From Kribbibacterium absianum (lineage in GTDB: Bacteria > Actinomycetota > Coriobacteriia > Coriobacteriales > Atopobiaceae), in assembly GCF_030067705.1 (NCBI RefSeq), contig NZ_JASJEX010000002.1, forward strand, positions 248,001-312,000: 64,000 bases of DNA, read 5' to 3'. Under the pieces are notes generated by a model. It had not been told where the DNA came from. It was given only the letters and a program-made list of their open reading frames with translations, and did no database searches. Positions 1-64,000 of the stretch are shown in pieces. The position numbers were made by a program, and so were the translations under genes. Position 1 is the stretch's first letter, and every line of letters starts with the position of its first letter.

Positions 1-1
1 C

Positions 2-319
2 TTCCTGTGCGCTTTGATGAGCGCTGCGGGTGCCTTCGGGCTCCCCGCTCTGGCGTCCGTCGGATTGGGCGCATTGGTGCCCGTGGCCTCTTCTCTGGAT
101 GTGGTTGCGCACGCTCTTGAGGACTGGGTGCGCTGGGTTCCGCTTTCGTACATGGACCCGCTTCAGGTCGCAGGGGTTCTCACCTACGCCAATGCCGTGT
201 CCTATGCCCCTTTGGGAGTGGATTTCCTCGGGTGCACGCTCGTTTTGGGCTCGGGAGGAGCAGCCCTGGTGCTTCTCCTCATCGCCGCTTCGGCTCCTCG
301 GAAAACCGTATCGTGCTAG
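2..319 (+). CDS. Membrane protein, probable ABC exporter permease (5' end missing)
   Basis: The reading frame is open from base 2 and ends at a TAG at 317-319, so only the C-terminal ~105 residues are present. They hold at least two hydrophobic segments (near the start, and the last 30 residues, rich in L, A and V) and end in a short basic tail (APRKTVSC). The next gene is an ABC ATPase whose ribosome-binding site overlaps this stop codon, so this is most likely the permease of that transporter. Neither substrate nor permease family can be read from the fragment. Confidence 0.6.
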   Translation, partial: FLCALMSAAGAFGLPALASVGLGALVPVASSLDVVAHALEDWVRWVPLSYMDPLQVAGVLTYANAVSYAPLGVDFLGCTLVLGSGGAALVLLLIAASAPRKTVSC

Positions 320-328
320 GAGATGCAG

Positions 329-1060
329 ATGCTTCGCACCAAAGATGTGGCCGTGGGCTTTGGGAAGCGGGTCCTCGTTCGGGACGCCTGTCTTTCGCTG
401 GCACCAGGCCAGATCAAAGGCCTTATCGCCCCCAATGGCACGGGCAAGACCACGTTGATGCGCTATGTGGCGGGAAACAAGAGGCTCGGCACGGGGCGCG
501 TCGAGGTTGACGGAACAGACCTGTGGGCGCTGCCTGGCAAGGATCGACCGTTGCTGTACGTGGCCGGCGACGGCTCTGGGCTGTATGGCCACCTCAATGC
601 GGTGGATCATCTGCACATGGTCAAGGATCTTTGGCACCGGGATTTGGACGTGCGCCAAGTGGTCGAGAAGTGCGGCCTCGCGGGCTTTGCACGTCGCCCC
701 GTTCGCAAGCTCTCCCAGGGCATGCGCCAGACCGTCAGTTTGTGCTTGGGCTATGCCGCCGGAGCCAGGTACCTGCTGCTGGACGAGCCGATGAACGCGT
801 CGGACCCCACGAACATCGCCTTCCACTCTCGGACGATGCGGGCGCTTGCCGGCAATGGGGTCGGGATCCTGTACAGCTCTCACCTGCTAGAGAACGTGAG
901 CGAGATTTGCGACTCGGTGTTCGTGCTGCGCGAAGGCAGGCTGCAGGAGTTTGAGAACTCGCATCGGCCGGGATGTGCGCAGGCACTGTACCGGGGGTGC
1001 TTCATGAGGGATTCGCAAGGGAGGGAGGAGCCAAGAGAACAGCACGCAGGGATCGGGTGA
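329..1060 (+). CDS. ABC transporter ATP-binding protein
   Basis: This is a 243-residue nucleotide-binding subunit that would power the neighbouring membrane protein. The Walker A loop is GLIAPNGTGKTT (residues 31-42), the signature LSQGMRQ (128-134), Walker B YLLLDEP (148-154) and the switch histidine lies in SSHLLE near 185. The Q-loop region (AGDGSGLYGH) lacks an obvious glutamine. AGGAG at 318-322 leaves no space before the ATG at 323 but six bases before the ATG at 329, so 329 is chosen. The last 30 residues are charged and unlike a typical ABC C-terminus. With the two-component genes just downstream, it resembles an antimicrobial-peptide or bacitracin-type export module; substrate unknown. 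Confidence 0.85.
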   Translation: MLRTKDVAVGFGKRVLVRDACLSLAPGQIKGLIAPNGTGKTTLMRYVAGNKRLGTGRVEVDGTDLWALPGKDRPLLYVAGDGSGLYGHLNAVDHLHMVKDLWHRDLDVRQVVEKCGLAGFARRPVRKLSQGMRQTVSLCLGYAAGARYLLLDEPMNASDPTNIAFHSRTMRALAGNGVGILYSSHLLENVSEICDSVFVLREGRLQEFENSHRPGCAQALYRGCFMRDSQGREEPREQHAGIG

Positions 1061-1099
1061 AATGGCGCTATGAGTACCAAATCGTGAACTGACGAACCC

Positions 1100-1125
1100 G
1101 GGCGGTCGCGGGACCGCCCTTCCGT
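1100..1125 (+). terminator. Hairpin after the ABC ATPase gene
   Basis: GGGCGGTC (1100-1107) pairs perfectly with GACCGCCC (1112-1119) across a four-base loop, followed by TTCCGT. It lies between the ATPase stop and the response-regulator ribosome-binding site. The T-run is poor, so it may attenuate rather than terminate. Confidence 0.5.
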
Positions 1126-1138
1126 GTGGAGGTCCTTC

Positions 1139-1845
1139 TTGAGCACCGCGCTGATCTACTTCGCCGACGACACGCCGGAGACGCGCAGCTTTGTGCAAGC
1201 GTTTTTGAGAACGAGGGCTTTCGCGTGCGGACGTTCGTCACCGGCGACGCGCTGCTGGCCGCCTTCGCCGAGAAGCCCTGCGACCTGGTGTTGCTGGACG
1301 TGATGATGCCCGGGCGCGACGGCATCGCTGTTCTCGGCGAGCTGCGCCAGCGCTCGACGGTGCCCGCGATCATGCTCACGGCCAAGGACGGCGACGATGA
1401 CTACTGCACCGGCCTCGCGCTGGGCGCGGACGACTACGTCACCAAGCCCTTCAAGGCAAACCTGCTGGTGGCCAAGGTGCGGGCGCTGCTACGGCGGGCG
1501 ACCATGGCGCCGGCGCGGGAGGCGCGGTCGCTTTCCTGTGGCAACCTGCGATACATCGTCGAGACGGGCGAGTTTCTGGCAGCGGAGGAGCGGCTGGCGC
1601 TGTCGCCGTTGGAACGCGGTCTGCTCGGCACCTATACGAGCGAGCCGGGGCGCCTGGTCACGCGCGAGCGCCTGCTGCACGAGGTGTGGGGCTTTGAGGA
1701 CCCCGGCTCTGTGGACACCCGGGCCGTGGACGAGGCCAACCGCCGTCTGCGCCGCAAGCTGTTGGCCGCAGGCGCGAGCCACTACAACCAGACGGTGTGG
1801 GGTCGCGGTTGGACGCTGGCGCCGGCGGAGGCGCCTGAGAGATGA
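1139..1845 (+). pseudogene. OmpR-type response regulator with apparent one-base frameshift
   Basis: GGAGG at 1128-1132 stands six bases before a TTG at 1139, which opens STALIYFADDTPETRSFVQA, a response-regulator N-terminus with the acidic DD pair. After the T5 run at 1202-1206 this frame is wrong. The family sequence continues one base back (FENEGFRVRTF, phospho-acceptor LLDVMMPG near residue 54, LTAKD, KPF, then a winged-helix output domain ending GRGWTL). The second frame alone, opening at 1126, lacks the DD pocket and has no good start. So one base appears lost around 1202-1208, or the ribosome slips back one base on the T-run. The stop overlaps the kinase start (ATGA). Sequencing error cannot be excluded. 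Confidence 0.75.
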
Positions 1846-3128
1846 CGGGAGGGGCCATGGTTGCGTCGGAAGAGCGGAGAGAACGCACGGCTCCCGCCAG
1901 CGTGCGAGGCATCCGGCGCTTGGCGCGCATTATCCAGGTGGTGCTCCTCCTCACTCCGTTGGCGGTGCTCGGCATCCAATGGGTCGCCATACAGTCGCAG
2001 GGGACACAGGCGGTGCAGGGGGCGTTGGATGGCTCTCTGTGGACAGACGGCCCCGAGACGGTCCAGCCCATGAGCGTCTCGCTCTCCTATGGCACGCTGC
2101 CGGGGGCAACGGAAGGCGGGAGTTTCGGTCAAGCCGTGAACCAAGAGAACTACCTGGAGTGGGTCACCTGGAGCCAAATGAGCAGCGCCGGCTATTACCC
2201 GCCGTTTTGGCTCTCGGTCCACGCTGCGGTGGAGAAGGGTGAGGCGCAGCCGAACCACGTGCGCTGCTTCTTCGACGGCACGTGGGTCTTCTTCTACGCG
2301 GTGGAAGGCTCGCCCAACCCCAAGCAGAGCAACTGTGTGCCCAGCCAGATGATCGTGGCCAACATGAGCCCCGAGTGGACCATGGCGGTTCGGTCCTTCT
2401 GCCTCTATGCGCCCGTCGCGGCGATGCTCGGGGTCATCCTGCAGTTGATTGCCAAACGCATCACTGTCCAGGCCCTGGAGGCGGACCGCGCCACCCGCGA
2501 GTTTTTTGCCAACGCGTCGCACGAGCTCAAGACGCCGCTCACGGCCATCGAGGGCTACGTGGACGGCATGGCGGCGGGCGTAATCGCGCCGGAGGACGCG
2601 CAGCCGGTGATCGAGCGCGAGGTGGGACGCGTCAAGAAGCTGGTGAACCAGATTCTGGCTCTATCCAAGGCGGACGCCGGGGCACAAAAGGCCGTGCGCG
2701 AGCCCGTGGACCTGCGTGAGGTGGTGACCGACGCGCTGGCGGACGTGGCGCCCGAGGCCGACAAGCGTGGGCTGGCGTTGGACGCGGACTTGCCTATGCC
2801 GCTACCGCTGGCAAGCGACGAGGCACTGCTCTACGGCATTGTGAGCAACCTGTTATCGAACGCGGTGCGACACGGCGCGACCGAGGTGCGCGTGACGGCG
2901 CGGCGCGAAGGCGAGGCGCTGCGGGTGACCGTGGCCAACGACGGCCAGCCGCTGAGCGATGACGCGCTGGCGCATCTATTCGACCGGTTTTACACGGGGC
3001 CGGGCGGCAACACGGGCATCGGGCTGGCGCTCGCACTGGAGCACACGAGACTGGTGGGCGGCACGCTGACGGCGGCGCAGGAGGACGGCCGCACCGTGCT
3101 GACGCTAGAGGTGCCGGCAAAGCGTTGA
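1842..3128 (+). CDS. Sensor histidine kinase
   Basis: This is a 428-residue membrane sensor kinase, partner of the upstream response regulator. A transmembrane helix at about residues 30-52 and another near 185-208 bracket a ~130-residue extracytoplasmic loop, probably the sensor. The phosphorylated histidine is H227 in NASHELKTPL; the N box (SNLLSNAVRHG), DRFYTG and GIGLAL boxes of the HATPase domain follow. The ATG at 1842 overlaps the regulator stop by four bases. A second ATG at 1857 has GGGAGGGG close before it and may be the true start. The signal is unknown; the linked ABC genes suggest a transport-linked stress sensor. Confidence 0.88.
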   Translation: MTGGAMVASEERRERTAPASVRGIRRLARIIQVVLLLTPLAVLGIQWVAIQSQGTQAVQGALDGSLWTDGPETVQPMSVSLSYGTLPGATEGGSFGQAVNQENYLEWVTWSQMSSAGYYPPFWLSVHAAVEKGEAQPNHVRCFFDGTWVFFYAVEGSPNPKQSNCVPSQMIVANMSPEWTMAVRSFCLYAPVAAMLGVILQLIAKRITVQALEADRATREFFANASHELKTPLTAIEGYVDGMAAGVIAPEDAQPVIEREVGRVKKLVNQILALSKADAGAQKAVREPVDLREVVTDALADVAPEADKRGLALDADLPMPLPLASDEALLYGIVSNLLSNAVRHGATEVRVTARREGEALRVTVANDGQPLSDDALAHLFDRFYTGPGGNTGIGLALALEHTRLVGGTLTAAQEDGRTVLTLEVPAKR

Positions 3129-3148
3129 CGCAGGTGGATACGTGGAGA

Positions 3149-3191
3149 ATTAACGGACACGCGTTCTAAAAACGAACGAGTGTCCGTTAAT
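3149..3191. repeat. Perfect 12-bp inverted repeat
   Basis: ATTAACGGACAC (3149-3160) is repeated in reverse complement at 3180-3191. Inside the loop a smaller CGTTC/GAACG stem flanks an A5 run. It lies between the histidine kinase stop and the Rpn-like gene, ending 51 bases before that start codon. It could be a bidirectional terminator, an operator for the nuclease gene or the end of a mobile element. Confidence 0.6.
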
Positions 3192-3242
3192 CATAGAATG
3201 GCTTTCAGGGAGAAAGAAACGCGTGTTCTGATTGGAGCCGCT

Positions 3243-4079
3243 ATGACGAAGCGCTACGACGAAGCCTACTGGAGATCCATCACTATCACCGCGGACGACA
3301 TGTTCAAAACGGTTCTGAGCGATCCGGCCGTGTGCGTCCCGTTCCTTGAGACGGTGCTCGACCTCCAGATTGAGCGGATCGAGCTCATCCATTCGGAGCA
3401 CGTGCTCTCCACACCAGAGGACGTGCGCTCGTTGCGGCTTGACGTGTATGTGAAGGACGAGGTCGGCATGGTCTATAACATCGAGATGCAAACGACCGAC
3501 AAGAAGAACCTGCCGAAGCGGGCGAGGCATCATCAAGCACGTCTGGCCTTCGACGCGCTCGGTCGAGGGGAGGATTTCAACAGCCTGCCTCCGACGTTTG
3601 TCATATTCGTCTGTAGCTTCGACCCGTCCGACCGCGGGCTCCCGGTGTACCGCTTTGAGAACCGTTGCGAGGCAGCGGACGGGATGAGGCTGGAGGACGG
3701 TGCGGTCACGATGTTCGCGTGCGCTCCCAACCACGCGGAAGCCACCCGACCGGGGCTCGCATCGCTCCTCCGCTACTTCGATGACGGCACCGTGAGCGAT
3801 GGGCTGTCATCTAAAATGCAAGAAGAAGTGGTGCGGTGGCGCAACGAGCCCCATTGGAGGTCGAGGCACATGTTGGTCGCAGAGCGCATGGAAGAGGAAC
3901 GCCAGCAGGGATTCGCAGAGGGCCGCCAGGAAGGTCGCCAAGAAGGTCGCCAAGAGCTGAGCGATGCCCTCGCGGCTCTGGCGCGACAGGACCCCGACGC
4001 TGTGGTGGAGCTTCTCCGGCTTCCCTTGGAAGAGCAGGAGCTTCGTCTCCGGCAACTGGGCTATCTGCCTGAGGAATAA
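3243..4079 (+). CDS. Rpn-family PD-(D/E)XK nuclease / transposase-like protein
   Basis: The 278-residue protein opens with the MFKTVLSDP-like motif seen in Rpn (YhgA-like) recombination-promoting nucleases. It carries the D...ExQ core of the PD-(D/E)XK fold (RLDVYVKDE ... YNIEMQT, residues ~65-85). The C-terminal part has an EGRQ repeat (EGRQEGRQEGRQE) and a charged helix. The ATG at 3243 has GGAG five bases upstream and gives the usual N-terminus, so it is preferred to earlier starts. It stands alone, with a palindrome upstream and a terminator downstream. Rpn proteins are linked to RecA-independent horizontal transfer or phage defence; the role here is inferred. Confidence 0.8.
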   Translation: MTKRYDEAYWRSITITADDMFKTVLSDPAVCVPFLETVLDLQIERIELIHSEHVLSTPEDVRSLRLDVYVKDEVGMVYNIEMQTTDKKNLPKRARHHQARLAFDALGRGEDFNSLPPTFVIFVCSFDPSDRGLPVYRFENRCEAADGMRLEDGAVTMFACAPNHAEATRPGLASLLRYFDDGTVSDGLSSKMQEEVVRWRNEPHWRSRHMLVAERMEEERQQGFAEGRQEGRQEGRQELSDALAALARQDPDAVVELLRLPLEEQELRLRQLGYLPEE

Positions 4080-4085
4080 GGAAGA

Positions 4086-4115
4086 ACCGGGAGCCGCCCT
4101 TCAGCGGCTCCCGGT
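4086..4115. terminator. Bidirectional terminator between convergent genes
   Basis: ACCGGGAGCCGC (4086-4097) and its exact complement (4104-4115) form a 12-bp stem with a six-base loop. It separates the Rpn-like gene (+) from the hypothetical gene ending at 4116 (-). Confidence 0.75.
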
Positions 4116-4553
4116 CTATCGCAGCTCCTGCATGGCCTCGAACGCGTCATCGTCGAAGGCGTTGAGAGCGCCCAGCTCTTGTTTTCCAGCGTAGACATGG
4201 ATGGTGCCGTCATCGTCCACGAGATAGGAGTAGTCCAAGAGAGAATCTCCGACCGGCCACCATTCGTCGCGCTGCTCGCGGAACGCGTAGCCATAGAGAG
4301 GCACGCCCAGGCACTGTGCGTCCCTGCGGTAAAGGCTGTCCACCACGGCACCGGATCCGTTCGGGTCTGCGGCGACCGGGCAGAGAATCGACCAGCCTCG
4401 GTGTTCATCCACGATGGTGGTCATGGCTTTCTCGACGCCATCGCGATCGATGATTTGAACCAATGCACAGCCGGTCCACCCCGGCTGCCCGTTGCAATGC
4501 ACGTAGCGACCTTTACCGAGCGAGCTCCGCCCCACCATGCATCGCGTCGACAC
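4116..4553 (-). CDS. Conserved hypothetical protein
   Basis: This soluble 145-residue acidic protein begins at a GTG (4551-4553) preceded by AAAGGAGGAG, a near-ideal ribosome-binding site; a longer upstream extension lacks one. It opens VSTRCMVGRSS and contains GRYVHCNGQPGWTG, reminiscent of small phage or actinobacterial proteins with a YxHxDGYP-like motif. The C-terminal half is rich in D, Y and W (YSYLVDDDGTIHVYAG). There is no signal peptide or membrane helix. Function unknown; the gene is monocistronic between a terminator and a divergent ABC transporter gene. Confidence 0.65.
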   Translation of the reverse strand: MSTRCMVGRSSLGKGRYVHCNGQPGWTGCALVQIIDRDGVEKAMTTIVDEHRGWSILCPVAADPNGSGAVVDSLYRRDAQCLGVPLYGYAFREQRDEWWPVGDSLLDYSYLVDDDGTIHVYAGKQELGALNAFDDDAFEAMQELR

Positions 4554-4689
4554 GGCTCCTCCTTTGCTGACCTTAAGTAAGAGAAGCCTATTGCAGGGCT
4601 CATGAACCGGCAAGCGAAGACGCCTTCCTATGAGCGGCTCTGCGGTAGCATCTGTGCGCGTTCGACTCTTCTTGCTTTAAGGATTGCCC

Positions 4690-6453
4690 GTGTCTCAGCC
4701 TCGCCCTTCGTTGTTCAAGCAGTTCCTCTCCTACTACCATCCGCAGATGGGCCTCTTCATCGGCGACACCGTCTGCGCCATCGTGCAGGCCGCTTGCGAC
4801 CTGGCCTTCCCGTTGATCCTCCGTGCTCTCACCGGCGGCCTCTTCGCCGAGGGGCGCGATGCCATCATGGCCAACCTGCTGTGGATCGCCGCCGGCCTCA
4901 TCGTCATGTACGCCGTGCGCTACGGCTGCAAGTACTTCGTCTCCTGTTGGGGTCACATCATGGGCGCCCGTATGGAGAGCGCGATGCGCGAGGACCTGTT
5001 CGACCAGTACGAGCGGTTCTCGTTCTCCTATTTCGACCGCCACAACACGGGCGACCTCATGAGCCGCCTCGTGAGCGACCTCTTCGACATCGCGGAGGCG
5101 GCGCACCACCTGCCCGAGGCGCTCATCGTCTGCATCATCCAAGTCATCGGTTCGTTCATCATCATGTTCACCATCGGCTGGCAGCTCGCGCTCGCGATGC
5201 TGCTGGTCACCGCCGTGATGGCCGTGTACATGTTCCGCGCGAACACGCGGATGAAGTCCGTCTTCTCGGAGAACCGCGAGCGCATCTCCGGCGTCAACAC
5301 GCAGTTGGAGGACTCCCTGGCCGGTGCTCGCGTGGTCAAGTCCTTCGCCAACGAGAACCTGGAGCGCGAGAAGTTCGGCCGCGCCAACAACGCGTACCTG
5401 GCCTCCAAGGAGGGCATGTACCGCGCGCTCGGCCACTATCAGGGCGCGGGCGCGCTGCTCACCGGGCTCCTCTACACCGTGATCATCGTCTACGGCGGCT
5501 ACCTGGTGGCCACCGGCGACATGACCGTCGTGGACCTCGCCACCTACGCCCTGTACGTGAGCCTCTTCACGACGCCGCTCCAGACCATCATCGACTTCAC
5601 CGAGATGTTCCAGAAGGCGGTCGCGGGCTTCCGGCGCTTCGACGAGATTCTCGGCACCAAGCCGGACATCCTCGACGCGCCGCACGCCAAGCCCCTGAAG
5701 GTGACGGACGGCCACGTGGTCTACCACGAGGTGTACTTCAACTACGGCGAGGGGGTCACCGACAAGCCGGTGCTGCAGGGCATGAACCTCGACATCCAGC
5801 CGGGCAAGACCTATGCCCTGGTGGGGCCGTCGGGCGGTGGCAAGTCCACCACGTGCGCGCTGTTGCCGCGCTTCTACGACGTGGCGAGCGGCTCGATCAC
5901 CATCGACGGCCAGGATGTGCGCGACGTGCAGCTGGACTCGCTGCACCGCGCCATCGGCATCGTGCAGCAGGACGTGTACCTGTTCAACGGCACGGTGGCC
6001 GAGAACATCGCCTACGGTCGGCCCGATGCGACGTTCGACGAGATCGTGGACGCCGCCAAGAAGGCCAACATCCACGACTTCATCCAGACGCTGCCCGAGG
6101 GCTACGAGACCCCGGTGGGCGAGCGGGGCGGCCATCTGTCCGGCGGTCAGAAGCAGCGCATCGCCATCGCCCGCGTGTTCCTCAAGAACCCGGCGATCCT
6201 CGTGCTGGACGAGGCGACGAGCGCCCTGGACAACGAGAGCGAGCACGCGGTTCAAGAGGCGCTGGCCCAGCTGTCTCGCGGGCGCACGACGCTGGTGATC
6301 GCGCACCGCCTCTCGACCATCAAGGACGCGGACGTGATCGTGACCGTCAAAGACGGCCGCGTGGCCGAGATGGGCACCCACGACGAGCTGCTGCAGAAGA
6401 ACGGCACCTACGCGCACTACTACCGGATGCAGTTCCAGGGCGAGCGAGCGTAG
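4690..6453 (+). CDS. ABC half-transporter, fused membrane and ATPase domains
   Basis: A type IV-exporter half-transporter of 587 residues: a six-helix transmembrane domain (residues ~15-310) followed by an ATPase with Walker A GPSGGGKST, Q-loop VQQDVYLF, signature LSGGQKQR, Walker B ILVLDEATSAL and switch AHRLSTI. GTG at 4690 lies six bases after AAGGA (4679-4683), so it is preferred to the TTG at 4684. It would act as a homodimer, or heterodimer with a partner elsewhere, exporting lipids, drugs or peptides. It is monocistronic and divergent from the hypothetical gene; substrate not readable. Confidence 0.9.
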   Translation: MSQPRPSLFKQFLSYYHPQMGLFIGDTVCAIVQAACDLAFPLILRALTGGLFAEGRDAIMANLLWIAAGLIVMYAVRYGCKYFVSCWGHIMGARMESAMREDLFDQYERFSFSYFDRHNTGDLMSRLVSDLFDIAEAAHHLPEALIVCIIQVIGSFIIMFTIGWQLALAMLLVTAVMAVYMFRANTRMKSVFSENRERISGVNTQLEDSLAGARVVKSFANENLEREKFGRANNAYLASKEGMYRALGHYQGAGALLTGLLYTVIIVYGGYLVATGDMTVVDLATYALYVSLFTTPLQTIIDFTEMFQKAVAGFRRFDEILGTKPDILDAPHAKPLKVTDGHVVYHEVYFNYGEGVTDKPVLQGMNLDIQPGKTYALVGPSGGGKSTTCALLPRFYDVASGSITIDGQDVRDVQLDSLHRAIGIVQQDVYLFNGTVAENIAYGRPDATFDEIVDAAKKANIHDFIQTLPEGYETPVGERGGHLSGGQKQRIAIARVFLKNPAILVLDEATSALDNESEHAVQEALAQLSRGRTTLVIAHRLSTIKDADVIVTVKDGRVAEMGTHDELLQKNGTYAHYYRMQFQGERA

Positions 6454-6616
6454 GGAGCCACAACGCCTCGAGACCCGTGGTGCCCCATCTAGCTGCGGTT
6501 TGCAACCAGCGGTGGCATGATGCGAGCCCAAAAAGCTGCTTCTGGTTGGTGGCGGTGACTATTCGGCTCCTTCAGTATCCTTGGCGTTTTGACGCCATCT
6601 GGAAAGAAGGGACGCC

Positions 6617-7603
6617 ATGGGATTCCGAGAGAACCTGCAGGGTCTGCGCTCCGAGCGCGGCATGACTCAAGAGCAGCTGGCCCAAGCGCTAGGCGTGTCG
6701 CGTCAGGCCGTGACCAAGTGGGAGGCCGAGAAGAGCTATCCCGAGATGGACAAGCTCATCGCGATGTGCGCGCTGTTTGGCTGCACATTGGATGAGCTGG
6801 TGCTGGGTGAGGTGCCCGGTGCGTTCGCTAGTCCCGATACGGTCGTAGCGGCTCCCGATGATCGGATGCGAGACTTCGCCGCCATCGATGCTTTCGAGGC
6901 CTACGACCAAGAGCGCGTGCGTTTCGCGCTGATGGTGCCCAGCGGGGTGGCCTGCATTATCGTGGGCGCCGCAGGGGCGGCTCTTCTGGACGCTCTCGTT
7001 CACACGGCCCTCTCGGAGTTCTTCTCCACGGCCTGGCTGTTGGGCTGTCTCGTGGCAGGGCTGGCGCTGATCATTTCCTCGGCCATGCACCACGCGGCCT
7101 TTGCCACCGCGCATCCCGTGATCGATGACCTCTATACGGCCGAACAGCACGACGAGACGGATCGCCGCTTTCTCTGGGAGCTGTTGGGCGGTCTCGCGTC
7201 GATCCTGCTGCTAGGCGTGGTGGGCATGGAAGCGCTCACCAATCTGTGGGGTGCGCCCGAGGGCCTGGCAGCCGCGTGGCTCTTGGTGTGCGTGGCCGTT
7301 GGCGTGTGGCTCATCGTGAGCGGCGGCATGCTCAAGGCCGGCATGGGCGTCGAGGAGTACAACCGCGCGGTCGCTGAGGGTCGCGCCGAGGCGGCCGGTC
7401 ACCCCTCTCCCCGTTCGCGGGTGACCGGGGCCCTTTGTGGAGCTGTGATGATTGTCGCAACCATTTTCGGGCTCACGATGCTGTTCGTCCCTGGGTATCA
7501 GCAGCCGTTCTTTTGGTTGCCGTGGCCCGTGGGAGGCCTGCTCTGTGCGCTGGTGGCCTGTCTGACCAAGGCTTTCATGCCGGATGCCACAGATGGAGCG
7601 TGA
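6617..7603 (+). CDS. XRE-family HTH protein with six membrane helices
   Basis: The N-terminal ~70 residues are a Cro/C1-type helix-turn-helix (LRSERGMTQEQLAQALGVSR, then QAVTKWE). The rest carries about six hydrophobic segments (for example near residues 100-125, 130-155, 180-205, 213-235, 262-285 and 293-318), making a membrane-tethered regulator. AGAAGGGA lies upstream of the ATG. This design, HTH plus membrane domain, recurs at 53336-54352 in a different protein. Target and signal are unknown; such proteins often control their own transcription unit. It is monocistronic and convergent with the next gene. Confidence 0.75.
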   Translation: MGFRENLQGLRSERGMTQEQLAQALGVSRQAVTKWEAEKSYPEMDKLIAMCALFGCTLDELVLGEVPGAFASPDTVVAAPDDRMRDFAAIDAFEAYDQERVRFALMVPSGVACIIVGAAGAALLDALVHTALSEFFSTAWLLGCLVAGLALIISSAMHHAAFATAHPVIDDLYTAEQHDETDRRFLWELLGGLASILLLGVVGMEALTNLWGAPEGLAAAWLLVCVAVGVWLIVSGGMLKAGMGVEEYNRAVAEGRAEAAGHPSPRSRVTGALCGAVMIVATIFGLTMLFVPGYQQPFFWLPWPVGGLLCALVACLTKAFMPDATDGA

Positions 7604-7630
7604 CGCAGGGTCGGCTCCCGCGCTTGCCTC

Positions 7631-8629
7631 TCATGACTGGTTCACCGTCTTTCGCGCGGTGGCCTCGGCCTCTGCGCCCTGACCCGTCAGGTCCTGCTCG
7701 TTGTTGGCACCGCGTGCGATCGTGAGGCTCGCCGTGTGGTCCGGCTCGGCCGTCTCCGGGTCCCAGGATCTGTCTCGGTATGCGCTCTCGAATGCGGAGT
7801 AGTCCTTCAAGTCGTCCGGGTCGATGTCGTCGTAGGTGTCGGGCAAGAGCCAGCCGTCCTCGCGGTACAAATCAAGGTCGATGCGCGCGCTGTGCCCAGC
7901 GCGTAGGCGACCCACAAAGACCACCGTGTCGCCGCTCAGATAGCCATTGCCGATCTGCATCCCCCAGCTACCGGTGTTGATGGGTGCCCGGGTGGTTATT
8001 TCCTGGCCCAGTCCTGGGTGGCCGGCGTCGCCGGCCGTTCCGTCGCCCAGCAGGCGCGTGGTCAGGTCGATGCGCTTTGTCTCAGGGTCCGTCACTGTGG
8101 CGAACACCACCACTTCTGGTTGGAAGGGGCTCACGTGGCCCGGCAGCTGGAAGACCGTGAACGTGACGCCGTCCTCTTCCTCGACGGTCTTGGTGAATCC
8201 AGGGATGCTCTCGGGCACCGTGCCGTCGGGGTAGTAGACCCGGGCGAACGACGCCGACCCCGTCGCGCCTCCGACGTACCCGCGCATGTCGCCGGAGGTG
8301 GCGAGCGTGGCGAACGGCGTGGCCGAGCCCATGTCCAGCGCGGTCAGGGCGTCTCCCTCGGTGTCCGCCGGGTTGGGAAAGAGCAGGGCCGCCGCAACCG
8401 CGGCCACGGCAAACACGCCGCCCACCACTGCCGCGACGCGCCCGATGCCCGGCATCCGCTTGCCGGAAGGCTCGCCCTCCACCACCGCATGGCGCAGGTG
8501 CCGCAGGTAGAACACCGCATAGGCGCCGATGACGGCCACTGCGACCACGGCAAGTATCACCGTCACGACGAGCGCGGTTCCCGTGGCAGGTTCGTTGCTG
8601 TATCCCCAGAGCTGCAGGTAATCGCTCAT
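7631..8629 (-). CDS. Membrane protein paired with a LytTR regulator
   Basis: This 332-residue protein has two transmembrane helices (about 17-42 and 59-86) and a ~240-residue, probably extracytoplasmic, C-terminal region with no family I recognise. The region is rich in D, T and G and alternates hydrophobic strands, suggesting a beta-rich fold. It starts nine bases after the LytTR gene stops, so the two form an operon. LytTR genes often pair with a membrane protein that modulates them (for example DUF3021 types), but this protein is longer and different. Confidence 0.6.
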   Translation of the reverse strand: MSDYLQLWGYSNEPATGTALVVTVILAVVAVAVIGAYAVFYLRHLRHAVVEGEPSGKRMPGIGRVAAVVGGVFAVAAVAAALLFPNPADTEGDALTALDMGSATPFATLATSGDMRGYVGGATGSASFARVYYPDGTVPESIPGFTKTVEEEDGVTFTVFQLPGHVSPFQPEVVVFATVTDPETKRIDLTTRLLGDGTAGDAGHPGLGQEITTRAPINTGSWGMQIGNGYLSGDTVVFVGRLRAGHSARIDLDLYREDGWLLPDTYDDIDPDDLKDYSAFESAYRDRSWDPETAEPDHTASLTIARGANNEQDLTGQGAEAEATARKTVNQS

Positions 8630-8638
8630 GACAGCCTC

Positions 8639-9082
8639 CTAGATCTCGAAGAAGTCCTTGAACCTCTGGCTGTAGGTGCGCGTGACGTCCACCTGGTGGC
8701 CGCCCTTGAGCGTGAGGAGGAAGCGGCACGAGAGCCCCGGCCGGATGCGCTCCACCGATCCCCGCGCGATGATGCAGCAGTTGCTCACACGCACAAACTG
8801 GTCCGGCGGGAGGAGCGCCTCCAGCTGGTACAGGCGCTTCTCCACCTTGAAGACGCCCTGGGGCGTGCAGGCCACCACGTCGTCCCCGCGCGTCTCCAAA
8901 CACCAGATGCGGTCCAGCGGGAGCACCACGGTGTCGGCGCCGTCTTTGGCCAGCAGCGCATGGGTGTCGAAGCGGTCGCAGAGCACCAGGTCAGCATCGT
9001 CTGCGACCTCGATGCCCAGGCGTGCGCACTCCTGGGCCACCTGCTCGCGACGTTCTGGGCGCACTCGCAGCTTCACCTGCAC
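8639..9082 (-). CDS. LytTR-family DNA-binding regulator
   Basis: This 147-residue protein has the LytTR DNA-binding domain in its second half (IWCLETRGDDVVACTPQGVF ... LEALLPPDQFVRVSNCCIIA ... YSQRFKDFFEI). The N-terminal ~50 residues (VQVKLRVRPERREQVAQECA) form a short helical domain, not a receiver, so it is a stand-alone LytTR protein. The GTG at 9080-9082 has AGGAGGGGG just upstream, better than an extended upstream start. LytTR proteins bind direct repeats upstream of surface-protein, bacteriocin or membrane-protein genes; the likely target is the operon with the next membrane protein. Confidence 0.82.
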   Translation of the reverse strand: MQVKLRVRPERREQVAQECARLGIEVADDADLVLCDRFDTHALLAKDGADTVVLPLDRIWCLETRGDDVVACTPQGVFKVEKRLYQLEALLPPDQFVRVSNCCIIARGSVERIRPGLSCRFLLTLKGGHQVDVTRTYSQRFKDFFEI

Positions 9083-9281
9083 GGCCCCCTCCTTTCCGCT
9101 GGCACCAGCAAACAAGAAAGGAATCAAGGGAGCAAGGGGCTTCGGTCATCTGGCACAGGAGGGGAGTCAGGTCGCACGAATCGAGTCGTGGGCCCGTGCG
9201 GTTCGGGAGCGAGCGGAGCGCCGGCTCGTGCTCCGCCGCCACCGCCTCCGGCCTTGGGAAGACTGGGGCGCCCCGTCGCAG

Positions 9282-10130
9282 CTACTTGTCGCTCGCGGTG
9301 CCCGTCGTGTCGCTGCTGAGAAGGTCAAGGGACCCGGCGCCGATCTTCTCGCGCAGGAGCTGCGTCGTCTTCTCGTCGAGGCCCGTGATGGTGCAGTTGA
9401 TGTTGAAGCCGCCGTCCTCGGTGTTCACCTTGGTGAAGATGAACGTCATGAAGCTCTGCACGGTGCCCGTGGGCTGCAGGAACCCGAAGAACTGGTTCCG
9501 CTGGATCTCGCCGCTCTCGTCCACGTGGAAGCTCACGCGGTACACCACGGTGTTGATGTTGGGGTTGAGCAGCGCCGTCGTCGCGAACGCGGTGGCCTGC
9601 ACATAGGATCCGGCCATGGCCTCGAGCTTGCTCGTGCTCGTGGTGTCCACCACGGAGACCTCGATGCGCCCGGTGTTCTCGTCCGCCTCTTGCACGGTGA
9701 ACTCGGAGGGGAACTGCGTGAAGCCGCTGCCCCACTCCACGCCGTTGGTGAGGGCGGAGGCGACGCTTCCCACGCTGACGCTCTTGGCCAGGTTGCCGGC
9801 GGTGACGCGCCGGGCCACGCCGCAGCCCACCTGCGCCAAGATGATCACGGCAAGCGTGATGAGCACAAAGGACACGGCGGTGCGGGCGATGACCTTGCTG
9901 ACGTCCGAGCCGGACGGGTCCTTGCCGGAGAGCGGGTCCACTTCGAGCCCCACGCCGCGCTCGCGCCGGCTCTCGTGTTCTGTGTCCGCCACCTGCGGGT
10001 TCACATGGCCGGTCTCGTCGAGGGACGCGAAGATCGCCTCGACCTCGGCGTCCGACAACAGCTTGGGCGTCTTGGGCTTGCGCTCGCGCCTCGGTTGCTG
10101 TTCTTTCTTGGGCTTGCGCTCGTTGGCCAT
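9282..10130 (-). CDS. Conserved membrane-anchored hypothetical protein
   Basis: The 282-residue protein has a highly basic, proline-rich N-terminus (MANERKPKKEQQPRRERKPK), a cytoplasmic stretch to ~80, one transmembrane helix at about 83-105 (TAVSFVLITLAVIILAQVGC) and a ~175-residue external domain rich in T, V and N. The topology suggests a cell-surface protein held by a signal anchor. No enzyme motif or sorting signal is visible, and I recognise no family. It is monocistronic; the ~200 bases to the next gene hold only that gene's upstream region. Confidence 0.65.
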   Translation of the reverse strand: MANERKPKKEQQPRRERKPKTPKLLSDAEVEAIFASLDETGHVNPQVADTEHESRRERGVGLEVDPLSGKDPSGSDVSKVIARTAVSFVLITLAVIILAQVGCGVARRVTAGNLAKSVSVGSVASALTNGVEWGSGFTQFPSEFTVQEADENTGRIEVSVVDTTSTSKLEAMAGSYVQATAFATTALLNPNINTVVYRVSFHVDESGEIQRNQFFGFLQPTGTVQSFMTFIFTKVNTEDGGFNINCTITGLDEKTTQLLREKIGAGSLDLLSSDTTGTASDK

Positions 10131-10263
10131 GGGGCTCCCGGGAAGGCGTCAGAACTTGACCATTGTACTCGGGCACCCCGTGCGGCCGGGACCGGTCCGG
10201 TTCCCTTGCGGAAGCGTCACAGATTGAAAGGGTTCCCAAATGGAGGGTCGGCCGACGGCAAAA

Positions 10264-10292
10264 CGGGCCCCCGAGAGGTCCTCGGAGGCCCG
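10264..10292 (-). terminator. Terminator of the pyridoxamine kinase gene
   Basis: Two nested stems, CGGGCC/GGCCCG and CCGAG/CTCGG, flank a five-base loop. Read on the minus strand the hairpin is followed by GTTTTGCC, fitting a Rho-independent terminator for the gene ending at 10316. Confidence 0.7.
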
Positions 10293-10315
10293 GTGCGCGC
10301 CTTGCTCGGATATGG

Positions 10316-11197
10316 TTAGCCCAGAAGCGCCGTCACGTCGCCGAGCTTGGACTCAAAGCTGACGCCGCGCAGCTGGTAGTCGGGCTGCTCGGCGCTCAGC
10401 TTCATGCAGTCGTGCACGAAGCGCCCGGCGAAGCGCACCGCGTCCTCCAGCGAGTGGCCGGTCATCACGCTCGCGAGCAGCGCGCTGGTGAAGAGGTCGC
10501 CGGTGCCGTGGAGCATGAAGGGGAGCTTCTCGCCGGAGACCTCCGTGAGCTCCAGGCCGGCGCCGCCCACGTAGTTGCGGATGAGGCCGTCGCCGCGCTC
10601 GACGCCCTTGATCACGACGGTCTTGGCGCCCATGTCGATGAGCCTGTCGGCCGCCTCGCGCACGAACGCCTCGTCCACGTTCTGCCCCTGGTACTCGGTG
10701 CCGGTGAGGATCGAGACCTCGGTGAGGTTGGGCGTCAGGATGTCCGCGCCCGTGACCAGCTCTTTCATGGCCTCACAGAGCTCCGGCGTGTAGGTGGGGT
10801 AGGCCTTGCCGCCGTCGCCCATCACCGGGTCCACCACGCGGAGCGCGCTCTCGTGCTCGCGGTAGAGGCGCTGGATGGCCTCGATGTCCTGCGGCGAGCC
10901 GAGGAACCCGGAGTACACGGCGTCCAGCGCCACGCCCTCCTCGACCCAGGCGTCAAGGTAGGGGGTCAGCATCGGGGTCGTGCTGTACAGGTAGAACTTC
11001 GGGAAGGCCGTGTGGGCCGAGAACAGCCCCGTGGGGACCGGGCACACGTCGCAGCCGGCGGCGGAGAGCACCGGGATGGCGACGCCGAGGGAGCATTTGC
11101 CGTAGCCGCAGAGGTCGTGCACGGCGCCGACGCGCGGGATGTACGCGCCTTCGCGCTCGTACAGGTAGAGACTGTTGGGGCTCGCGTTCAAGGTCAT
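10316..11197 (-). CDS. pdxY: Pyridoxamine/pyridoxal kinase
   Basis: This 293-residue ribokinase-superfamily enzyme phosphorylates pyridoxal or pyridoxamine for salvage of the PLP cofactor. Supporting motifs are VGAVHDLCGYGKCSL at the N-terminus, DPVMGDGGKAY (residues ~140-150), TPNLTEVSILTG and the GTGDLF anion-hole/catalytic loop near residue 235 (HGTGDLFTSAL). Length fits PdxY/PdxK. The gene is monocistronic and divergent from the pur operon, sharing about 130 bases of promoter region. Distinction from hydroxymethylpyrimidine kinase rests on the GTGDLF loop and overall likeness to bacterial pyridoxamine kinases. Confidence 0.88.
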   Translation of the reverse strand: MTLNASPNSLYLYEREGAYIPRVGAVHDLCGYGKCSLGVAIPVLSAAGCDVCPVPTGLFSAHTAFPKFYLYSTTPMLTPYLDAWVEEGVALDAVYSGFLGSPQDIEAIQRLYREHESALRVVDPVMGDGGKAYPTYTPELCEAMKELVTGADILTPNLTEVSILTGTEYQGQNVDEAFVREAADRLIDMGAKTVVIKGVERGDGLIRNYVGGAGLELTEVSGEKLPFMLHGTGDLFTSALLASVMTGHSLEDAVRFAGRFVHDCMKLSAEQPDYQLRGVSFESKLGDVTALLG

Positions 11198-11325
11198 GGT
11201 TCCTTCTTCCTCACGTGGACTTATGGACCGACGCTGCCCGACATGGTACTCGTGCGCACGCCCTTCTCGGTCACGGGGGCGTTGCCGTAAACTACAAACC
11301 TGCTGAATCTATGAGAGGGGACAGC

Positions 11326-11787
11326 GTGGCTGAGGAGACGCCGCTCGTCGGCATCATCATGGGAAGCGAGAGCGACCTGCCCGTCATGGAGGCGTGCACG
11401 GCAGAGCTGGAGGCGCTCGGCGTGCCCTACGAGCTGGTCGTCGCGAGCGCCCACCGCAACCCGGACAAGGTCCGTGACTGGTCGAGCACTGCGGCCGACC
11501 GCGGGCTGTGCGTCATCATCGCCGCCGCCGGCAAAGCCGCGCACCTCGGCGGTGTGGTGGCCGCCCACACGCCGCTCCCGGTGCTCGGGGTGCCGATCAA
11601 GACGAGCGACCTCGGCGGCCTGGACTCCCTGCTCTCCATGGTGCAGATGCCCTCCGGCGTGCCCGTGGCGTGCCTCGCCATCAACGGCGCCAAGAACGCC
11701 GCCATCTTCGCGACCCAGATCCTTGGCGCCACGATGCCCCGGTACCGCGCAGCCATCGTGGACCTCAAGGCCGACATGGCCCGGTGA
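11326..11787 (+). CDS. purE: N5-carboxyaminoimidazole ribonucleotide mutase (PurE)
   Basis: This 153-residue PurE converts N5-CAIR to CAIR in purine synthesis. Class I features are GSESDLPVME, ASAHRNPDKV, AAAGKAAHLGGVVAAHT and MPSGVPVACLAI. GTG at 11326 is five bases after GAGAGGGG and opens directly on VAEETPLVGIIMGSESD, giving the usual length; an ATG at 11311 would overlap that ribosome-binding site. It is first in a run that continues with a sortase gene (overlapping by GTGA), purF, purM and purN. The same GAGAGGGGACA motif recurs upstream of purM. Confidence 0.92.
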   Translation: MAEETPLVGIIMGSESDLPVMEACTAELEALGVPYELVVASAHRNPDKVRDWSSTAADRGLCVIIAAAGKAAHLGGVVAAHTPLPVLGVPIKTSDLGGLDSLLSMVQMPSGVPVACLAINGAKNAAIFATQILGATMPRYRAAIVDLKADMAR

Positions 11788-12671
11788 CGTCGGTGGCGAA
11801 GAAGCAGCCGCGCCATCTGGCCTCGTCCAAAGGCACCAACGACTTCGAGGTGCTCCCTGCGTCCAAGCTGGGCCCCAAGGCCACGCCGCCCAAGAAGCGC
11901 CCCCGCTGGCGCACGGTGGTCTCGACGCTGCTGTTCGTCGTCGCCATCGTGCTCTTCGCTGCGGCCGGCTACTCCTGGTGGAGCGCCCAGCAGCAGTACG
12001 CGGCGCAGGAGGAGGTCAACGAGAAGCTCGCCGGCTACGCCACGGTGCCCAGCGACGGCTCCGAGCCGCCCGCCGTGGACTGGGACGGCCTCAAGGCCGT
12101 CAACCCGGACGTGTGCGCGTGGCTGCAGATCCCGGGCACCGTCGTGAACTACCCCGTGTACCAGGGGGCCACCAACGAGACCTACCTGCGCACCACGGCG
12201 GAGGGGAACTACTCCGTGGGCGGCCAGGTGTTCCTCGACTGCGAGAACACCGGCCCGGACCTTGTGGACGAACAGACCATCGTCTATGGTCACCACCTCA
12301 AGGACGGCTCGATGTTCGCGCAGGTGGCGGCCTATGACGAGCAGGACTTCCTCGACACGGCGACCACCGTCTGGTGGTGCACCGAGCAGGGGAACCACCG
12401 GATGACGCCGCTCTTTGCCTACCATGTGACGGAGGACGACGAGACGGTGCGGCAGTTCCAATGGGCGACGGTCGAGGACTTCCGGAGCTATCTCCTCGGC
12501 AAGCTGGCGAACGCCGCGTCGCAGCGTGCTGGCGCCGCTGAGGTGATCGCCCGTACCGACCGCGTGCTCACGCTCGCCACCTGCAACTACATCGACGGCA
12601 AGGGACGCACCGTGGTGGTGTGCGTGCCCCAGGCCACATACGACGGCTCGACGGAGACTGCCACAGAATAG
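11784..12671 (+). CDS. srtB: Class B sortase
   Basis: This 295-residue membrane transpeptidase has a basic N-terminus, one signal-anchor helix near residues 45-65 (TLLFVVAIVLFAAAGYSWW) and a sortase fold. The catalytic histidine is in TIVYGHHLKDGSMF and the cysteine in TLATCNYIDGKGRTVVV, whose arginine completes the triad. The WLQIPGTVVNYPVYQG block is typical of class B. The GTG start overlaps the purE stop (GTGA) and purF follows eight bases later, so it lies inside the pur operon. Sortases anchor sorting-signal proteins or build pili; two candidate substrates in the window are at 23.7-26.3 kb and 37.3-45.8 kb. Placement in pur genes is unusual. Confidence 0.88.
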   Translation: MTSVAKKQPRHLASSKGTNDFEVLPASKLGPKATPPKKRPRWRTVVSTLLFVVAIVLFAAAGYSWWSAQQQYAAQEEVNEKLAGYATVPSDGSEPPAVDWDGLKAVNPDVCAWLQIPGTVVNYPVYQGATNETYLRTTAEGNYSVGGQVFLDCENTGPDLVDEQTIVYGHHLKDGSMFAQVAAYDEQDFLDTATTVWWCTEQGNHRMTPLFAYHVTEDDETVRQFQWATVEDFRSYLLGKLANAASQRAGAAEVIARTDRVLTLATCNYIDGKGRTVVVCVPQATYDGSTETATE

Positions 12672-12678
12672 GAGCCCC

Positions 12679-14205
12679 ATGGACCTGCGCCCTGACTCAG
12701 AGGACACCGACGTGCTTCACGAGGAGTGCGGCGTCTTTGGGGTCTGGGCGCCAGGCCTCGACGTCGCGCGCATGACGTACTTCGGCCTGCACGCGCTGCA
12801 GCACCGCGGCCAAGAGTCGGCGGGCATCGCCGTGGGCAACGGGCGCACCGTGCTCGTGCGCAAGGACGTCGGCCTCGTGACCCAGGTCTTCTCGGACGCG
12901 GACCTCGCGGCGATGCCGGGCCACGTGGCCGTGGGGCACGTGCGGTACGGCACCTCCGGCGGCGAGGGCTGGGAGGGCGCACAGCCGCACCTCTCCACCA
13001 TCGAGGACGTGATCATCGCGCTCGCCCACAACGGGACGCTCGTCAACACGGACTACCTGCGCCACGAGCTCGTGGAGCTGGGCGTGCCGTTCCGCAGCGA
13101 GGTGGACTCCGAGGTGGCCGCGAAGCTCATCGGCTACTTCACCAAGAAGACCCACCACCTGCGCGAGGGCATCGCGAGCACGATGGCCATGATCGAGGGT
13201 GCCTACGCGATGGTGCTCGTCCGTGAGAACGCCCTGTACGCGTTCCGCGACCCCAACGGCATCCGGCCGCTCGTGCTGGGCGAGCTCCCCGAGGGCCGCG
13301 GCTGGGTGGTCGCGAGCGAGACCTGCGCGCTCGACATCGTGGGCGCGCGCCTTGTGCGCGAGGTCGAGCCGGGCGAGGTGCTCCGCATCTCGGACGACGG
13401 CGTGACCTCGCAGTTCGAGTACCAGGCTCAGACGCTGCGGCCCTGCGTCTTCGAGCAGGTGTACTTCGCGCGGCCGGACTCGCTGGTGGGCGGCCGCTCG
13501 GTGTACTCCGTGCGGGTGAAGATGGGCGAGCGGCTCGCGGCTGAGGCTCCGGTGGACGCGGACATCGTGATCGGCGTGCCGGACTCCGGCCTGCCGCCGG
13601 CCGAGGGCTATGCGCGCGCCGCCGGCCTCCCCTTTGGTGAGGGCCTCATCAAGAACCGCTACGTGGCGCGGACCTTCATCCAGCCCACCCAGGAGCTGCG
13701 CGAGATGGGCGTGCGGCTCAAGCTCAACGCGCTCCGCGACGTGGTGGAGGGCAAGCGCATCGTGCTGGTGGACGACTCCATCGTGCGCGGGACCACGATG
13801 GCCCAGATCGTGCGGATGCTGCGGGACGCCGGGGCGAGCGAGGTCCATGTGCGCATCAACAGCCCCGAGGTGCGGTTCCCCTGCTTCTACGGCATCGACA
13901 CGGGCACCCAGGAGCAGCTGATCTCTGCGTCGCACACGGTGGAGGAGGTGCGCGAGCGGATCGGCGCGGACTCCCTGGCGTTCCTCTCGGTGGAGGGGCT
14001 GCTCGAGTGCGTGGCGCCGATGGACGGCTACTGCTGCGCCTGCTTCGACGGCCGGTACCCCGTGGAGGTGCCCCCGTCGCTGGAGCGGCACAGCTTCCTG
14101 CCGGGGCAGGGCCCCAAGAACCTGAGCCGCCACAGCCCGCTGGCGGAGCTTCGCGTGGACCAGATGGTGGACGTGCTGGAAATGGTGGCCGACGAGACGG
14201 CCTGA
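12679..14205 (+). CDS. purF: Amidophosphoribosyltransferase (PurF)
   Basis: A 508-residue PurF making phosphoribosylamine from PRPP and glutamine, the first committed purine step. Cys17 in EECGVFGVW is the N-terminal nucleophile after removal of a short propeptide. The PRPP loop is VLVDDSIVRGTT near residue 362. The C-terminal CCACF motif and other cysteines match the iron-sulfur, Bacillus-type enzyme, which fits an anaerobe. ATG at 12679 follows the sortase stop by eight bases with GGAG before it. It is the third gene of the pur run, followed by purM. Confidence 0.95.
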   Translation: MDLRPDSEDTDVLHEECGVFGVWAPGLDVARMTYFGLHALQHRGQESAGIAVGNGRTVLVRKDVGLVTQVFSDADLAAMPGHVAVGHVRYGTSGGEGWEGAQPHLSTIEDVIIALAHNGTLVNTDYLRHELVELGVPFRSEVDSEVAAKLIGYFTKKTHHLREGIASTMAMIEGAYAMVLVRENALYAFRDPNGIRPLVLGELPEGRGWVVASETCALDIVGARLVREVEPGEVLRISDDGVTSQFEYQAQTLRPCVFEQVYFARPDSLVGGRSVYSVRVKMGERLAAEAPVDADIVIGVPDSGLPPAEGYARAAGLPFGEGLIKNRYVARTFIQPTQELREMGVRLKLNALRDVVEGKRIVLVDDSIVRGTTMAQIVRMLRDAGASEVHVRINSPEVRFPCFYGIDTGTQEQLISASHTVEEVRERIGADSLAFLSVEGLLECVAPMDGYCCACFDGRYPVEVPPSLERHSFLPGQGPKNLSRHSPLAELRVDQMVDVLEMVADETA

Positions 14206-14247
14206 CGGGCGGTCTGTCGGTCGTTGAGAGGGGACAAGGAGCAGCGC

Positions 14248-15309
14248 ATGGCAGAGCACATCAGCTACGCGGACGCCGGCGTGGACGTCGACGAGGGCGC
14301 CAGGGCCGTGGACCTCATCCGCGACGCGGTGGCCTCGACGGACCGGCCGGGCGTGATGGAGGGGCTCGGCGGCTTCGGCTGCCTCTTCGACGTGAGCTAC
14401 CTCAAGGGCCTCGAGCGCCCGGTGCTGGTCTCGGGCACGGACGGCGTGGGCACCAAGTTGGCGCTCGCCCAGCGGCTCGGCCGCCACGACACGGTGGGCG
14501 AGGACCTTGTGGCCATGTGCGCGGACGACGTTGTGGTCACCGGCGCCCAGCCGCTCTTCTTCCTCGACTACATCGCGGTGGGCAAGCTGCAGCCCGAGGC
14601 CGTGGCCGAGGTGGTGCAGGGCATCGCCGCGGGTTGTCGCGAGGCCGGTTGCGCGCTCATCGGCGGCGAGATGGCCGAGCACCCCGGCGTCATGGCGCCC
14701 ACGGACTACGACCTGGCCGGCTTCTGCGTCGGCGCTGTGGACGCCCCGGCCATGCTCGGCGCGAACCGCGTGCGCGAGGGCGACGTCATCCTCGGCCTGC
14801 CCAGCTCCGGCATCCACTCCAACGGCTACTCGCTCGTGCGCGCCGCCGTGACCGACCGGCTCACCGACGAGCAGCTCACCGAGCCCCGCGGCGACTTGGG
14901 CGGCGAGTCCCTGGCGGACGCGCTTCTGCGCCCCACGCGCATCTACGCGGGAGCGGTCGTCCGCGCGCTCGAGGACGGTGCGCCCATCCACGCGCTCGCG
15001 CACATCACCGGCGGGGGCATCACCGAGAACCTCAACCGCGTGCTGCCGAGCGACCTGGACGCGCTCGTGGACGCCGGGGACGGCACGACGCCGCCCTGGG
15101 AGGTGCCGCCCATCATCGATTTCGTGATCGACGCGGCCTCCCTGACCCCCGAGGAGGCCTACAAGACGCTCAACATGGGCGTGGGCATGGCCGTGGTCTG
15201 CGACCCCGACGACGTGGACCAGGTGTCGGAGGCGTTCGACGCGGAGGGCCTGGAGCCGTTCCTCATCGGCGAGGTGGTCTCCGGCACCGGGACGGTTCGG
15301 TATCGCTAG
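14248..15309 (+). CDS. purM: Phosphoribosylformylglycinamidine cyclo-ligase (PurM)
   Basis: This 353-residue enzyme forms AIR from FGAM with ATP. Family motifs include SGTDGVGTKLALA, the ATP-site GGEMAEHPGVM, SSGIHSNGYSLVR and HITGGGITENLNRVLP. The start is the ATG at 14248 with AAGGAG six bases before it; a GTG-type extension upstream is not needed. It follows purF by 42 bases and precedes purN by 12, so the three are co-transcribed. Confidence 0.94.
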   Translation: MAEHISYADAGVDVDEGARAVDLIRDAVASTDRPGVMEGLGGFGCLFDVSYLKGLERPVLVSGTDGVGTKLALAQRLGRHDTVGEDLVAMCADDVVVTGAQPLFFLDYIAVGKLQPEAVAEVVQGIAAGCREAGCALIGGEMAEHPGVMAPTDYDLAGFCVGAVDAPAMLGANRVREGDVILGLPSSGIHSNGYSLVRAAVTDRLTDEQLTEPRGDLGGESLADALLRPTRIYAGAVVRALEDGAPIHALAHITGGGITENLNRVLPSDLDALVDAGDGTTPPWEVPPIIDFVIDAASLTPEEAYKTLNMGVGMAVVCDPDDVDQVSEAFDAEGLEPFLIGEVVSGTGTVRYR

Positions 15310-15321
15310 AAGGGACATCCC

Positions 15322-15945
15322 ATGACTCTCAAGCTCGGCGTCCTCATCAGCGGCGAGGGCTCCAACCTCCAGGCCGTCATCGACCGCATCGAGGCCGGCT
15401 CCCTCGACGCCACCATCGAGCTGGTGGTCTCCAGCCGCCCCTCCGCCAACGGCCTCAAGCGTGCGGCCAAGGCCGGCATCCAGACGCTCGCGCTGTCTCC
15501 GGAGCTTTACACGAACCCGGAGGTCGCGGACGAGGTCATCGCGAACCAGCTGCTCCAGCGCCACGTGGACTATGTGGTGATGGCGGGCTACATGCGCAAG
15601 GTGGGGCCTGCCATTCTGGCGGCCTTCCCCAACTCGGTGCTCAACCTGCACCCGGCCCTGCTCCCGAGCTTCCCGGGCGCCCACGCCATCGAGGACGCGT
15701 ACCTCTCGGGCGTCAAGGTCACCGGGGTCACGGTTCACATCGCGAACGCGGAGTACGACCAGGGCCCGATCATCGCGCAGGAGCCCGTGCGCATCGAGGA
15801 GGGCATGTCCCTCGGCGAGCTGGAGGCCGCCATACACGCCGTGGAGCACGAGCTGTACCCCGACGTGCTGCAGCTGCTGGCCGAGGACCGCGTGCGCATG
15901 GACGAGCTGGGCGTCGTGCACATCCTGCCCGCCGGCGACGACTGA
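15322..15945 (+). CDS. purN: Phosphoribosylglycinamide formyltransferase (PurN)
   Basis: A 207-residue folate-dependent GAR transformylase. The N-terminal GEGSNLQAVIDRI phosphate loop, AGYMRKVGP, and the catalytic Asn-His-Asp set (NLHPALLPSFPG and EYDQGPII) are all present. ATG at 15322 has AGAAGGGACATCCC before it. It is the last gene of the pur run and ends one base before the convergent methyltransferase stop. Confidence 0.94.
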   Translation: MTLKLGVLISGEGSNLQAVIDRIEAGSLDATIELVVSSRPSANGLKRAAKAGIQTLALSPELYTNPEVADEVIANQLLQRHVDYVVMAGYMRKVGPAILAAFPNSVLNLHPALLPSFPGAHAIEDAYLSGVKVTGVTVHIANAEYDQGPIIAQEPVRIEEGMSLGELEAAIHAVEHELYPDVLQLLAEDRVRMDELGVVHILPAGDD

Positions 15946-15946
15946 G

Positions 15947-17134
15947 TCACGCCCGGGTGAGCGTCGCCACCGTCTCGATGTGCGACGTGTACGGGAACAT
16001 GTCCACGCAGGTCAGCGCGTCGAGCAGGTAGCCGCCGTCGGTGATGAGCTCGATGTCGCGCGCCTGGGTCTCCGGGTTGCAGCTCACGTACACCACGCGC
16101 TCCGGCGCCAGCGCGCAGAGGCTCCGAATGAACTCCGGCGTCGACCCGGCGCGCGGCGGGTCGAGCACCACGATGTCGAATCGCTCCCGGTTGTGGGCAG
16201 CGTCGCGCAGGTACTGCGTCGCGTCCGCCGCCACAAAGCGCGCCTGCTCCTCCAGGCCGTTCGCTCGGGCGTTGCGTCGCGCGTCCGCAACGGCGCCGGC
16301 GACCTTCTCCACGCCCACCACGTCCAGGCCCGGCACCTGCTTGGCCGCGCAGAGCCCGATGGTCCCGATCCCGCAGTACGCGTCGAGCAGCCGCATGCCC
16401 GGCACGAGCCCCGCCTGCGCGATGGCGGTTCGGTAGAGCGTCTCGGTCTGCTCGGGGTTGGTCTGATAGAAGCTGGAGGGGCCGATCTCGAAGGTCACGT
16501 CCAGCAGCGTGTCGTGCATCACGCCAGGCCCCACGAGTGTCCTGTTCTTGGAGCCCAGCATCGCGTTGGTGCGCCGTTGGTTGATGTTCTGAACCACAGA
16601 GAGCTCCAACGGCGCGGCCTCGGCCACTGTCTCCGCCAGTTCCTGCAGCCCGTTCACGATGGTCCCGTTGCACACGATGGTGAGCAGCCCCTCGCTGGTC
16701 TTCCAGCCGGTGCGCACAATCGCGTGGCGCAGCAGCCCGCGCCCGCGGTCCTCGTTGTAGGCGCTGATTCCCAGTCGCTCCGCCGCCCGCGCGACGTTGT
16801 TGAGGATCGGCCGGCACCGCGGGTCCTCGGTCAGGCACTGCGCGCACGGCACGATGCAGTGGGTGCCCCGCTCGTAAAAGCCGCTGCGCACCGTGCCCTT
16901 CTTGCCGGGCGCGAACGGCGTGGCGGCCTTGTGGCGGTACTCGAACGGCTCGGCCATGCCGAGCACCTCGACGCCCTCTGCGGTCACGGGGTACCGCCGT
17001 GCCCGGAAGAACCCGGCGAACAGCTCCAGCACCCGCTCGCGCTTGCGCTCCAGTTGCACGGGATAGGGCACGGAGAGCCACTCGCACCCGCCGCAGCTCT
17101 TGGCGATGGCGCACTTGGGGGTCTTGTAGGCCAT
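15947..17134 (-). CDS. 23S rRNA/tRNA uracil-5-methyltransferase (RumA/TrmA family)
   Basis: This 395-residue SAM-dependent enzyme methylates C5 of uridine in RNA. It has a 4Fe-4S cysteine cluster near the N-terminus (CAIAKSCGGCEWL plus CAQC), SAM motif LLDAYCGIGTIGL, VLDPPRAGS, and catalytic cysteine in VVYVSCNPETQARD; the C-terminus TSHIETVATL matches the family. The cluster favours RlmD/RlmC-like rRNA targets over TrmA. The ATG at 17132-17134 follows GGAGGAACCC, whereas the open frame runs 49 codons further upstream without a good start. It is convergent with purN. Confidence 0.9.
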   Translation of the reverse strand: MAYKTPKCAIAKSCGGCEWLSVPYPVQLERKRERVLELFAGFFRARRYPVTAEGVEVLGMAEPFEYRHKAATPFAPGKKGTVRSGFYERGTHCIVPCAQCLTEDPRCRPILNNVARAAERLGISAYNEDRGRGLLRHAIVRTGWKTSEGLLTIVCNGTIVNGLQELAETVAEAAPLELSVVQNINQRRTNAMLGSKNRTLVGPGVMHDTLLDVTFEIGPSSFYQTNPEQTETLYRTAIAQAGLVPGMRLLDAYCGIGTIGLCAAKQVPGLDVVGVEKVAGAVADARRNARANGLEEQARFVAADATQYLRDAAHNRERFDIVVLDPPRAGSTPEFIRSLCALAPERVVYVSCNPETQARDIELITDGGYLLDALTCVDMFPYTSHIETVATLTRA

Positions 17135-17169
17135 GGGTTCCTCCAGACGGCGTTGTCGCCCCAGCGTAG

Positions 17170-17274
17170 CGCGCCCTGGCGGAGGACGGAACGGCGGACG
17201 TGGTCTATCGATACGACGAGGCCGGCGACTTGATCCAGGTTCTCGGCGTCCTTCATGGCCGCGAGGCCTTCTGA
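17170..17274 (+). pseudogene. Fragment resembling a RelE/ParE-type toxin C-terminus
   Basis: A 34-codon open stretch after an in-frame TAG, with no start codon, reads ADVVYRYDEAGDLIQVLGVL then HGREAF and stops. This matches the last two strands and the final HGRR-like motif of RelE/ParE toxins. It lies between the methyltransferase and the hydroxyacid dehydrogenase. The match is by pattern only. Confidence 0.4.
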
Positions 17275-17387
17275 CCCTCACGTTTCCGTCCCGCGACGAT
17301 CCATGAACGGCAAAACCCCCATTCCCCTCGGAGGACTAGGGTTCGGCAAACGCAACCAGGCGCGCGTCGCGCCGGAGAGGAGCTGCC

Positions 17388-18338
17388 ATGGGCACGGTCA
17401 CGCGGGTGGGCATCGTCGGTCAGGGTCACGTGGGGGCGCACGTCGCCAACAGCCTCATCCTCCAGGGGATCGCCGACGAGCTGGTGCTCTGCGACATCAA
17501 CGGCTCAAAGCTCGCCGCCGAGGTCCAGGACCTCAACGACTCCCTGGCGTTCTGCCCGCACAACGTGGCCATCGAGTCCGCCGCCGACCAGTACGAGGCG
17601 CTCGCGGACTGCGACGTGATCGTGAACGCCGCCGGCGACGTCTCCGCCTCCGCCCAGGACCGGGACGGCGAGCTCTTCGTGACCACGGCCATCACCCAGT
17701 CGTTCCCGCAGCGCATCGTGGCGGCGGGCTTCTCGGGCGTGTGGGTCACCATCGCGAACCCCTGCGACGTCATCGCCACCCAGATCTGGCACCTCACCGA
17801 CTACGACCCGCGCAAGATCATCGGCTCCGGCACCGCGCTCGACTCCTCGCGCATGCGCCACGTGCTCTCGAAGGCCACGGGCTACGACCAGCACTCCATC
17901 GGCGCCTACATGCTCGGCGAGCACGGCTTCTCGCAGTTCACGGCCTGGAGCAACGTGAACTTCGGCGGCAAGCCGCTCGCGGAGCTGGAGGCGGAGCAGC
18001 CGGAGCGTTTCACGTTTGACAAGGACGCGCTCGAGGAGAAGGCCCGCAAGGGCGGCTACGTGGCCATGGCGGGCAAGCACTGCACCGAGTACGCGGTGGC
18101 CAATGCAGCCGCCCGTCTCGTTCGCGCGGTGGTGTCCAACGAGCACTTCATCACGGCGTGCGGCACCCTCATGACCGGCCAGTACGGCGAGGAGGGCCTC
18201 TGGGCAAGCCTGCCCTGCGTGGTGGGCGCGAACGGCGTCGAGGAAGTGATCGAGCTGGATCTGACCGCCGAGGAGGTCGAGAAGTTCCACGCCAGCTGCG
18301 CGCACATCCGCAGCAACATCGAGCGCGCCGGGGTCTAG
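17388..18338 (+). CDS. L-lactate / L-2-hydroxyisocaproate dehydrogenase-like
   Basis: This 316-residue NAD-dependent 2-hydroxyacid dehydrogenase of the LDH/MDH family has the Rossmann motif GIVGQGHVGAHVAN, NPCDV, the substrate arginine in GTALDSSRMRHVLS, and the catalytic histidine in LGEHGFSQF. The loop (SAQDRDGELFV) differs from the classical lactate QKPG loop and looks nearer 2-hydroxyisocaproate dehydrogenase, so branched 2-oxo acids are possible substrates. ATG at 17388 follows GAGAGGAGCTGCC. It is monocistronic with a hairpin after its stop. Confidence 0.82.
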   Translation: MGTVTRVGIVGQGHVGAHVANSLILQGIADELVLCDINGSKLAAEVQDLNDSLAFCPHNVAIESAADQYEALADCDVIVNAAGDVSASAQDRDGELFVTTAITQSFPQRIVAAGFSGVWVTIANPCDVIATQIWHLTDYDPRKIIGSGTALDSSRMRHVLSKATGYDQHSIGAYMLGEHGFSQFTAWSNVNFGGKPLAELEAEQPERFTFDKDALEEKARKGGYVAMAGKHCTEYAVANAAARLVRAVVSNEHFITACGTLMTGQYGEEGLWASLPCVVGANGVEEVIELDLTAEEVEKFHASCAHIRSNIERAGV

Positions 18339-18365
18339 CGGGAAGAGTCCATTAATATACGCCCG

Positions 18366-18396
18366 AACCTGTCCACACTGGTGGACGGTTTCTCCC
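18366..18396 (+). terminator. Probable terminator of the dehydrogenase gene
   Basis: AACC-t-GTCCAC (18366-18376) and GTGGACGGTT (18381-18390) form a stem with one bulge, followed by TCTCCC. It lies 28 bases after the stop. Confidence 0.5.
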
Positions 18397-18463
18397 ATAC
18401 ATATCAGAAGCCACGGCCCGGTGCCCTGATTTTCCTGGCGAACTAGACTATGGAACTCAGAAC

Positions 18464-18517
18464 TAAGGGGTAAAAGCTGGCGTACCCTCGGGAACCGTCC
18501 CTTAATTGTTGGGGTAC
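18464..18517 (+). promoter_or_regulatory. Possible structured leader of the radical SAM gene
   Basis: TAAGGG (18464-18469) can pair with CCCTTA (18499-18504), while GGGTA (18468-18472) can pair with TACCC (18483-18487); that TACCC can instead pair with the GGGTA at 18512-18516. These overlapping pairings 70-120 bases before the start may form alternative folds. No known riboswitch class is recognised; low confidence. Confidence 0.3.
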
Positions 18518-18584
18518 CGTTCATCCGTGGAACGTCAGCCACCAACCTCGCCCGTGAGACAGGGCGAAGACGCAAGGGGAGGAC

Positions 18585-20051
18585 ATGCAGTCAAAGATCG
18601 CACACGCTGCAGAGCGCAAGGCCTTCAGCATCGCGCTGGACCAGATCATCAACGCCGCGTCGGGCAAGGACCGCGAGAAGAACCTCGACAGGCTCGTGGA
18701 CATGGGCTCCAAGCTTCTGAAAGACACCGCGCCGGGTGCCGCGCGCGGCCTCCGCGCCGGCCTCTATCCCGGGTCCAAATGGGAGGAGTTCCTGTTCGGC
18801 CTGATGGACGAGGTCGACCACAACATCATTAAGACCGCGGTCCTCAACGGCGGCTACGAGGCGGCGTTCCGCGGCCTCCGCACCTGCACCGAGAACGCCG
18901 AGAAGTACCAGTGCAACGTGCCCTGGATCATCCTTTTCGACCCCACGAGCGCCTGCAACAAGCACTGCATCGGCTGCTGGGCCGCCGAGTACGGCAACAA
19001 GTACAACCTGTCCTTCGACGACATGGACTCGCTCGTGACCCAGGCCGAGGCGCTCGGCACCCACATGTTCATGCTCACCGGCGGCGAGCCGCTCTGCCGC
19101 AAGAAGGACATCATCAAGCTGTGCGAGAAGCACAACACCTCGATGTTCAACATCTTCACCAACGCGAGCCTCATCGACCAGGCCTTCTGCGACGAGGTCA
19201 AGCGCGTGGGCAACATCGCGTTCTCGGTCTCCCTCGAGGGCTTCGAGCAGTCCAACGACGGGCGCCGCGGCGACGGCTCCTTTGGCGAGGTCATGGCCGC
19301 GTTCGACCTGATGAAGGCCAACGGCCTGCTCTACGGCACCTCCACCGCCTACACCAAGAACAACTACAAGGACGTCACCTCCGACGAGTTCTACGACCTG
19401 CTCATCGAGAAGGGCTGCCGGTACGCCTGGTACTTCCACCTGATGCCGGTGGGCGCCGGCGCGGGCACCGACCTCATGGTCTCGCCTGAGGAGCGCGAGT
19501 ACATGTTCCACCGCATCCGCGAGGTTCGCGGCATCACCGGCGGCAAGCCCATCTTCGCGATGGACTTCCAGAACGACGGCGAGTACGTGGGCGGCTGCAT
19601 CGCCGGTGGCCGCGTGTACTGCCACGTGAACGCCGCGGGCGACGTCGAGCCGTGCGTGTTCATCCACTACTCCAACGCGAACATCCACGACAAGACCTGG
19701 CTCGAGTGCCTGCAGCAGCCCATCTTCCAGAGCTACCGCAGCCACTACCCGTTCAACGACAACCTGCTGCAGCCGTGCCCGATGCTCGAGAACCCGGAGA
19801 TCCTGCCGGAGATGGTGCACGAGGCCGACGCCCCCTGCACGGACTACGCCGCGCCGGAGTCCGTGGACGACCTCTGCGCCCGCACCACGCCCTATGCCCA
19901 GAGCTGGCAGGCCACGGCCGAGGAGCTGTGGCTGGAGGAGCACCCCACCGGCAAGAAGATCTACGCCGACGAGCTGTCCAACATGAACGTGGACGACAAG
20001 GCGAAGATCATCGCCGCCGAGGACGAGAAGACGCAGGCGGTCACGGAGTAA
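18585..20051 (+). CDS. Radical SAM protein
   Basis: This 488-residue radical SAM enzyme has the 4Fe-4S cluster cysteines at C124, C128 and C131 (SACNKHCIGC), followed by MLTGGEPLCRK and SVSLEGFE, which form the SAM-binding barrel. The C-terminal half carries a further cysteine set (GGCIAGG, YCHV, EPCVF, CPML, CTDY) that may bind an auxiliary cluster, as in SPASM-type proteins. An N-terminal ~100 residues precede the barrel. ATG at 18585 follows GGGGAGGAC. It is monocistronic, so its substrate and partner are unknown. Confidence 0.85.
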   Translation: MQSKIAHAAERKAFSIALDQIINAASGKDREKNLDRLVDMGSKLLKDTAPGAARGLRAGLYPGSKWEEFLFGLMDEVDHNIIKTAVLNGGYEAAFRGLRTCTENAEKYQCNVPWIILFDPTSACNKHCIGCWAAEYGNKYNLSFDDMDSLVTQAEALGTHMFMLTGGEPLCRKKDIIKLCEKHNTSMFNIFTNASLIDQAFCDEVKRVGNIAFSVSLEGFEQSNDGRRGDGSFGEVMAAFDLMKANGLLYGTSTAYTKNNYKDVTSDEFYDLLIEKGCRYAWYFHLMPVGAGAGTDLMVSPEEREYMFHRIREVRGITGGKPIFAMDFQNDGEYVGGCIAGGRVYCHVNAAGDVEPCVFIHYSNANIHDKTWLECLQQPIFQSYRSHYPFNDNLLQPCPMLENPEILPEMVHEADAPCTDYAAPESVDDLCARTTPYAQSWQATAEELWLEEHPTGKKIYADELSNMNVDDKAKIIAAEDEKTQAVTE

Positions 20052-20077
20052 CTGCGAGACACGCGACAGTCAGTAGT

Positions 20078-20111
20078 GGGGCCCGGCGCGTCGCCAAACG
20101 CGTCGGGCCCC
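20078..20111 (+). terminator. Terminator of the radical SAM gene
   Basis: GGGGCCCG (20078-20085) pairs with CGGGCCCC (20104-20111), extended inside by CGCGT/ACGCG. It is a strong GC stem 27 bases after the stop. Confidence 0.7.
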
Positions 20112-20125
20112 TGCGTGTGCAAAAG

Positions 20126-20156
20126 TGTGCAAATGGGGACAGTCCCCTTTTGCACA
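20126..20156. repeat. Palindromic intergenic element with GGGGACAGTCCCC core
   Basis: TGTGCAAA pairs with TTTGCACA, then a T-T mismatch and GGGGA/TCCCC with a CAG loop: a 13-bp stem with one mismatch. It sits just before the ribosome-binding site of the next small gene. The GTCCCC core is shared with the 28-bp palindrome at 63385-63441. Confidence 0.65.
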
Positions 20157-20179
20157 TGCGCGGACCGAGAGGGGGACCC

Positions 20180-20410
20180 ATGCCCGGCCATCGTCGCACC
20201 GACAAGCCGTCGCGCTCTCGCGCCCACGCCGCCCCGGGCCAGTCCTTCTCGGAGTACCGCTCCTGCGTTCGCAAGAAGCGCTACGCCACCAAAGTGGAGG
20301 CCCAAAAGGCCGCCAAGGCCGGATCGCGCAAGAAGGACGCCCCGGCCCTCTATGTGTACCAATGCCCTGACTGCGGCGGCTGGCACCTCACCCACCGCAA
20401 GCCCCGCTGA
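20180..20410 (+). CDS. Small basic protein with a C-terminal zinc-finger-like motif
   Basis: This 76-residue protein is very basic in its middle (SCVRKKRYATKVEAQKAAKA) and ends with YQCPDCGGWHLTHRKPR. The CPDC pair and the histidines could bind a metal, and the YxCPxCxGWHLT pattern recurs in small actinobacterial proteins of unknown role. ATG at 20180 has GAGAGGGGG upstream; earlier in-frame starts lie inside the palindrome. Probably nucleic-acid binding; function not known. Confidence 0.6.
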   Translation: MPGHRRTDKPSRSRAHAAPGQSFSEYRSCVRKKRYATKVEAQKAAKAGSRKKDAPALYVYQCPDCGGWHLTHRKPR

Positions 20411-20413
20411 GCA

Positions 20414-20439
20414 CCCTTAAAGGACGCTGTCCCTTAAAG
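20414..20439. repeat. Short palindrome with 9-bp direct repeat
   Basis: CCCTTAAAG occurs at 20414-20422 and 20431-20439. Between them TTAAAGGAC and GTCCCTTAA form a 9-bp stem with one mismatch and a GCT loop. It lies just after the small basic protein gene and before mgtC, and may terminate the former. Confidence 0.45.
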
Positions 20440-20488
20440 CGGGTAGGTTGTAGGGGATCGTTTCACCCTCACAACCTCGGAGTTCTCC

Positions 20489-21196
20489 ATGCTTGGCCCC
20501 CTTTGGGACGACTTCATCGCCACCACCGCCGGATGGTCCGTCACCGGCATCTTCCTGCGCCTGCTCTTGGCGATGATCGTGGGCATCATCATCGGGGCCA
20601 ACCGCGAGTTCAAGGGCAAGGGCGCCGGCATCAAGACGCACGTGCTCGTGGCCATCGGCGCCGCGCTCGCGATGATCGTCTCGCAGTACATCAAGGAGAC
20701 GATGCCGGGCGCCTCCATCGACATGGCCCGTATCGCGGCCGGCGTCGTGGGCGGCATCGGGTTCCTCGGCGTGGGCACCATCATCGTCACCGGCAAGAAC
20801 GAGGTGCGCGGGCTGACCACGGCCGCGGGCCTCTGGGTGGACGGCTGCATCGGCCTTGCCGCAGGCATCGGCGACGTGCCCACCACGCTGTTGTCGCTGC
20901 TCTTCGTGCTGTTCACGTTCACGGTGCTCTCCGCGTGCGACAAGCTCACGCATCAGTTCACCCGCAACTTCGACCTCTACATCGAGTTCGACACGCGCTC
21001 GGGCATCAAGGACCTGCTCAAGAAGCTGCACCAGTGGGACTGCTCATACAGCAACTTTCAAATCATCGGGGGCGAGACCGGCGGCAAGTACCTGGCCGCG
21101 ACGGTCTGCGTCACGCTGCCCAACATGGGCCGCAAGGACTCCTTCATCGACGCCGTGCAGATGCTGCCCTACGTCAGCTTCGTCGACGAGATATAA
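20489..21196 (+). CDS. MgtC/SapB-family membrane protein
   Basis: This 235-residue protein has four or five transmembrane helices in its first ~150 residues, with the family marks NREFKGKGAGIKTH, ARIAAGVVGGIGFLGVG and EVRGLTTAAGLW. A soluble ~85-residue C-terminal domain resembles an ACT-like fold. MgtC proteins adjust magnesium, pH or virulence responses, often by acting on other membrane enzymes; here the role is only inferred. CGGAG lies upstream of the ATG at 20489. Monocistronic. Confidence 0.85.
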   Translation: MLGPLWDDFIATTAGWSVTGIFLRLLLAMIVGIIIGANREFKGKGAGIKTHVLVAIGAALAMIVSQYIKETMPGASIDMARIAAGVVGGIGFLGVGTIIVTGKNEVRGLTTAAGLWVDGCIGLAAGIGDVPTTLLSLLFVLFTFTVLSACDKLTHQFTRNFDLYIEFDTRSGIKDLLKKLHQWDCSYSNFQIIGGETGGKYLAATVCVTLPNMGRKDSFIDAVQMLPYVSFVDEI

Positions 21197-21331
21197 ACCC
21201 CACAACGAGGCACTGCCCGTTGGGCTTCGACGCATCAAACCCACCGTGAGTCGTTACCCGACCGCTGCTGACTCGTCGGGGCGCTTCGCCCATACTGGGA
21301 GGCCATCGACCAGACGTCCCAGGAGGCTCCC

Positions 21332-22498
21332 ATGGAATGGCACGAGGACCTCGAGTCCATCGCCGGCGTCCCGACCGTCGCCCTCGACGAGAGGGCCGGC
21401 GCCTGCGTGATCATCGACCAGACTCTGCTGCCCAACCGCGTGGTGCTCGAGCACTTGGACACGCGCGAGCAGCTCTACCGCGCCATCGACCGGCTCGAGG
21501 TGCGCGGCGCGCCCGCCATCGGCGTGGCCGCGGCCATCGGCATGTACATCGACGCGTACCACTGGATGCAGGAGCTGGAGTCGCTCGCGATCATGAGCGG
21601 CGCGGACGCGGACTGGGCCTTCGCCTACGAGCCCAACGTCAACGACTTGCTCGCCCACCTGGACGAGACCCGCGCCTACTTGGACTCCGCCCGCCCCACG
21701 GCCGTGAACCTGTCCTGGGCCACGCGCCGCATGGCGGAGCTGGCGCACCGGCTGGCCGACGAGGGCGCGTCCGCTCGCGCCGTCGTGGCGGCTCTGCGCG
21801 ACGAGGCCAACGCGGTGATCGCCGAGGACGTCGAGCGCTGCCGGGCCATTGGCGAGCATGGCGCCCCGCTCGTGGCGGCCCTCGCGGCCGAGAAGGACGC
21901 TCCCGTGGGCGTCCTCACCCATTGCAACGCCGGACGCCTGTGCGCGGTGGAGATGGGCACCGCGACGGCCCCCATCTACACGGCCTTCGAGCAGGACGTC
22001 CCGCTGCGAGCCTACTGCGACGAGACGCGCCCCCTGTTGCAGGGCGCCCGTCTCACCGCGCTCGAGCTGTCGCAGGCGGGCGTGCCCACCACGCTTTTGT
22101 GCGACAACATGAGCAACTCGTTGATGGGCACCGGTGCCGTCGACCTGGTGTTTGTCGGTGCGGACCGCATCGCGGCAAACGGCGACACGGCCAACAAGAT
22201 TGGCACCTCGCTCCTGGCGCTCGCGGCCCGGGCGCACGACGTGCCGTTCTATGTCTGCGCGCCCACGAGCACCATCGACCTCTCCTGCGCTTCCGGCGAG
22301 GACATCGCTATCGAACAGCGAGCGGCGAGCGAGGTCACGGAGCTGCACTACGCCCAGCGCATGGCGCCGGAGGGCATCGAGGTCTACAACCCGGCCTTCG
22401 ACGTGACGCCGGCGCCCCACATTGCGGGCATCGTCACGGAGAAGGGCATCGCGTACCCGCCGTTCGAGCAGTCGCTGCGGGAGATGGTGGAGGGCTAG
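21332..22498 (+). CDS. mtnA: S-methyl-5-thioribose-1-phosphate isomerase (MtnA)
   Basis: A 388-residue MtnA-type aldose-ketose isomerase of methylthioadenosine salvage. Motifs are VRGAPAIGVAAAIGM, the catalytic cysteine at C198 in LTHCNAG, and the aspartate block GADRIAANGDTANKIGT. The C-terminal KGIAYPPF is also family-like. ATG at 21332 is preceded by AGGAGG. No other methionine-salvage gene is nearby, so it could serve a partial pathway, for example deoxy- or methylthio-ribose shunts. The initiation region nearly duplicates that of the 90-residue protein at 23311. Confidence 0.88.
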   Translation: MEWHEDLESIAGVPTVALDERAGACVIIDQTLLPNRVVLEHLDTREQLYRAIDRLEVRGAPAIGVAAAIGMYIDAYHWMQELESLAIMSGADADWAFAYEPNVNDLLAHLDETRAYLDSARPTAVNLSWATRRMAELAHRLADEGASARAVVAALRDEANAVIAEDVERCRAIGEHGAPLVAALAAEKDAPVGVLTHCNAGRLCAVEMGTATAPIYTAFEQDVPLRAYCDETRPLLQGARLTALELSQAGVPTTLLCDNMSNSLMGTGAVDLVFVGADRIAANGDTANKIGTSLLALAARAHDVPFYVCAPTSTIDLSCASGEDIAIEQRAASEVTELHYAQRMAPEGIEVYNPAFDVTPAPHIAGIVTEKGIAYPPFEQSLREMVEG

Positions 22499-22541
22499 CG
22501 AGAGCTCGGCATGCCGCCCGGGGTCGCGGAAGGCCGCGGGC

Positions 22542-22841
22542 CTAACGGCCGAGCGCGTGGTCGTGGTCTCCGAGATGCAGGAGGTAGGCGGTCTTCCCGT
22601 CCGTCCTCCAGGTCAAGAGGAGGTCGCCCGTGTTTGCGACGTGGCACTCCCAAATGCCGGCTCGCTTCGGCTCCAGGAGATGGCAGCGATGACGCCGGCG
22701 CAATTCGGCCAGAGAGTCCGGGTCGTTGCGACGCACGAGCTCGACGACGTCCTGCACGGCCTCGATGTCGACCCCTTTAGCCGCCGCCCTCTTAAGATCC
22801 CGCCTGAAGGCGCCGGAGGGCTGAAGGATGAGCGCTGGCAC
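22542..22841 (-). CDS. YafQ/RelE-family toxin
   Basis: This 99-residue protein has the YafQ fold pattern: SGAFRRDLKRAAAKG at the N-terminus, RRHRCHLLEP, IWECHVANTGDLLLTWR and the C-terminal LLHLGDHDHALGR, whose histidines fit the YafQ catalytic set. It is an mRNA interferase that would cut mRNA on the ribosome. The GTG start follows the antitoxin stop by one base, so the two are translationally coupled. Confidence 0.85.
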   Translation of the reverse strand: MPALILQPSGAFRRDLKRAAAKGVDIEAVQDVVELVRRNDPDSLAELRRRHRCHLLEPKRAGIWECHVANTGDLLLTWRTDGKTAYLLHLGDHDHALGR

Positions 22842-22842
22842 G

Positions 22843-23124
22843 TCAGTCCTTTGCGAGGATGTCGGCGAGCATCTCAGCGGTGTCGGTATAGGAGCCTGCC
22901 CTGCCGGACGCGAAGAAGGCCTCGGACTCGAGGAACGCCGGGTCCTCGGTGTTGTACGTCTCCACGGTCATGTCCAGCGGGATGTGGCCGGTCCTGATGA
23001 TCTGAAGGTAGAAGGCGCGGGTCACGGAGGGGACGTCGAAGCCAAGGGTCTCGACGATCGATGTGACGGCCTCTTTGTCGCCCTTCGGGAGCCGGGTGGT
23101 GATGGCGGCGTCCATGGTTGCCAT
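22843..23124 (-). CDS. RelB/DinJ-family antitoxin
   Basis: This 93-residue protein opens MATMDAAITTRLPKGDKEAV, then LGFDVPSVTRAFYLQIIRTG, the ribbon-helix-helix pattern of RelB/DinJ antitoxins; the acidic C-terminus (YTDTAEMLADILAKD) would bind the toxin. ATG at 23122-23124 has GGGAGG about ten bases upstream. A palindrome at 23156-23178 lies over its promoter region and probably serves autoregulation. Confidence 0.85.
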   Translation of the reverse strand: MATMDAAITTRLPKGDKEAVTSIVETLGFDVPSVTRAFYLQIIRTGHIPLDMTVETYNTEDPAFLESEAFFASGRAGSYTDTAEMLADILAKD

Positions 23125-23155
23125 GGATGGGACACCTCCCAATCTTTGGATGCTG

Positions 23156-23178
23156 AGAATATACAATCAGTATACTCT
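23156..23178. promoter_or_regulatory. Probable operator of the toxin-antitoxin operon
   Basis: AGAATATAC (23156-23164) and GTATACTCT (23170-23178) form a 9-bp inverted repeat with one mismatch and a five-base spacer, 31 bases upstream of the antitoxin ATG. On the minus strand it contains TATACT and TATATT, plausible -10 elements, so antitoxin binding would block transcription. Confidence 0.55.
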
Positions 23179-23310
23179 GCGCAGCGGTCGCGGAGCCACT
23201 CTGGACACATCGGCTGAAGAGCCCTCGCGTTCTCTGACGCCCCGGTGGGGTCGTTGGGCTCCCAAGGGGTACCAACCGGGAGTCAACGGCATCGACCACA
23301 GGAGGCTTCC

Positions 23311-23583
23311 ATGGAATGGCCCTCGGAGCGGCGCGACCAGATCATCCTGGCGCTCGACATCATCTTCCCGATTCTCATCCTCTTCACCTGGGGCTGGGTC
23401 TACAACGTCGTCCTGATCGCGTGGATCATCTTCTTGATCTGGCTCTGCGCGACCACCCCGTCCGGATACGGCCGCACCTGGTACATCGTCATCACGGTGA
23501 TCGCGATCGTGCTGGCCGTGTTCCAGTTCTGCCTGCCGGACAGCTGGATGCCGCTCGGCGACCCCTGGTGGATTTGGTGGTAA
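23311..23583 (+). CDS. Small membrane protein
   Basis: This 90-residue protein starts MEWPSERRDQIILALDIIFP and has about three hydrophobic helices (residues ~10-28, 31-47 and 55-75), ending with a tryptophan-rich tail (WMPLGDPWWIWW). GGAGG lies five bases before the ATG. No family is recognised. Its initiation region, AGGAGGCTyCCATGGAATGG, differs from that of mtnA by one base, which is unexplained. Confidence 0.6.
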   Translation: MEWPSERRDQIILALDIIFPILILFTWGWVYNVVLIAWIIFLIWLCATTPSGYGRTWYIVITVIAIVLAVFQFCLPDSWMPLGDPWWIWW

Positions 23584-23684
23584 GCGCTTCCGCAGGTTGA
23601 AGGAGTCGGCGCCAGAGACTGCCTGCGTACCGAGACGATCGAACGCGAGCTTGACCGGCACGTGATGTCGTCGGCTCCAAAGGG

Positions 23685-23710
23685 ATGGGGCACCCCGCGG
23701 GGTGCCCCAT
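23685..23710. terminator. Perfect 26-bp palindrome, shared terminator
   Basis: ATGGGGCACCCC (23685-23696) is followed by GC and its exact complement (23699-23710). It sits between the small membrane protein gene and the convergent surface-protein gene and can act in both directions. Confidence 0.7.
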
Positions 23711-23722
23711 CTGCATTTAGAA

Positions 23723-26256
23723 TCAGCGGGCTGTCTTGGCCCGCTTCCAGGGAGCGAGAAGAACGGCGCCCAGCGAGGCGAGGGCGGCCGCAGCGCCCGC
23801 GAAGGTGAGCGGCTGGGCGCCCTCGTCGCCGAGCGGGGGCACGGTGGCCGCGCCGGGACGCGAGCCGGCGTGGCGGGACGTCGCGGATGTCTGGGTCCCT
23901 GCAACCTTCGGGGCTGTCGCCCTGTCGCTCTGCGGTGTCGCCCCGTCCTTCTCGGTGCCGGCGCCCGTCCCGTCGTTACGGTCGGGGTCGGAGGGGCCAT
24001 CGGGCTCCGTCGCCTTCGCCTTCTCCACCGTGAGGGTGCCCAGGCGCTGGGCGGCCACCTGGTAGTTGCTTTCCTTGGCCGTGCCGTCCCAGAGGAGCTC
24101 GTAGGTGTTGGGGGACGAGCCCACCTCCGTTTGGCTGCCGGTGGTGCTCAGGGTCGCGGTCTCCCCGCCGACGAGGCCGGAGAGGGTGCCTCCGGCCGTG
24201 AGGGGCGTGCCGTCGTAGGGTTTGCTGGCCCCGTCGGTGACCACCTCGAGGGGCGCCGGCGCGATGAGGTAGGTGCGTTGCACGGTGCAGCCGGTGTAGT
24301 CTCCCAGCCCCGTGGCGGTCACGGTCACCGACCCGGCGTCCACGGCCGGGCTGTACGTCAGGGTGTAGTCGACACCGGGGCGCAGGTGCGACCGCTCGCA
24401 TCGGTGGCCACAAGGTCCATGTGCTGCTCCTGGCCGTTGTAGACGGTGTCGCTCGGCTGGCTCGCGTCGAACGTGAGGGCCTTGACCTCGATGTGGGCGG
24501 TCTTGGTCACCTTGTGGCTGGGGTCGATTTGGTAGGTGTAGCGCACGACGTAGGCGCCGGGCGCAAGGTGGTCGATGGTTCCGTTGCCGGTGCCCTGCGC
24601 CACCTCGGTGCCGTTCTCGTCAAGGACGGCGTAGGAGTAGTTGCCGGTCTCCATGAGGTTCTCGGTGCTGGCGAGGGCCATGGTGTCGCGCCGGTAGCGC
24701 TCCACCGAGGCGCTTGTCAGGTTCTTTGAGGCCGACCAGCTCCCCGGCGCGTCCATGACAAGGTCCTTGGTGTCGAACACGCGGCTGACCTGCAGGTAGA
24801 TGGAGGGCTTGGCCGGGTCAGCGCCAGGACGGACCGACGTTATGGGGCCGTTCGCGGTGTTGTAGGAGTAGTACGGCCAGATGCCGGTGCCGTCGGGCAG
24901 GATGTTGACGGTGTAGCCCAGGTCCTTCACAGAGTCGAAGGCCCCCTCGAGCTTGATGTCGTAGCTGCCGTCGCTGTAGAGGGTGTCGCCGGCGACGCCG
25001 AAGTTCTTGAAGACGAAGTCGGAGTAGGAGAGGGGCTGGAGCGCCGCCTGCACCGCATCGGGGGCAGGTTCGTAGACCCGTAGCCCCGCCTCGTCGGTGC
25101 GCATGATCGTGGCGTCCCATCGCGCGTTGCCCTGGGTGACCTGGCGGATGTGCTCCATGAGGGCCGTCAGGGGCTTCTCGAGGTGCATGGTCACCGACGA
25201 GGACAGGGACGAGTCGTACGCGAACGCGCCGTCGTCGTCCCAGCGCCAATGGAGGGCACTCACGGTAAAGGCCCGGTTGGCGGGGCTGTCGTTTGCTGGG
25301 GCCTTGCCGGCGGCGATGTCGTCGAGGTCGTGGTTCATGGCTTCAAGGTTGGCCACCCTGAGGGGCACCGAGGCGTCGAGGCGCGTTCCGGCCGGGATCC
25401 ATCCCTGGGCCATAAGGGCCACCACCTGCTCCCAGGAGAAATCGGGGTACTTGGCCTTGAGGGCATCGAGGGGCAGGTACTCGCCCGGAGTGATGGAGAA
25501 GGTGACCGTCTCGTCCGTAAGGCCCAGGGTGACAGGCCGCTCTTCCACGCGTTGCCCGTCGAGGACCACCTGGATGTGATGGCCGTTGGCGCGGTCGGCG
25601 CCCGAGAGCTGGAAGTTGGGCAGGCACAGGATCTCCTCCACCTTCACTGGGCGGTCCTCGTGGTTCTCGAGGGCGACGTGGGCGTCGAGGGAGCCGTCCG
25701 TCTTGGTGGCGTCGAGGATGGCCGAGGTGGTGTTGGAGCCCGAGTCCATGGTCTGGCTCGTGGGCGTGTCGGTGGCGCTGATCCAAAGGCCCTGGGACAC
25801 GGAGTCCTTGGTGGTGAGGGCATCCTTGCCACCGTTGTAGATGACCGATCCGGCGGCCGTCGCGTTGGTGAGGGCCTGCGCGCCGGCGGTTTGGGAGGTC
25901 AAGGGTGCTGTGGTGCTCGCGCCAGTCGCGGCGTCCTGGGCATCGGGAGTGTCCTGATCGGACACAGCGTTCTCGTCGGCGGCCGGAGTGGCAGCCTCCG
26001 TCGCGGGCTGCCCCCCTGTCGGGTCGCTGGTCTCGGTGGAGGAGACCTCCTCCGTGGCGAGGGGTTGCGTCTCGTCGGCAACGGCCGGGGCAGCGATGGC
26101 CGGGGTCACGCCGAGAAGTGCGATGGACGCTCCGATGGTGGCGCCCATGAGGCCTGCGGTGAGCCGGGGATTGGAGAAGGGCGACGACCCTTCCTTCTCA
26201 CGGGCGACGAGGATTCCGAGGCGCGAGGAGCACTGCACAGCAAATCGTCCTTTCAT
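23723..26256 (-). pseudogene. LPXTG-like cell-surface protein with apparent frameshift
   Basis: From ATG at 26254-26256 the first 632 codons encode a signal region (a hydrophobic LMGATIGASIALLGVTPAIA ending in AA near residue 56), a low-complexity T/A/D-rich stretch and a large beta-rich region. That frame stops right after DASGRTCAP. In the next frame, one base further on, MBG-like repeats continue (SVTVTATGLGDYTGCTVQRT, AKESNYQVAAQRLGTLTVEK), then a P/T/G-rich stalk and a C-terminal hydrophobic segment with a basic tail (WKRAKTAR). So a base seems lost near 24375-24380. The sorting site reads VPPLGDE, a degenerate LPxTG. Surface anchoring is therefore uncertain. Confidence 0.7.
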
Positions 26257-26449
26257 TAAGTATCAAACATATCGTCATATGCAAATACTAGGACGCGCCG
26301 GAATCCGTTAAAAACAAGATGTCTTTACGGTGTGTAGAGAATGAGCCCGGCATTGCGGCTCGATCGCGCCGCAGACAGAAAAACGCCCGCTCGGCCAGAA
26401 CCGAGCGGGCGTTGCGCGCTTCTCGATGGTCGGTTGTCGGACTCGACGG

Positions 26450-27526
26450 TCAGTCGCCGAACGAGATGCCGAGCGCGCGGGCCTCGCGCACCACCTCGCC
26501 GTCGGGGTCGATGTACTTGAGCTTGCCGGCCACGTCCTCCAGCGGCACGCGGCACATCTTGCCCTTCTTCTGGCTCACCATGAAGCCGAACTTGCCCTCG
26601 AGGCAGCCCATGGCCGCCTCGACGCCGCACTGGGTCGCGAAGATGCGGTCCTGGGCGTCCGGGGCGCCGCCGCGCTGCGTGTGGCCGGGCACCGCCACGC
26701 GCACCTCGCGGTCCGTGCGCCGGGCGATCTCCTCGGCGATCTCGTAGGCCACCGAGGGCTTCACGCGAGCGGCCACCTTGGCCTTGTAGGCCTTCTTGGA
26801 GAGGCTGGCCTCCTCCTTGGTGCGCGCGCCCTCGGCCACGACGATGATCGAGTAGCGCTCGCCGTCGCCGTGCACCTCGTTGATGGCGTCCACCACCTTG
26901 TCGATGTCGTAGGGGATCTCGGGGATCAAGATCACGTCCGCGCCGCCCGCGATGCCGGCGTACAGGGGGATCCAGCCCACCTTGTGACCCATGATCTCGA
27001 TCACGAAGACGCGCCCATGGCTCGTGGCGGTGGTGCGGATGTCGTCGATGCACCGGGTGGCCACCTCGACCGCCGAGGTGAAGCCAAAGGTCATGTCCGT
27101 GCCCCAGGTGTCGTTGTCGATGGTCTTGGGCAGCGCGATGACGTTGAGGCCCTCCTCGCGCAGGCGGTTGGCCGTCTTGGTGGAGCCGTTGCCGCCGAGC
27201 ATGAACAGGCAGTCCAGCTTGAGCTTGCGGTAGTTGGCGACCATGGCCGGCACCTTCTGGATGCCGTCGGAGGTGGGCTCGTCCAGCTCCTTGAAGGGGG
27301 TGCGGCTCGTGCCGAGGATGGTGCCCCCGTGCGTGAGGGTCGCGGCGAAGTCCTCCTGCGTGAGCCTCGTGTAGCGGTTGCGGATGAGGCCCTGGTAGCC
27401 GTCGAGGAAGCCGTAGACCTCCAGCTTGCCCTCCGTGTTGTAGGCGAGCGTCTTGACGATGGCCCGCATCGTCGCGTTGAGCGCCTGGCAGTCGCCGCCG
27501 CTCGTGAGCATGCCGACTCGAAGCAT
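26450..27526 (-). CDS. pfkA: 6-phosphofructokinase (group III type)
   Basis: This 358-residue enzyme phosphorylates fructose-6-phosphate. Motifs are TSGGDCQALNA, GGNGSTKTA, PKTIDNDTWGTDMTFGF and PGHTQRGG. The lysine in PKTIDND is typical of PPi-using or group III enzymes, while glycine in GGNGS favours ATP, and asparagine replaces the usual aspartate there. That combination fits group III PfkA of anaerobes, which may use ATP; the donor is not settled. ATG at 27524-27526. It is divergent from the KDG genes. Confidence 0.88.
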   Translation of the reverse strand: MLRVGMLTSGGDCQALNATMRAIVKTLAYNTEGKLEVYGFLDGYQGLIRNRYTRLTQEDFAATLTHGGTILGTSRTPFKELDEPTSDGIQKVPAMVANYRKLKLDCLFMLGGNGSTKTANRLREEGLNVIALPKTIDNDTWGTDMTFGFTSAVEVATRCIDDIRTTATSHGRVFVIEIMGHKVGWIPLYAGIAGGADVILIPEIPYDIDKVVDAINEVHGDGERYSIIVVAEGARTKEEASLSKKAYKAKVAARVKPSVAYEIAEEIARRTDREVRVAVPGHTQRGGAPDAQDRIFATQCGVEAAMGCLEGKFGFMVSQKKGKMCRVPLEDVAGKLKYIDPDGEVVREARALGISFGD

Positions 27527-27733
27527 GGAGTGCCCCTCTCATCAGGCCCTCGCCCTCTGCGGGGGCGCCTTCTCCCGTGCGCGCGTTGCATGCACGCACC
27601 GGAAAGTTTCCCATAACCCGTCCCTTGAAAAACTGCTGAACGAACAGGTTCCTCCCATTGAGGAGAAATCTCACCCGTTCCCCCAAAAGGCAGGTAGGCC
27701 CTTGGCCCAACGTGGGTAGCATGACCGTGGCCA

Positions 27734-27746
27734 TGGAAATATATAA
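27734..27746 (+). promoter_or_regulatory. Conserved AT-rich 13-mer upstream of kdgK
   Basis: TGGAAATATATAA lies 49 bases before kdgK and recurs exactly at 29803-29815 before the SDR gene. It may be a shared -10-like element or a regulator site. Confidence 0.4.
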
Positions 27747-27795
27747 GCAGGAAGCAAACAGCGAACAACCTGCAAGAACGAGAAGGAGCGGATGT

Positions 27796-28776
27796 ATGGA
27801 AGACAACGTTCTCTTGGTAGGGGAGCCCATGGGGCTCTTCATCGCCAACGAGCCGGGCCCCCTGGACGAGGTGGGCTCCTACGATTTCGCGGTGGCCGGC
27901 GCCGAGTTCAACGTGGCCGTTGGGCTCACGCGCCTGGGGCACCGGGCCTCGTTCCTCACCAAGCTGGGGCCCGATCCCTTTGGCGACCGCATCCTCAAGC
28001 TCATGGAGCGCGAGGGCATCGCGACGGACCAGGTGCTCCGCACCGAGGGGCGTCCCACGGGCTTCATGCTGAAGTCGCAGGTCGTGACCGGCGACCCACA
28101 GATCTACTACTACCGGAAGGGCTCGGCCGCCTCGACGCTCTGCTCCCAGGACCTGGTCGGCCTCGACCTGTCCCGCTGCGGCCTCGTCCACATCACGGGC
28201 ATCTCCGCGGCGCTCTCGGACTCCTGTCGCGCGGCCATGCTGGACCTGGCCGGCCGGGCCCACGACGCGGGCGCCCTCGTGTCCTTTGACAGCAACCTGC
28301 GCCCGCAGCTGTGGGCGAGCGAGGAGCTCATGCGCGACGTCACCAACGAGCTGGCGTGCCTCGCGGACGTCTTCCTCCCCGGTATCAACGAGTGCCGGGT
28401 GCTGGTGGGCACCGACGATCCCGAGAAGGCCGCCGCGTGGTACCTGGAGCGGGGCTGCCGGCTCGTGGTCATCAAGCTCGGGGCCCAGGGCGCCTACTAC
28501 GCGGACGCGCAGGGGCGCTGTGGCGTCGTCCCGGGGTTCGTGGTCGAGAAGGTCGTGGACACCGTGGGCGCCGGCGACGGGTTCGCGGCCGGTGTGATCT
28601 CTGGCCTTCTGGAGGGCCTGCCTGTGCCTGAGGCCGTTGAGCGCGGCTGTGCCGTGGGCGCGGTGCAGGTCACGGTGCGCGGTGACAACGACGGCCTCCC
28701 CACCCGGGAAGAACTCGCGTCCTTCATGGCCTCTCGTCCCCGCTGCTCGGATGCGGCCCCTCGGGAGGTGGCGTAG
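27796..28776 (+). CDS. kdgK: 2-keto-3-deoxygluconate kinase
   Basis: This 326-residue PfkB-family sugar kinase makes KDPG from KDG. N-terminal VGEPMGLFIANE and AGAEFNVAVGLTRLGH are KdgK-like, and the PfkB signature DTVGAGDGFAAGV holds the catalytic aspartate near residue 260. AAGGAG is seven bases before the ATG at 27796, which starts MEDNVLLVGEP. The stop is followed directly by the eda ATG, so the product feeds the next enzyme. Sugar specificity is assigned by that neighbour. Confidence 0.9.
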   Translation: MEDNVLLVGEPMGLFIANEPGPLDEVGSYDFAVAGAEFNVAVGLTRLGHRASFLTKLGPDPFGDRILKLMEREGIATDQVLRTEGRPTGFMLKSQVVTGDPQIYYYRKGSAASTLCSQDLVGLDLSRCGLVHITGISAALSDSCRAAMLDLAGRAHDAGALVSFDSNLRPQLWASEELMRDVTNELACLADVFLPGINECRVLVGTDDPEKAAAWYLERGCRLVVIKLGAQGAYYADAQGRCGVVPGFVVEKVVDTVGAGDGFAAGVISGLLEGLPVPEAVERGCAVGAVQVTVRGDNDGLPTREELASFMASRPRCSDAAPREVA

Positions 28777-29451
28777 ATGGCAACGTTGACGGAACGGGAG
28801 TTGGTGGAGCGGTTCTCGGCCTTGGGCGTGGTGCCCGTTGTGACCATCGATGACCCGTCCCTGGCCCCTGCCCTGGGCCGCGCGCTGCAGGCCGGAGGGC
28901 TGCCGGCCGCCGAGGTCACCTTTCGCACCCCGGCCGCTGCGGACTCCATCGCAGAGCTGCGCGCCCAGTGCCCGGACCTGCTGGTGGGCGCCGGGACCGT
29001 GTGCGACCTCGCGTGCGCCAAGGCGGCAGTGGCAGCGGGCGCCCAGTTCTGTGTGTCCCCCGGCATACCGGCCGAGGCGTTGGACTGGTGCCTCTCGGAA
29101 GGGGTGCCGTTCGTGCCGGGCGTGGCCACGCCCACCGAGGTGATGAGGGCTCGGGAACGAGGGGTCAAGGCCCTCAAGCTCTTCCCGGCACAGGTGCTGG
29201 GCGGCCCCGCGCTCATCAAAGCCCTGGCCGGCCCCTTTGCGGACGTGCACTTCATGTGCACGGGAGGCGTCCGCCTCGACTCGGCGGCGGACTACCTGGC
29301 CCAACCCACCGTCTTCTGTGTGGGTGGCACGTGGGTGGCGCCCCCGACAGCGCTGGCCAGTCACGACCTGGCCACAGTGGAGCGCCTTTGCCGGGAGGCG
29401 AGCGCCGAGGTGGCGAGAATCCGTCGGGCGCCGGCACCTCACGTCGCCTGA
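28777..29451 (+). CDS. eda: KDPG aldolase
   Basis: This 224-residue aldolase splits 2-keto-3-deoxy-6-phosphogluconate into pyruvate and glyceraldehyde-3-phosphate. It has AEVTFRTPAA (catalytic glutamate), GAGTVCDLACAKAA, FCVSPGI, and the Schiff-base lysine in GVKALKLFPAQ, and CTGGVRL. The ATG abuts the kdgK stop with GGGAGG upstream. Together they complete the lower Entner-Doudoroff branch for KDG. Confidence 0.92.
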   Translation: MATLTERELVERFSALGVVPVVTIDDPSLAPALGRALQAGGLPAAEVTFRTPAAADSIAELRAQCPDLLVGAGTVCDLACAKAAVAAGAQFCVSPGIPAEALDWCLSEGVPFVPGVATPTEVMRARERGVKALKLFPAQVLGGPALIKALAGPFADVHFMCTGGVRLDSAADYLAQPTVFCVGGTWVAPPTALASHDLATVERLCREASAEVARIRRAPAPHVA

Positions 29452-29480
29452 GCGCGAACCACTCCATCACCGGTTCGAGG

Positions 29481-29517
29481 AGCGTCCCCGGCTCAAACGC
29501 CGCGGGGCGCTCTTTCT
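29481..29517 (+). terminator. Terminator of kdgK-eda
   Basis: AGCG-CCCC-GGC type stem with small bulges around the loop TCAAAC pairs with GCC...GGGGCGCT, followed by CTTTCT. It is 30 bases after the eda stop. Confidence 0.6.
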
Positions 29518-29802
29518 GTGGGGCGGACTTTGGAGAACGCTGTTTCACACAACTGGTGAACAGTAAATATATTTCAAGAGTTCAGAGGTTATGGGTCCGG
29601 TCGAGAGGAGCCATTCGCCGCTGTTCCTGCGTGCCACGTTGACCAAGAAGAGCTGCATCGACAGCGGCAGATTCAGCACGAGTTCACGCAAACAGATTAT
29701 TTACCAGCGCGTTTATCTGCCAATGGGAGCACCAACCGCCCATCGTCGTTTTTCGACCGCTCGCGGGCGACGACCGGTTGTGCGGGGATCCCTTGGGAGC
29801 AT

Positions 29803-29815
29803 TGGAAATATATAA
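29803..29815 (+). promoter_or_regulatory. Conserved AT-rich 13-mer upstream of the SDR gene
   Basis: TGGAAATATATAA is an exact copy of the 13-mer before kdgK and ends 69 bases before the SDR start, suggesting common control of both KDG units, perhaps by the GntR protein at 33736. Confidence 0.4.
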
Positions 29816-29884
29816 CACCGTAACGGCGGGGAGCTGGCCACCCCCTCCTCAGGCTTTGCACCTTCCAACCCCAAAGGAGCACCC

Positions 29885-30648
29885 ATGAGCACCAACCTGT
29901 TCGACCTCACTGGCAAGAAGGCCATCGTCACCGGCGATGCCGTGGCCTCGGCCACGGCATCGCCGAGGGCCTGATGGAGGCGGGCGCCGAGGTCGTGATC
30001 TCTGGCACCAAGGACACCGTGGCAAACGTCGCGCAGGAGTTCTGCGACCGCGGCCTCAAGGCCCATGGCATCAAGGTGGACATCGGTGACCGCGAGGCCT
30101 GCGAGGCGGCGTTCAACCAGGCCGTCGAGACCCTGGGCGACCTCGACATCCTGGTGAACTGCGCCGGCGTCCAGGCGCGCCATCCCTCCGAGGAGTTCCC
30201 CTTCGAGGACTGGGACTGGGTCGTCAACGTGAACCTCAACGCCACCTTCCAGTTGTGCCAGCTGGCCGGTCGCGTCTTCCTCAAGAAGGGCTACGGCAAG
30301 ATCATCAACCTGGCGTCGATGCTCTCGTTCTTCGGCGGCTTCACCGTGCCGGCCTACGCGGCCTCCAAGGGCGGTGTGGCCCAGCTCACCAAGGCGCTCT
30401 GCAACGAGTGGGCGGGACGCGGCGTGAACGTGAACGCCATCGCGCCCGGCTACATGGACACCGACATGAACACCGCGCTCACGGACCCGTCCAACCCGCG
30501 CTGCAAGGAGATCACGGACCGCATCCCGGCCCATCGCTGGGGCAACGGCGACGACATGAAGGGCGCCGCGGTGTTCCTGGCCTCCCGCGCCTCCGATTAC
30601 GTCGACGGCGCCGTCATCCCCGTCGACGGTGGCTACTGGGTCAAGTAG
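29885..30648 (+). pseudogene. KduD-like short-chain dehydrogenase with apparent frameshift
   Basis: AAAGGAG before ATG 29885 opens MSTNLFDLTGKKAIVTG, an SDR N-terminus, but this frame stops at about 29975. The family sequence resumes one base out of phase (GLGHGIAEGLMEAGAEVVIS, NCAGVQ, SMLSFFGGFTV, YAASKGG, NAIAPGYMDT). One C appears lost near 29940 (GATGC/CGTGG, expected GATGCCCGTGG). Ser-Tyr-Lys active-site residues are intact. It resembles 2-dehydro-3-deoxygluconate 5-dehydrogenase or gluconate 5-dehydrogenase, which would supply KDG. As read, the gene is broken unless sequence error is involved. Confidence 0.75.
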
Positions 30649-30719
30649 CCCTCTTTCCCGGCCGGGGCGCCCGGGGCGTCCCGGCGTCCCTTCCCGTCTC
30701 ATCACAAAGGAGGATCACG

Positions 30720-31670
30720 ATGCAGGTGGTCATCACCGATTGCGACCACGATTCCATCGACATCGAACAGGGCGTGCTCGACGCCGCCCAGCTCCCCTTT
30801 CGGCTCGAGCAATGCCACACCGAGGACGAGCTGATCCAGCGCTGCGCCGACGCCGACATCTTCATCAACCAGTACGCGCCGGTCACCGAGCGGGTGCTCG
30901 AGGCGCTGCCCAACCTCAAGATGGTGGTCCGCTACGGCGTGGGCGTGGACAACGTGGACGTCGACGCGGCCACGGCGCACGGCGTGCAGGTCTGCAACGT
31001 TCCCGACTACGGCATGAACGAGGTGGCCGACCAGGCCATCGCGCTCATGATGGCGCTGCTCCGCAAGGTGGTGCCCATGAACCAGCAGACCAAGACCGAG
31101 CGCTGGGACTACACCGCCGCCATTCCGAGCCATCGGCTCTCGGAGCTCACGGTGGGCGTCGTGGGGCTCGGCCGCATCGGCCGTGAGTTCGCCAAGCGCG
31201 CCCATGCCCTGGGCATGAGGGTCATCGGCTACGACCCGTACTTCTCGCCCTCCGAGGAGTTCGACTTCATCGAGCAGGTGGACCTGGACACGCTTCAGCG
31301 CACCGCGGACGTCATCTCCGCCCACTGCCCGCCCGAGACCGCCATGGGCATGTTCGACGACGAGGCCTTCGACCGCATGAAGGACACCGCGTACCTGATC
31401 AACGTGGCCCGCGGCGGCATCGTGGACGAGGATGCCCTCGACCGCGCGCTCACCGAGGGCAAGATCGCCGGCGCCGCCTTGGACTGCATGGCCCACGAGC
31501 CGGTCTCGCCGGACGACCCGCTGTTCCGGCACGAGAACCTGCTGGTCACCCCGCACATGGCGTGGTACTCGGAGGAGGCGGCGGCCGAGCTCAAGCGCAA
31601 GGTGGCCGAGGAGTCCGTGCGCTTCGCCGCCGGCGAGCCGGTCCGCTACCCCGTCAACTCTCTCACCTAA
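30720..31670 (+). CDS. D-2-hydroxyacid dehydrogenase
   Basis: This 316-residue NAD-dependent enzyme has the substrate domain (NLKMVVRYGVGVDNVDVDAA), the Rossmann motif GVVGLGRIGREFA, INVARGGIVDEDAL with the catalytic arginine, and the glutamate and histidine of the family (HEPVSPDDPL ... TPHMAW). It resembles phosphoglycerate dehydrogenase or CtBP-type proteins. The ATG at 30720 follows AAGGAGG. It sits between the SDR gene and a transporter gene, so it probably acts on a 2-oxo/hydroxy acid of the same uronate-type pathway; substrate not settled. Confidence 0.85.
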   Translation: MQVVITDCDHDSIDIEQGVLDAAQLPFRLEQCHTEDELIQRCADADIFINQYAPVTERVLEALPNLKMVVRYGVGVDNVDVDAATAHGVQVCNVPDYGMNEVADQAIALMMALLRKVVPMNQQTKTERWDYTAAIPSHRLSELTVGVVGLGRIGREFAKRAHALGMRVIGYDPYFSPSEEFDFIEQVDLDTLQRTADVISAHCPPETAMGMFDDEAFDRMKDTAYLINVARGGIVDEDALDRALTEGKIAGAALDCMAHEPVSPDDPLFRHENLLVTPHMAWYSEEAAAELKRKVAEESVRFAAGEPVRYPVNSLT

Positions 31671-31718
31671 CCCACCGCGCGGGCCCTCCCGCGCCTCCGT
31701 CCCAAGGGGGCGACACTC

Positions 31719-33026
31719 ATGAAGAAACGGATCCCCATCCTTATCGTGGGCACGGTCCTGCTCCTGTTCCTTGGCCTCATCTACGCCTACTCCGTGGTCA
31801 TGGCCCCGCTCAAGGCCCAGTTCGAGTGGTCGGTCTCGGGCATGACGGTGATCTTCGCGCTGTCCATGATCGCCTTCACCATCGGCAACCTCGTGGCCGG
31901 CAAGCTGCTCAAGAAACACGACGTGCGCTTTGTGCTCCTCGTGGCCGTCGCCTTTTTGCTGGTGGGCTTCATCGGCTCCACGTTCGCGAACGGCGCCGGC
32001 AGCCTCGGCCTCATCTATGTGACCTACGGCGTCATCGCGTCCATTGGAATCGGTTTCATCTACAACGTGATCGTGCCCACCATCACCGCCTGGTGGCCTG
32101 ACCACGTGGGCCTCGCCCAGGGCATCTGCCTCATGGGCTACGGCTTCGGCGGCTTCATCCTGGGGCCGGTGGTGACCGCTGTGTACCAGACGGTCCCGTG
32201 GCAGTGGGTGTTCTGGGGCATGGCGCTGATCTTCGGCGCGCTCACGCTGCTCTCCTCGGTCATCATCCGCATGCCGAGCGCCGAGGAGCTGGCCGCGCTG
32301 CCCCAGTCCCACAAGTGCGGCGCGTCCGCTGGCAACGCCTCCGGCACCGTGGACCACGACACCGCGTACCTGTTCCGCGACCCCACGTTCTACCTGTTCT
32401 ACCTGTGGATGTTCCTGCTCGGCTCGGTGGGCATGGGCATCACGGGCATCGGCAAGGAGTTCCCCGTCTCGCTGGGCGCCGACGCCATGACGGCCGCCTT
32501 CGTGATCGGCTTCGTGAACATCGGCAGCGGCTGTGGGCGCCTCTTTGGCGGCGGCATCCTCGACAAGGTCGGCCGCGCCGGGTTCATGGTGGGGACCAGC
32601 CTGCTCTTCCTGGCCGCCACGCTCGTGATGCAGGCGTCGTTGGCCTTGGGCTCCATCCCGCTGCAGATCTTTGGCTGCCTGCTCTCCGGCATCAGCTGGG
32701 GCGCCGTGATCATCACGATGGCCTTTGTGGTCCGCAAGGTCTGGGGCAACGCGAACTTCGCCGAGAACCTCGCCGTCGTGAACAGCTACGGCATCCTGGC
32801 CGCGCTCGTGGGCTCCATGGGTGCCGGGGCGCTCGCCCAGGCCGTCGGCAGCTACTCGGTGGTGCTCGTGGTCATGAGCTGCATGGCCGTGGCCGCCCTG
32901 GTGGACGCTTGTGTGCTCAACCGGGTCCGTGACAAGCAGGCCATCGAGGCCGCGACCAGTCCCGTACCCGAGCAACCTGGTGCCCCTGCGGCCCTTGAGC
33001 CCGTCGAGTCCGACGAGGCGGCGTAA
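31719..33026 (+). CDS. MFS transporter, OFA (oxalate/formate antiporter) type
   Basis: This 435-residue protein has about 12 transmembrane helices (start RIPILIVGTVLLLFLGLIYA), a G-rich loop GYGFGGFILGPV after helix 4 and a mid-loop of ~40 residues, typical of OFA members. It would carry an organic anion. It follows the hydroxyacid dehydrogenase by 48 bases and precedes HIT. The C-terminal tail is A/P/E-rich. The likely substrate is the hydroxy acid or uronate of this operon, an inference from position. Confidence 0.82.
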   Translation: MKKRIPILIVGTVLLLFLGLIYAYSVVMAPLKAQFEWSVSGMTVIFALSMIAFTIGNLVAGKLLKKHDVRFVLLVAVAFLLVGFIGSTFANGAGSLGLIYVTYGVIASIGIGFIYNVIVPTITAWWPDHVGLAQGICLMGYGFGGFILGPVVTAVYQTVPWQWVFWGMALIFGALTLLSSVIIRMPSAEELAALPQSHKCGASAGNASGTVDHDTAYLFRDPTFYLFYLWMFLLGSVGMGITGIGKEFPVSLGADAMTAAFVIGFVNIGSGCGRLFGGGILDKVGRAGFMVGTSLLFLAATLVMQASLALGSIPLQIFGCLLSGISWGAVIITMAFVVRKVWGNANFAENLAVVNSYGILAALVGSMGAGALAQAVGSYSVVLVVMSCMAVAALVDACVLNRVRDKQAIEAATSPVPEQPGAPAALEPVESDEAA

Positions 33027-33065
33027 CGCCCGCCGATCCATCCCATCCACGACCAAGGAGCCATC

Positions 33066-33512
33066 ATGGCTGAGAACGACTGCATGTACTGCACCATCGG
33101 CGAGCCGGGCACGGACGTCGCCGACTTCGGGATCTTCCTCAAGGAGCTGCCCAGCTCCAACCTCATCCTCTTCCGCGAGCAGAGCCATCCCGGCCGCGTG
33201 ATCGTGGCCGCGAAGCAGCACGTGGACGACATCTCGGACCTTTCCGAGGACGAGGCGCTCGCGTACCTGGCCGACGTCCGTCGCGTGGCCAAGGCCCTCC
33301 GCAAGGAGTTCAAGCCGGACAAGCTCAACTTTGGCGCCTATGGCGACAAGATGCACCACCTGCACTTCCACCTGGTCCCCAAGTACGCGGACGACGACTA
33401 CGAGTTCGGCGACGTGTTCGCGATGAACCCGCACCGCACGGAGCTCGCGGCCGAGGAGTACGACGCCCTGGGCCGGCGGGTGCTCGCCGCGGTGGAGGCC
33501 GTAGAGGCGTAG
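33066..33512 (+). CDS. HIT-family protein
   Basis: This 148-residue nucleotide-binding protein carries the histidine triad in HHLHFHLVPKY and CMYC near the N-terminus, which may bind zinc. HIT proteins hydrolyse nucleotide-linked substrates (AMP-lysine, Ap4A-like). AAGGAG precedes the ATG at 33066. It is the last enzyme gene of the uronate-type run and perhaps a passenger there; function is not specific. Confidence 0.82.
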   Translation: MAENDCMYCTIGEPGTDVADFGIFLKELPSSNLILFREQSHPGRVIVAAKQHVDDISDLSEDEALAYLADVRRVAKALRKEFKPDKLNFGAYGDKMHHLHFHLVPKYADDDYEFGDVFAMNPHRTELAAEEYDALGRRVLAAVEAVEA

Positions 33513-33580
33513 CGCCGCGATGCCGGCGGGGCGCGCCGGCGGAGCCTCGCCGGCGCACCAAGGGGCTTCTCTTGAGCGAG

Positions 33581-33615
33581 GGGCGCCCGACTCTGCAAGG
33601 GTCGGACGCCCTTTT
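33581..33615 (+). terminator. Terminator of the uronate-type operon
   Basis: GGGCGCCCGAC pairs with GTCGGACGCCC (one mismatch) around a short loop, followed by TTTTG. It lies after HIT and before the GntR gene. Confidence 0.72.
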
Positions 33616-33735
33616 GCATGGGGCTGGAGCATCCCGGGGACGCGCGGGCGACGTTTCTCTACGGAGAAACATTTTTCTGGAACCGGAAGGAAACCGTGGT
33701 CGCGTATCGTGCACAGCGTCGGCAAAGGAGGGGTC

Positions 33736-34494
33736 GTGAGCATTTCCCATCGCATCCAGACCAGCATCGACGCGGCGGCGTGCCTGTACCGGTTGGAACG
33801 GGAGCCCAAGGAGGCCGCCGCCGACTACGTGCTGCGCACCCTCACCTACAACATCCAGATGCTGTACATGCCCCCCGGCGCGCTGCTGCGCGAGCCGGAC
33901 ATCGCGGCGCGCCTCGGCGTCTCTCGCACGCCGGTGCACGAGGCGGTGAAGTCGCTGATCGCCGCGCACCTGGTGTACGTGGCGCCAAAACGGGCCACGT
34001 TCGTGTCGCTGATCGACATGGACGTGCACGCCCAGGGGCGGTTCGCGCGCGGCGCCATCGAGCCGTTGCTGATCGACCAGCTCCAGGGGCGCTTGACCCC
34101 GGAGCAGCACGAACGGTTCCGGGCCAACATCGACCGGCAGCTGCGCGTGGCCGCCGACGGCGCCAACCCCCGGGAGATGGTGCAGGTGGACGACGAGTTC
34201 CACCAGCTGCTCTACCAAGAGACCGGCAACGAGCTGGTGTGGGAGGCCACGCGCGCGCTGGCCTCGCAGTTCGACCGGGTGCGCCACATCGGCTTTGTGC
34301 TGGGCTACGAGCGCCTCATGGTGGACGAGCACGACTTCATCCTCGACATCCTGGAGACCGGCGGCGTGCCGCTGTCGGACGTGTACGACATGGTGGCCGT
34401 GCACCTGCGGGGCTACGAGCGGTTCATCGACCGCCTGAAGCAGGACCACCCGGACTACTTTCTGGGCTCGGGCGGTTACGCGGAGACGCGCTAG
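33736..34494 (+). CDS. GntR-family (FCD-type) regulator
   Basis: This 252-residue regulator has an N-terminal winged helix (LREPDIAARLGVSRTPVHEA) and a C-terminal all-helical ligand domain with FCD-like histidines and aspartates (VDDEFHQLLYQETGN ... HDFILDILETGG ... HLRGYERFI). GTG at 33736 has AAAGGAGGGG upstream. FCD regulators respond to organic or uronic acids, fitting control of the adjacent KDG and hydroxyacid operon. The AT-rich 13-mers could be its targets. Confidence 0.85.
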   Translation: MSISHRIQTSIDAAACLYRLEREPKEAAADYVLRTLTYNIQMLYMPPGALLREPDIAARLGVSRTPVHEAVKSLIAAHLVYVAPKRATFVSLIDMDVHAQGRFARGAIEPLLIDQLQGRLTPEQHERFRANIDRQLRVAADGANPREMVQVDDEFHQLLYQETGNELVWEATRALASQFDRVRHIGFVLGYERLMVDEHDFILDILETGGVPLSDVYDMVAVHLRGYERFIDRLKQDHPDYFLGSGGYAETR

Positions 34495-34584
34495 GCGGGA
34501 CGTGGGCCCGCAGGTGAAATCACGCTGAAACATGCTGCCGGCACATGGTCGCTCGTACCGATGGACATCGCTTCGACCGGCTGC

Positions 34585-34627
34585 GCGACCACCGTTCACG
34601 GTCGCAAAAACCAGCCATCTAGCTGGT
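34585..34627 (+). terminator. Hairpins after the GntR gene
   Basis: GCGACC/GGTCGC (34585-34605) is followed by A5, then ACCAGC/GCTGGT (34610-34627). Either could end the GntR transcript. Confidence 0.4.
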
Positions 34628-34756
34628 GCTTTGCCGTTGACGGAGTCACGGGGTCATTAAGTGACGAATCAAGATACTCTGAATAGCACGTCTGAACGCA
34701 GGCCGCCCCTCACGGGCTCGACGGCGCGGAGCGGCCTCGACATCAAGGAGGCAGCC

Positions 34757-36811
34757 ATGGCTGAGAAGGTCAAGAACGTCGTGCTCGTAGGCCAAGGTGG
34801 CGTCGGGAAGACGATGGTGGCCGAGGCCATGCTGCATCTTTCCGGCGCGACCAACCGCCTTGGCGGGCACTCGGGCACCAAGCCCACGCTCGACTACGAC
34901 CCCGAGGAGGAGAAGCGCTCCTTCTCGATCAAGCTCTCCACTGCGCCGGTCACCTGGAACGGCTGCCGCCTCAACGTGATCGACGCCCCCTGCTACCCGG
35001 ACTTTGTGGGCGACGCCTATAGCGCGCTCGCCGCCTGCGAGACGGCCATCTTCGTGACCGACGCCGCAGCGGGCCCCCAGTCCACCACCATTCGCCTGTG
35101 GTACGCCGCCGAGGAGCTGTCCCTCGCGCGCGCCGTCTTCGTGAACCGCATCGACCGCTCCGAGGTCCCCTACGAGGACACCCTCGCCGAGCTCACCGAG
35201 CGCTTTGGCAGCCGTCTGGCCCCCGTCACGCTGCCCATGGGCACCGGCGCGGCGTTCGACGGCATCATCGACGTCATCCGCATGCAGGGGCGCCGTCTGG
35301 GCGCCGACGGAAAGGCCGAGGTCTTCGACCTGCCGGAGGAGTACACCGAGCAGGCCCAGGAGGCCCGTGACGCCATCGTGGACCTCGTGGTGGAGGCCGA
35401 CGACGACCTCATGATGAAGTACCTGGAGGGCGAGACCCTCACCACCGAGGAGATCGAGGGGCTGCTCGGCAAGGCCATCGCCGAGCGCATCTTTGTGCCG
35501 GTCTTCGCGGGCGTGGCCGTGCGCGAGGAGGGCATCGTCTCGCTGCTCGACGACATCGTGGCCTACTTCCCCGGCCCGGACACCTACGGCAAGGTGCCTC
35601 TGGTGAACGGCGAGCAGCTGGACGTGGACCCGGACGACGACCGCCCGGTGGCCTTTGTCTTCAAGATCCTCAACGACCCGCAGCAGGGTCGCATCGCCTT
35701 CATCAAGGTCCTCACCGGCACCATCACCTCGGGCACCGAGCTCACCAACGGCCGCACCCGCAAGTCCGAGCGCCTGAACCACCTGTACCGCGCCATGGGC
35801 CGCGACTTCACCGAGGTCAAGGGCGCCGAGGCCGGCGACATCATCGTGGTGCCCAAGCTGGAGGCCCAGACCGGCGACACGCTCTCCGCCACCGGCAAGG
35901 TGGAGGCCGCCGCGTTCCGCTTCCCCAACAGCCTGTACCGCATCGCCATCGAGGCCGACCAGCGCGGCACCGAGGACAAGCTCTACACCTTCCTTGAGAA
36001 GATGGCCGACGCCGACCCCACCCTCAAGATCGAGCGCGACGAGGACACCGGCCAGACGGTGATCTCCGCCATCGGCGAGGCGCAGGTCTCGGTGCTGCTC
36101 GACCGCCTGGAGAGCCGCGCCAACGTGAGCGCCCACACGGTGCCCCTGCGCATCCCGTACCGCGAGACCATCCGCCGCACCGCCACCGGCCACGGCCGTC
36201 ACAAGAAGCAGACGGGCGGCGCCGGGCAGTTCGCCGACGTGCGCATGCGCATCGAGCCCAACCCGGGCGGCGGCTACGAGTTCCTCGACGAGGTCGTGGG
36301 CGGCACGGTGCCCCGCGGCTTCATCCCCGCGGTGGACAAGGGCGCGCAGGAGACCATGCGCGAGGGCGTGCTGGCCGGCTACCCGATGATCGACGTGAAG
36401 GTGGCCCTCTACGACGGCCAGTACCACCCGGTGGACTCCAACGAGATGGCGTTCCGCACCGCCGCGCGCCTGGGCTTCCAGGACGCGGTGTCCCAGGCCG
36501 AGGCCGTGCTGCTGGAGCCGATGGCCAAGCTGGTGATCACGGTGCCCGAGAGCTACGCCGGCTCCGTGATGGGCGACATCTCGGCGAGCCGCGGCCGCGT
36601 GGAGGGCATGGACACCACGGACAAGGGCGAGGTCCGCGTGCAGGCCACCGCGCCGTACGCCGAGGTGGTGGACTACGCCACGCGCCTGCGCTCGCTCTCC
36701 CGCGGCACCGGTGAGTACACCATCGAGGTGGAGGGCTACGAGCAGGTCCCGCACGACGTGCAGGAGAAGCTGGCGAAGGAGTACCAGGAGCGTCGCGCCC
36801 AGGGCAAGTAA
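34757..36811 (+). CDS. EF-G-like translational GTPase (FusA2-type paralogue)
   Basis: This 684-residue protein has the EF-G layout: G domain with GQGGVGKT (12-19), domain II, III, IV and V. The switch II motif, DTPGHVDF in canonical EF-G, reads DAPCYPDF (76-83), so the catalytic histidine is a tyrosine, and the G4 motif is VNRIDRS. It therefore looks like the EF-G-like paralogue found in actinobacteria and is probably a ribosome-binding factor rather than the housekeeping translocase. AAGGAGG precedes the ATG at 34757. Monocistronic. Confidence 0.88.
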   Translation: MAEKVKNVVLVGQGGVGKTMVAEAMLHLSGATNRLGGHSGTKPTLDYDPEEEKRSFSIKLSTAPVTWNGCRLNVIDAPCYPDFVGDAYSALAACETAIFVTDAAAGPQSTTIRLWYAAEELSLARAVFVNRIDRSEVPYEDTLAELTERFGSRLAPVTLPMGTGAAFDGIIDVIRMQGRRLGADGKAEVFDLPEEYTEQAQEARDAIVDLVVEADDDLMMKYLEGETLTTEEIEGLLGKAIAERIFVPVFAGVAVREEGIVSLLDDIVAYFPGPDTYGKVPLVNGEQLDVDPDDDRPVAFVFKILNDPQQGRIAFIKVLTGTITSGTELTNGRTRKSERLNHLYRAMGRDFTEVKGAEAGDIIVVPKLEAQTGDTLSATGKVEAAAFRFPNSLYRIAIEADQRGTEDKLYTFLEKMADADPTLKIERDEDTGQTVISAIGEAQVSVLLDRLESRANVSAHTVPLRIPYRETIRRTATGHGRHKKQTGGAGQFADVRMRIEPNPGGGYEFLDEVVGGTVPRGFIPAVDKGAQETMREGVLAGYPMIDVKVALYDGQYHPVDSNEMAFRTAARLGFQDAVSQAEAVLLEPMAKLVITVPESYAGSVMGDISASRGRVEGMDTTDKGEVRVQATAPYAEVVDYATRLRSLSRGTGEYTIEVEGYEQVPHDVQEKLAKEYQERRAQGK

Positions 36812-36866
36812 CGGGCGACGCGGGCATTCCGTGCCGCAGCTTCCTTTTCGAACTGAAGCGCTGGAA

Positions 36867-36905
36867 GGCGCCCTCGGAGGCCTGAGGCCACCGGGGGCGT
36901 CTTTT
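36867..36905 (+). terminator. Terminator of the EF-G-like gene
   Basis: A 16-bp stem with G-U pairs (GGCGCCCTCGGAGGCC and its partner 36886-36901) is followed by TTTTCC. Confidence 0.75.
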
Positions 36906-37059
36906 CCGCCGCCGATCCCGTGCGCCGAATGCGGAATTCGCCCCTGCAGGCTCGTGGCGAGCGGGGCGCCCGTGACGGGCAGATAGCGGGAACTCGGGAA
37001 GGCGCTAGTGGTTATACAGCCGTTTACATTCCAGCGAAGCTTTCACAGCCTTTTACTGT

Positions 37060-37093
37060 CGGCCTAAAGCGTCGGTGGCGACGCTTTGGGCCG
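37060..37093 (+). promoter_or_regulatory. Long hairpin upstream of the giant surface gene
   Basis: A 15-bp stem (one G-U pair) with a GTGG loop. It has no T-run, so it may be an mRNA leader fold or a protein-binding site rather than a terminator. Confidence 0.4.
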
Positions 37094-37223
37094 GTGCGTT
37101 GTTTGCGCCCCTCATGCCCTGCGCAATCCGAAAGCGCGGGAGGGTGCCCTTGGGTTCTCAGACGACCAGGGGTGGGTTTTCGTGCGCTGAAGGGGATAAC
37201 GGCAGTGCCGAAATCCGGTTCTA

Positions 37224-37263
37224 GTTGAGTTCAACCTGCTGGTTATGGTTGATTTCAGCCTGC
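37224..37263. repeat. Tandem 16-base direct repeats, 24-base period
   Basis: GTTGAgTTCAaCCTGC (37224-37239) and GTTGAtTTCAgCCTGC (37248-37263) differ at two of 16 positions. The spacing of two helical turns fits dimeric regulator binding upstream of the giant surface gene. Confidence 0.4.
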
Positions 37264-37346
37264 CAATGTCAGAAACTGGCAGAACGCATCAGTGTCCAAA
37301 TGACTGTCTCTGCTGTTGATTGCACCCTAACTGGAGGAGAGAGGGC

Positions 37347-40300
37347 ATGGAGAGAAGCCGCATGTCCCGGACCGCAGGAGCCCACAAAAACCGCATGGGG
37401 GGGTCGCTCACCGCTAGCCCTTCTTGGGGTGCTGCTGGCTGTGACCCTTGTTGCCGTAGTGGCTTTGGGATCCCGTAACGCGCAAGCAGACACGGGGGAC
37501 CCCACGTGGACGGCCGACCCGTCGACGGCGGGCGACTACACCACCATCCTCGGCGATGACACGCCAATGAACGGCCGCTACGCCGGTCGCGTGTGGACCG
37601 ACAAGTCCGTTGAGACGGACCAGACGAACGGTGTTTTCAAAACCACGTTTAGTGCCTTGGGCTCCTCGCGCGTGATCAACTCGAGCATCCGGAACCCGCT
37701 GGACGTGGTGTTCATCGTGGACGTGTCGGGATCCATGGATCAGGACGGTAACGGACGCATTCAGGCGGCCACCGAGGCGCTCAATACTGCTGTGGGTCAG
37801 CTTATGAAGAGCAACCAGCACAACCGGGTGGCTGTGACCACGTTTGCTCGCTCGGATGGCAACAACACCAAGACCTTGATGCCCCTGGGACACTACAAGG
37901 CAAGCAATGGAGAAGAGATTAGCAAAGACAATGCTGCCTTCTCATATTCCCGCAATGGTAGCTTGAGTATCACGGCGCGAAATGCCAACAACCAGCTGGT
38001 CACCGGGAGTTCCTCTGTGACAGGTGGCACGAACACGCAGTATGGCATTTACGAGGGAATGCAGATTCTCGCAAATGTTTCCGACACCAAGCTTGCTGTT
38101 GGCACCACGGAGCTTCAGCGCATTCCGGCTGTGGTGCTCCTGACCGACGGCGCTCCAACCTTTTCGATCGATGAAGGGGACTGGTGGAATCTTGCTGGCC
38201 ATTCTCCCGATCAAGTAGGCCCTGGTAGCAATCCCTATTACGGCAATGGCATGCTCGCAATGATGGAGGCCTCCTACTGGAAACAGCAGATAAGCAATCA
38301 CTATGGCGTGGCTGGGTCCAAGTATGACACTCAGATGTTCACAGTGCGTGTTGGCAGCCTTTCTGGTAACAATCTTTATCTCGCCAATGTGACTCTCGAT
38401 CCAAATCAGTATCTTTCCACAAACAACACCATGTCGAACTCCATTAGAAATGCTTGGAGCGACTATATCAATAAAAGAACAACCACCGTTCAGGTTAACG
38501 ACTCACGTTGGGAAACCAATGAAATAACCCTCAACCATCCCACCAGCGACGACATCACCAGCCTCTACTACGCCGACGGTGCCTACACCGCAGGTACTGA
38601 CGACCTCGGCGGTGTGTTCGCGAACATCATCCAGCGTCTCCAGAACACTGCTTTCAACCCGGTGACCGACACCCTGGGCGAGGGCATGACGCCCCTCACC
38701 TACGAAGACCCCATCGGCGAGTACATGGAGGTCAAGGGGGTCACCTCCGTGGAACTCTTTGGTGAGGTCTACGACGAAGACGATGGCGTGACCTATGACA
38801 GCGCTACTGGTACCGTTTCGCTGCCCAATATCTCTCTCGAGCACCCGGTGTACAAGACTCCGTTCAGCCTCTCCGACATCGCAATCAAGGTGACGGAGAA
38901 GGACGGCAAGCAGACACTTACCTGCACGGTGCCTGCCAACGTGCTCCCGGTGCGCGTGGAGACCATCGACCTCGACGAGAATGACGATCAGACAAACTTC
39001 ACCTCCAACCGCGACACCAACGATGCGCGGCCCCTGCGGCTCAACTACACGGTGGGCTTTAGTTCGGATGTGCTCACTGATGGCAAGGTCGACCTCTCCA
39101 AAGTGAGCGCCGATTACAAGGTCAAGCATCGTCAGAAGGATGGCAGCATCGCCTTCTACAGCAACATCTATAACTCCGCGAACGTGCAAGACGACAAGAC
39201 TGCCGGCGCTGCCACTGCCACTTTCGCCCCGAGCAAGGACAACCGGTTCTATTACTTCCAGGCCAACCGGCCTATCTACGCCAGCGGCACTGAAGGCGTT
39301 CTGGGTAAGGATGGCAGCGTGCCCGACCAGCCCCTCACTACGCTCGACGGATGGGACGATAAGGCGACCTACTACCTCGTCATCGACTACCACGAACTGG
39401 GCGCCGAGCAGCAGGTGAACCGCGTTGTGGCCCGTACCGGCGCCGAGCTTAAGAAATCCGTGGAAGTCAAAGGCGGTCAGGTCGTCACGAAGGTCCACTC
39501 CCCACGCCTGGGCAACACCCATCACTTCACGCAGGAGAAGGAAGCGGCGGGGACTATTTCTGCCAATCCGACTGGTACCGCAGCTCTGGCGTACGCTCCC
39601 ACTTATCAGACCAGTGAGGGGACCACTGACTATCAGATCAAGGCCTACCTGGGCAACAACGGTCGTGTGACCGTGCCCACCACCGGCTTCTCGGTGAGGA
39701 AGGCCCTGACCATGGCCAATGGTCTTACCGCCCCCGACCAGGCCTTTGACTTCAACCTCGCCGTCACGAACGGTACCCCGGGCGATGTGGTCGTGACCCA
39801 AGCCGACGGTACCTCCAAGACGCTCACTCCCACTTGGAACAGCGGCACGACGACCGTCCAGCTCAAGGCCGGCGAGACCGTCTTTGTGGAGACGAGCCCC
39901 GGAGCGCACTGGACCGTGACCGAGACCGCACCTAATACCGAGGGCTTTAGCTTCGAGAAGGCCGAAGGCTCCTCCGGCACCGTCACCGTTGACCAGAATA
40001 CTCGGAGCGCCGAGGGCAACGCCACGGCCGGCGAGGTCCTGACAGCCATCTACACCAACAGCTACACCCCCGAGGTGGAGTGGCCCTCCGCTGACGGAAG
40101 CATTCCCTTTACCAAGACCATGACGGGCAACCTGGCCAGCGGTCAGCCCCGCGGCTTCGTGGCCGGTGACAGCTTTACCTTTACCCTTGAGGCCAACGAG
40201 GGCTCACCGCTGCCCCGGGCCAAAGACGGCGACGTGACCTTTGAGGTCAACGCCGTGGCGGTGAAGGTGACTGCGGTGAATACCGACGGAACCTTCAACC

Positions 40301-43300
40301 TCGAGATCACCACCCAGGGGGAGGGTCATTCCGTGACCACCACCCGGGCCAACGCGGGCTCCTTTGGCGCCGCCTTCTCGCCCATCGTCTTCGACGCCCC
40401 GGGCACCTATACCTACACCCTCTCCGAGGCCCGTGCGACGGCTAGCAACGTGGTGGCCGGCGTCACCTACGATGGTGCCAAGTACACCTACATGGTGACC
40501 GTTGCCGTCGATGAGACTGACAGGACCCAGCTCAAGGTGACCCACGTCCAGACTGACGTGGCCAACGCCACCGACCCCAACGCGACCGCTCCTTCTGTAG
40601 CCGATGACGGTAGGGTGGGCCCGGCAGCCTTCACCAACAGCTACGACACCGACAAGGTGGTGCGCCGCTTTGGCGTGAAGAAGACCCTGTCTGGCAAGCC
40701 CCTCGAGGCCGGCGCCTTCAGCTTTAAGGTGGAGGCCCAGGGCGCCCACGCCCTCACTGCCGGCGAGGTGGCGGACCTGACCGGCGGCGTGCCCAGCAAC
40801 GAGCAGGCTGCCGATTACGGCTACGCCGAAGACTCGACCCAGCCCATGCCCGCCAGCGACACCGCCACCAACAACGCGAGCGGCGCGGTGGACTTTGACG
40901 GCATCGCCTTCACTGCCGCTGACGCCAGTCTGGCCGGCGACGCCACGGATACGGACGCCCTCTCTCGCGGTGTGGTCTACAAGTACCAGGTGAGCGAGGT
41001 TGTGCCCGGGGATGCCGTCAGCAACGTCAAGGATGGTGTCACCTACGACACCACGCACCATGACGTCTACGTCTATTGCCACGTGGAGACCATCGGCGGC
41101 GTCTCTACCGTGCGCTCCCAGGTGATTTACGGTCACGACCACGGCACCCCTGACCCGACGACAGGTGTGGGCGTGATTCCTTTCAGCAACAGCTACGAGG
41201 CGCAGGGCGCAGCCACCATCTCCGGCACCAAGACCATCGATGGTCGCACTTTCCGTGAAGGCGACACCTTCACTTTCACCCTCTCCGAAGTGGTGAACGG
41301 CGTGGAGGGCCAGCCCATCCTGACAAAGGAGGTCCCCGACGGCCAGGCGGACAAGAACTCCCTCGATTTCTCCTTCGACCCCATTGCCTACAGCCAGGCC
41401 GGCACCCACACCTATCGCGTGCGCGAGGTCACTCCGGCTGCCGCTGACCGTCTGTCTAACATGACCTACGACACCACCGTGCGCACCGTGACCGTGACGG
41501 CTACGGACAACGGCAACGGAATCATTGAAACCGCCGTGGACTACGGCCAAGGGGCAATAGCAGCCGCGTTCACCAACACCTACACGCCTCCCACGGCCAC
41601 GGTCTCGCTGACGGGCACCAAGACCTTCAACGGCCCCATCACGGCTCAGGCTTTTGACTTCTCCACCTACCAGACCGGAGCAGACTTTGCGACCGCTGGC
41701 GTGACCCCTTCCCCCACGTGGGTGAACGCGAGCACTAACACCAGCACCAGCGACGACGGCTCCGTGACCTCCACGGCCACTATCCCGTCGCTGCTGCCGC
41801 AGGCGAGCTACGGTCCCGGTGACTACTACTTCGTGATCGCGGAGAACCGGGATCCCGATGACAACGGCGTCGCCTACGACGAGACCCAGTATCGGGTGCA
41901 CCTCAAGGTGGTCGACAACTTTGACGGCACTGCCACGCCAACGCTGACGATCAAGAAGGTGGTCAACGGCACCGAGACCGATTGGAACGCCGAGACACCG
42001 CTGGCCTTCTCCAACACGTACAACGGCAACACCCAATCCACCGCCAACCTCTCCAAAGTGACCCTGAACACCACTGTCCCGGGCGGCGGCTACCAGTTTG
42101 AGCTGCGAATCGAGCGCCTGAACGCCGATGGCACGTTCGACAGGCTCGCCAAGGCCGGCGAGGCTCATATGACCGACGTCACGGCGGATGACGACGGGGT
42201 CTATCGCGGCTCCAGTGCGGCGGACGGCTCTCTGCCTTTTGGCCAGATCGTCTTCCAGCAGCCGGGCACCTATCGCACCTCGCTCAAAGAGATTGTGCCT
42301 GAAGGCGACCGCATCCAGCTGCCCAACAACCACGTCATCGTGAACGACGTGGCCTACGACACGCAGGAAGCCACGCGCACCTACCAGGTGACTCGCTCGG
42401 GTCTCGGCCTCACCGTGAACGTCGCCGACTCCAACGGGTTCAACTTCGTCAACGATGGCGGCATTCCTGTGTCGAAGATCGTCACGGCCGAGGGCATGGA
42501 CGAGAGCCTGATGCCCAAGGGCCCGTTCACCTTCACGGTGAGCGGCCTCGGCGAGGATCAGAGCGCCTACCTGGTGCTTGACGGCAAAGTGACGACCCTC
42601 GCCAACGAGTCGACGTTCCAGCTTTCTGCCAACCAGACGGGCCGCATCTACGGCCTTGGCCAGGGTGGCTCGGTCAAGCTGACCGAGGAGAAGAAGGACG
42701 GCTTCACGCCGAAGGCCGCCGAGCTGACCGCTTCTGCTGTCACCGGTGGTGCGGCCACGCCTGTCGCCTTCGAGAACCAGTACGAGTCCAAGGGTTCCAT
42801 CGACCCGGAGGCGGCCGCGAAGCTCAACGTGACCAAGACCCTCACGGGCCGCCACATGACGGCCGGTCAGTTCACCTTCACGGTGGCGCCTGCTGACGAG
42901 GCCTCCCGCGCCAGGCTGGCGGCCACCGAACTCAAGAGCCAGGCTGCCGATACTGGCAAGGCCGCTGCTGCCGTGACCGACGACGGCAAGACGCTCGCCG
43001 ACCTCTTGGGCGCCGTGAAATTCACCCAGGCCGATGCCGGCAAGACCTTCACGTGGAAGGTGACCGAGAACGTCCCGCAGACCGGTGTTCCGGCTGGCTA
43101 CGCCTACGACGACTCCGAGTTCACCATCAAGGTTGCGGTGAAGGACAACGGCAACGGCACCCTCACTGCCACGCCTTCCGTCACCAAGGGCGACGAGGCC
43201 GCTGACGCCATCGGCTTCACCAACCGCTACAGCGCCGCTAGCGCCCAGGCCACGCTCCAGGTGTCCAAGGTGCTCACGGGCCGTGCGTTCGCTGCTGGGG

Positions 43301-45813
43301 AGCGCTTCTCCTTCGGTCTTGAGGCCATCGACGGGGCGCCCATGCCTGCCGCCGGCGGTGAGGTGACCTCCGTCGACACGAACCTCGGCCAGGCCTCCTT
43401 CGGCTCCATCACCTACACCCAGCCGGGCACCTACCGTTATCGCATCACGGAGCGCGCAGGCAATGCGCCAGGTGTGACCTACGACCCCACCGTGTTCATC
43501 GCGACCGTCACGGTGAGCGACACTGGCGAGGGACGCCTGACCGCCACGGTGACGTACAACGTCGAGAATGGCGCCACTGTCACCATCCCGTCGTTCACCA
43601 ACCGCTACAACTCGAGCGGCTCGATGAACGGTGTGGCCTCGGTGAACGTCTTCAAGACCCTCGCCGGGCGCCCGATGGACGCGAAGCAGTTCTCCTTCAC
43701 GGTGACGCCTGCCGATGACGCCTCGGCCGCGAAGGTGCCCACGCAGACCCTCTATTCGCTGGCCGCGGACGCGGGCAAGCGGGAGGCGGCCGAAACCGCG
43801 GACGATCAGCTGCTCTCCGAGGTCTTCTCCAAGGTGACCTTCACGGAGGCCGACGCCGGCAAGACCTTCGCCTGGACCGTTGCGGAGAACGCTCCGGCCG
43901 AGGACGGCTCCGGCTACACCTACGACCGCGCCACCCACAGGGTGGAGATCAAGGTGACCGACGACGGCAAGGGCACGCTCACGGCGCAGACCCTCGTTGA
44001 CGACGCCGTGGTAGACGGCGGCCATGCGGCGCTTGTCTTCAACAACGCTTACCAGGCCTCGAGCAACCCTGACGCGGCTGAGGGCTCTGGCCGCGTGACC
44101 ACCACCAAGACCCTGCTCAACCGCGACCTGGCGGCCGGCGAGTTCGCGTTCGTGATGCGTGACGCCAAGGGTGCCGAGGTGGCTCGGGCCACCAACGGCG
44201 CCGACGGCACCGTTGACTTCGGTGCGCGGACCTACACCTCGTCCCAGGCTCAGGACGACGTGGCGGCCGGTGTGGCCACGATGAGTCGCGTGGACGGCAA
44301 GCCCGTCTATCACTACACCTACACGCTGGTGGAGGACGTTTCCGCTCTGCCCGAGAACGTGACGGCGCAGCAAGCGGTCGTCTCGGTGACCGTGAACGTG
44401 ACCGACAACGGCGACGGCACCATGACCTGCGACGTGGTGTGGCCGCAAAACGGGCAGACCGGCTTCGTGAACGCCTATGAGGCCGACCCGGTGCAGGTGC
44501 AGGTGGCTGGCACCAAGGTCGTGGCCGCTCCTAGCGGCCTCTCGGTGCCCGACGGCATGGCCGGCGCCTTCACGTTCACGCTGGCCGACGAGGGCGGCCA
44601 GGTGATCCGCACCGCCACCAACGACGCCTCCGGCACCGTGGCCTTCGATCCGATCTCCTACACCCAGGAGGACCTCGCCGGTGCGACCGAGCGCACCTTC
44701 ACCTACACGGTGACCGAGGCGGGCTCCGTGCCCGGCGTCAGCAACGAGGGCGGCTCCAAGACGGTGCAGGTGCTTGTGACCCAGGGCGCGGACGGGCACC
44801 TTTCCGCCCGCATGGTGGGCGAGCCCTTCTCGTTCACCAACACCTACGGGGTCGAGGAACTGACCAGCTCGGTGACCGACCAGGTGAGCGTCACCAAGGT
44901 CCTGAGCGGCCGCGCTCTGCAGGCCGGGGAGTTCCGCTTCGAGCTGGTCGACCCTGACAGCGGCAACGTTGTGGCCACGGGCACCAACGAGGCAGACGGG
45001 CGCGTGACCCTCTCGGCCGTGACCTACACCGAGCCCGGCGAGCACGCGTACGAGCTGCGCGAGGTTGCGGGCGACGCGACCGGCGTCACCTACGACAAGC
45101 GTCTGGCCACAGTGACCACCCGGGTGACCGACAACGGCAAGGGCAAGCTCGAGGCCGTGCACAGCGTCTCCGGTGGCAAGGCCGTCTTTGAGAACACCTT
45201 CACACCGGTGCCCTATGTGGACCCGGCCTTCGGTGTGGGCGCCAAGAAGGTCCTCATGGGTCGCGACTGGACCGACGGCGACGCCTTCACCTTTGTGGCC
45301 GAGGCGGAGACCGAGGGCGCGCCCATGCCCGATCCCGTCCAAGTGGTCGCCACCAAGGACGCCCCGATGGGCACGTTCGGCGCGGTGACCTTCACCCAGC
45401 CGGGCACGTACAGCTACCTGGTGCGCGAGTCGGCCGGTGACGAGAAGGGCATGACCTACTCCAAGGCGCTCTATCGGGTGACCTACACAATCGCCCGCGA
45501 CGAGGCCACCGGCGAGCTTTCCGGCTCGAAGACCGTGACGCTGCTGAAGGCCCATGACGGCTCCGAGGCCACGGGCAACGCGGACGTCATGGAGTTCGTG
45601 AACACGTACGTGAAGCCCACAGAGCCGGTCGTGCCTGACAAGCCCACCGGGCCTGACAAGCCGGCCAATCCGAGCAAGCCCAAGCCGGTCTGGAGCATCC
45701 TGCCCGAGACCGGGGACGCCCTCGCGGCCCTGGCGCCGTGGCTGGGGGCCGGCGGCGGTGTCGCAGCTCTGGCTGCCGTGGCCGTGCTGCGCGGCGGTCG
45801 GCGGAAGAAGTAG
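37347..45813 (+). CDS. Giant LPXTG surface protein: VWA domain and ~14 pilin-type repeats, poly-G frame switch
   Basis: The ATG at 37347 (GGAGGAGAGAGGGC upstream) reads MERSRMSRTAGAHKNRMGG, then meets G7 at 37397-37403. The signal peptide (LALLGVLLAVTLVAVVALGS, cut after AQA) and ~2,800 codons lie in the next frame, reached if the run were G6. So as read the gene is OFF or needs slippage; the upstream frame-matched start has no ribosome-binding site. Next come a VWA domain (MIDAS DVSGS) at residues ~115-290 and about 14 FctA/Spy0128-like repeats. Each repeat has VxKTLTGR, an E near the VTEN motif and FTNxY, which can form Lys-Asn isopeptides. The C-terminus has LPETG (45700-45714), a hydrophobic segment and basic RRKK. 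Probable adhesin or pilus tip. Confidence 0.85.
37397..37403 (+). repeat. Poly-G tract (G7) between start codon and signal peptide
   Basis: Seven Gs follow AT of the in-frame ATG at 37395. With six the start-codon frame joins the signal-peptide frame; with seven it does not. The tract is a probable slipped-strand switch, although a sequencing-length error is possible. Confidence 0.7.
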
Positions 45814-46122
45814 CAGCTTCGGCCGAGGACGAGCATTTCGAGCGAGAGGGGCCCGCACCCAAGTAGGGAGCGGGCCCCTCGGCCATGCGAGAAGACATGC
45901 TGCTGCCCCGGCTCAAACGCGAGAAACGCACCGGCGTCAGCCCCGCACTCCCTAGTTGGCATGTCTTATGGCCCTCTCTCGTGGAAGGTCCATCGAAAAG
46001 CGCGGGAGCGCACCGGGGCTGCAGGGTGCGAAGGGTACATTCGTAGCCGGAATTCAACGCCGCCCCTCTTCACCAAAAGGGTCGGTCGCCACCATCTTTG
46101 GGACTCCCCGAAAGGAGCTGCG
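45814..46122. other. 309-bp intergenic region before the flavodiiron gene
   Basis: It contains the surface-gene terminator (45846-45880), then no clear motif until the AAAGGAG ribosome-binding site at 46111. I see nothing else firm here. Confidence 0.5.
45846..45880 (+). terminator. Terminator of the giant surface gene
   Basis: GAGGGGCCCGC pairs perfectly with GCGGGCCCCTC (11 bp) across a 13-base loop. There is no T-run. Confidence 0.6.
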
Positions 46123-47310
46123 ATGCAGGTCGCACAGCAGATCAAGCCCGACATCTACTGGGTGGGCACGCTGGACTGGAACGAGCGCCACTTCCACGGC
46201 TACGTCACCGAGCGAGGCCTGACCTACAACGCCTACCTGATCCTCGACGAGAAGGTCACCCTCATCGACACGGTCAAGAACAAGTTCCACGACGTGCTGA
46301 TGCAGCGCATCTCGTCCGTGATCGACCCGGCCAAGATCGACGTCGTGATCTCCAACCACGTGGAGATGGACCACTCCGGCTCGCTGCCCGAGATCAAGAA
46401 GGCCTGCCCCAACGCCGAGTTCTATTGCAGCGAGAAGGCCGTCGCGGAGTTCGCCAAGCACTATCAGGAGGCGGGCATCGAGTTCCACGCCCTCAAGACC
46501 GGCGACACCCTCAACATCGGCAAGCGCACCCTCACCTTCGTCGAGACCCCGATGGTCCACTGGCCGGACAACATGGTCACCTACGACGAGTACGACAAGG
46601 TGCTCTTCTCCAACGACGCCTTTGGCCAGCACATCGCCTGCACCGAGCGCTTCGACGTCAACGCGGACTTCTGCGAGGTCATGAAGCAGGCCCGCAAGTA
46701 CTACGCCAACATCGTGCAGCCCTACGGCATGCAGGCCAAGAAGGCCCTCGACGTGGTGAAGACCCTCGACCTCGAGATGATCGCGCCCGCCCACGGCGTC
46801 ATCTGGACCGAGCACATCCCTGAGATCCTCGAGCAGTACACGCTCTGGACCAACAACGACCGCGTGGACAAGTGCGCCATCGTGTACGACTCCATGTGGG
46901 ACTCCACCGCCTACATGGCGCGCGCCATCTGCGAGGGCTTCGTCGAGGCCGGCGTCGACTGTCGCTACTTCGACGTCAAGGACACGCACGAGTCCGACAT
47001 CCTGGCCTACATCATGGACTGCAAGTACGTGGCCGTGGGCTCCCCGACGCTCAACATGAAGATGATGCCGAACGTCGCGAAGTTCCTCACCTACTTCCTT
47101 GGCCTGTCGCCGCGCAACCAGACCCGCGTGGGCCTGGCGTTCGGCTCGTACGGCTGGGCGCCCGTGGGCCCCAAGTCCGTGTACGACGAGCTGAAGAAGT
47201 CCGGCTTCCAGCTGCCGATGGACGCCGAGTGCCTCAACTGGCGCCCGACCCAGGAGTACCTGGACGACCTGCAGGCCCGCGTGAAGGCCATGGTGCTCGC
47301 CACGGAGTAA
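46123..47310 (+). CDS. FprA-type flavodiiron protein
   Basis: This 395-residue flavodiiron protein reduces O2 to water or NO to N2O, protecting anaerobes. The diiron site is read from HVEMDHSG (H-x-E-x-D-H), PMVHWPDN, SNDAFGQ and APAHGVIW; the C-terminal flavodoxin domain starts IVYDSMWDSTAYMA and has the FMN loop GSPTLN. AAAGGAG is five bases before the ATG at 46123, in preference to the long upstream open frame. No rubredoxin or NADH oxidoreductase gene is nearby, so its electron donor is elsewhere. Confidence 0.92.
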   Translation: MQVAQQIKPDIYWVGTLDWNERHFHGYVTERGLTYNAYLILDEKVTLIDTVKNKFHDVLMQRISSVIDPAKIDVVISNHVEMDHSGSLPEIKKACPNAEFYCSEKAVAEFAKHYQEAGIEFHALKTGDTLNIGKRTLTFVETPMVHWPDNMVTYDEYDKVLFSNDAFGQHIACTERFDVNADFCEVMKQARKYYANIVQPYGMQAKKALDVVKTLDLEMIAPAHGVIWTEHIPEILEQYTLWTNNDRVDKCAIVYDSMWDSTAYMARAICEGFVEAGVDCRYFDVKDTHESDILAYIMDCKYVAVGSPTLNMKMMPNVAKFLTYFLGLSPRNQTRVGLAFGSYGWAPVGPKSVYDELKKSGFQLPMDAECLNWRPTQEYLDDLQARVKAMVLATE

Positions 47311-47382
47311 CGCAGGTTTTGCGAACGCGGCAGGCGGCGCTTCAGCTTCACGAAGCGCTAACAGCGGTTCCCTAGTATGAGA

Positions 47383-47419
47383 GGGGCCTCTCGGGGAAGA
47401 TCTCCAGAGGCCCCCTTTT
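47383..47419 (+). terminator. Terminator of the flavodiiron gene
   Basis: GGGGCCTCT pairs with AGAGGCCCC (9 bp) and is followed by CTTTT, a Rho-independent terminator. Confidence 0.8.
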
Positions 47420-47466
47420 CATCGAGGGGAGAGCCCGGCGGCTCGCCGCCAGACCAAGGAGGACCG

Positions 47467-47658
47467 ATGCAGACGCATCACGTGAACGGCATGCACTGCA
47501 AGCATTGCGAGATGCTCGTGGTGATGGAGCTCGAGGACCGGGGCGCGAAGGACGTGCGCGCCGACCACGAGACCGGCGTTGTGGAGTTCGAGGGCGACCT
47601 CACTCCGGAGCAGGTGGCCGAGGCCATCGCTGCCGCCGGCTTCGAGCTGGCCGATTAG
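47467..47658 (+). CDS. Heavy-metal-associated (HMA) domain protein
   Basis: This 63-residue protein is a single HMA domain with MHCKHCEM, the MxCxxC copper or other soft-metal site, and VVEFEGDLTPEQVAEAIAAAGF. ATG at 47467 has AAGGAGG upstream; the longer open frame before it lies inside the terminator. It probably binds Cu(I) or a similar ion and delivers it to a transporter, but no copper ATPase is nearby. Confidence 0.85.
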   Translation: MQTHHVNGMHCKHCEMLVVMELEDRGAKDVRADHETGVVEFEGDLTPEQVAEAIAAAGFELAD

Positions 47659-47710
47659 CCGGGGCCAGCCCCGACCAACCGCGACCGAAAGAGGTGTGGG
47701 TCACTAACCC

Positions 47711-49192
47711 ATGGACGTAGCAATAAGTATCATCGCCACCTTCCTGCTGACACTGGTGAACGGGTTCTTCTCGATGTCCGAGATGGCCCTGGTGAACGTC
47801 AAGCGCCCCATCCTGGAGCACGAGGCGGAGGAGGGCGACAAGAAGGCCGCGAAGGCGCTCGAGATCTCCGGTGACTCCGGTGACCTGCTCGCGGCCATCC
47901 AGGTGGCCATCACGCTGGTGGGCTTCTTCAGCTCCGCCGTTGCGGCCACGAACCTGTCCGGGCCCTTTGGCGGATGGATGGTGTCGCTCGGCATGCCCGC
48001 GGGCCTGGCCGACGTGCTCGCGCCGATCATCATCACGCTGATCGTCTCGTACGTCTCCATCGTGATCGGCGAGCTGGTGCCCAAGCGCATGGCCCTGGCC
48101 GACTGCGAGGGCGTCTCCAAGAAGGTGGCCGGGTTCCTCGGCGGCTTCACCACGGCCCTGCGCCCGCTCATCTGGGTCACCGCCAAGAGCGCCAACGGCA
48201 TCTCGCGCCTGCTCGGCATCGCGAGCGCCGACGAGCGCCAGAACGTCTCCGAAGAGGAGATCAAGTACATGGTCTCGGACGCCGACGAGCTGTCCGACCA
48301 GGAGAAGTCGATGATCCACGAGATCTTCGACCTGGGCGACGCCGTCGCCCGCGAGGTCATGGTGCCGCGCGTGGACATGACCGCCGTCGAGGACACCGAG
48401 ACCCTGAACGACGTGCTCAAGGTCATGCGCAAGACCGGGTACAGCCGTGTGCCGGTGTACCACGAGGACGTGGACCGCATCGTGGGCATCGCCCATATCA
48501 AGGACCTGATCAGCCCCATCATCGACGACGGCAAGGGCGACGCGTCCGTCGCCGGGTACGTGCGCGAGGCCGACTTCGTGCCCGACACCAAGGACATCAT
48601 CCCGTTGCTGTCCGAGATGCAGACGAGCCACGACCAGATGGTCATCGTGGTGGACGAGTACGGCGGCACGGCCGGCGTCATCACCATCGAGGACATCGTC
48701 GAGGAAGTGGTGGGCGAGATCGAGGACGAGTTCGACCCCGACAACAAGTACCTCACGAAGCTCGGCGACCGCGAGTGGCTCGTGGACGGGCGCTACTCCA
48801 TCGACGACGCCATCGAGCTGGGCTGGCCCATCGAGGACTCCGACGAGTACGAGACCGTGGCCGGCTTTGTGCTGGACACGGCGGACGGCGTGCCGAGCCC
48901 GGGCGAGGTGCTCGACGTGGAGGGCTGGAAGTTCCGCGTTCAGTCCATGCGCGGCCGTCGCATCGCGCTGCTCCGCGTGATCGCGCCCGAGCCGCCTGCG
49001 CAGGAGGACGACGAGGAGGAGGCCGCCAAGGACGGCGGCTGGCTGTCCCAGATCCGCGGCAAGCACGACGACAAGGACCGCGAGGACGGCTCTGAGGGCT
49101 CCGACGAGGGCGCCCACCAGGTCACGAACGTGGACGTGGAGGACGGCGTGGTCGACCCGACCCCCGAGCAGAAGAAGCAGGCGGAGGAATAA
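47711..49192 (+). CDS. HlyC/CorC-family protein (DUF21, CBS, CorC domains)
   Basis: The 493-residue protein has a DUF21 membrane domain (four helices to ~residue 160), two CBS domains (EVMVPRVDMTAV ... GYSRVPVYHEDVDRIVGI ... VVDEYGGTAGVITIED) and a CorC_HlyC domain (EWLVDGRYSIDDAIELG). An E/D-rich tail follows. It is linked to magnesium or cobalt efflux or resistance. It follows the HMA gene by 52 bases. The VDEYGGTAG motif is diagnostic. Confidence 0.9.
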   Translation: MDVAISIIATFLLTLVNGFFSMSEMALVNVKRPILEHEAEEGDKKAAKALEISGDSGDLLAAIQVAITLVGFFSSAVAATNLSGPFGGWMVSLGMPAGLADVLAPIIITLIVSYVSIVIGELVPKRMALADCEGVSKKVAGFLGGFTTALRPLIWVTAKSANGISRLLGIASADERQNVSEEEIKYMVSDADELSDQEKSMIHEIFDLGDAVAREVMVPRVDMTAVEDTETLNDVLKVMRKTGYSRVPVYHEDVDRIVGIAHIKDLISPIIDDGKGDASVAGYVREADFVPDTKDIIPLLSEMQTSHDQMVIVVDEYGGTAGVITIEDIVEEVVGEIEDEFDPDNKYLTKLGDREWLVDGRYSIDDAIELGWPIEDSDEYETVAGFVLDTADGVPSPGEVLDVEGWKFRVQSMRGRRIALLRVIAPEPPAQEDDEEEAAKDGGWLSQIRGKHDDKDREDGSEGSDEGAHQVTNVDVEDGVVDPTPEQKKQAEE

Positions 49193-49210
49193 GGTCGCCT
49201 CTGAGAGAAG

Positions 49211-49254
49211 AACGGCCCCGCGCGTGCTCCTCAAGGGAGCCGCGCGGGGCCGTT
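49211..49254. terminator. Bidirectional terminator between CorC and the small membrane protein gene
   Basis: AACGGCCCCGCGCG (49211-49224) and its complement (49241-49254) form a 14-bp stem, followed by CGGGTTT. Confidence 0.75.
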
Positions 49255-49296
49255 CGGGTTTGCGCGGGTGGTGCGACGGGGCACGGGCGGCGCCGC

Positions 49297-49506
49297 CTAG
49301 CTTTTGTCGGAGCCCTCGTCATCATCGTCGCCAAAGATGCCGTCGAGGAACGAGTCCTCCTCGCCGGGCTGCTTCTCGTGGTTGAAGTACATCTTGGCCG
49401 TCCTGCGCTCGAGCACGAAGGCCACGACCAGGCAGATGACGAGACCGGCGCCGAGGAGCGTCAGCACGCCCTCGCGGGTGGAGAAGAGCCATGTGGCGAA
49501 GTCCAT
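49297..49506 (-). CDS. Small single-pass membrane protein
   Basis: This 69-residue protein has one transmembrane helix (residues ~14-33, VLTLLGAGLVICLVVAFVLE), a short basic stretch and an acidic C-terminus (FGDDDDEGSDKS) on the cytoplasmic side. AAAGGAACAACC precedes the ATG at 49504-49506. No family is recognised. It is convergent with the CorC gene and divergent from serS. Confidence 0.6.
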   Translation of the reverse strand: MDFATWLFSTREGVLTLLGAGLVICLVVAFVLERRTAKMYFNHEKQPGEEDSFLDGIFGDDDDEGSDKS

Positions 49507-49664
49507 GGTTGTTCCTTTGGGTCGAAGGCGCGCAGGCGCCGAGGTATCGGCACGTAGACGGCTAGTATAGACTCAAAAAACTGGCGGTCGAGAGCGGCGC
49601 TCAGCTGGCGCTCAGCCGTTCATAAGGTCGCGACGGGCGCGGCCCCGAGCAAGAAAGGCGCTCC

Positions 49665-50960
49665 ATGCTGGACATCAAAGCAGTACGCGAGAACTCCGAG
49701 GCCGTGGACGCGGCCATGGCCAAGCGTCACAAGAGTTGGGATCGCGACCGCTTTTTGGAGCTGGACGCCGAGCGCCGCGCCACGATCGCCGAGGTGGAGA
49801 CCCTGCAGGCCGAGCGCAACCGCGTGTCCAAGGCCATCGGCCAGCTGATGCGCGAGGGCAAGCGCGAGGAGGCCGAGGCCGCGAAGGCCGAGGTGGCGGC
49901 CAACAAGAAGCGCATCGCCGACCTCGACAAGCAGCGCGACGAGCTGGACGGGCAGCTCAAGGGCCTGATGAGCGCGGTGCCCAACATCCCGGACGCGTCG
50001 GTGCCCGAGGGCGTCGACGACTCCGAGAACACCGAGGTGCGCCGGTGGGGCACCCCGCGGCAGTTCGACTTCGAGCCCAAGGCCCACTGGGACCTCGGCC
50101 CCGACCTGGGGATCATCGACTTCGAGCGCGGCGTGAAGATCGCCGGCTCCCGCTTCTACCTGCTCGGCGGCATGGGCGCCCGCCTGGAGCGCGCGCTCAT
50201 CAACTACTTCGTGGACATGCACATCAAGGCCGGCTTCAAGGAGTGGTGGCCGCCCGTCATCACCAACGCCGACACCCTGTACGGCACAGGTCAGCTGCCC
50301 AAGTTCGAGGAGGACCTGTTCCATGTGAGCCCGGACTTCTACCTGATCCCGACGGCCGAGGTCATGCTCACCAACATCCATCGCGGCGAGGTGCTCGACG
50401 GCTCCAAGCTGCCGCTCTGGTACACCGCGTTCACCCCGTGCTTCCGTGAGGAGGCGGGCAGCGCCGGGCGCGACACGCGCGGCATCATCCGCGTGCACGA
50501 GTTCGACAAGGTGGAGATGGTCAAGTTCGCCAAGCCCGAGGACTCCTACAACCAGCTGGAGTCCATGGTGGAGGAGGCCGAGCTCTGCCTCCAGGGGCTC
50601 GGGCTGCCGTACCACGTGGTGACGCTCTGTGGCGGCGACCTGGGCTTCTCGGCGGCCAAGACCTACGACCTCGAGGTGTGGCTGCCCAGCTACAACAACT
50701 ACAAGGAGATCTCCAGCTGCTCCAACTGCACGGACTTCCAGGCGCGCCGCGCGAACATCAAGTACAAGGACCCGAGCGAGTTCAAGGGCACCCGCTACGT
50801 GCACACGCTCAACGGGAGCGGCCTCGCGGTGGGTCGCGCGATGGCCGCGGTCATCGAGAACTACCAGAACGAGGACGGCACGGTGACGGTGCCCGAGGCG
50901 CTCGTGCCGTACATGAACGGCGTGACGGTGATCGAGCCCGAGGAGGGCGTCACCGCGTAA
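49665..50960 (+). CDS. serS: Seryl-tRNA synthetase
   Basis: This 431-residue class II synthetase charges tRNA-Ser. The long helical arm (~residues 28-105) is clear, as are motif 2 (FREEAGSAGRDTRGIIRVHEF) and motif 3 (LNGSGLAVGRAMAAVIENYQ). Catalytic TAEV is present (LIPTAEVML). ATG at 49665 follows AAGAAAGGCGCTCC. The upstream ~150 bases show no T-box. A strong terminator follows at 51008. Confidence 0.95.
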   Translation: MLDIKAVRENSEAVDAAMAKRHKSWDRDRFLELDAERRATIAEVETLQAERNRVSKAIGQLMREGKREEAEAAKAEVAANKKRIADLDKQRDELDGQLKGLMSAVPNIPDASVPEGVDDSENTEVRRWGTPRQFDFEPKAHWDLGPDLGIIDFERGVKIAGSRFYLLGGMGARLERALINYFVDMHIKAGFKEWWPPVITNADTLYGTGQLPKFEEDLFHVSPDFYLIPTAEVMLTNIHRGEVLDGSKLPLWYTAFTPCFREEAGSAGRDTRGIIRVHEFDKVEMVKFAKPEDSYNQLESMVEEAELCLQGLGLPYHVVTLCGGDLGFSAAKTYDLEVWLPSYNNYKEISSCSNCTDFQARRANIKYKDPSEFKGTRYVHTLNGSGLAVGRAMAAVIENYQNEDGTVTVPEALVPYMNGVTVIEPEEGVTA

Positions 50961-51007
50961 CGTGCTGCAGGGGCGGCATTGCCCGCGATTCGTTTGATAT
51001 CCAACAG

Positions 51008-51045
51008 AGGGCCCGGCCCGGTGCTTCGACACCGGGCCGGGCCCT
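51008..51045 (+). terminator. Terminator of serS
   Basis: AGGGCCCGGCCCGGTG (51008-51023) pairs perfectly with its complement (51030-51045) around CTTCGA, a 16-bp stem. Confidence 0.8.
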
Positions 51046-51107
51046 TTGCGTCTGTAGACAGCCGGTATGAAGTTGACGTCGCAGTGTCTACGGTGCTGAA
51101 TCCGCAG

Positions 51108-52001
51108 CTACCGGCTCTTGGCCTTCCGGATGGCCGAGAACAGCGCCGCGAACTCCGGCTCGAAGACGCTGTCCGGCAGGCGCACGAACGCGATGTCGTG
51201 GGTGATGGGCTGCTCGGCCAGAGGCACCTGGCGCAGCGTGCCGTCGGCCAGCTCGCCTTCCACGGCCGCACGGTAGAGGAACGCCATGCCGAGCCCCTGC
51301 CGACACCAGAGCTTGAGCACCTCCAGGCTGCCTATCTCGGACACGTCCGCAAAGGACGAGGGGCTCAGGTTGCGGGCCGCCAACGCGTGCTCCAGCACGG
51401 CGCGGGTGCCCGACCCCGGCTCGCGCACCAGCAGCGGAACGCCGAGCAGGTCCTCAAAGCGGGCGGGACCGCGGGGCACCTCCAGCCCTGGCGCGGCGAC
51501 GCAGATCAGCTCCTCGCGGCAGAGCGCGTCGCAGGCAAAGGCACCCGCGTCGAAGAACCCCTCCACAAAGGCGCAGTCCAGCTCGCCGGTCCGGAGCTGG
51601 CCCAGCAGGGCCGCAGTGTCCGCCGAGGTCACGCTCATGCGGGTCTCGGGATGCTCGCCGAGCCATGCGCCGAGCGCCGACCCCACCACATAGCGCCCCG
51701 CCGTCATCGTCATGCCCACGCGGAGCGGCCGCGCGGTGCCGCGGGCGACCGATTGCACCCGCTCGCGGAGCAGGCCCTCGTCGTGGGCCATGGCCCCCAG
51801 CGCGTCGCGCACCAGCTGGCCGGCCGGCGTGAGCCTGAGGCTGCGGCCGGCGCGCTCGAACAGCGGCGCGCCGTACTCGTGCTCCAGGTAGGCGATCTGC
51901 TGCGACACGGCCGGCTGTGTGATGTGCAGTTCCTGGGCGGCGCGGGTGAAGCTCAGCGTGTCGCAGGCGGTGAGGAACGTGCGGACGCGCGGGTCCAGCA
52001 T
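51108..52001 (-). CDS. LysR-family regulator
   Basis: This 297-residue regulator has a winged HTH (LSFTRAAQELHITQPAVSQQ, then IAYLEHEYG) and a LysR substrate domain. It is divergent from a TDT-family transporter gene and probably controls it. Palindromes in between (52034-52049) fit a LysR operator. Confidence 0.88.
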   Translation of the reverse strand: MLDPRVRTFLTACDTLSFTRAAQELHITQPAVSQQIAYLEHEYGAPLFERAGRSLRLTPAGQLVRDALGAMAHDEGLLRERVQSVARGTARPLRVGMTMTAGRYVVGSALGAWLGEHPETRMSVTSADTAALLGQLRTGELDCAFVEGFFDAGAFACDALCREELICVAAPGLEVPRGPARFEDLLGVPLLVREPGSGTRAVLEHALAARNLSPSSFADVSEIGSLEVLKLWCRQGLGMAFLYRAAVEGELADGTLRQVPLAEQPITHDIAFVRLPDSVFEPEFAALFSAIRKAKSR

Positions 52002-52033
52002 GGCGGCTCCATTCCCCTCGGCTCCGTTGTAAA

Positions 52034-52049
52034 GAGACAGGACTGTCTC
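52034..52049. promoter_or_regulatory. Probable operator between LysR and TDT genes
   Basis: GAGACAG-GA-CTGTCTC is a perfect 7-2-7 palindrome in the divergent promoter region, followed by TATAAC at 52052, a possible -10 of the transporter. Confidence 0.5.
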
Positions 52050-52156
52050 ACTATAACGGACTGTGATGTATCTATCAGAAAAGATAAGTTGTGCTTCTCT
52101 GTGCTGCGAGGCACAATACTTGATCGATAGACGTGAATGAATACGAAAGGACTCCG

Positions 52157-53119
52157 TTGGAGAAGACCGGCACCTACCTACACCATGCCATCCGCAACGT
52201 GCCCATCCCGATGGCCGGGGTCGCGCTCGGCCTGGCTGCGTTGGGCAACCTGTGGCAACCCGTCGCTCCCTGGGCCCATGCCCTCTGCGGCACCGTGTCG
52301 CTGGTCATGGCGCTGCTCGTGGCCGCTCGTATCGCGCTCTTCCCCAAGGAGGTGCGCGAGGACCTGGCCAACCCGATGGTGGCCGCCGTCTCCGCGACGT
52401 TCCTGATGTCCTTCATGCAGCTGGCCACCTACCTCGCGCCGTACTTCTACATGGGGGCGGCGGTGCTGTGGTTCGCGTCCGTGGCCTGCCATCTGTGCCT
52501 GATGGCCTGGTTCTCCGTCCGCCACATGAAGGACGTGGGCCTCTCCCAGGTGTTCCCGACGTTCTTCATCGCCTACGTGGGCATCATCGTGGCGTCGGCC
52601 ACCTCGCCGGTGTTCGGCATGCAGGCGCTCGGTCTCGTGCTCTTCTGGCTGGGCTTCGCGGCCTACCCGCTGCTGCTGGTGCTCGTGACCATGCGCTATG
52701 TCAAGCACCCGATGCCCGAGGCCGCCCAGCCGCTGTTCTGCATCTATGCCGCCCCGGCCAGCCTGTCGCTCGTGGGCTACCTCACCGTGGTGCCGGACCC
52801 CAACCCGGTGTTCGTCACGGTGCTGCTGATCCTGGGCCAGGCGCTCTTCCTGATGGTGCTCACCCAGGTGCCCCGGTTCCTTAAGGGCGGCTTCAAGCCC
52901 AGCTTCGCAGCCATGACCTTCCCGTTCGTGATCAGCGCGGCCGCCCTCGGCAAGGCGCTCGACTTCTTCCAGGTCGACCTGGGCATCCAGGGCCTCGTGC
53001 CGCTGGACTGGGTGTGCGGCGCCGAGGCGGTGTTCGCGGCCGTGATGGTGTTCGTCGTGGTGTTCGGCTTCGCGCGCTTCCTGCACGGCCACGGCATGAA
53101 GGCCCACGCGCAGGCCTAG
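52157..53119 (+). CDS. TDT-family (TehA/SLAC1-type) transporter
   Basis: The ~320-residue protein has ten hydrophobic segments (first PIPMAGVALGLAALGNLW), the C4-dicarboxylate/tellurite-resistance TDT layout. TTG at 52157 follows AAAGG by about six bases, giving MEKTGTYLHHAIRN; a GTG at 52133 is the alternative but has no ribosome-binding site. It is controlled by the divergent LysR gene. Substrate could be an anion, dicarboxylate or sulfite; not readable. Confidence 0.82.
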   Translation: MEKTGTYLHHAIRNVPIPMAGVALGLAALGNLWQPVAPWAHALCGTVSLVMALLVAARIALFPKEVREDLANPMVAAVSATFLMSFMQLATYLAPYFYMGAAVLWFASVACHLCLMAWFSVRHMKDVGLSQVFPTFFIAYVGIIVASATSPVFGMQALGLVLFWLGFAAYPLLLVLVTMRYVKHPMPEAAQPLFCIYAAPASLSLVGYLTVVPDPNPVFVTVLLILGQALFLMVLTQVPRFLKGGFKPSFAAMTFPFVISAAALGKALDFFQVDLGIQGLVPLDWVCGAEAVFAAVMVFVVVFGFARFLHGHGMKAHAQA

Positions 53120-53131
53120 CCCGCTCCCAAA

Positions 53132-53197
53132 CCTCCCAGGGTGCCACGCACCTCGGGAGGTTTCCGCCCAGGGTGCCACGCATCCCAGGAGGTTTCG
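53132..53197. repeat. Intergenic repeat, locus A (two units, 32-bp period)
   Basis: Two copies of AGGGTGCCACGCAYCYCRGG followed by GGTTTC, GTGCC at 53141 and 53173. The sequence GGTTTCCGCCCAGG plus GTGCCACGCA is the same as in locus C at 61.7 kb. AACCTCCC/GGGAGGTT flanks the first unit. Confidence 0.7.
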
Positions 53198-53215
53198 ACA
53201 AAACCGCAGCTCAAG

Positions 53216-53246
53216 AACGTCCCGCAACCGTCCGTTGCGGGACGTT
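53216..53246 (+). terminator. Terminator of the TDT gene
   Basis: AACGTCCCGCAAC pairs perfectly with GTTGCGGGACGTT around CGTCC and is followed by TTGGTTT. Confidence 0.8.
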
Positions 53247-53335
53247 TTGGTTTCGCGAACTAGAATAGGTGGGATCCCGCGCCGCCGTCCGGCACTGTGG
53301 TCACGTCGGACGACCCAAGGATGTGAGAGGAAGCC

Positions 53336-54352
53336 ATGAACGTCGCCATCGCGGACCGCCTTGCGAACCTGCGCAAGGAGCACGGCTACACCCAGGAGCA
53401 GCTGGCCGAGCGGCTCGGCGTGTCCCGGCAGGCCGTGAGCAAGTGGGAGCGCACGGAGAGCTCGCCGGACACGGACAACTTGATCGCGCTGGCCGCGCTC
53501 TATGGGGTGACGCTGGACGAGTTGATCTATGGCCGGGAGGCGGACGGCGGAGCCCAGGTCGCGCAGCCCGAGGAGGCGGAGCAACCGGAGCCGGAGGAGG
53601 TCGAGCAACCGGAGCCCGAAGAGGGCGCCGAGTGCCCTGCGTCCGAGGAGGAGCCCGTGCCCGAGGAGGCGGCCGAGTGCCCCGCTGCCGAGCAGCCCGC
53701 GCCCGAGGACGCCGAGCAACCCAGCGAGGGGGCGCCCGACGCCGGCGCCTCTTCCCGCGACTCCGTGCGCTGCTCGTTGTCCGACGGCATCACCGTGGAC
53801 GCAGCGGACGCGAAGGTCCATGTGGGATGGGACGGCGTGTTCGTCCACGACATCGCCAGCGGCGACACGGTGAACGTGGGTCCGGGCGGGGTCCACGTGG
53901 ACGCGCAGAGCGCCGAGCACACCGTGCGGACCGGCGATGACGGTGAGGTCTGGATCGACGGCGTGCGCTACGAGAACTGGGGAGAGGCCCACAAGGCGTG
54001 GGAGCGGGACTACGGCGGCACGTACCGCTCGCCGGTGTCTCGGTTTCCCATGGCGGGGCTGGCGCTGGTCGCGTACCTGCTCGTGGGGTTTCTCGGCGGG
54101 TTCTGGGTGCAGGGGCTCGCGCTGCTCGCCGTCCTGCCGGCCTGGGGCGCCTTCTGTGGCCTGTGTGACGCCGTGGGCGGGGGCAAGTCGTCCAAGAAGA
54201 TCAAGGACGAGACCTGCGGGATGGCCTTCTGGTGCGGCCTCTCGTCATTCCTGGCGATCGGGTTCCTCACGGGCGTGTGGCACCCCACGTGGATGCTGGT
54301 CGTCGCTGGCGTCGCGGGCTCGCTGATCATCGACGCCGTGTGGCGCGGATGA
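53336..54352 (+). CDS. XRE-family HTH protein with acidic linker and membrane segments
   Basis: This 338-residue protein starts with a Cro/C1 HTH (LRKEHGYTQEQLAERLGVSR, then QAVSKWE), followed by a ~60-residue P/E-rich linker (EEVEQPEPEEGAECPASEEE). A beta-rich domain (VDAADAKVHVGWDGVFVHD) comes next, then at least three hydrophobic segments near the C-terminus. The linker may hold the DNA-binding domain off the membrane. AGAGGAAGCC precedes the ATG at 53336. Target unknown. It is monocistronic between two terminator-like elements. Confidence 0.72.
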   Translation: MNVAIADRLANLRKEHGYTQEQLAERLGVSRQAVSKWERTESSPDTDNLIALAALYGVTLDELIYGREADGGAQVAQPEEAEQPEPEEVEQPEPEEGAECPASEEEPVPEEAAECPAAEQPAPEDAEQPSEGAPDAGASSRDSVRCSLSDGITVDAADAKVHVGWDGVFVHDIASGDTVNVGPGGVHVDAQSAEHTVRTGDDGEVWIDGVRYENWGEAHKAWERDYGGTYRSPVSRFPMAGLALVAYLLVGFLGGFWVQGLALLAVLPAWGAFCGLCDAVGGGKSSKKIKDETCGMAFWCGLSSFLAIGFLTGVWHPTWMLVVAGVAGSLIIDAVWRG

Positions 54353-54366
54353 CCTCCCCGGGTGCG

Positions 54367-54431
54367 ACCTCCTCGGGTGCCACGCACCACAGGTGGAAAC
54401 CTCCCGGGATGCGTGGCACCTCGGGAGGTTG
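54367..54431. repeat. Intergenic repeat, locus B (inverted pair)
   Basis: One GGGTGCCACGCACC unit (54374-54387) and one inverted unit (GGGATGCGTGGCACC, 54406-54420) give a hairpin between the convergent HTH and RpiR genes, doubling as a terminator. Confidence 0.65.
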
Positions 54432-55295
54432 CTAGTCGCCGTTGCGCACGAAGCGGTTCTCGGAGAAGATGCGCGCCGAGCCCTCCCAGTCGCGGGCCGC
54501 GTACGTGAGGAACAGCACGTCCACCACCTGCAGCTGGGCCATGCGGCTGGCCATGGCGCCGCTGCGGACGTCCGCCTCCGTCGCCGCCACCGTGAGCACG
54601 AGGTCGCTCCAGGCCAAGAGGCCGCCGTCGCCGCCCTGCGCCCGCGAGCCGGTCACGGCGATGGTGCGTGCCCCGTGCTGCTTGGCCTCGCGCTGGCACC
54701 GAATCACCTCGCGGGTGCGGCCGGAGTAGCTAAAGGCGATGGCCAGGTCGCGGATCCCCATGTTCTTGGCATAGAGCAGCTGGCTGTGCCAGTCGTCGGC
54801 GCAAAAGCAGTCCACGTTGGCGCGCATGAGCTTGAGCTGCAGGTCGCGGGCCACGAGCAGCGACGCCCCGACGCCAAAGAGGCAGATGTGCCGGCTCGCG
54901 ATCATCAGGTCCACGCAGGCGTCCACCGTGCGCGGGTCCAGCGTCTGGGCGGTGGCCTCCAGCGTCCGCACGGCCTTGTCGCACACTTTGCGCACGATGA
55001 CGGCGCCGCGGTCGCCCTTGACCACGTCGCCCATGGCCGCGCGCTCCTCTTGGCGCGCCATGGCGACGTCGTAGATGAGCGCGTCGCGAAAGCCCTTGTA
55101 GCCCGAGAACCCCAGCTTGCGGCACAGGCGCACCACTGTGGAGCCGGAGGTGGAGGTGGCGTCGGCCAGTTCCTGGATCGAGAGCCCTGCGGCCTCGTCG
55201 CGGTGGGCGAGCACCCAGTCGACGATGGCCAGCTCGGCCGGGCTGGCGTCGCGCCGATGCTCTTCCAGTCGCAGGTTGGTGCCGTGAGTGGCCAT
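54432..55295 (-). CDS. RpiR-family regulator
   Basis: This 287-residue regulator has an N-terminal helix-turn-helix (LADATSTSGSTVVRLCRKLG) and a C-terminal SIS sugar-phosphate domain (FGVGASLLVARDLQLKLMR). It is divergent from murQ, so it probably works as a MurR-like control of the muropeptide-type operon, with MurNAc-6-phosphate or a related ester as effector. Start ATG 55293-55295. Confidence 0.88.
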   Translation of the reverse strand: MATHGTNLRLEEHRRDASPAELAIVDWVLAHRDEAAGLSIQELADATSTSGSTVVRLCRKLGFSGYKGFRDALIYDVAMARQEERAAMGDVVKGDRGAVIVRKVCDKAVRTLEATAQTLDPRTVDACVDLMIASRHICLFGVGASLLVARDLQLKLMRANVDCFCADDWHSQLLYAKNMGIRDLAIAFSYSGRTREVIRCQREAKQHGARTIAVTGSRAQGGDGGLLAWSDLVLTVAATEADVRSGAMASRMAQLQVVDVLFLTYAARDWEGSARIFSENRFVRNGD

Positions 55296-55640
55296 GGCGC
55301 CCTGCCTTTCTTGCCGTTCGCCGGTGCCGAACCGCGCGAATGATGCCGCTTGCCTCCCAAAACCGACCGCTCGTGTGCCCCGACCTGCGCCCGATGACTA
55401 AAGGCCCGCTCAGGGTCGCTTCAAGGAGCCAGGCGAGCGGTCGAATACTCCCTGCCATCGGCGCCCGGTCGGCCGCCGGCCGTCATGCGATGAAACGGAA
55501 TAGTCATTCTAGAGCCAGAAGATGGATGTCGCGTTTCTCAAATCCGACGGCGGGAACACCAGACAGCGAACCGACGGCGCCGATCGACAGATGGCCTGCC
55601 GGCGCACGCGCTGTCCGACCCCCGAAGGAAAGGTGGGATC
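55296..55640. other. 345-bp divergent regulatory region (RpiR/murQ)
   Basis: It contains an inverted pair GACCGCTCG (55365-55373) / CGAGCGGTC (55434-55442), about 69 bases centre to centre, and a palindrome GAATAGTCATTC (55498-55509). These are candidate RpiR operators; a looping arrangement is possible. I see no gene in it. Confidence 0.5.
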
Positions 55641-56543
55641 GTGGTCGACCTGACCTCCATCTCCACCGAGCAGAGGAATCCCAACACGATGAATCTGGAC
55701 TCGATGGACCCGCTGCACGTGGTCCAGGCCATGAACCGAGAGGACCGTCACGTGGCCGAGGCGGTGGGCGAAGTGCTCCCCGCCGTGGCCGAAGCGGTGG
55801 AGGCGGCCCGCACGGCGCTCCTGAACGGAGGACGCATCGTCTACCTGGGCGCCGGAACTTCCGGGCGCTTGGGCGTGCTCGACGCCGTGGAATGCCCGCC
55901 CACCTTTGGTGTTTCCCCCGGCGTGGTGGTGGGGCTCATCGCCGGCGGCGAGAAGGCCTTCGTGCACGCCGTGGAGGGCGCGGAGGACGACCCGGCCCTC
56001 GGGGCCCGCGACCTGGACGCCATCAACGTCACGGACCGCGACCTCGTGGTGGGTCTCGCCGCCAGCGGGCGCACCCCGTACGTGCTCGGGGCCCTCGGCC
56101 GTGCGAAGGAGCTGGGCTGCACCACCGTCGCCATCGATTGCTCGCCGGGCGCCCCCATCGCGGCCGTGGCGGACATCGCCATCGAGCCGGAGCCCGGCCC
56201 CGAGGTGCTCACCGGATCCACGCGCCTCAAGGCCGGCACCGCTCAGAAAATGGTTCTGAACATGATATCCACCGGTGCCATGGTGGGCGTGGGCAAGGCC
56301 TACGAGAACCTCATGGTGGACGTCCAGCAGACGAACGAGAAGCTCAACAGCCGCGCCCTGCGCATCGTGTGCGAGGCCTGCAGCTGCGACGCGAACCAGG
56401 CGCTCGAAGCGCTGGAAGCCGCAGGGCACGAGGTCAAGACCGCCGTCGTGATGGTGCTCACCGGCGTCGATGCACAAACGGCCAGGAAGCGCCTGGACAA
56501 GGCCGCCGGCCACGTGCGCGGCGCCATCAGTCAAGCGTCGTGA
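55641..56543 (+). CDS. murQ: N-acetylmuramic acid 6-phosphate etherase (MurQ)
   Basis: This 300-residue SIS-domain lyase cleaves the lactyl ether of MurNAc-6-phosphate to GlcNAc-6-phosphate. It has GAGTSGRLGVLDAVECPPTF with the catalytic glutamate and STRLKAGTAQKMVLNMIS. GTG at 55641 follows GGAAAGGTGGG. It is first of a run with PTS IIA, IIB and IIC genes, a kinase and a GH1 enzyme, which suggests that its substrate enters by the PTS. Confidence 0.95.
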   Translation: MVDLTSISTEQRNPNTMNLDSMDPLHVVQAMNREDRHVAEAVGEVLPAVAEAVEAARTALLNGGRIVYLGAGTSGRLGVLDAVECPPTFGVSPGVVVGLIAGGEKAFVHAVEGAEDDPALGARDLDAINVTDRDLVVGLAASGRTPYVLGALGRAKELGCTTVAIDCSPGAPIAAVADIAIEPEPGPEVLTGSTRLKAGTAQKMVLNMISTGAMVGVGKAYENLMVDVQQTNEKLNSRALRIVCEACSCDANQALEALEAAGHEVKTAVVMVLTGVDAQTARKRLDKAAGHVRGAISQAS

Positions 56544-56557
56544 TTCGGGAGGGTCCC

Positions 56558-56926
56558 ATGGACAAGGAGACATGCGTCAACAAGGCCTTCGAGATCATCG
56601 GCTACGGCGGCGACGCCAAGGGCCGCGCCTACGAGGCGCTCGAGCTGGCCGAGAACGGCGACTTCGAGGGCGCCCACCGCGAGATGGAGGACGTGGCCGA
56701 GACCATGGTCAAGGCCCACAACATCCAGACCGAGTTCATCGTCAAGGCGGCCCAGGGCGAGGAGATCCCGATGGACATCCTGTTCGTCCACTCCCAGGAC
56801 CACCTCATGTGCGGCATCGAGGCCGAGGCCCTGATCGCGCACCTCATCACCGCCAACGAGCGCATCGCCCGGCTCGAGGAGCGCATCGCGGCCCTCGAGG
56901 GCGCCCGGGGAAGTGACGCGGCATGA
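56558..56926 (+). CDS. PTS lactose/cellobiose-type IIA component
   Basis: This 122-residue helical IIA carries AHNIQTEFIVKA and the phosphorylated histidine in VHSQDHLMCGIEAEAL. ATG at 56558 follows GGGAGGGTCCC. It starts 14 bases after murQ and overlaps the next gene by four bases (ATGA). Confidence 0.92.
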   Translation: MDKETCVNKAFEIIGYGGDAKGRAYEALELAENGDFEGAHREMEDVAETMVKAHNIQTEFIVKAAQGEEIPMDILFVHSQDHLMCGIEAEALIAHLITANERIARLEERIAALEGARGSDAA

Positions 56927-57357
56927 GCGGGAGGCAGCCGGCGCCGGGCACCCTCAAGACCCGCCGCGCCGAGGCTCGTGAGGCGGCAGCGATCGAGCGG
57001 CAAAGGGCCGCCACGCGCGAGGCCCAGATCCACGCCCGCGCCGTCGACGCGGCGACCCGCTGGCTCGGCGAGACGGACTACGACATCCCGCGCTTCGGCT
57101 TCATGAGCGCGGCGGTGATCGTCTTCGCCTTTGTCGTGGCGCTCTTCGCGGTGCCGTCGCTGGTGCAGGCCGTGACCCCGGCGTGGAAGCCGGGCGCCGC
57201 GGTCGTCGGGAGCGCGCTCGTGGCCTTCACCTTCGCCTTCATGCAGTGGTTCTGGGAGCGCAAGGAAGGGGCCACCAAGGGGTTCTGGCTCTGCCTCGTG
57301 GGCCTCACCGCGGCGCTGCTGCCGGTCTTTTTCATCGTCTACTACGCCGCGATGTGA
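56923..57357 (+). CDS. Hypothetical membrane protein in the PTS operon
   Basis: This 144-residue protein has a basic, coiled N-terminus (~45 residues) and three transmembrane helices (about 64-89, 94-112 and 122-143). ATG overlaps the IIA stop. No family is recognised. Its place between IIA and IIB suggests a role tied to this PTS. Confidence 0.6.
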   Translation: MSGRQPAPGTLKTRRAEAREAAAIERQRAATREAQIHARAVDAATRWLGETDYDIPRFGFMSAAVIVFAFVVALFAVPSLVQAVTPAWKPGAAVVGSALVAFTFAFMQWFWERKEGATKGFWLCLVGLTAALLPVFFIVYYAAM

Positions 57358-57415
57358 GAGCGAACGTCAGGTACGGTGCGGCCCCATCGGGCCGTTGAGA
57401 GTGAAGGAGCGTGTC

Positions 57416-57727
57416 ATGAAAGTCTTGTTCGTGTGTTCCGGCGGGATGTCGTCCACGATCGCGGAGCAGGCGCTGCAGAAGGAGTGCGCCAAGCACGGCC
57501 AGAAGATCGAGGTCACGGCCTGCGGCACCGGCCAGGTCCGCGACGCCATCGCCAAGCAGGGCCCGGACTGCATCATGGTGGCCCCGCAGGTGCGCCACCG
57601 CTTCAAGGAGATGTCCGAGGAGGCCGGGAAGGCCGACATCCCCATCGTGCTCATCGAGCCGCAGGCCTACAGCCCGCTCGGCGGCGCAAAGCTCTACCAG
57701 CAGTACGCCGACCTGATGGGGCTGTAG
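57416..57727 (+). CDS. PTS lactose/cellobiose-type IIB component
   Basis: This 103-residue IIB has the phosphocysteine in VLFVCSGGMSSTI (Cys7), and VMVAPQVRHRF-like and DIPIVLIEP strands. AAGGAG is six bases before the ATG at 57416. It receives phosphate from IIA. Confidence 0.92.
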   Translation: MKVLFVCSGGMSSTIAEQALQKECAKHGQKIEVTACGTGQVRDAIAKQGPDCIMVAPQVRHRFKEMSEEAGKADIPIVLIEPQAYSPLGGAKLYQQYADLMGL

Positions 57728-57805
57728 CCCCGCAACACAGGGGCGGCGCCCCGGTGGCCGCCGGAACGCCGCCAGTCCCCTCCAGCCCTCCAGAGAGGAG
57801 CTCCC

Positions 57806-59194
57806 ATGTCCGCCTTTGAAACGGCGTCCAGCTGGATCGACGACCACTTCGCCGAGCCCATGGCGCGCCTGAGCGAGCAGCGACACCTTCGCGCCATCCG
57901 CGACGGCATCATCTCGTGTCTACCCATCATCATCGTCAGCTCGTTTTTGATGGTCATCGCCTTCGCCTACAACTACATGCCGTCCGATTGGGCGCTCGCG
58001 CAGTTCCTGCAGGCCAACGCCGTGAAGATCCTGTTGCCCTACCGCATGTCCATGTACATCCTGTCGCTCTACGCCTGCTTCGGCATCGGTTACTCGTTGG
58101 CGCGCTCCTACGACGTGGACGGCCTCATGGGCGGCCTTCTCAGCGTCATGGCGCTTCTGCTCACCATCGTGCCGGTGATGATGCCGGACATGACCGACGC
58201 CGTCCTCGCCGCCCTCAACGGCAACGACGCCCTCACCGAGGCCGGGGTGGCCGCCACGATGCAGGCCGTGGACGGCGCCTATGTGATGAACATGGGCTAC
58301 CTGGGCACCGGGCAGGTGTTCGTGTCGATCATCTGCGCCTTCGTGGCGGTGGAGGTCTACCGGCTGTGCCTGCAGCACAACGTGACCATCAAGATGCCGC
58401 CGCAGGTCCCGGCCGCCGTGTCCAACTCCTTCGCTGCCCTCATCCCCACGGCCATCGTTCTCGTGCTCTTCAGCGCCGTGTGCCTGTGGGGCGGCTTCGA
58501 CATCCACGGCTTCATCTCCACGCTGATCGCGCCGCTCGTCTCCGGCACCGACACCCTGGGCGCCGCCCTCGTGGTCGTGTTCCTCGAGATGCTCTTCTGG
58601 TGCTTCGGCATCCACGGCACGTCCATCGTGTACTCCATCGCGCGCCCGCTCTGGCTCGTGCTGCTCGACGAGAACGCCGCCGCCTACGCTGCCGGCGCCG
58701 CAGTGCCGCACATCGTCGTCGAGCCGTTCTTCCAATGGTTCGTGCAGATCGGCGGCTCCGGCTGCACGCTGTCCCTGGCCATCCTGCTGCTCTTCTTCTC
58801 CAAGTCCAAGTACGGTAAGGCCATGGGCAAGGCGACCATCGTGCCCGCCGTCTTCAACATCAACGAGCCGTTGATGTTCGGCGTGCCGCTGGTCCTCTCG
58901 CCGACGTTCTTCATCCCGCTGGTGGTGGTGCCGCTGCTCAACACGCTGATTAGCTACTTCTGCATGGCCGTGGGGCTCGTGGGCCGCTTCGTCGGCGCCA
59001 TCGTCCCGTGGGTGCTCCCCGGGCCCATCGGTGCGTACCTGGCCTGCGGCGGCGACTGGCGCGCCGCGGTGCTCAACGTGGTGCTGATCGCGCTCGGCAT
59101 GCTCGTTTACTTCCCGTTCTTCCGCGCGTGGGAGAAGCAGATGCTCAAGGCCGAGGCCGACGAGGGCGCCGACCCCGAGACCGCCGAGGTGTGA
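57806..59194 (+). CDS. PTS lactose/cellobiose-type IIC permease
   Basis: This 462-residue permease has about ten transmembrane helices, WCFGIHGTSIVYSIARPLW, and NINEPLMFGVPLV, the IIC signature. It would import and phosphorylate a disaccharide. AGAGAGGAGCTCCC precedes the ATG at 57806. Operon neighbours suggest the substrate is an amino-sugar or muropeptide disaccharide rather than cellobiose. Confidence 0.92.
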   Translation: MSAFETASSWIDDHFAEPMARLSEQRHLRAIRDGIISCLPIIIVSSFLMVIAFAYNYMPSDWALAQFLQANAVKILLPYRMSMYILSLYACFGIGYSLARSYDVDGLMGGLLSVMALLLTIVPVMMPDMTDAVLAALNGNDALTEAGVAATMQAVDGAYVMNMGYLGTGQVFVSIICAFVAVEVYRLCLQHNVTIKMPPQVPAAVSNSFAALIPTAIVLVLFSAVCLWGGFDIHGFISTLIAPLVSGTDTLGAALVVVFLEMLFWCFGIHGTSIVYSIARPLWLVLLDENAAAYAAGAAVPHIVVEPFFQWFVQIGGSGCTLSLAILLLFFSKSKYGKAMGKATIVPAVFNINEPLMFGVPLVLSPTFFIPLVVVPLLNTLISYFCMAVGLVGRFVGAIVPWVLPGPIGAYLACGGDWRAAVLNVVLIALGMLVYFPFFRAWEKQMLKAEADEGADPETAEV

Positions 59195-59264
59195 CCGTCT
59201 GGCCGGGCGTCGGTGTCGAGAAGCGCCGACGCCCGGACGACCCTCACAGGAGAGGAGCCCGACC

Positions 59265-61692
<2,428 letters not shown>

Positions 61693-61700
61693 CCGGCGTT

Positions 61701-61766
61701 TCCTCCCGAGGTGCCACGCACCCCAGGCGGTTTCCGCCCAGGGTGCCACGCACCTCAGGTGGTTCA
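61701..61766. repeat. Intergenic repeat, locus C (two units, 32-bp period)
   Basis: Two GTGCCACGCACC units at 61711 and 61743, with the GGTTTCCGCCCAGG spacer identical to locus A. They lie between the GH1 gene and the convergent GntR gene. Confidence 0.7.
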
Positions 61767-61773
61767 CGAGATG

Positions 61774-61804
61774 ATGAGCCACTGCCCGACGGGCGGTGGC
61801 TCAT
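61774..61804. terminator. Shared terminator between GH1 and GntR genes
   Basis: ATGAGCCACTGCCC (61774-61787) pairs with its partner at 61791-61804 (one T-G wobble, loop GAC), followed by TGTTGCC. Confidence 0.75.
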
Positions 61805-62520
61805 TGTTGCCTTGATGGGCGCACCGCGTCGAACTCGAAGGCGTTGGACTCGCCGCGATAGGTGGCCAGCGAGTACTCCACGGCGCGGCCGGCGTCGTCG
61901 CGCGCCACGGTGGTGAAGTGGATCACCGGGTCGCCCTCCTCGAGCCCGAGCAGCGTGCAGCTGGTGCCGTCGGCCTTGGCCACCTCGAGCCGCCGGTGTG
62001 CCGTGGCCACCGAGTCCCCGCTCCGGCCCATGGCCTCGTACAGGCTCGTGGTCGAGAAGTCCTCGCCGCCCAGCGCCTCATATCCCTCCTGCGGCACGTA
62101 GCTCTCCACCAGCACGTTGGGCTGGCCGTCGGCGTAGCGCAGGCGCAGCAGGCGCCACACCGGCGCGCCGGGCGCCAGCTCCAGCGCCTCGGCCACGGCG
62201 TCCTTGGCCGACTCGGCGCGAAAGTCCAGCACCGTGGTGGACGGCACATGGCCGCCCGATCGCAGCGCGTCGTCAAAGCTCGAGACCTCCATCGCGAAGG
62301 ACTGGCTCACGCGCGGGCGCGTCACGATGGTGCCGCGGCGCCGGCGACGCTCCAGATAGCCGTCGTCGGCGAGGATCTGGATGGCCTGGCGCACCGTCGG
62401 CCGGCTGACGCCGTACTGCTCGGCGAGCTCCAGCTCCGTGGGGATGGTCTGGCCTTCGGGATAGGTGCCGTCGAGGATCTTCGCGAGCAGGTCCTCTTTG
62501 ATGGTGTCGTAAAGCGTCAT
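61801..62520 (-). CDS. GntR-family regulator with UTRA domain
   Basis: This 239-residue regulator has an N-terminal winged helix (ELAEQYGVSRPTVRQAIQIL) and a C-terminal UTRA ligand domain with the typical strand pattern. ATG at 62518-62520. It is divergent from deoC, so it may control deoC or the PTS operon. UTRA regulators bind sugar phosphates. Confidence 0.88.
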   Translation of the reverse strand: MTLYDTIKEDLLAKILDGTYPEGQTIPTELELAEQYGVSRPTVRQAIQILADDGYLERRRRRGTIVTRPRVSQSFAMEVSSFDDALRSGGHVPSTTVLDFRAESAKDAVAEALELAPGAPVWRLLRLRYADGQPNVLVESYVPQEGYEALGGEDFSTTSLYEAMGRSGDSVATAHRRLEVAKADGTSCTLLGLEEGDPVIHFTTVARDDAGRAVEYSLATYRGESNAFEFDAVRPSRQQ

Positions 62521-62665
62521 GGGTTCCTCGGGTCACGGTCGCTCCGTTGTGAGCCATTCTAATGAAATGACGAATAGCTGACAAAACAGGCTAGACATTC
62601 TCAATAAGTCAGACATAATGGGCGACGAAAGCTTACCAATGGCTGCTCAACCGAAAGGACCCGTC

Positions 62666-63373
62666 ATGAACTACACCCTCACCGACCTCGCCCTTCTCGT
62701 TGACCACACCAACCTCCACCCCGACGCGACCCGCGAGGACATGGCCAAGCTCTGCCGTGAGGCCAAGGACTACGGCTTCCGCATGGTGGCCATCAACTCT
62801 TGCCAGTCCAAGCTGTGCTCGGAGCTGCTCGAGGGCTCCGACGTGCACACCGGCGCCGCCATCGGCTTCCCGCTGGGCCAGACCACGACGGCCGTCAAGG
62901 TGTTCGAGACCAAGGACGCCATTGCCAACGGCGCGAACGAGATCGACTACGTGGTGAACCTCACCGAGGTCAAGGCCGGTAACTGGGACTACATCGCCGA
63001 CGAGATGCGCCAGATTGTGGCCCTGTGCGACGAGGCCGGCATCCCCTCCAAGGTGATCTTTGAGAACTGCCTGCTCACCGACGATGAGAAGGTCAAGCTC
63101 TGCGAGATCGCCAACGAGGTGCGCCCGACCTTTGTGAAGACCTCCACCGGCTTCTTCACCGGCGGCGCGACCGTTGAGGACGTGAAGCTGATGCGCGGGC
63201 ACTGCGTGCCGGAGGTGCAGGTCAAGGCTGCCGGCGGCATCCGCGACGCGGACGCGTTCCTCGAGATGGTGCGCGCGGGCGCCACGCGCATCGGCACCTC
63301 CTCGGGCATGCGGATCATTGACGAGCTGCGCGAGCGCATGGCCGCCGACGGCGTGGAGTCCTACGATCTGTAA
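62666..63373 (+). CDS. deoC: Deoxyribose-phosphate aldolase
   Basis: This 235-residue enzyme splits deoxyribose-5-phosphate to glyceraldehyde-3-phosphate and acetaldehyde. The Schiff-base lysine is in TFVKTSTGF and the second lysine in [14 protein letters not shown] at 62666 has GAAAGGAC upstream. It is monocistronic, with a 28-bp palindrome after its stop. Confidence 0.93.
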
Positions 63374-63384
63374 ACCAAGAAACG

Positions 63385-63441
63385 TGACAAAATGCTCCGT
63401 CCCCATTGTCACGGTGACATTGGGGACGGAGCATTTTGTCA
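63385..63441. repeat. 28-bp palindrome with GTCCCC core
   Basis: Left arm 63385-63412 (TGACAAAATGCTCCGTCCCC plus ATTGTCAC) and right arm 63414-63441 are complementary with a single mismatch and a one-base centre. It may terminate deoC. It shares the GTCCCC core and TTTT-flank style with the element at 20126-20156. Confidence 0.75.
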
Positions 63442-63472
63442 TCTAGTGCGAACAATGATGAGGAGGCCTTTC

Positions 63473-64000
63473 ATGAAGCACGTGTTGGTGGGCGGCATCG
63501 ACCGCTGCGCAATCGTCCAGGGCGCCTGGCACATCGAGGACAAGACCCCCGAGCAGGTCGCGGGCCTGATCCAGCTGCAGCTGGACCGGGGCGTGGACTT
63601 CTGGGACCACGCGGACATCTACGGGGCCGGCCGCTGCGAGCAGGTTTTCGGCGAGGCGCTGCGCCGCATGCCGGCTGCCACGCGCGACCGCCTCGTGATC
63701 CAGTCCAAGTGCGGCATCCGGCCCGGCGCGTTCACGCAGTACGACTTCTCGCGCGAGCACATCCTCGCGTCCGTCAACGGCAGCCTCGAGCGCCTCGGCG
63801 TCGAGAAGCTCGACTACCTGCTGCTGCACCGGCCGGACCTTCTGATGGAGCCCGAGGAGGTCGCGAGCGCCTTCGACACCCTCCACGAGCAGGGAAAGGT
63901 CCTGCACTTCGGCGTCTCCAACTGCACACCCGGCCAGATTGAGCTGCTCAAGACGGCCGTGCGCCAGCCGCTCGAGGCGAACCAGCTCCAGCTCTCGCTG
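63473..64000 (+). CDS. Aldo/keto reductase (3' end missing)
   Basis: The first 176 codons are open to the window edge. It reads MKHVLVGGIDRCAIVQGAWH, then VDFWDHADIYG (catalytic Asp and Tyr), IQSKCGI (Lys) and YLLLHRPD (His), the AKR tetrad, YdhF-like. GAGGAGG precedes the ATG at 63473. NADPH-linked carbonyl reduction is expected; substrate unknown. Confidence 0.88.
   Translation, partial: MKHVLVGGIDRCAIVQGAWHIEDKTPEQVAGLIQLQLDRGVDFWDHADIYGAGRCEQVFGEALRRMPAATRDRLVIQSKCGIRPGAFTQYDFSREHILASVNGSLERLGVEKLDYLLLHRPDLLMEPEEVASAFDTLHEQGKVLHFGVSNCTPGQIELLKTAVRQPLEANQLQLSL

Follow-up and report, generated by a model that had tools for sequence, protein, structure and literature searches.

In pathogenic Neisseria, pilC is phase-variable and carries a poly-G tract in the region encoding its leader peptide. 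The opa genes switch through CTCTT repeats, also in the leader-peptide region (PMC3960869). In Bifidobacterium breve UCC2003, G-tracts near the 5' end split the giant LPXTG pilin genes bbr_0113a/b and bbr_1889a/b in two; the short upstream ORF is translated and the downstream ORF has no start (PMC9187656). Populations with G10-G12 were measured in that organism, the in-frame variants formed pili and, in culture, G10 slipped much less than G11 (PMC9187656). In Gardnerella, many variable homopolymers are tied to LPXTG, Rib and GA-module surface proteins, and one tract varied from colony to colony (PMC11287997). We searched the literature on phase variation in Collinsella, Olsenella and Atopobiaceae and found no report of such a device, and no paper was found that reports such a switch in the Coriobacteriales.

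Here we analysed a 64,000-nucleotide stretch of Kribbibacterium DNA (the window, to which all positions refer) that contains a G7 tract at the start of a giant adhesin gene (Table 1). We consider it likely that this G7 is a slipped-strand phase-variation switch for translation of the adhesin, and that the sequenced state is OFF. The duplex formed with the anti-Shine-Dalgarno sequence ahead of the ATG at 37347 has an energy of -9.3 kcal/mol, which is in the top 3.5% among all + strand ATGs of the window. This ATG encodes MERSRMSRTAGAHKNRMGG in a frame of 43 codons with its stop at 37476-37478, and the basic n-region MERSRMSRTAGAHKNRM leads straight into G7, whose first G also belongs to an internal ATG at 37395. 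The signal-peptide core LALLGVLLAVTLVAVVALG (hydropathy 3.04 over 14 residues) is followed by the AQA site; its frame reads RSPLALLGVLLAVTLVAVVALGSRNAQA, cleaved before D, and stays open until 45813, some 2,770 codons beyond that site. When the tract is one base shorter or two bases longer, the ATG frame and the signal-peptide frame fuse as MERSRMSRTAGAHKNRMGGRSPLALLGVLLAVTLVAVVALGSRNAQA.

We looked for a Shine-Dalgarno site at every plausible start in the signal-peptide frame and found none. Duplex energies for the candidates were +0.2 kcal/mol (ATG 37300), -2.4 kcal/mol (TTG 37225) and -2.2 kcal/mol (TTG 37249), and the codon log-odds of 37225-37346 in this frame are very poor and very unlike the codons of the adhesin gene. 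A start within the signal-peptide frame itself was ruled out by these energies and log-odds. The locus thus has what is found in phase-variable genes, a homopolymer in the coding region near the start whose length sets the frame, with no alternative start after the tract or in the downstream frame. A preliminary description of this DNA had proposed a strong Shine-Dalgarno site, the ATG, a basic n-region and G7 in this arrangement, a normal signal peptide ending in AQA at G6, and a signal-peptide frame with no ribosome-binding site of its own. Every coordinate was confirmed from the sequence, translation gave the G6 joining, and the duplex energies bear out the last point.

Table 1. Features of the adhesin gene, its start region and the sortase gene (positions in the window).
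Feature	Position	Strand	Basis
Sortase, the sole one found in the genome	12123-12629	+	PF04203, one match above cut-off (whole genome)
Terminator-like hairpin between the upstream gene and the adhesin transcription unit	37057-37096	+	18-pair stem, T-rich tail
Shine-Dalgarno site GGAGGAGAGAGGG	37333-37345	+	Sequence; duplex energy with anti-Shine-Dalgarno
Short ORF as sequenced: start codon, basic n-region, out-of-frame tail	37347-37478	+	Translation
G7 tract, proposed slipping switch	37397-37403	+	Sequence; run-length count
Remaining n-region, hydrophobic core, AQA cleavage site	37405-37488	+	Translation; one frame off ATG 37347
Giant surface protein: VWA domain, 12 FctA (Spy0128-like) repeats, 2 DUF7601 domains	37489-45813	+	Pfam matches
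von Willebrand factor A (VWA) domain	37702-37971	+	PF00092, E=5e-7
LPETGD cell-wall sorting signal, hydrophobic stretch, RGGRRKK tail	45700-45810	+	Translation

The adhesin ORF runs for 2,801 codons without a stop, whereas its other two frames contain 110 and 79 stops, which indicates that the ORF is maintained. Its product has a signal peptide, a VWA domain, Spy0128-like isopeptide repeats and an LPXTG tail, as in wall-anchored adhesins of the VWA/FctA-repeat type, and would probably have an adhesive role. We found no relatives of the adhesin in the PDB by sequence, and a search of named genomes with its N-terminus gave no match. The terminator-like hairpin upstream points to a separate promoter for the gene. 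This hairpin is the only inverted repeat in 36700-37420, and an invertible promoter was ruled out on these grounds. The gene looks monocistronic, and the next + strand gene encodes a flavodiiron-type protein. No sortase gene adjoins the adhesin gene; the one match in the genome-wide PF04203 search lies 25 kb upstream and is presumed to be a housekeeping anchor enzyme rather than a pilus-cluster sortase. This distant enzyme would presumably anchor the adhesin to the wall.

The preliminary description had likened the locus to the pilus genes of bifidobacteria. The likeness holds for the giant LPXTG surface-protein gene, which a G-tract divides close to the 5' end: as in B. breve, the ribosome-binding site belongs to a short ORF that stops shortly past the tract, the downstream ORF lacks a start, and the two ORFs fuse at certain tract lengths only. 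It does not extend to the operon, since the B. breve tracts head pilus operons with additional pilins and a dedicated sortase, whereas the Kribbibacterium gene stands alone. The tract also differs, G7 here against G10-G12 with measured length heterogeneity there, as does the order, the Coriobacteriales. In pathogenic Neisseria, too, the repeat lies within the signal-peptide coding region and a frameshift sets translation ON or OFF, but these bacteria are Gram-negative, the proteins are unrelated and the opa repeat is a pentamer. Like Kribbibacterium, Gardnerella belongs to the Actinomycetota, and homopolymers of at least 8 are tied to surface-protein genes there; in the accessible part of that report, however, most tracts are upstream of genes and a position between n-region and h-region is not described (PMC11287997).

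Long runs of G or C are scarce in this genome (2.18 Mb in 7 contigs). The window has a G+C content of 66.6%, and a first-order Markov model predicts about 16 G/C runs of at least 7 in its 64 kb; the G7 tract is the only one. A chance G-run was ruled out, such runs being depleted in the window and thus avoided rather than common. The whole genome has about 28 runs of at least 7 on either strand, and G7 alone among these breaks the frame at a position flanked by a ribosome-binding site and its start codon on one side and a signal-peptide core on the other. The rough expectation for this coincidence is 0.06, assuming 200 signal-peptide genes. Two other places with G runs were noted in this genome. 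One is a ribosomal RNA contig (C6) with a run of masked bases and a G8 run inside the 16S gene; the other is a CRISPR-like array on contig C2 (438.8 and 442.7 kb; repeat GTCGCCCCTCGCATGAGGGGCGTGGGTTGAAAC), where two spacers contain a nearly identical G7 sequence.

We also searched 140 genomes of the family with the pattern GGAG-N(4-16)-ATG-N(0-30)-G8. This gave 64 sites in 50 genomes, compared with at most 24 windows in 14 genomes for a control in which the same pattern was read backwards. For most of the 64 sites, selected sites with exactly G7 and further sites in other Coriobacteriales families, we determined the tract length at which the ATG and the long downstream frame are connected. An automatic signal-peptide filter passed 28 genes, from which four were removed and to which one (L097) was added by eye. 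The four removed were L125, L130, L192 and L195, in which the downstream gene either encodes a housekeeping product or has, or could have, a separate start. Two more loci were kept out of the tally, L193, which resembled an orthologue but is probably decayed and has a stop directly behind the tract, and L194, where the reading breaks again further downstream. The resulting 25 genes of Coriobacteriales, that of the window included, share one anatomy: a Shine-Dalgarno site and start codon, a short and mostly basic n-region, the tract read as Gly-Gly-(Gly), and the hydrophobic core. The ORFs after the tract extend up to about 3,100 codons. Many products have LPXTG-like wall-sorting tails, and the domains found include VWA, FctA, SpaA, Cna_B, collagen-binding, Big, ChW, SLH, LRR_5 and MucBP; judged by sequence, they are plainly surface proteins.

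Among these 25 genes, which are partly interdependent (L095 and L098 form an orthologous pair, and L096 is similar to them), the sequenced tract leaves the reading in frame in eight, in need of -1 in eight, including the window gene, and in need of +1 in nine. A proportion of 8/25 in frame does not differ from the one-third of a freely slipping tract (binomial p = 1.0) and is far from the 95% of normal genes (p about 6e-17). This split is the pattern of freely slipping DNA and not that of normal genes or of a programmed frameshift. The mechanism is already known from B. breve, and what appears to be new is the scale of the device in the Coriobacteriales.

As a comparison, we looked for tracts of different length at the same locus. 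Kribbibacterium is represented by one genome and no other strains of the species were found; by PurF, at 64-70% identity, its nearest named relatives are species of Olsenella and Collinsella, which places it in the order Coriobacteriales, probably in the family Atopobiaceae. A length difference was seen at another locus: L095 (G10, OFF) and L098 (G8, ON) belong to two congeneric species and are near-identical in the DNA surrounding their starts (mean column identity 96%). The preliminary description had called the window gene phase-variable, with the sequenced state OFF, and had suggested checking related genomes for tract-length variants. The order-wide 8:8:9 split and this pair support the call, the pair showing such variation at a locus other than that of the window. 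Two VWA/FctA homologues of the window gene among the 25 are OFF, with G9 (L107) and G10 (L110). The start region of L029 resembles that of L110, of which it is an apparent orthologue; its tract is interrupted as GGGGGGTGGG and in frame, so that it looks like a locked-ON allele that should slip no longer easily. Tracts of G7 occur in both states, ON in L187 and OFF in L186 and L191, which puts G7 within the device's range of lengths. Tracts seem to come and go at the signal-peptide position, since most of the more distant VWA homologues lack one. The closest homologue of the adhesin, in genome G018 (57% identity), has a signal peptide with no poly-G. Deeper in the coding region of this homologue (L004/L143), ahead of the VWA domain, lies a G9, and the homology changes frame further along as if a stretch were deleted.

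In the mechanism that we propose, translation would initiate at ATG 37347, slippage in DNA replication would alter the G count, and the n-region would reach the hydrophobic core only at multiples of three (G6, G9). The joined frame would then yield a giant VWA/FctA adhesin that is exported and anchored to the wall. With G7 as sequenced, a dead-end peptide of 43 residues would be made and the adhesin would be OFF except for any low-level slippage. The case for G7 rests on its anatomy, the out-of-frame state, the absence of another start, the intact ORF and the comparative pattern; from these we infer that the tract slips in living cells and that slippage is reversible. Two observations speak against a switch, namely that G7 is short relative to the variable G10-G12 tracts of B. 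breve and that the G018 homologue and most of the more distant VWA homologues have no signal-peptide tract. Because G10 slipped much less than G11 in B. breve, the G7 tract may switch rarely.

Other explanations for the broken frame seem less probable to us. G runs can make both ribosomes and RNA polymerase slip, and programmed slippage of either kind would give a constant low protein level with no variation in the DNA. We regard this as very improbable and the least probable explanation of those weighed here. Shifts of 0, -1 and +1 are needed about equally, so no single shift explains the 25 genes, and a programmed ribosomal shift would need one direction; the DNA itself also differs in length between the near-identical L095 and L098. 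With some genes needing -1 and others +1, replication slippage is preferred to ribosomal slippage. It is also unlikely that the lineage carries a fixed frameshift, a former G6 having gained one G to leave a fresh pseudogene. Expansion of a G6 run by a single base is a common mutation and the single genome for the genus fits such a history, but the remaining 8.4-kb ORF is intact, many unrelated surface genes are affected at the same site with their frames evenly split, and the G7 tracts of two housekeeping genes (L192, D-Ala ligase-like, and L190, ABC transporter-like) stay in frame.

An assembly or sequencing error, masking a fixed G6 and a gene that is ON, ranks between these two and is quite unlikely. 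Homopolymers are error-prone, and in B. breve deep sequencing gave a main tract length other than that of the reference (PMC9187656). Against this, the position in the n-region fits a recurrent device and not a random error, and with an error a G6 run would still occupy the same slippery place. A phase-variable G7 tract sequenced in its OFF state is the reading that we prefer.

Poly-G tracts were also seen beside genes of other kinds. The homologous TetR-type-like regulator genes L209 and L219 have poly-G beside the start codon; one has an in-frame G10, the other an out-of-frame G9. In the orthologues L212 and L213, G16 and G12 directly follow MRIPA and both are in frame, but translation may in truth begin at a second Met downstream. 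A 35-codon leader ORF with G9-G10 is common to nine of the 31 genomes of the family's largest genus. In L101, L114 and L118 the leader stop adjoins the start of brxA, with brxB and brxC after it (BREX); in L102, L105, L106, L108, L109 and L117 it adjoins the start of a 1,086-codon SNF2-helicase gene with a type III methyltransferase after it, an HKD/SNF2 defence cluster. The leader is full length in seven of the nine and truncated through tract length in L106 and L108. It is possibly a phase-variable coupling device ahead of different anti-phage systems. On balance, we lean slightly towards the idea of a Coriobacteriales "phasome", in which G7-G10 tracts at the n/h boundary would switch many wall-anchored proteins independently and, in one genus, also leaders controlling swappable BREX and HKD/SNF2 plus type III methyltransferase systems.

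The order-wide set of genes is a more interesting result than the window locus. Annotation pipelines would give wrong starts to, or call as pseudogenes, about two thirds of such giant genes, and strain comparisons based on gene presence would overlook real variation. Frame statistics offer a simple route to listing such switches with genome sequences as the only input. The surface biology of Coriobacteriales, which are common in the gut and mouth, has been little studied. If these tracts switch, one clone would be a mixture of cells with different adhesins.
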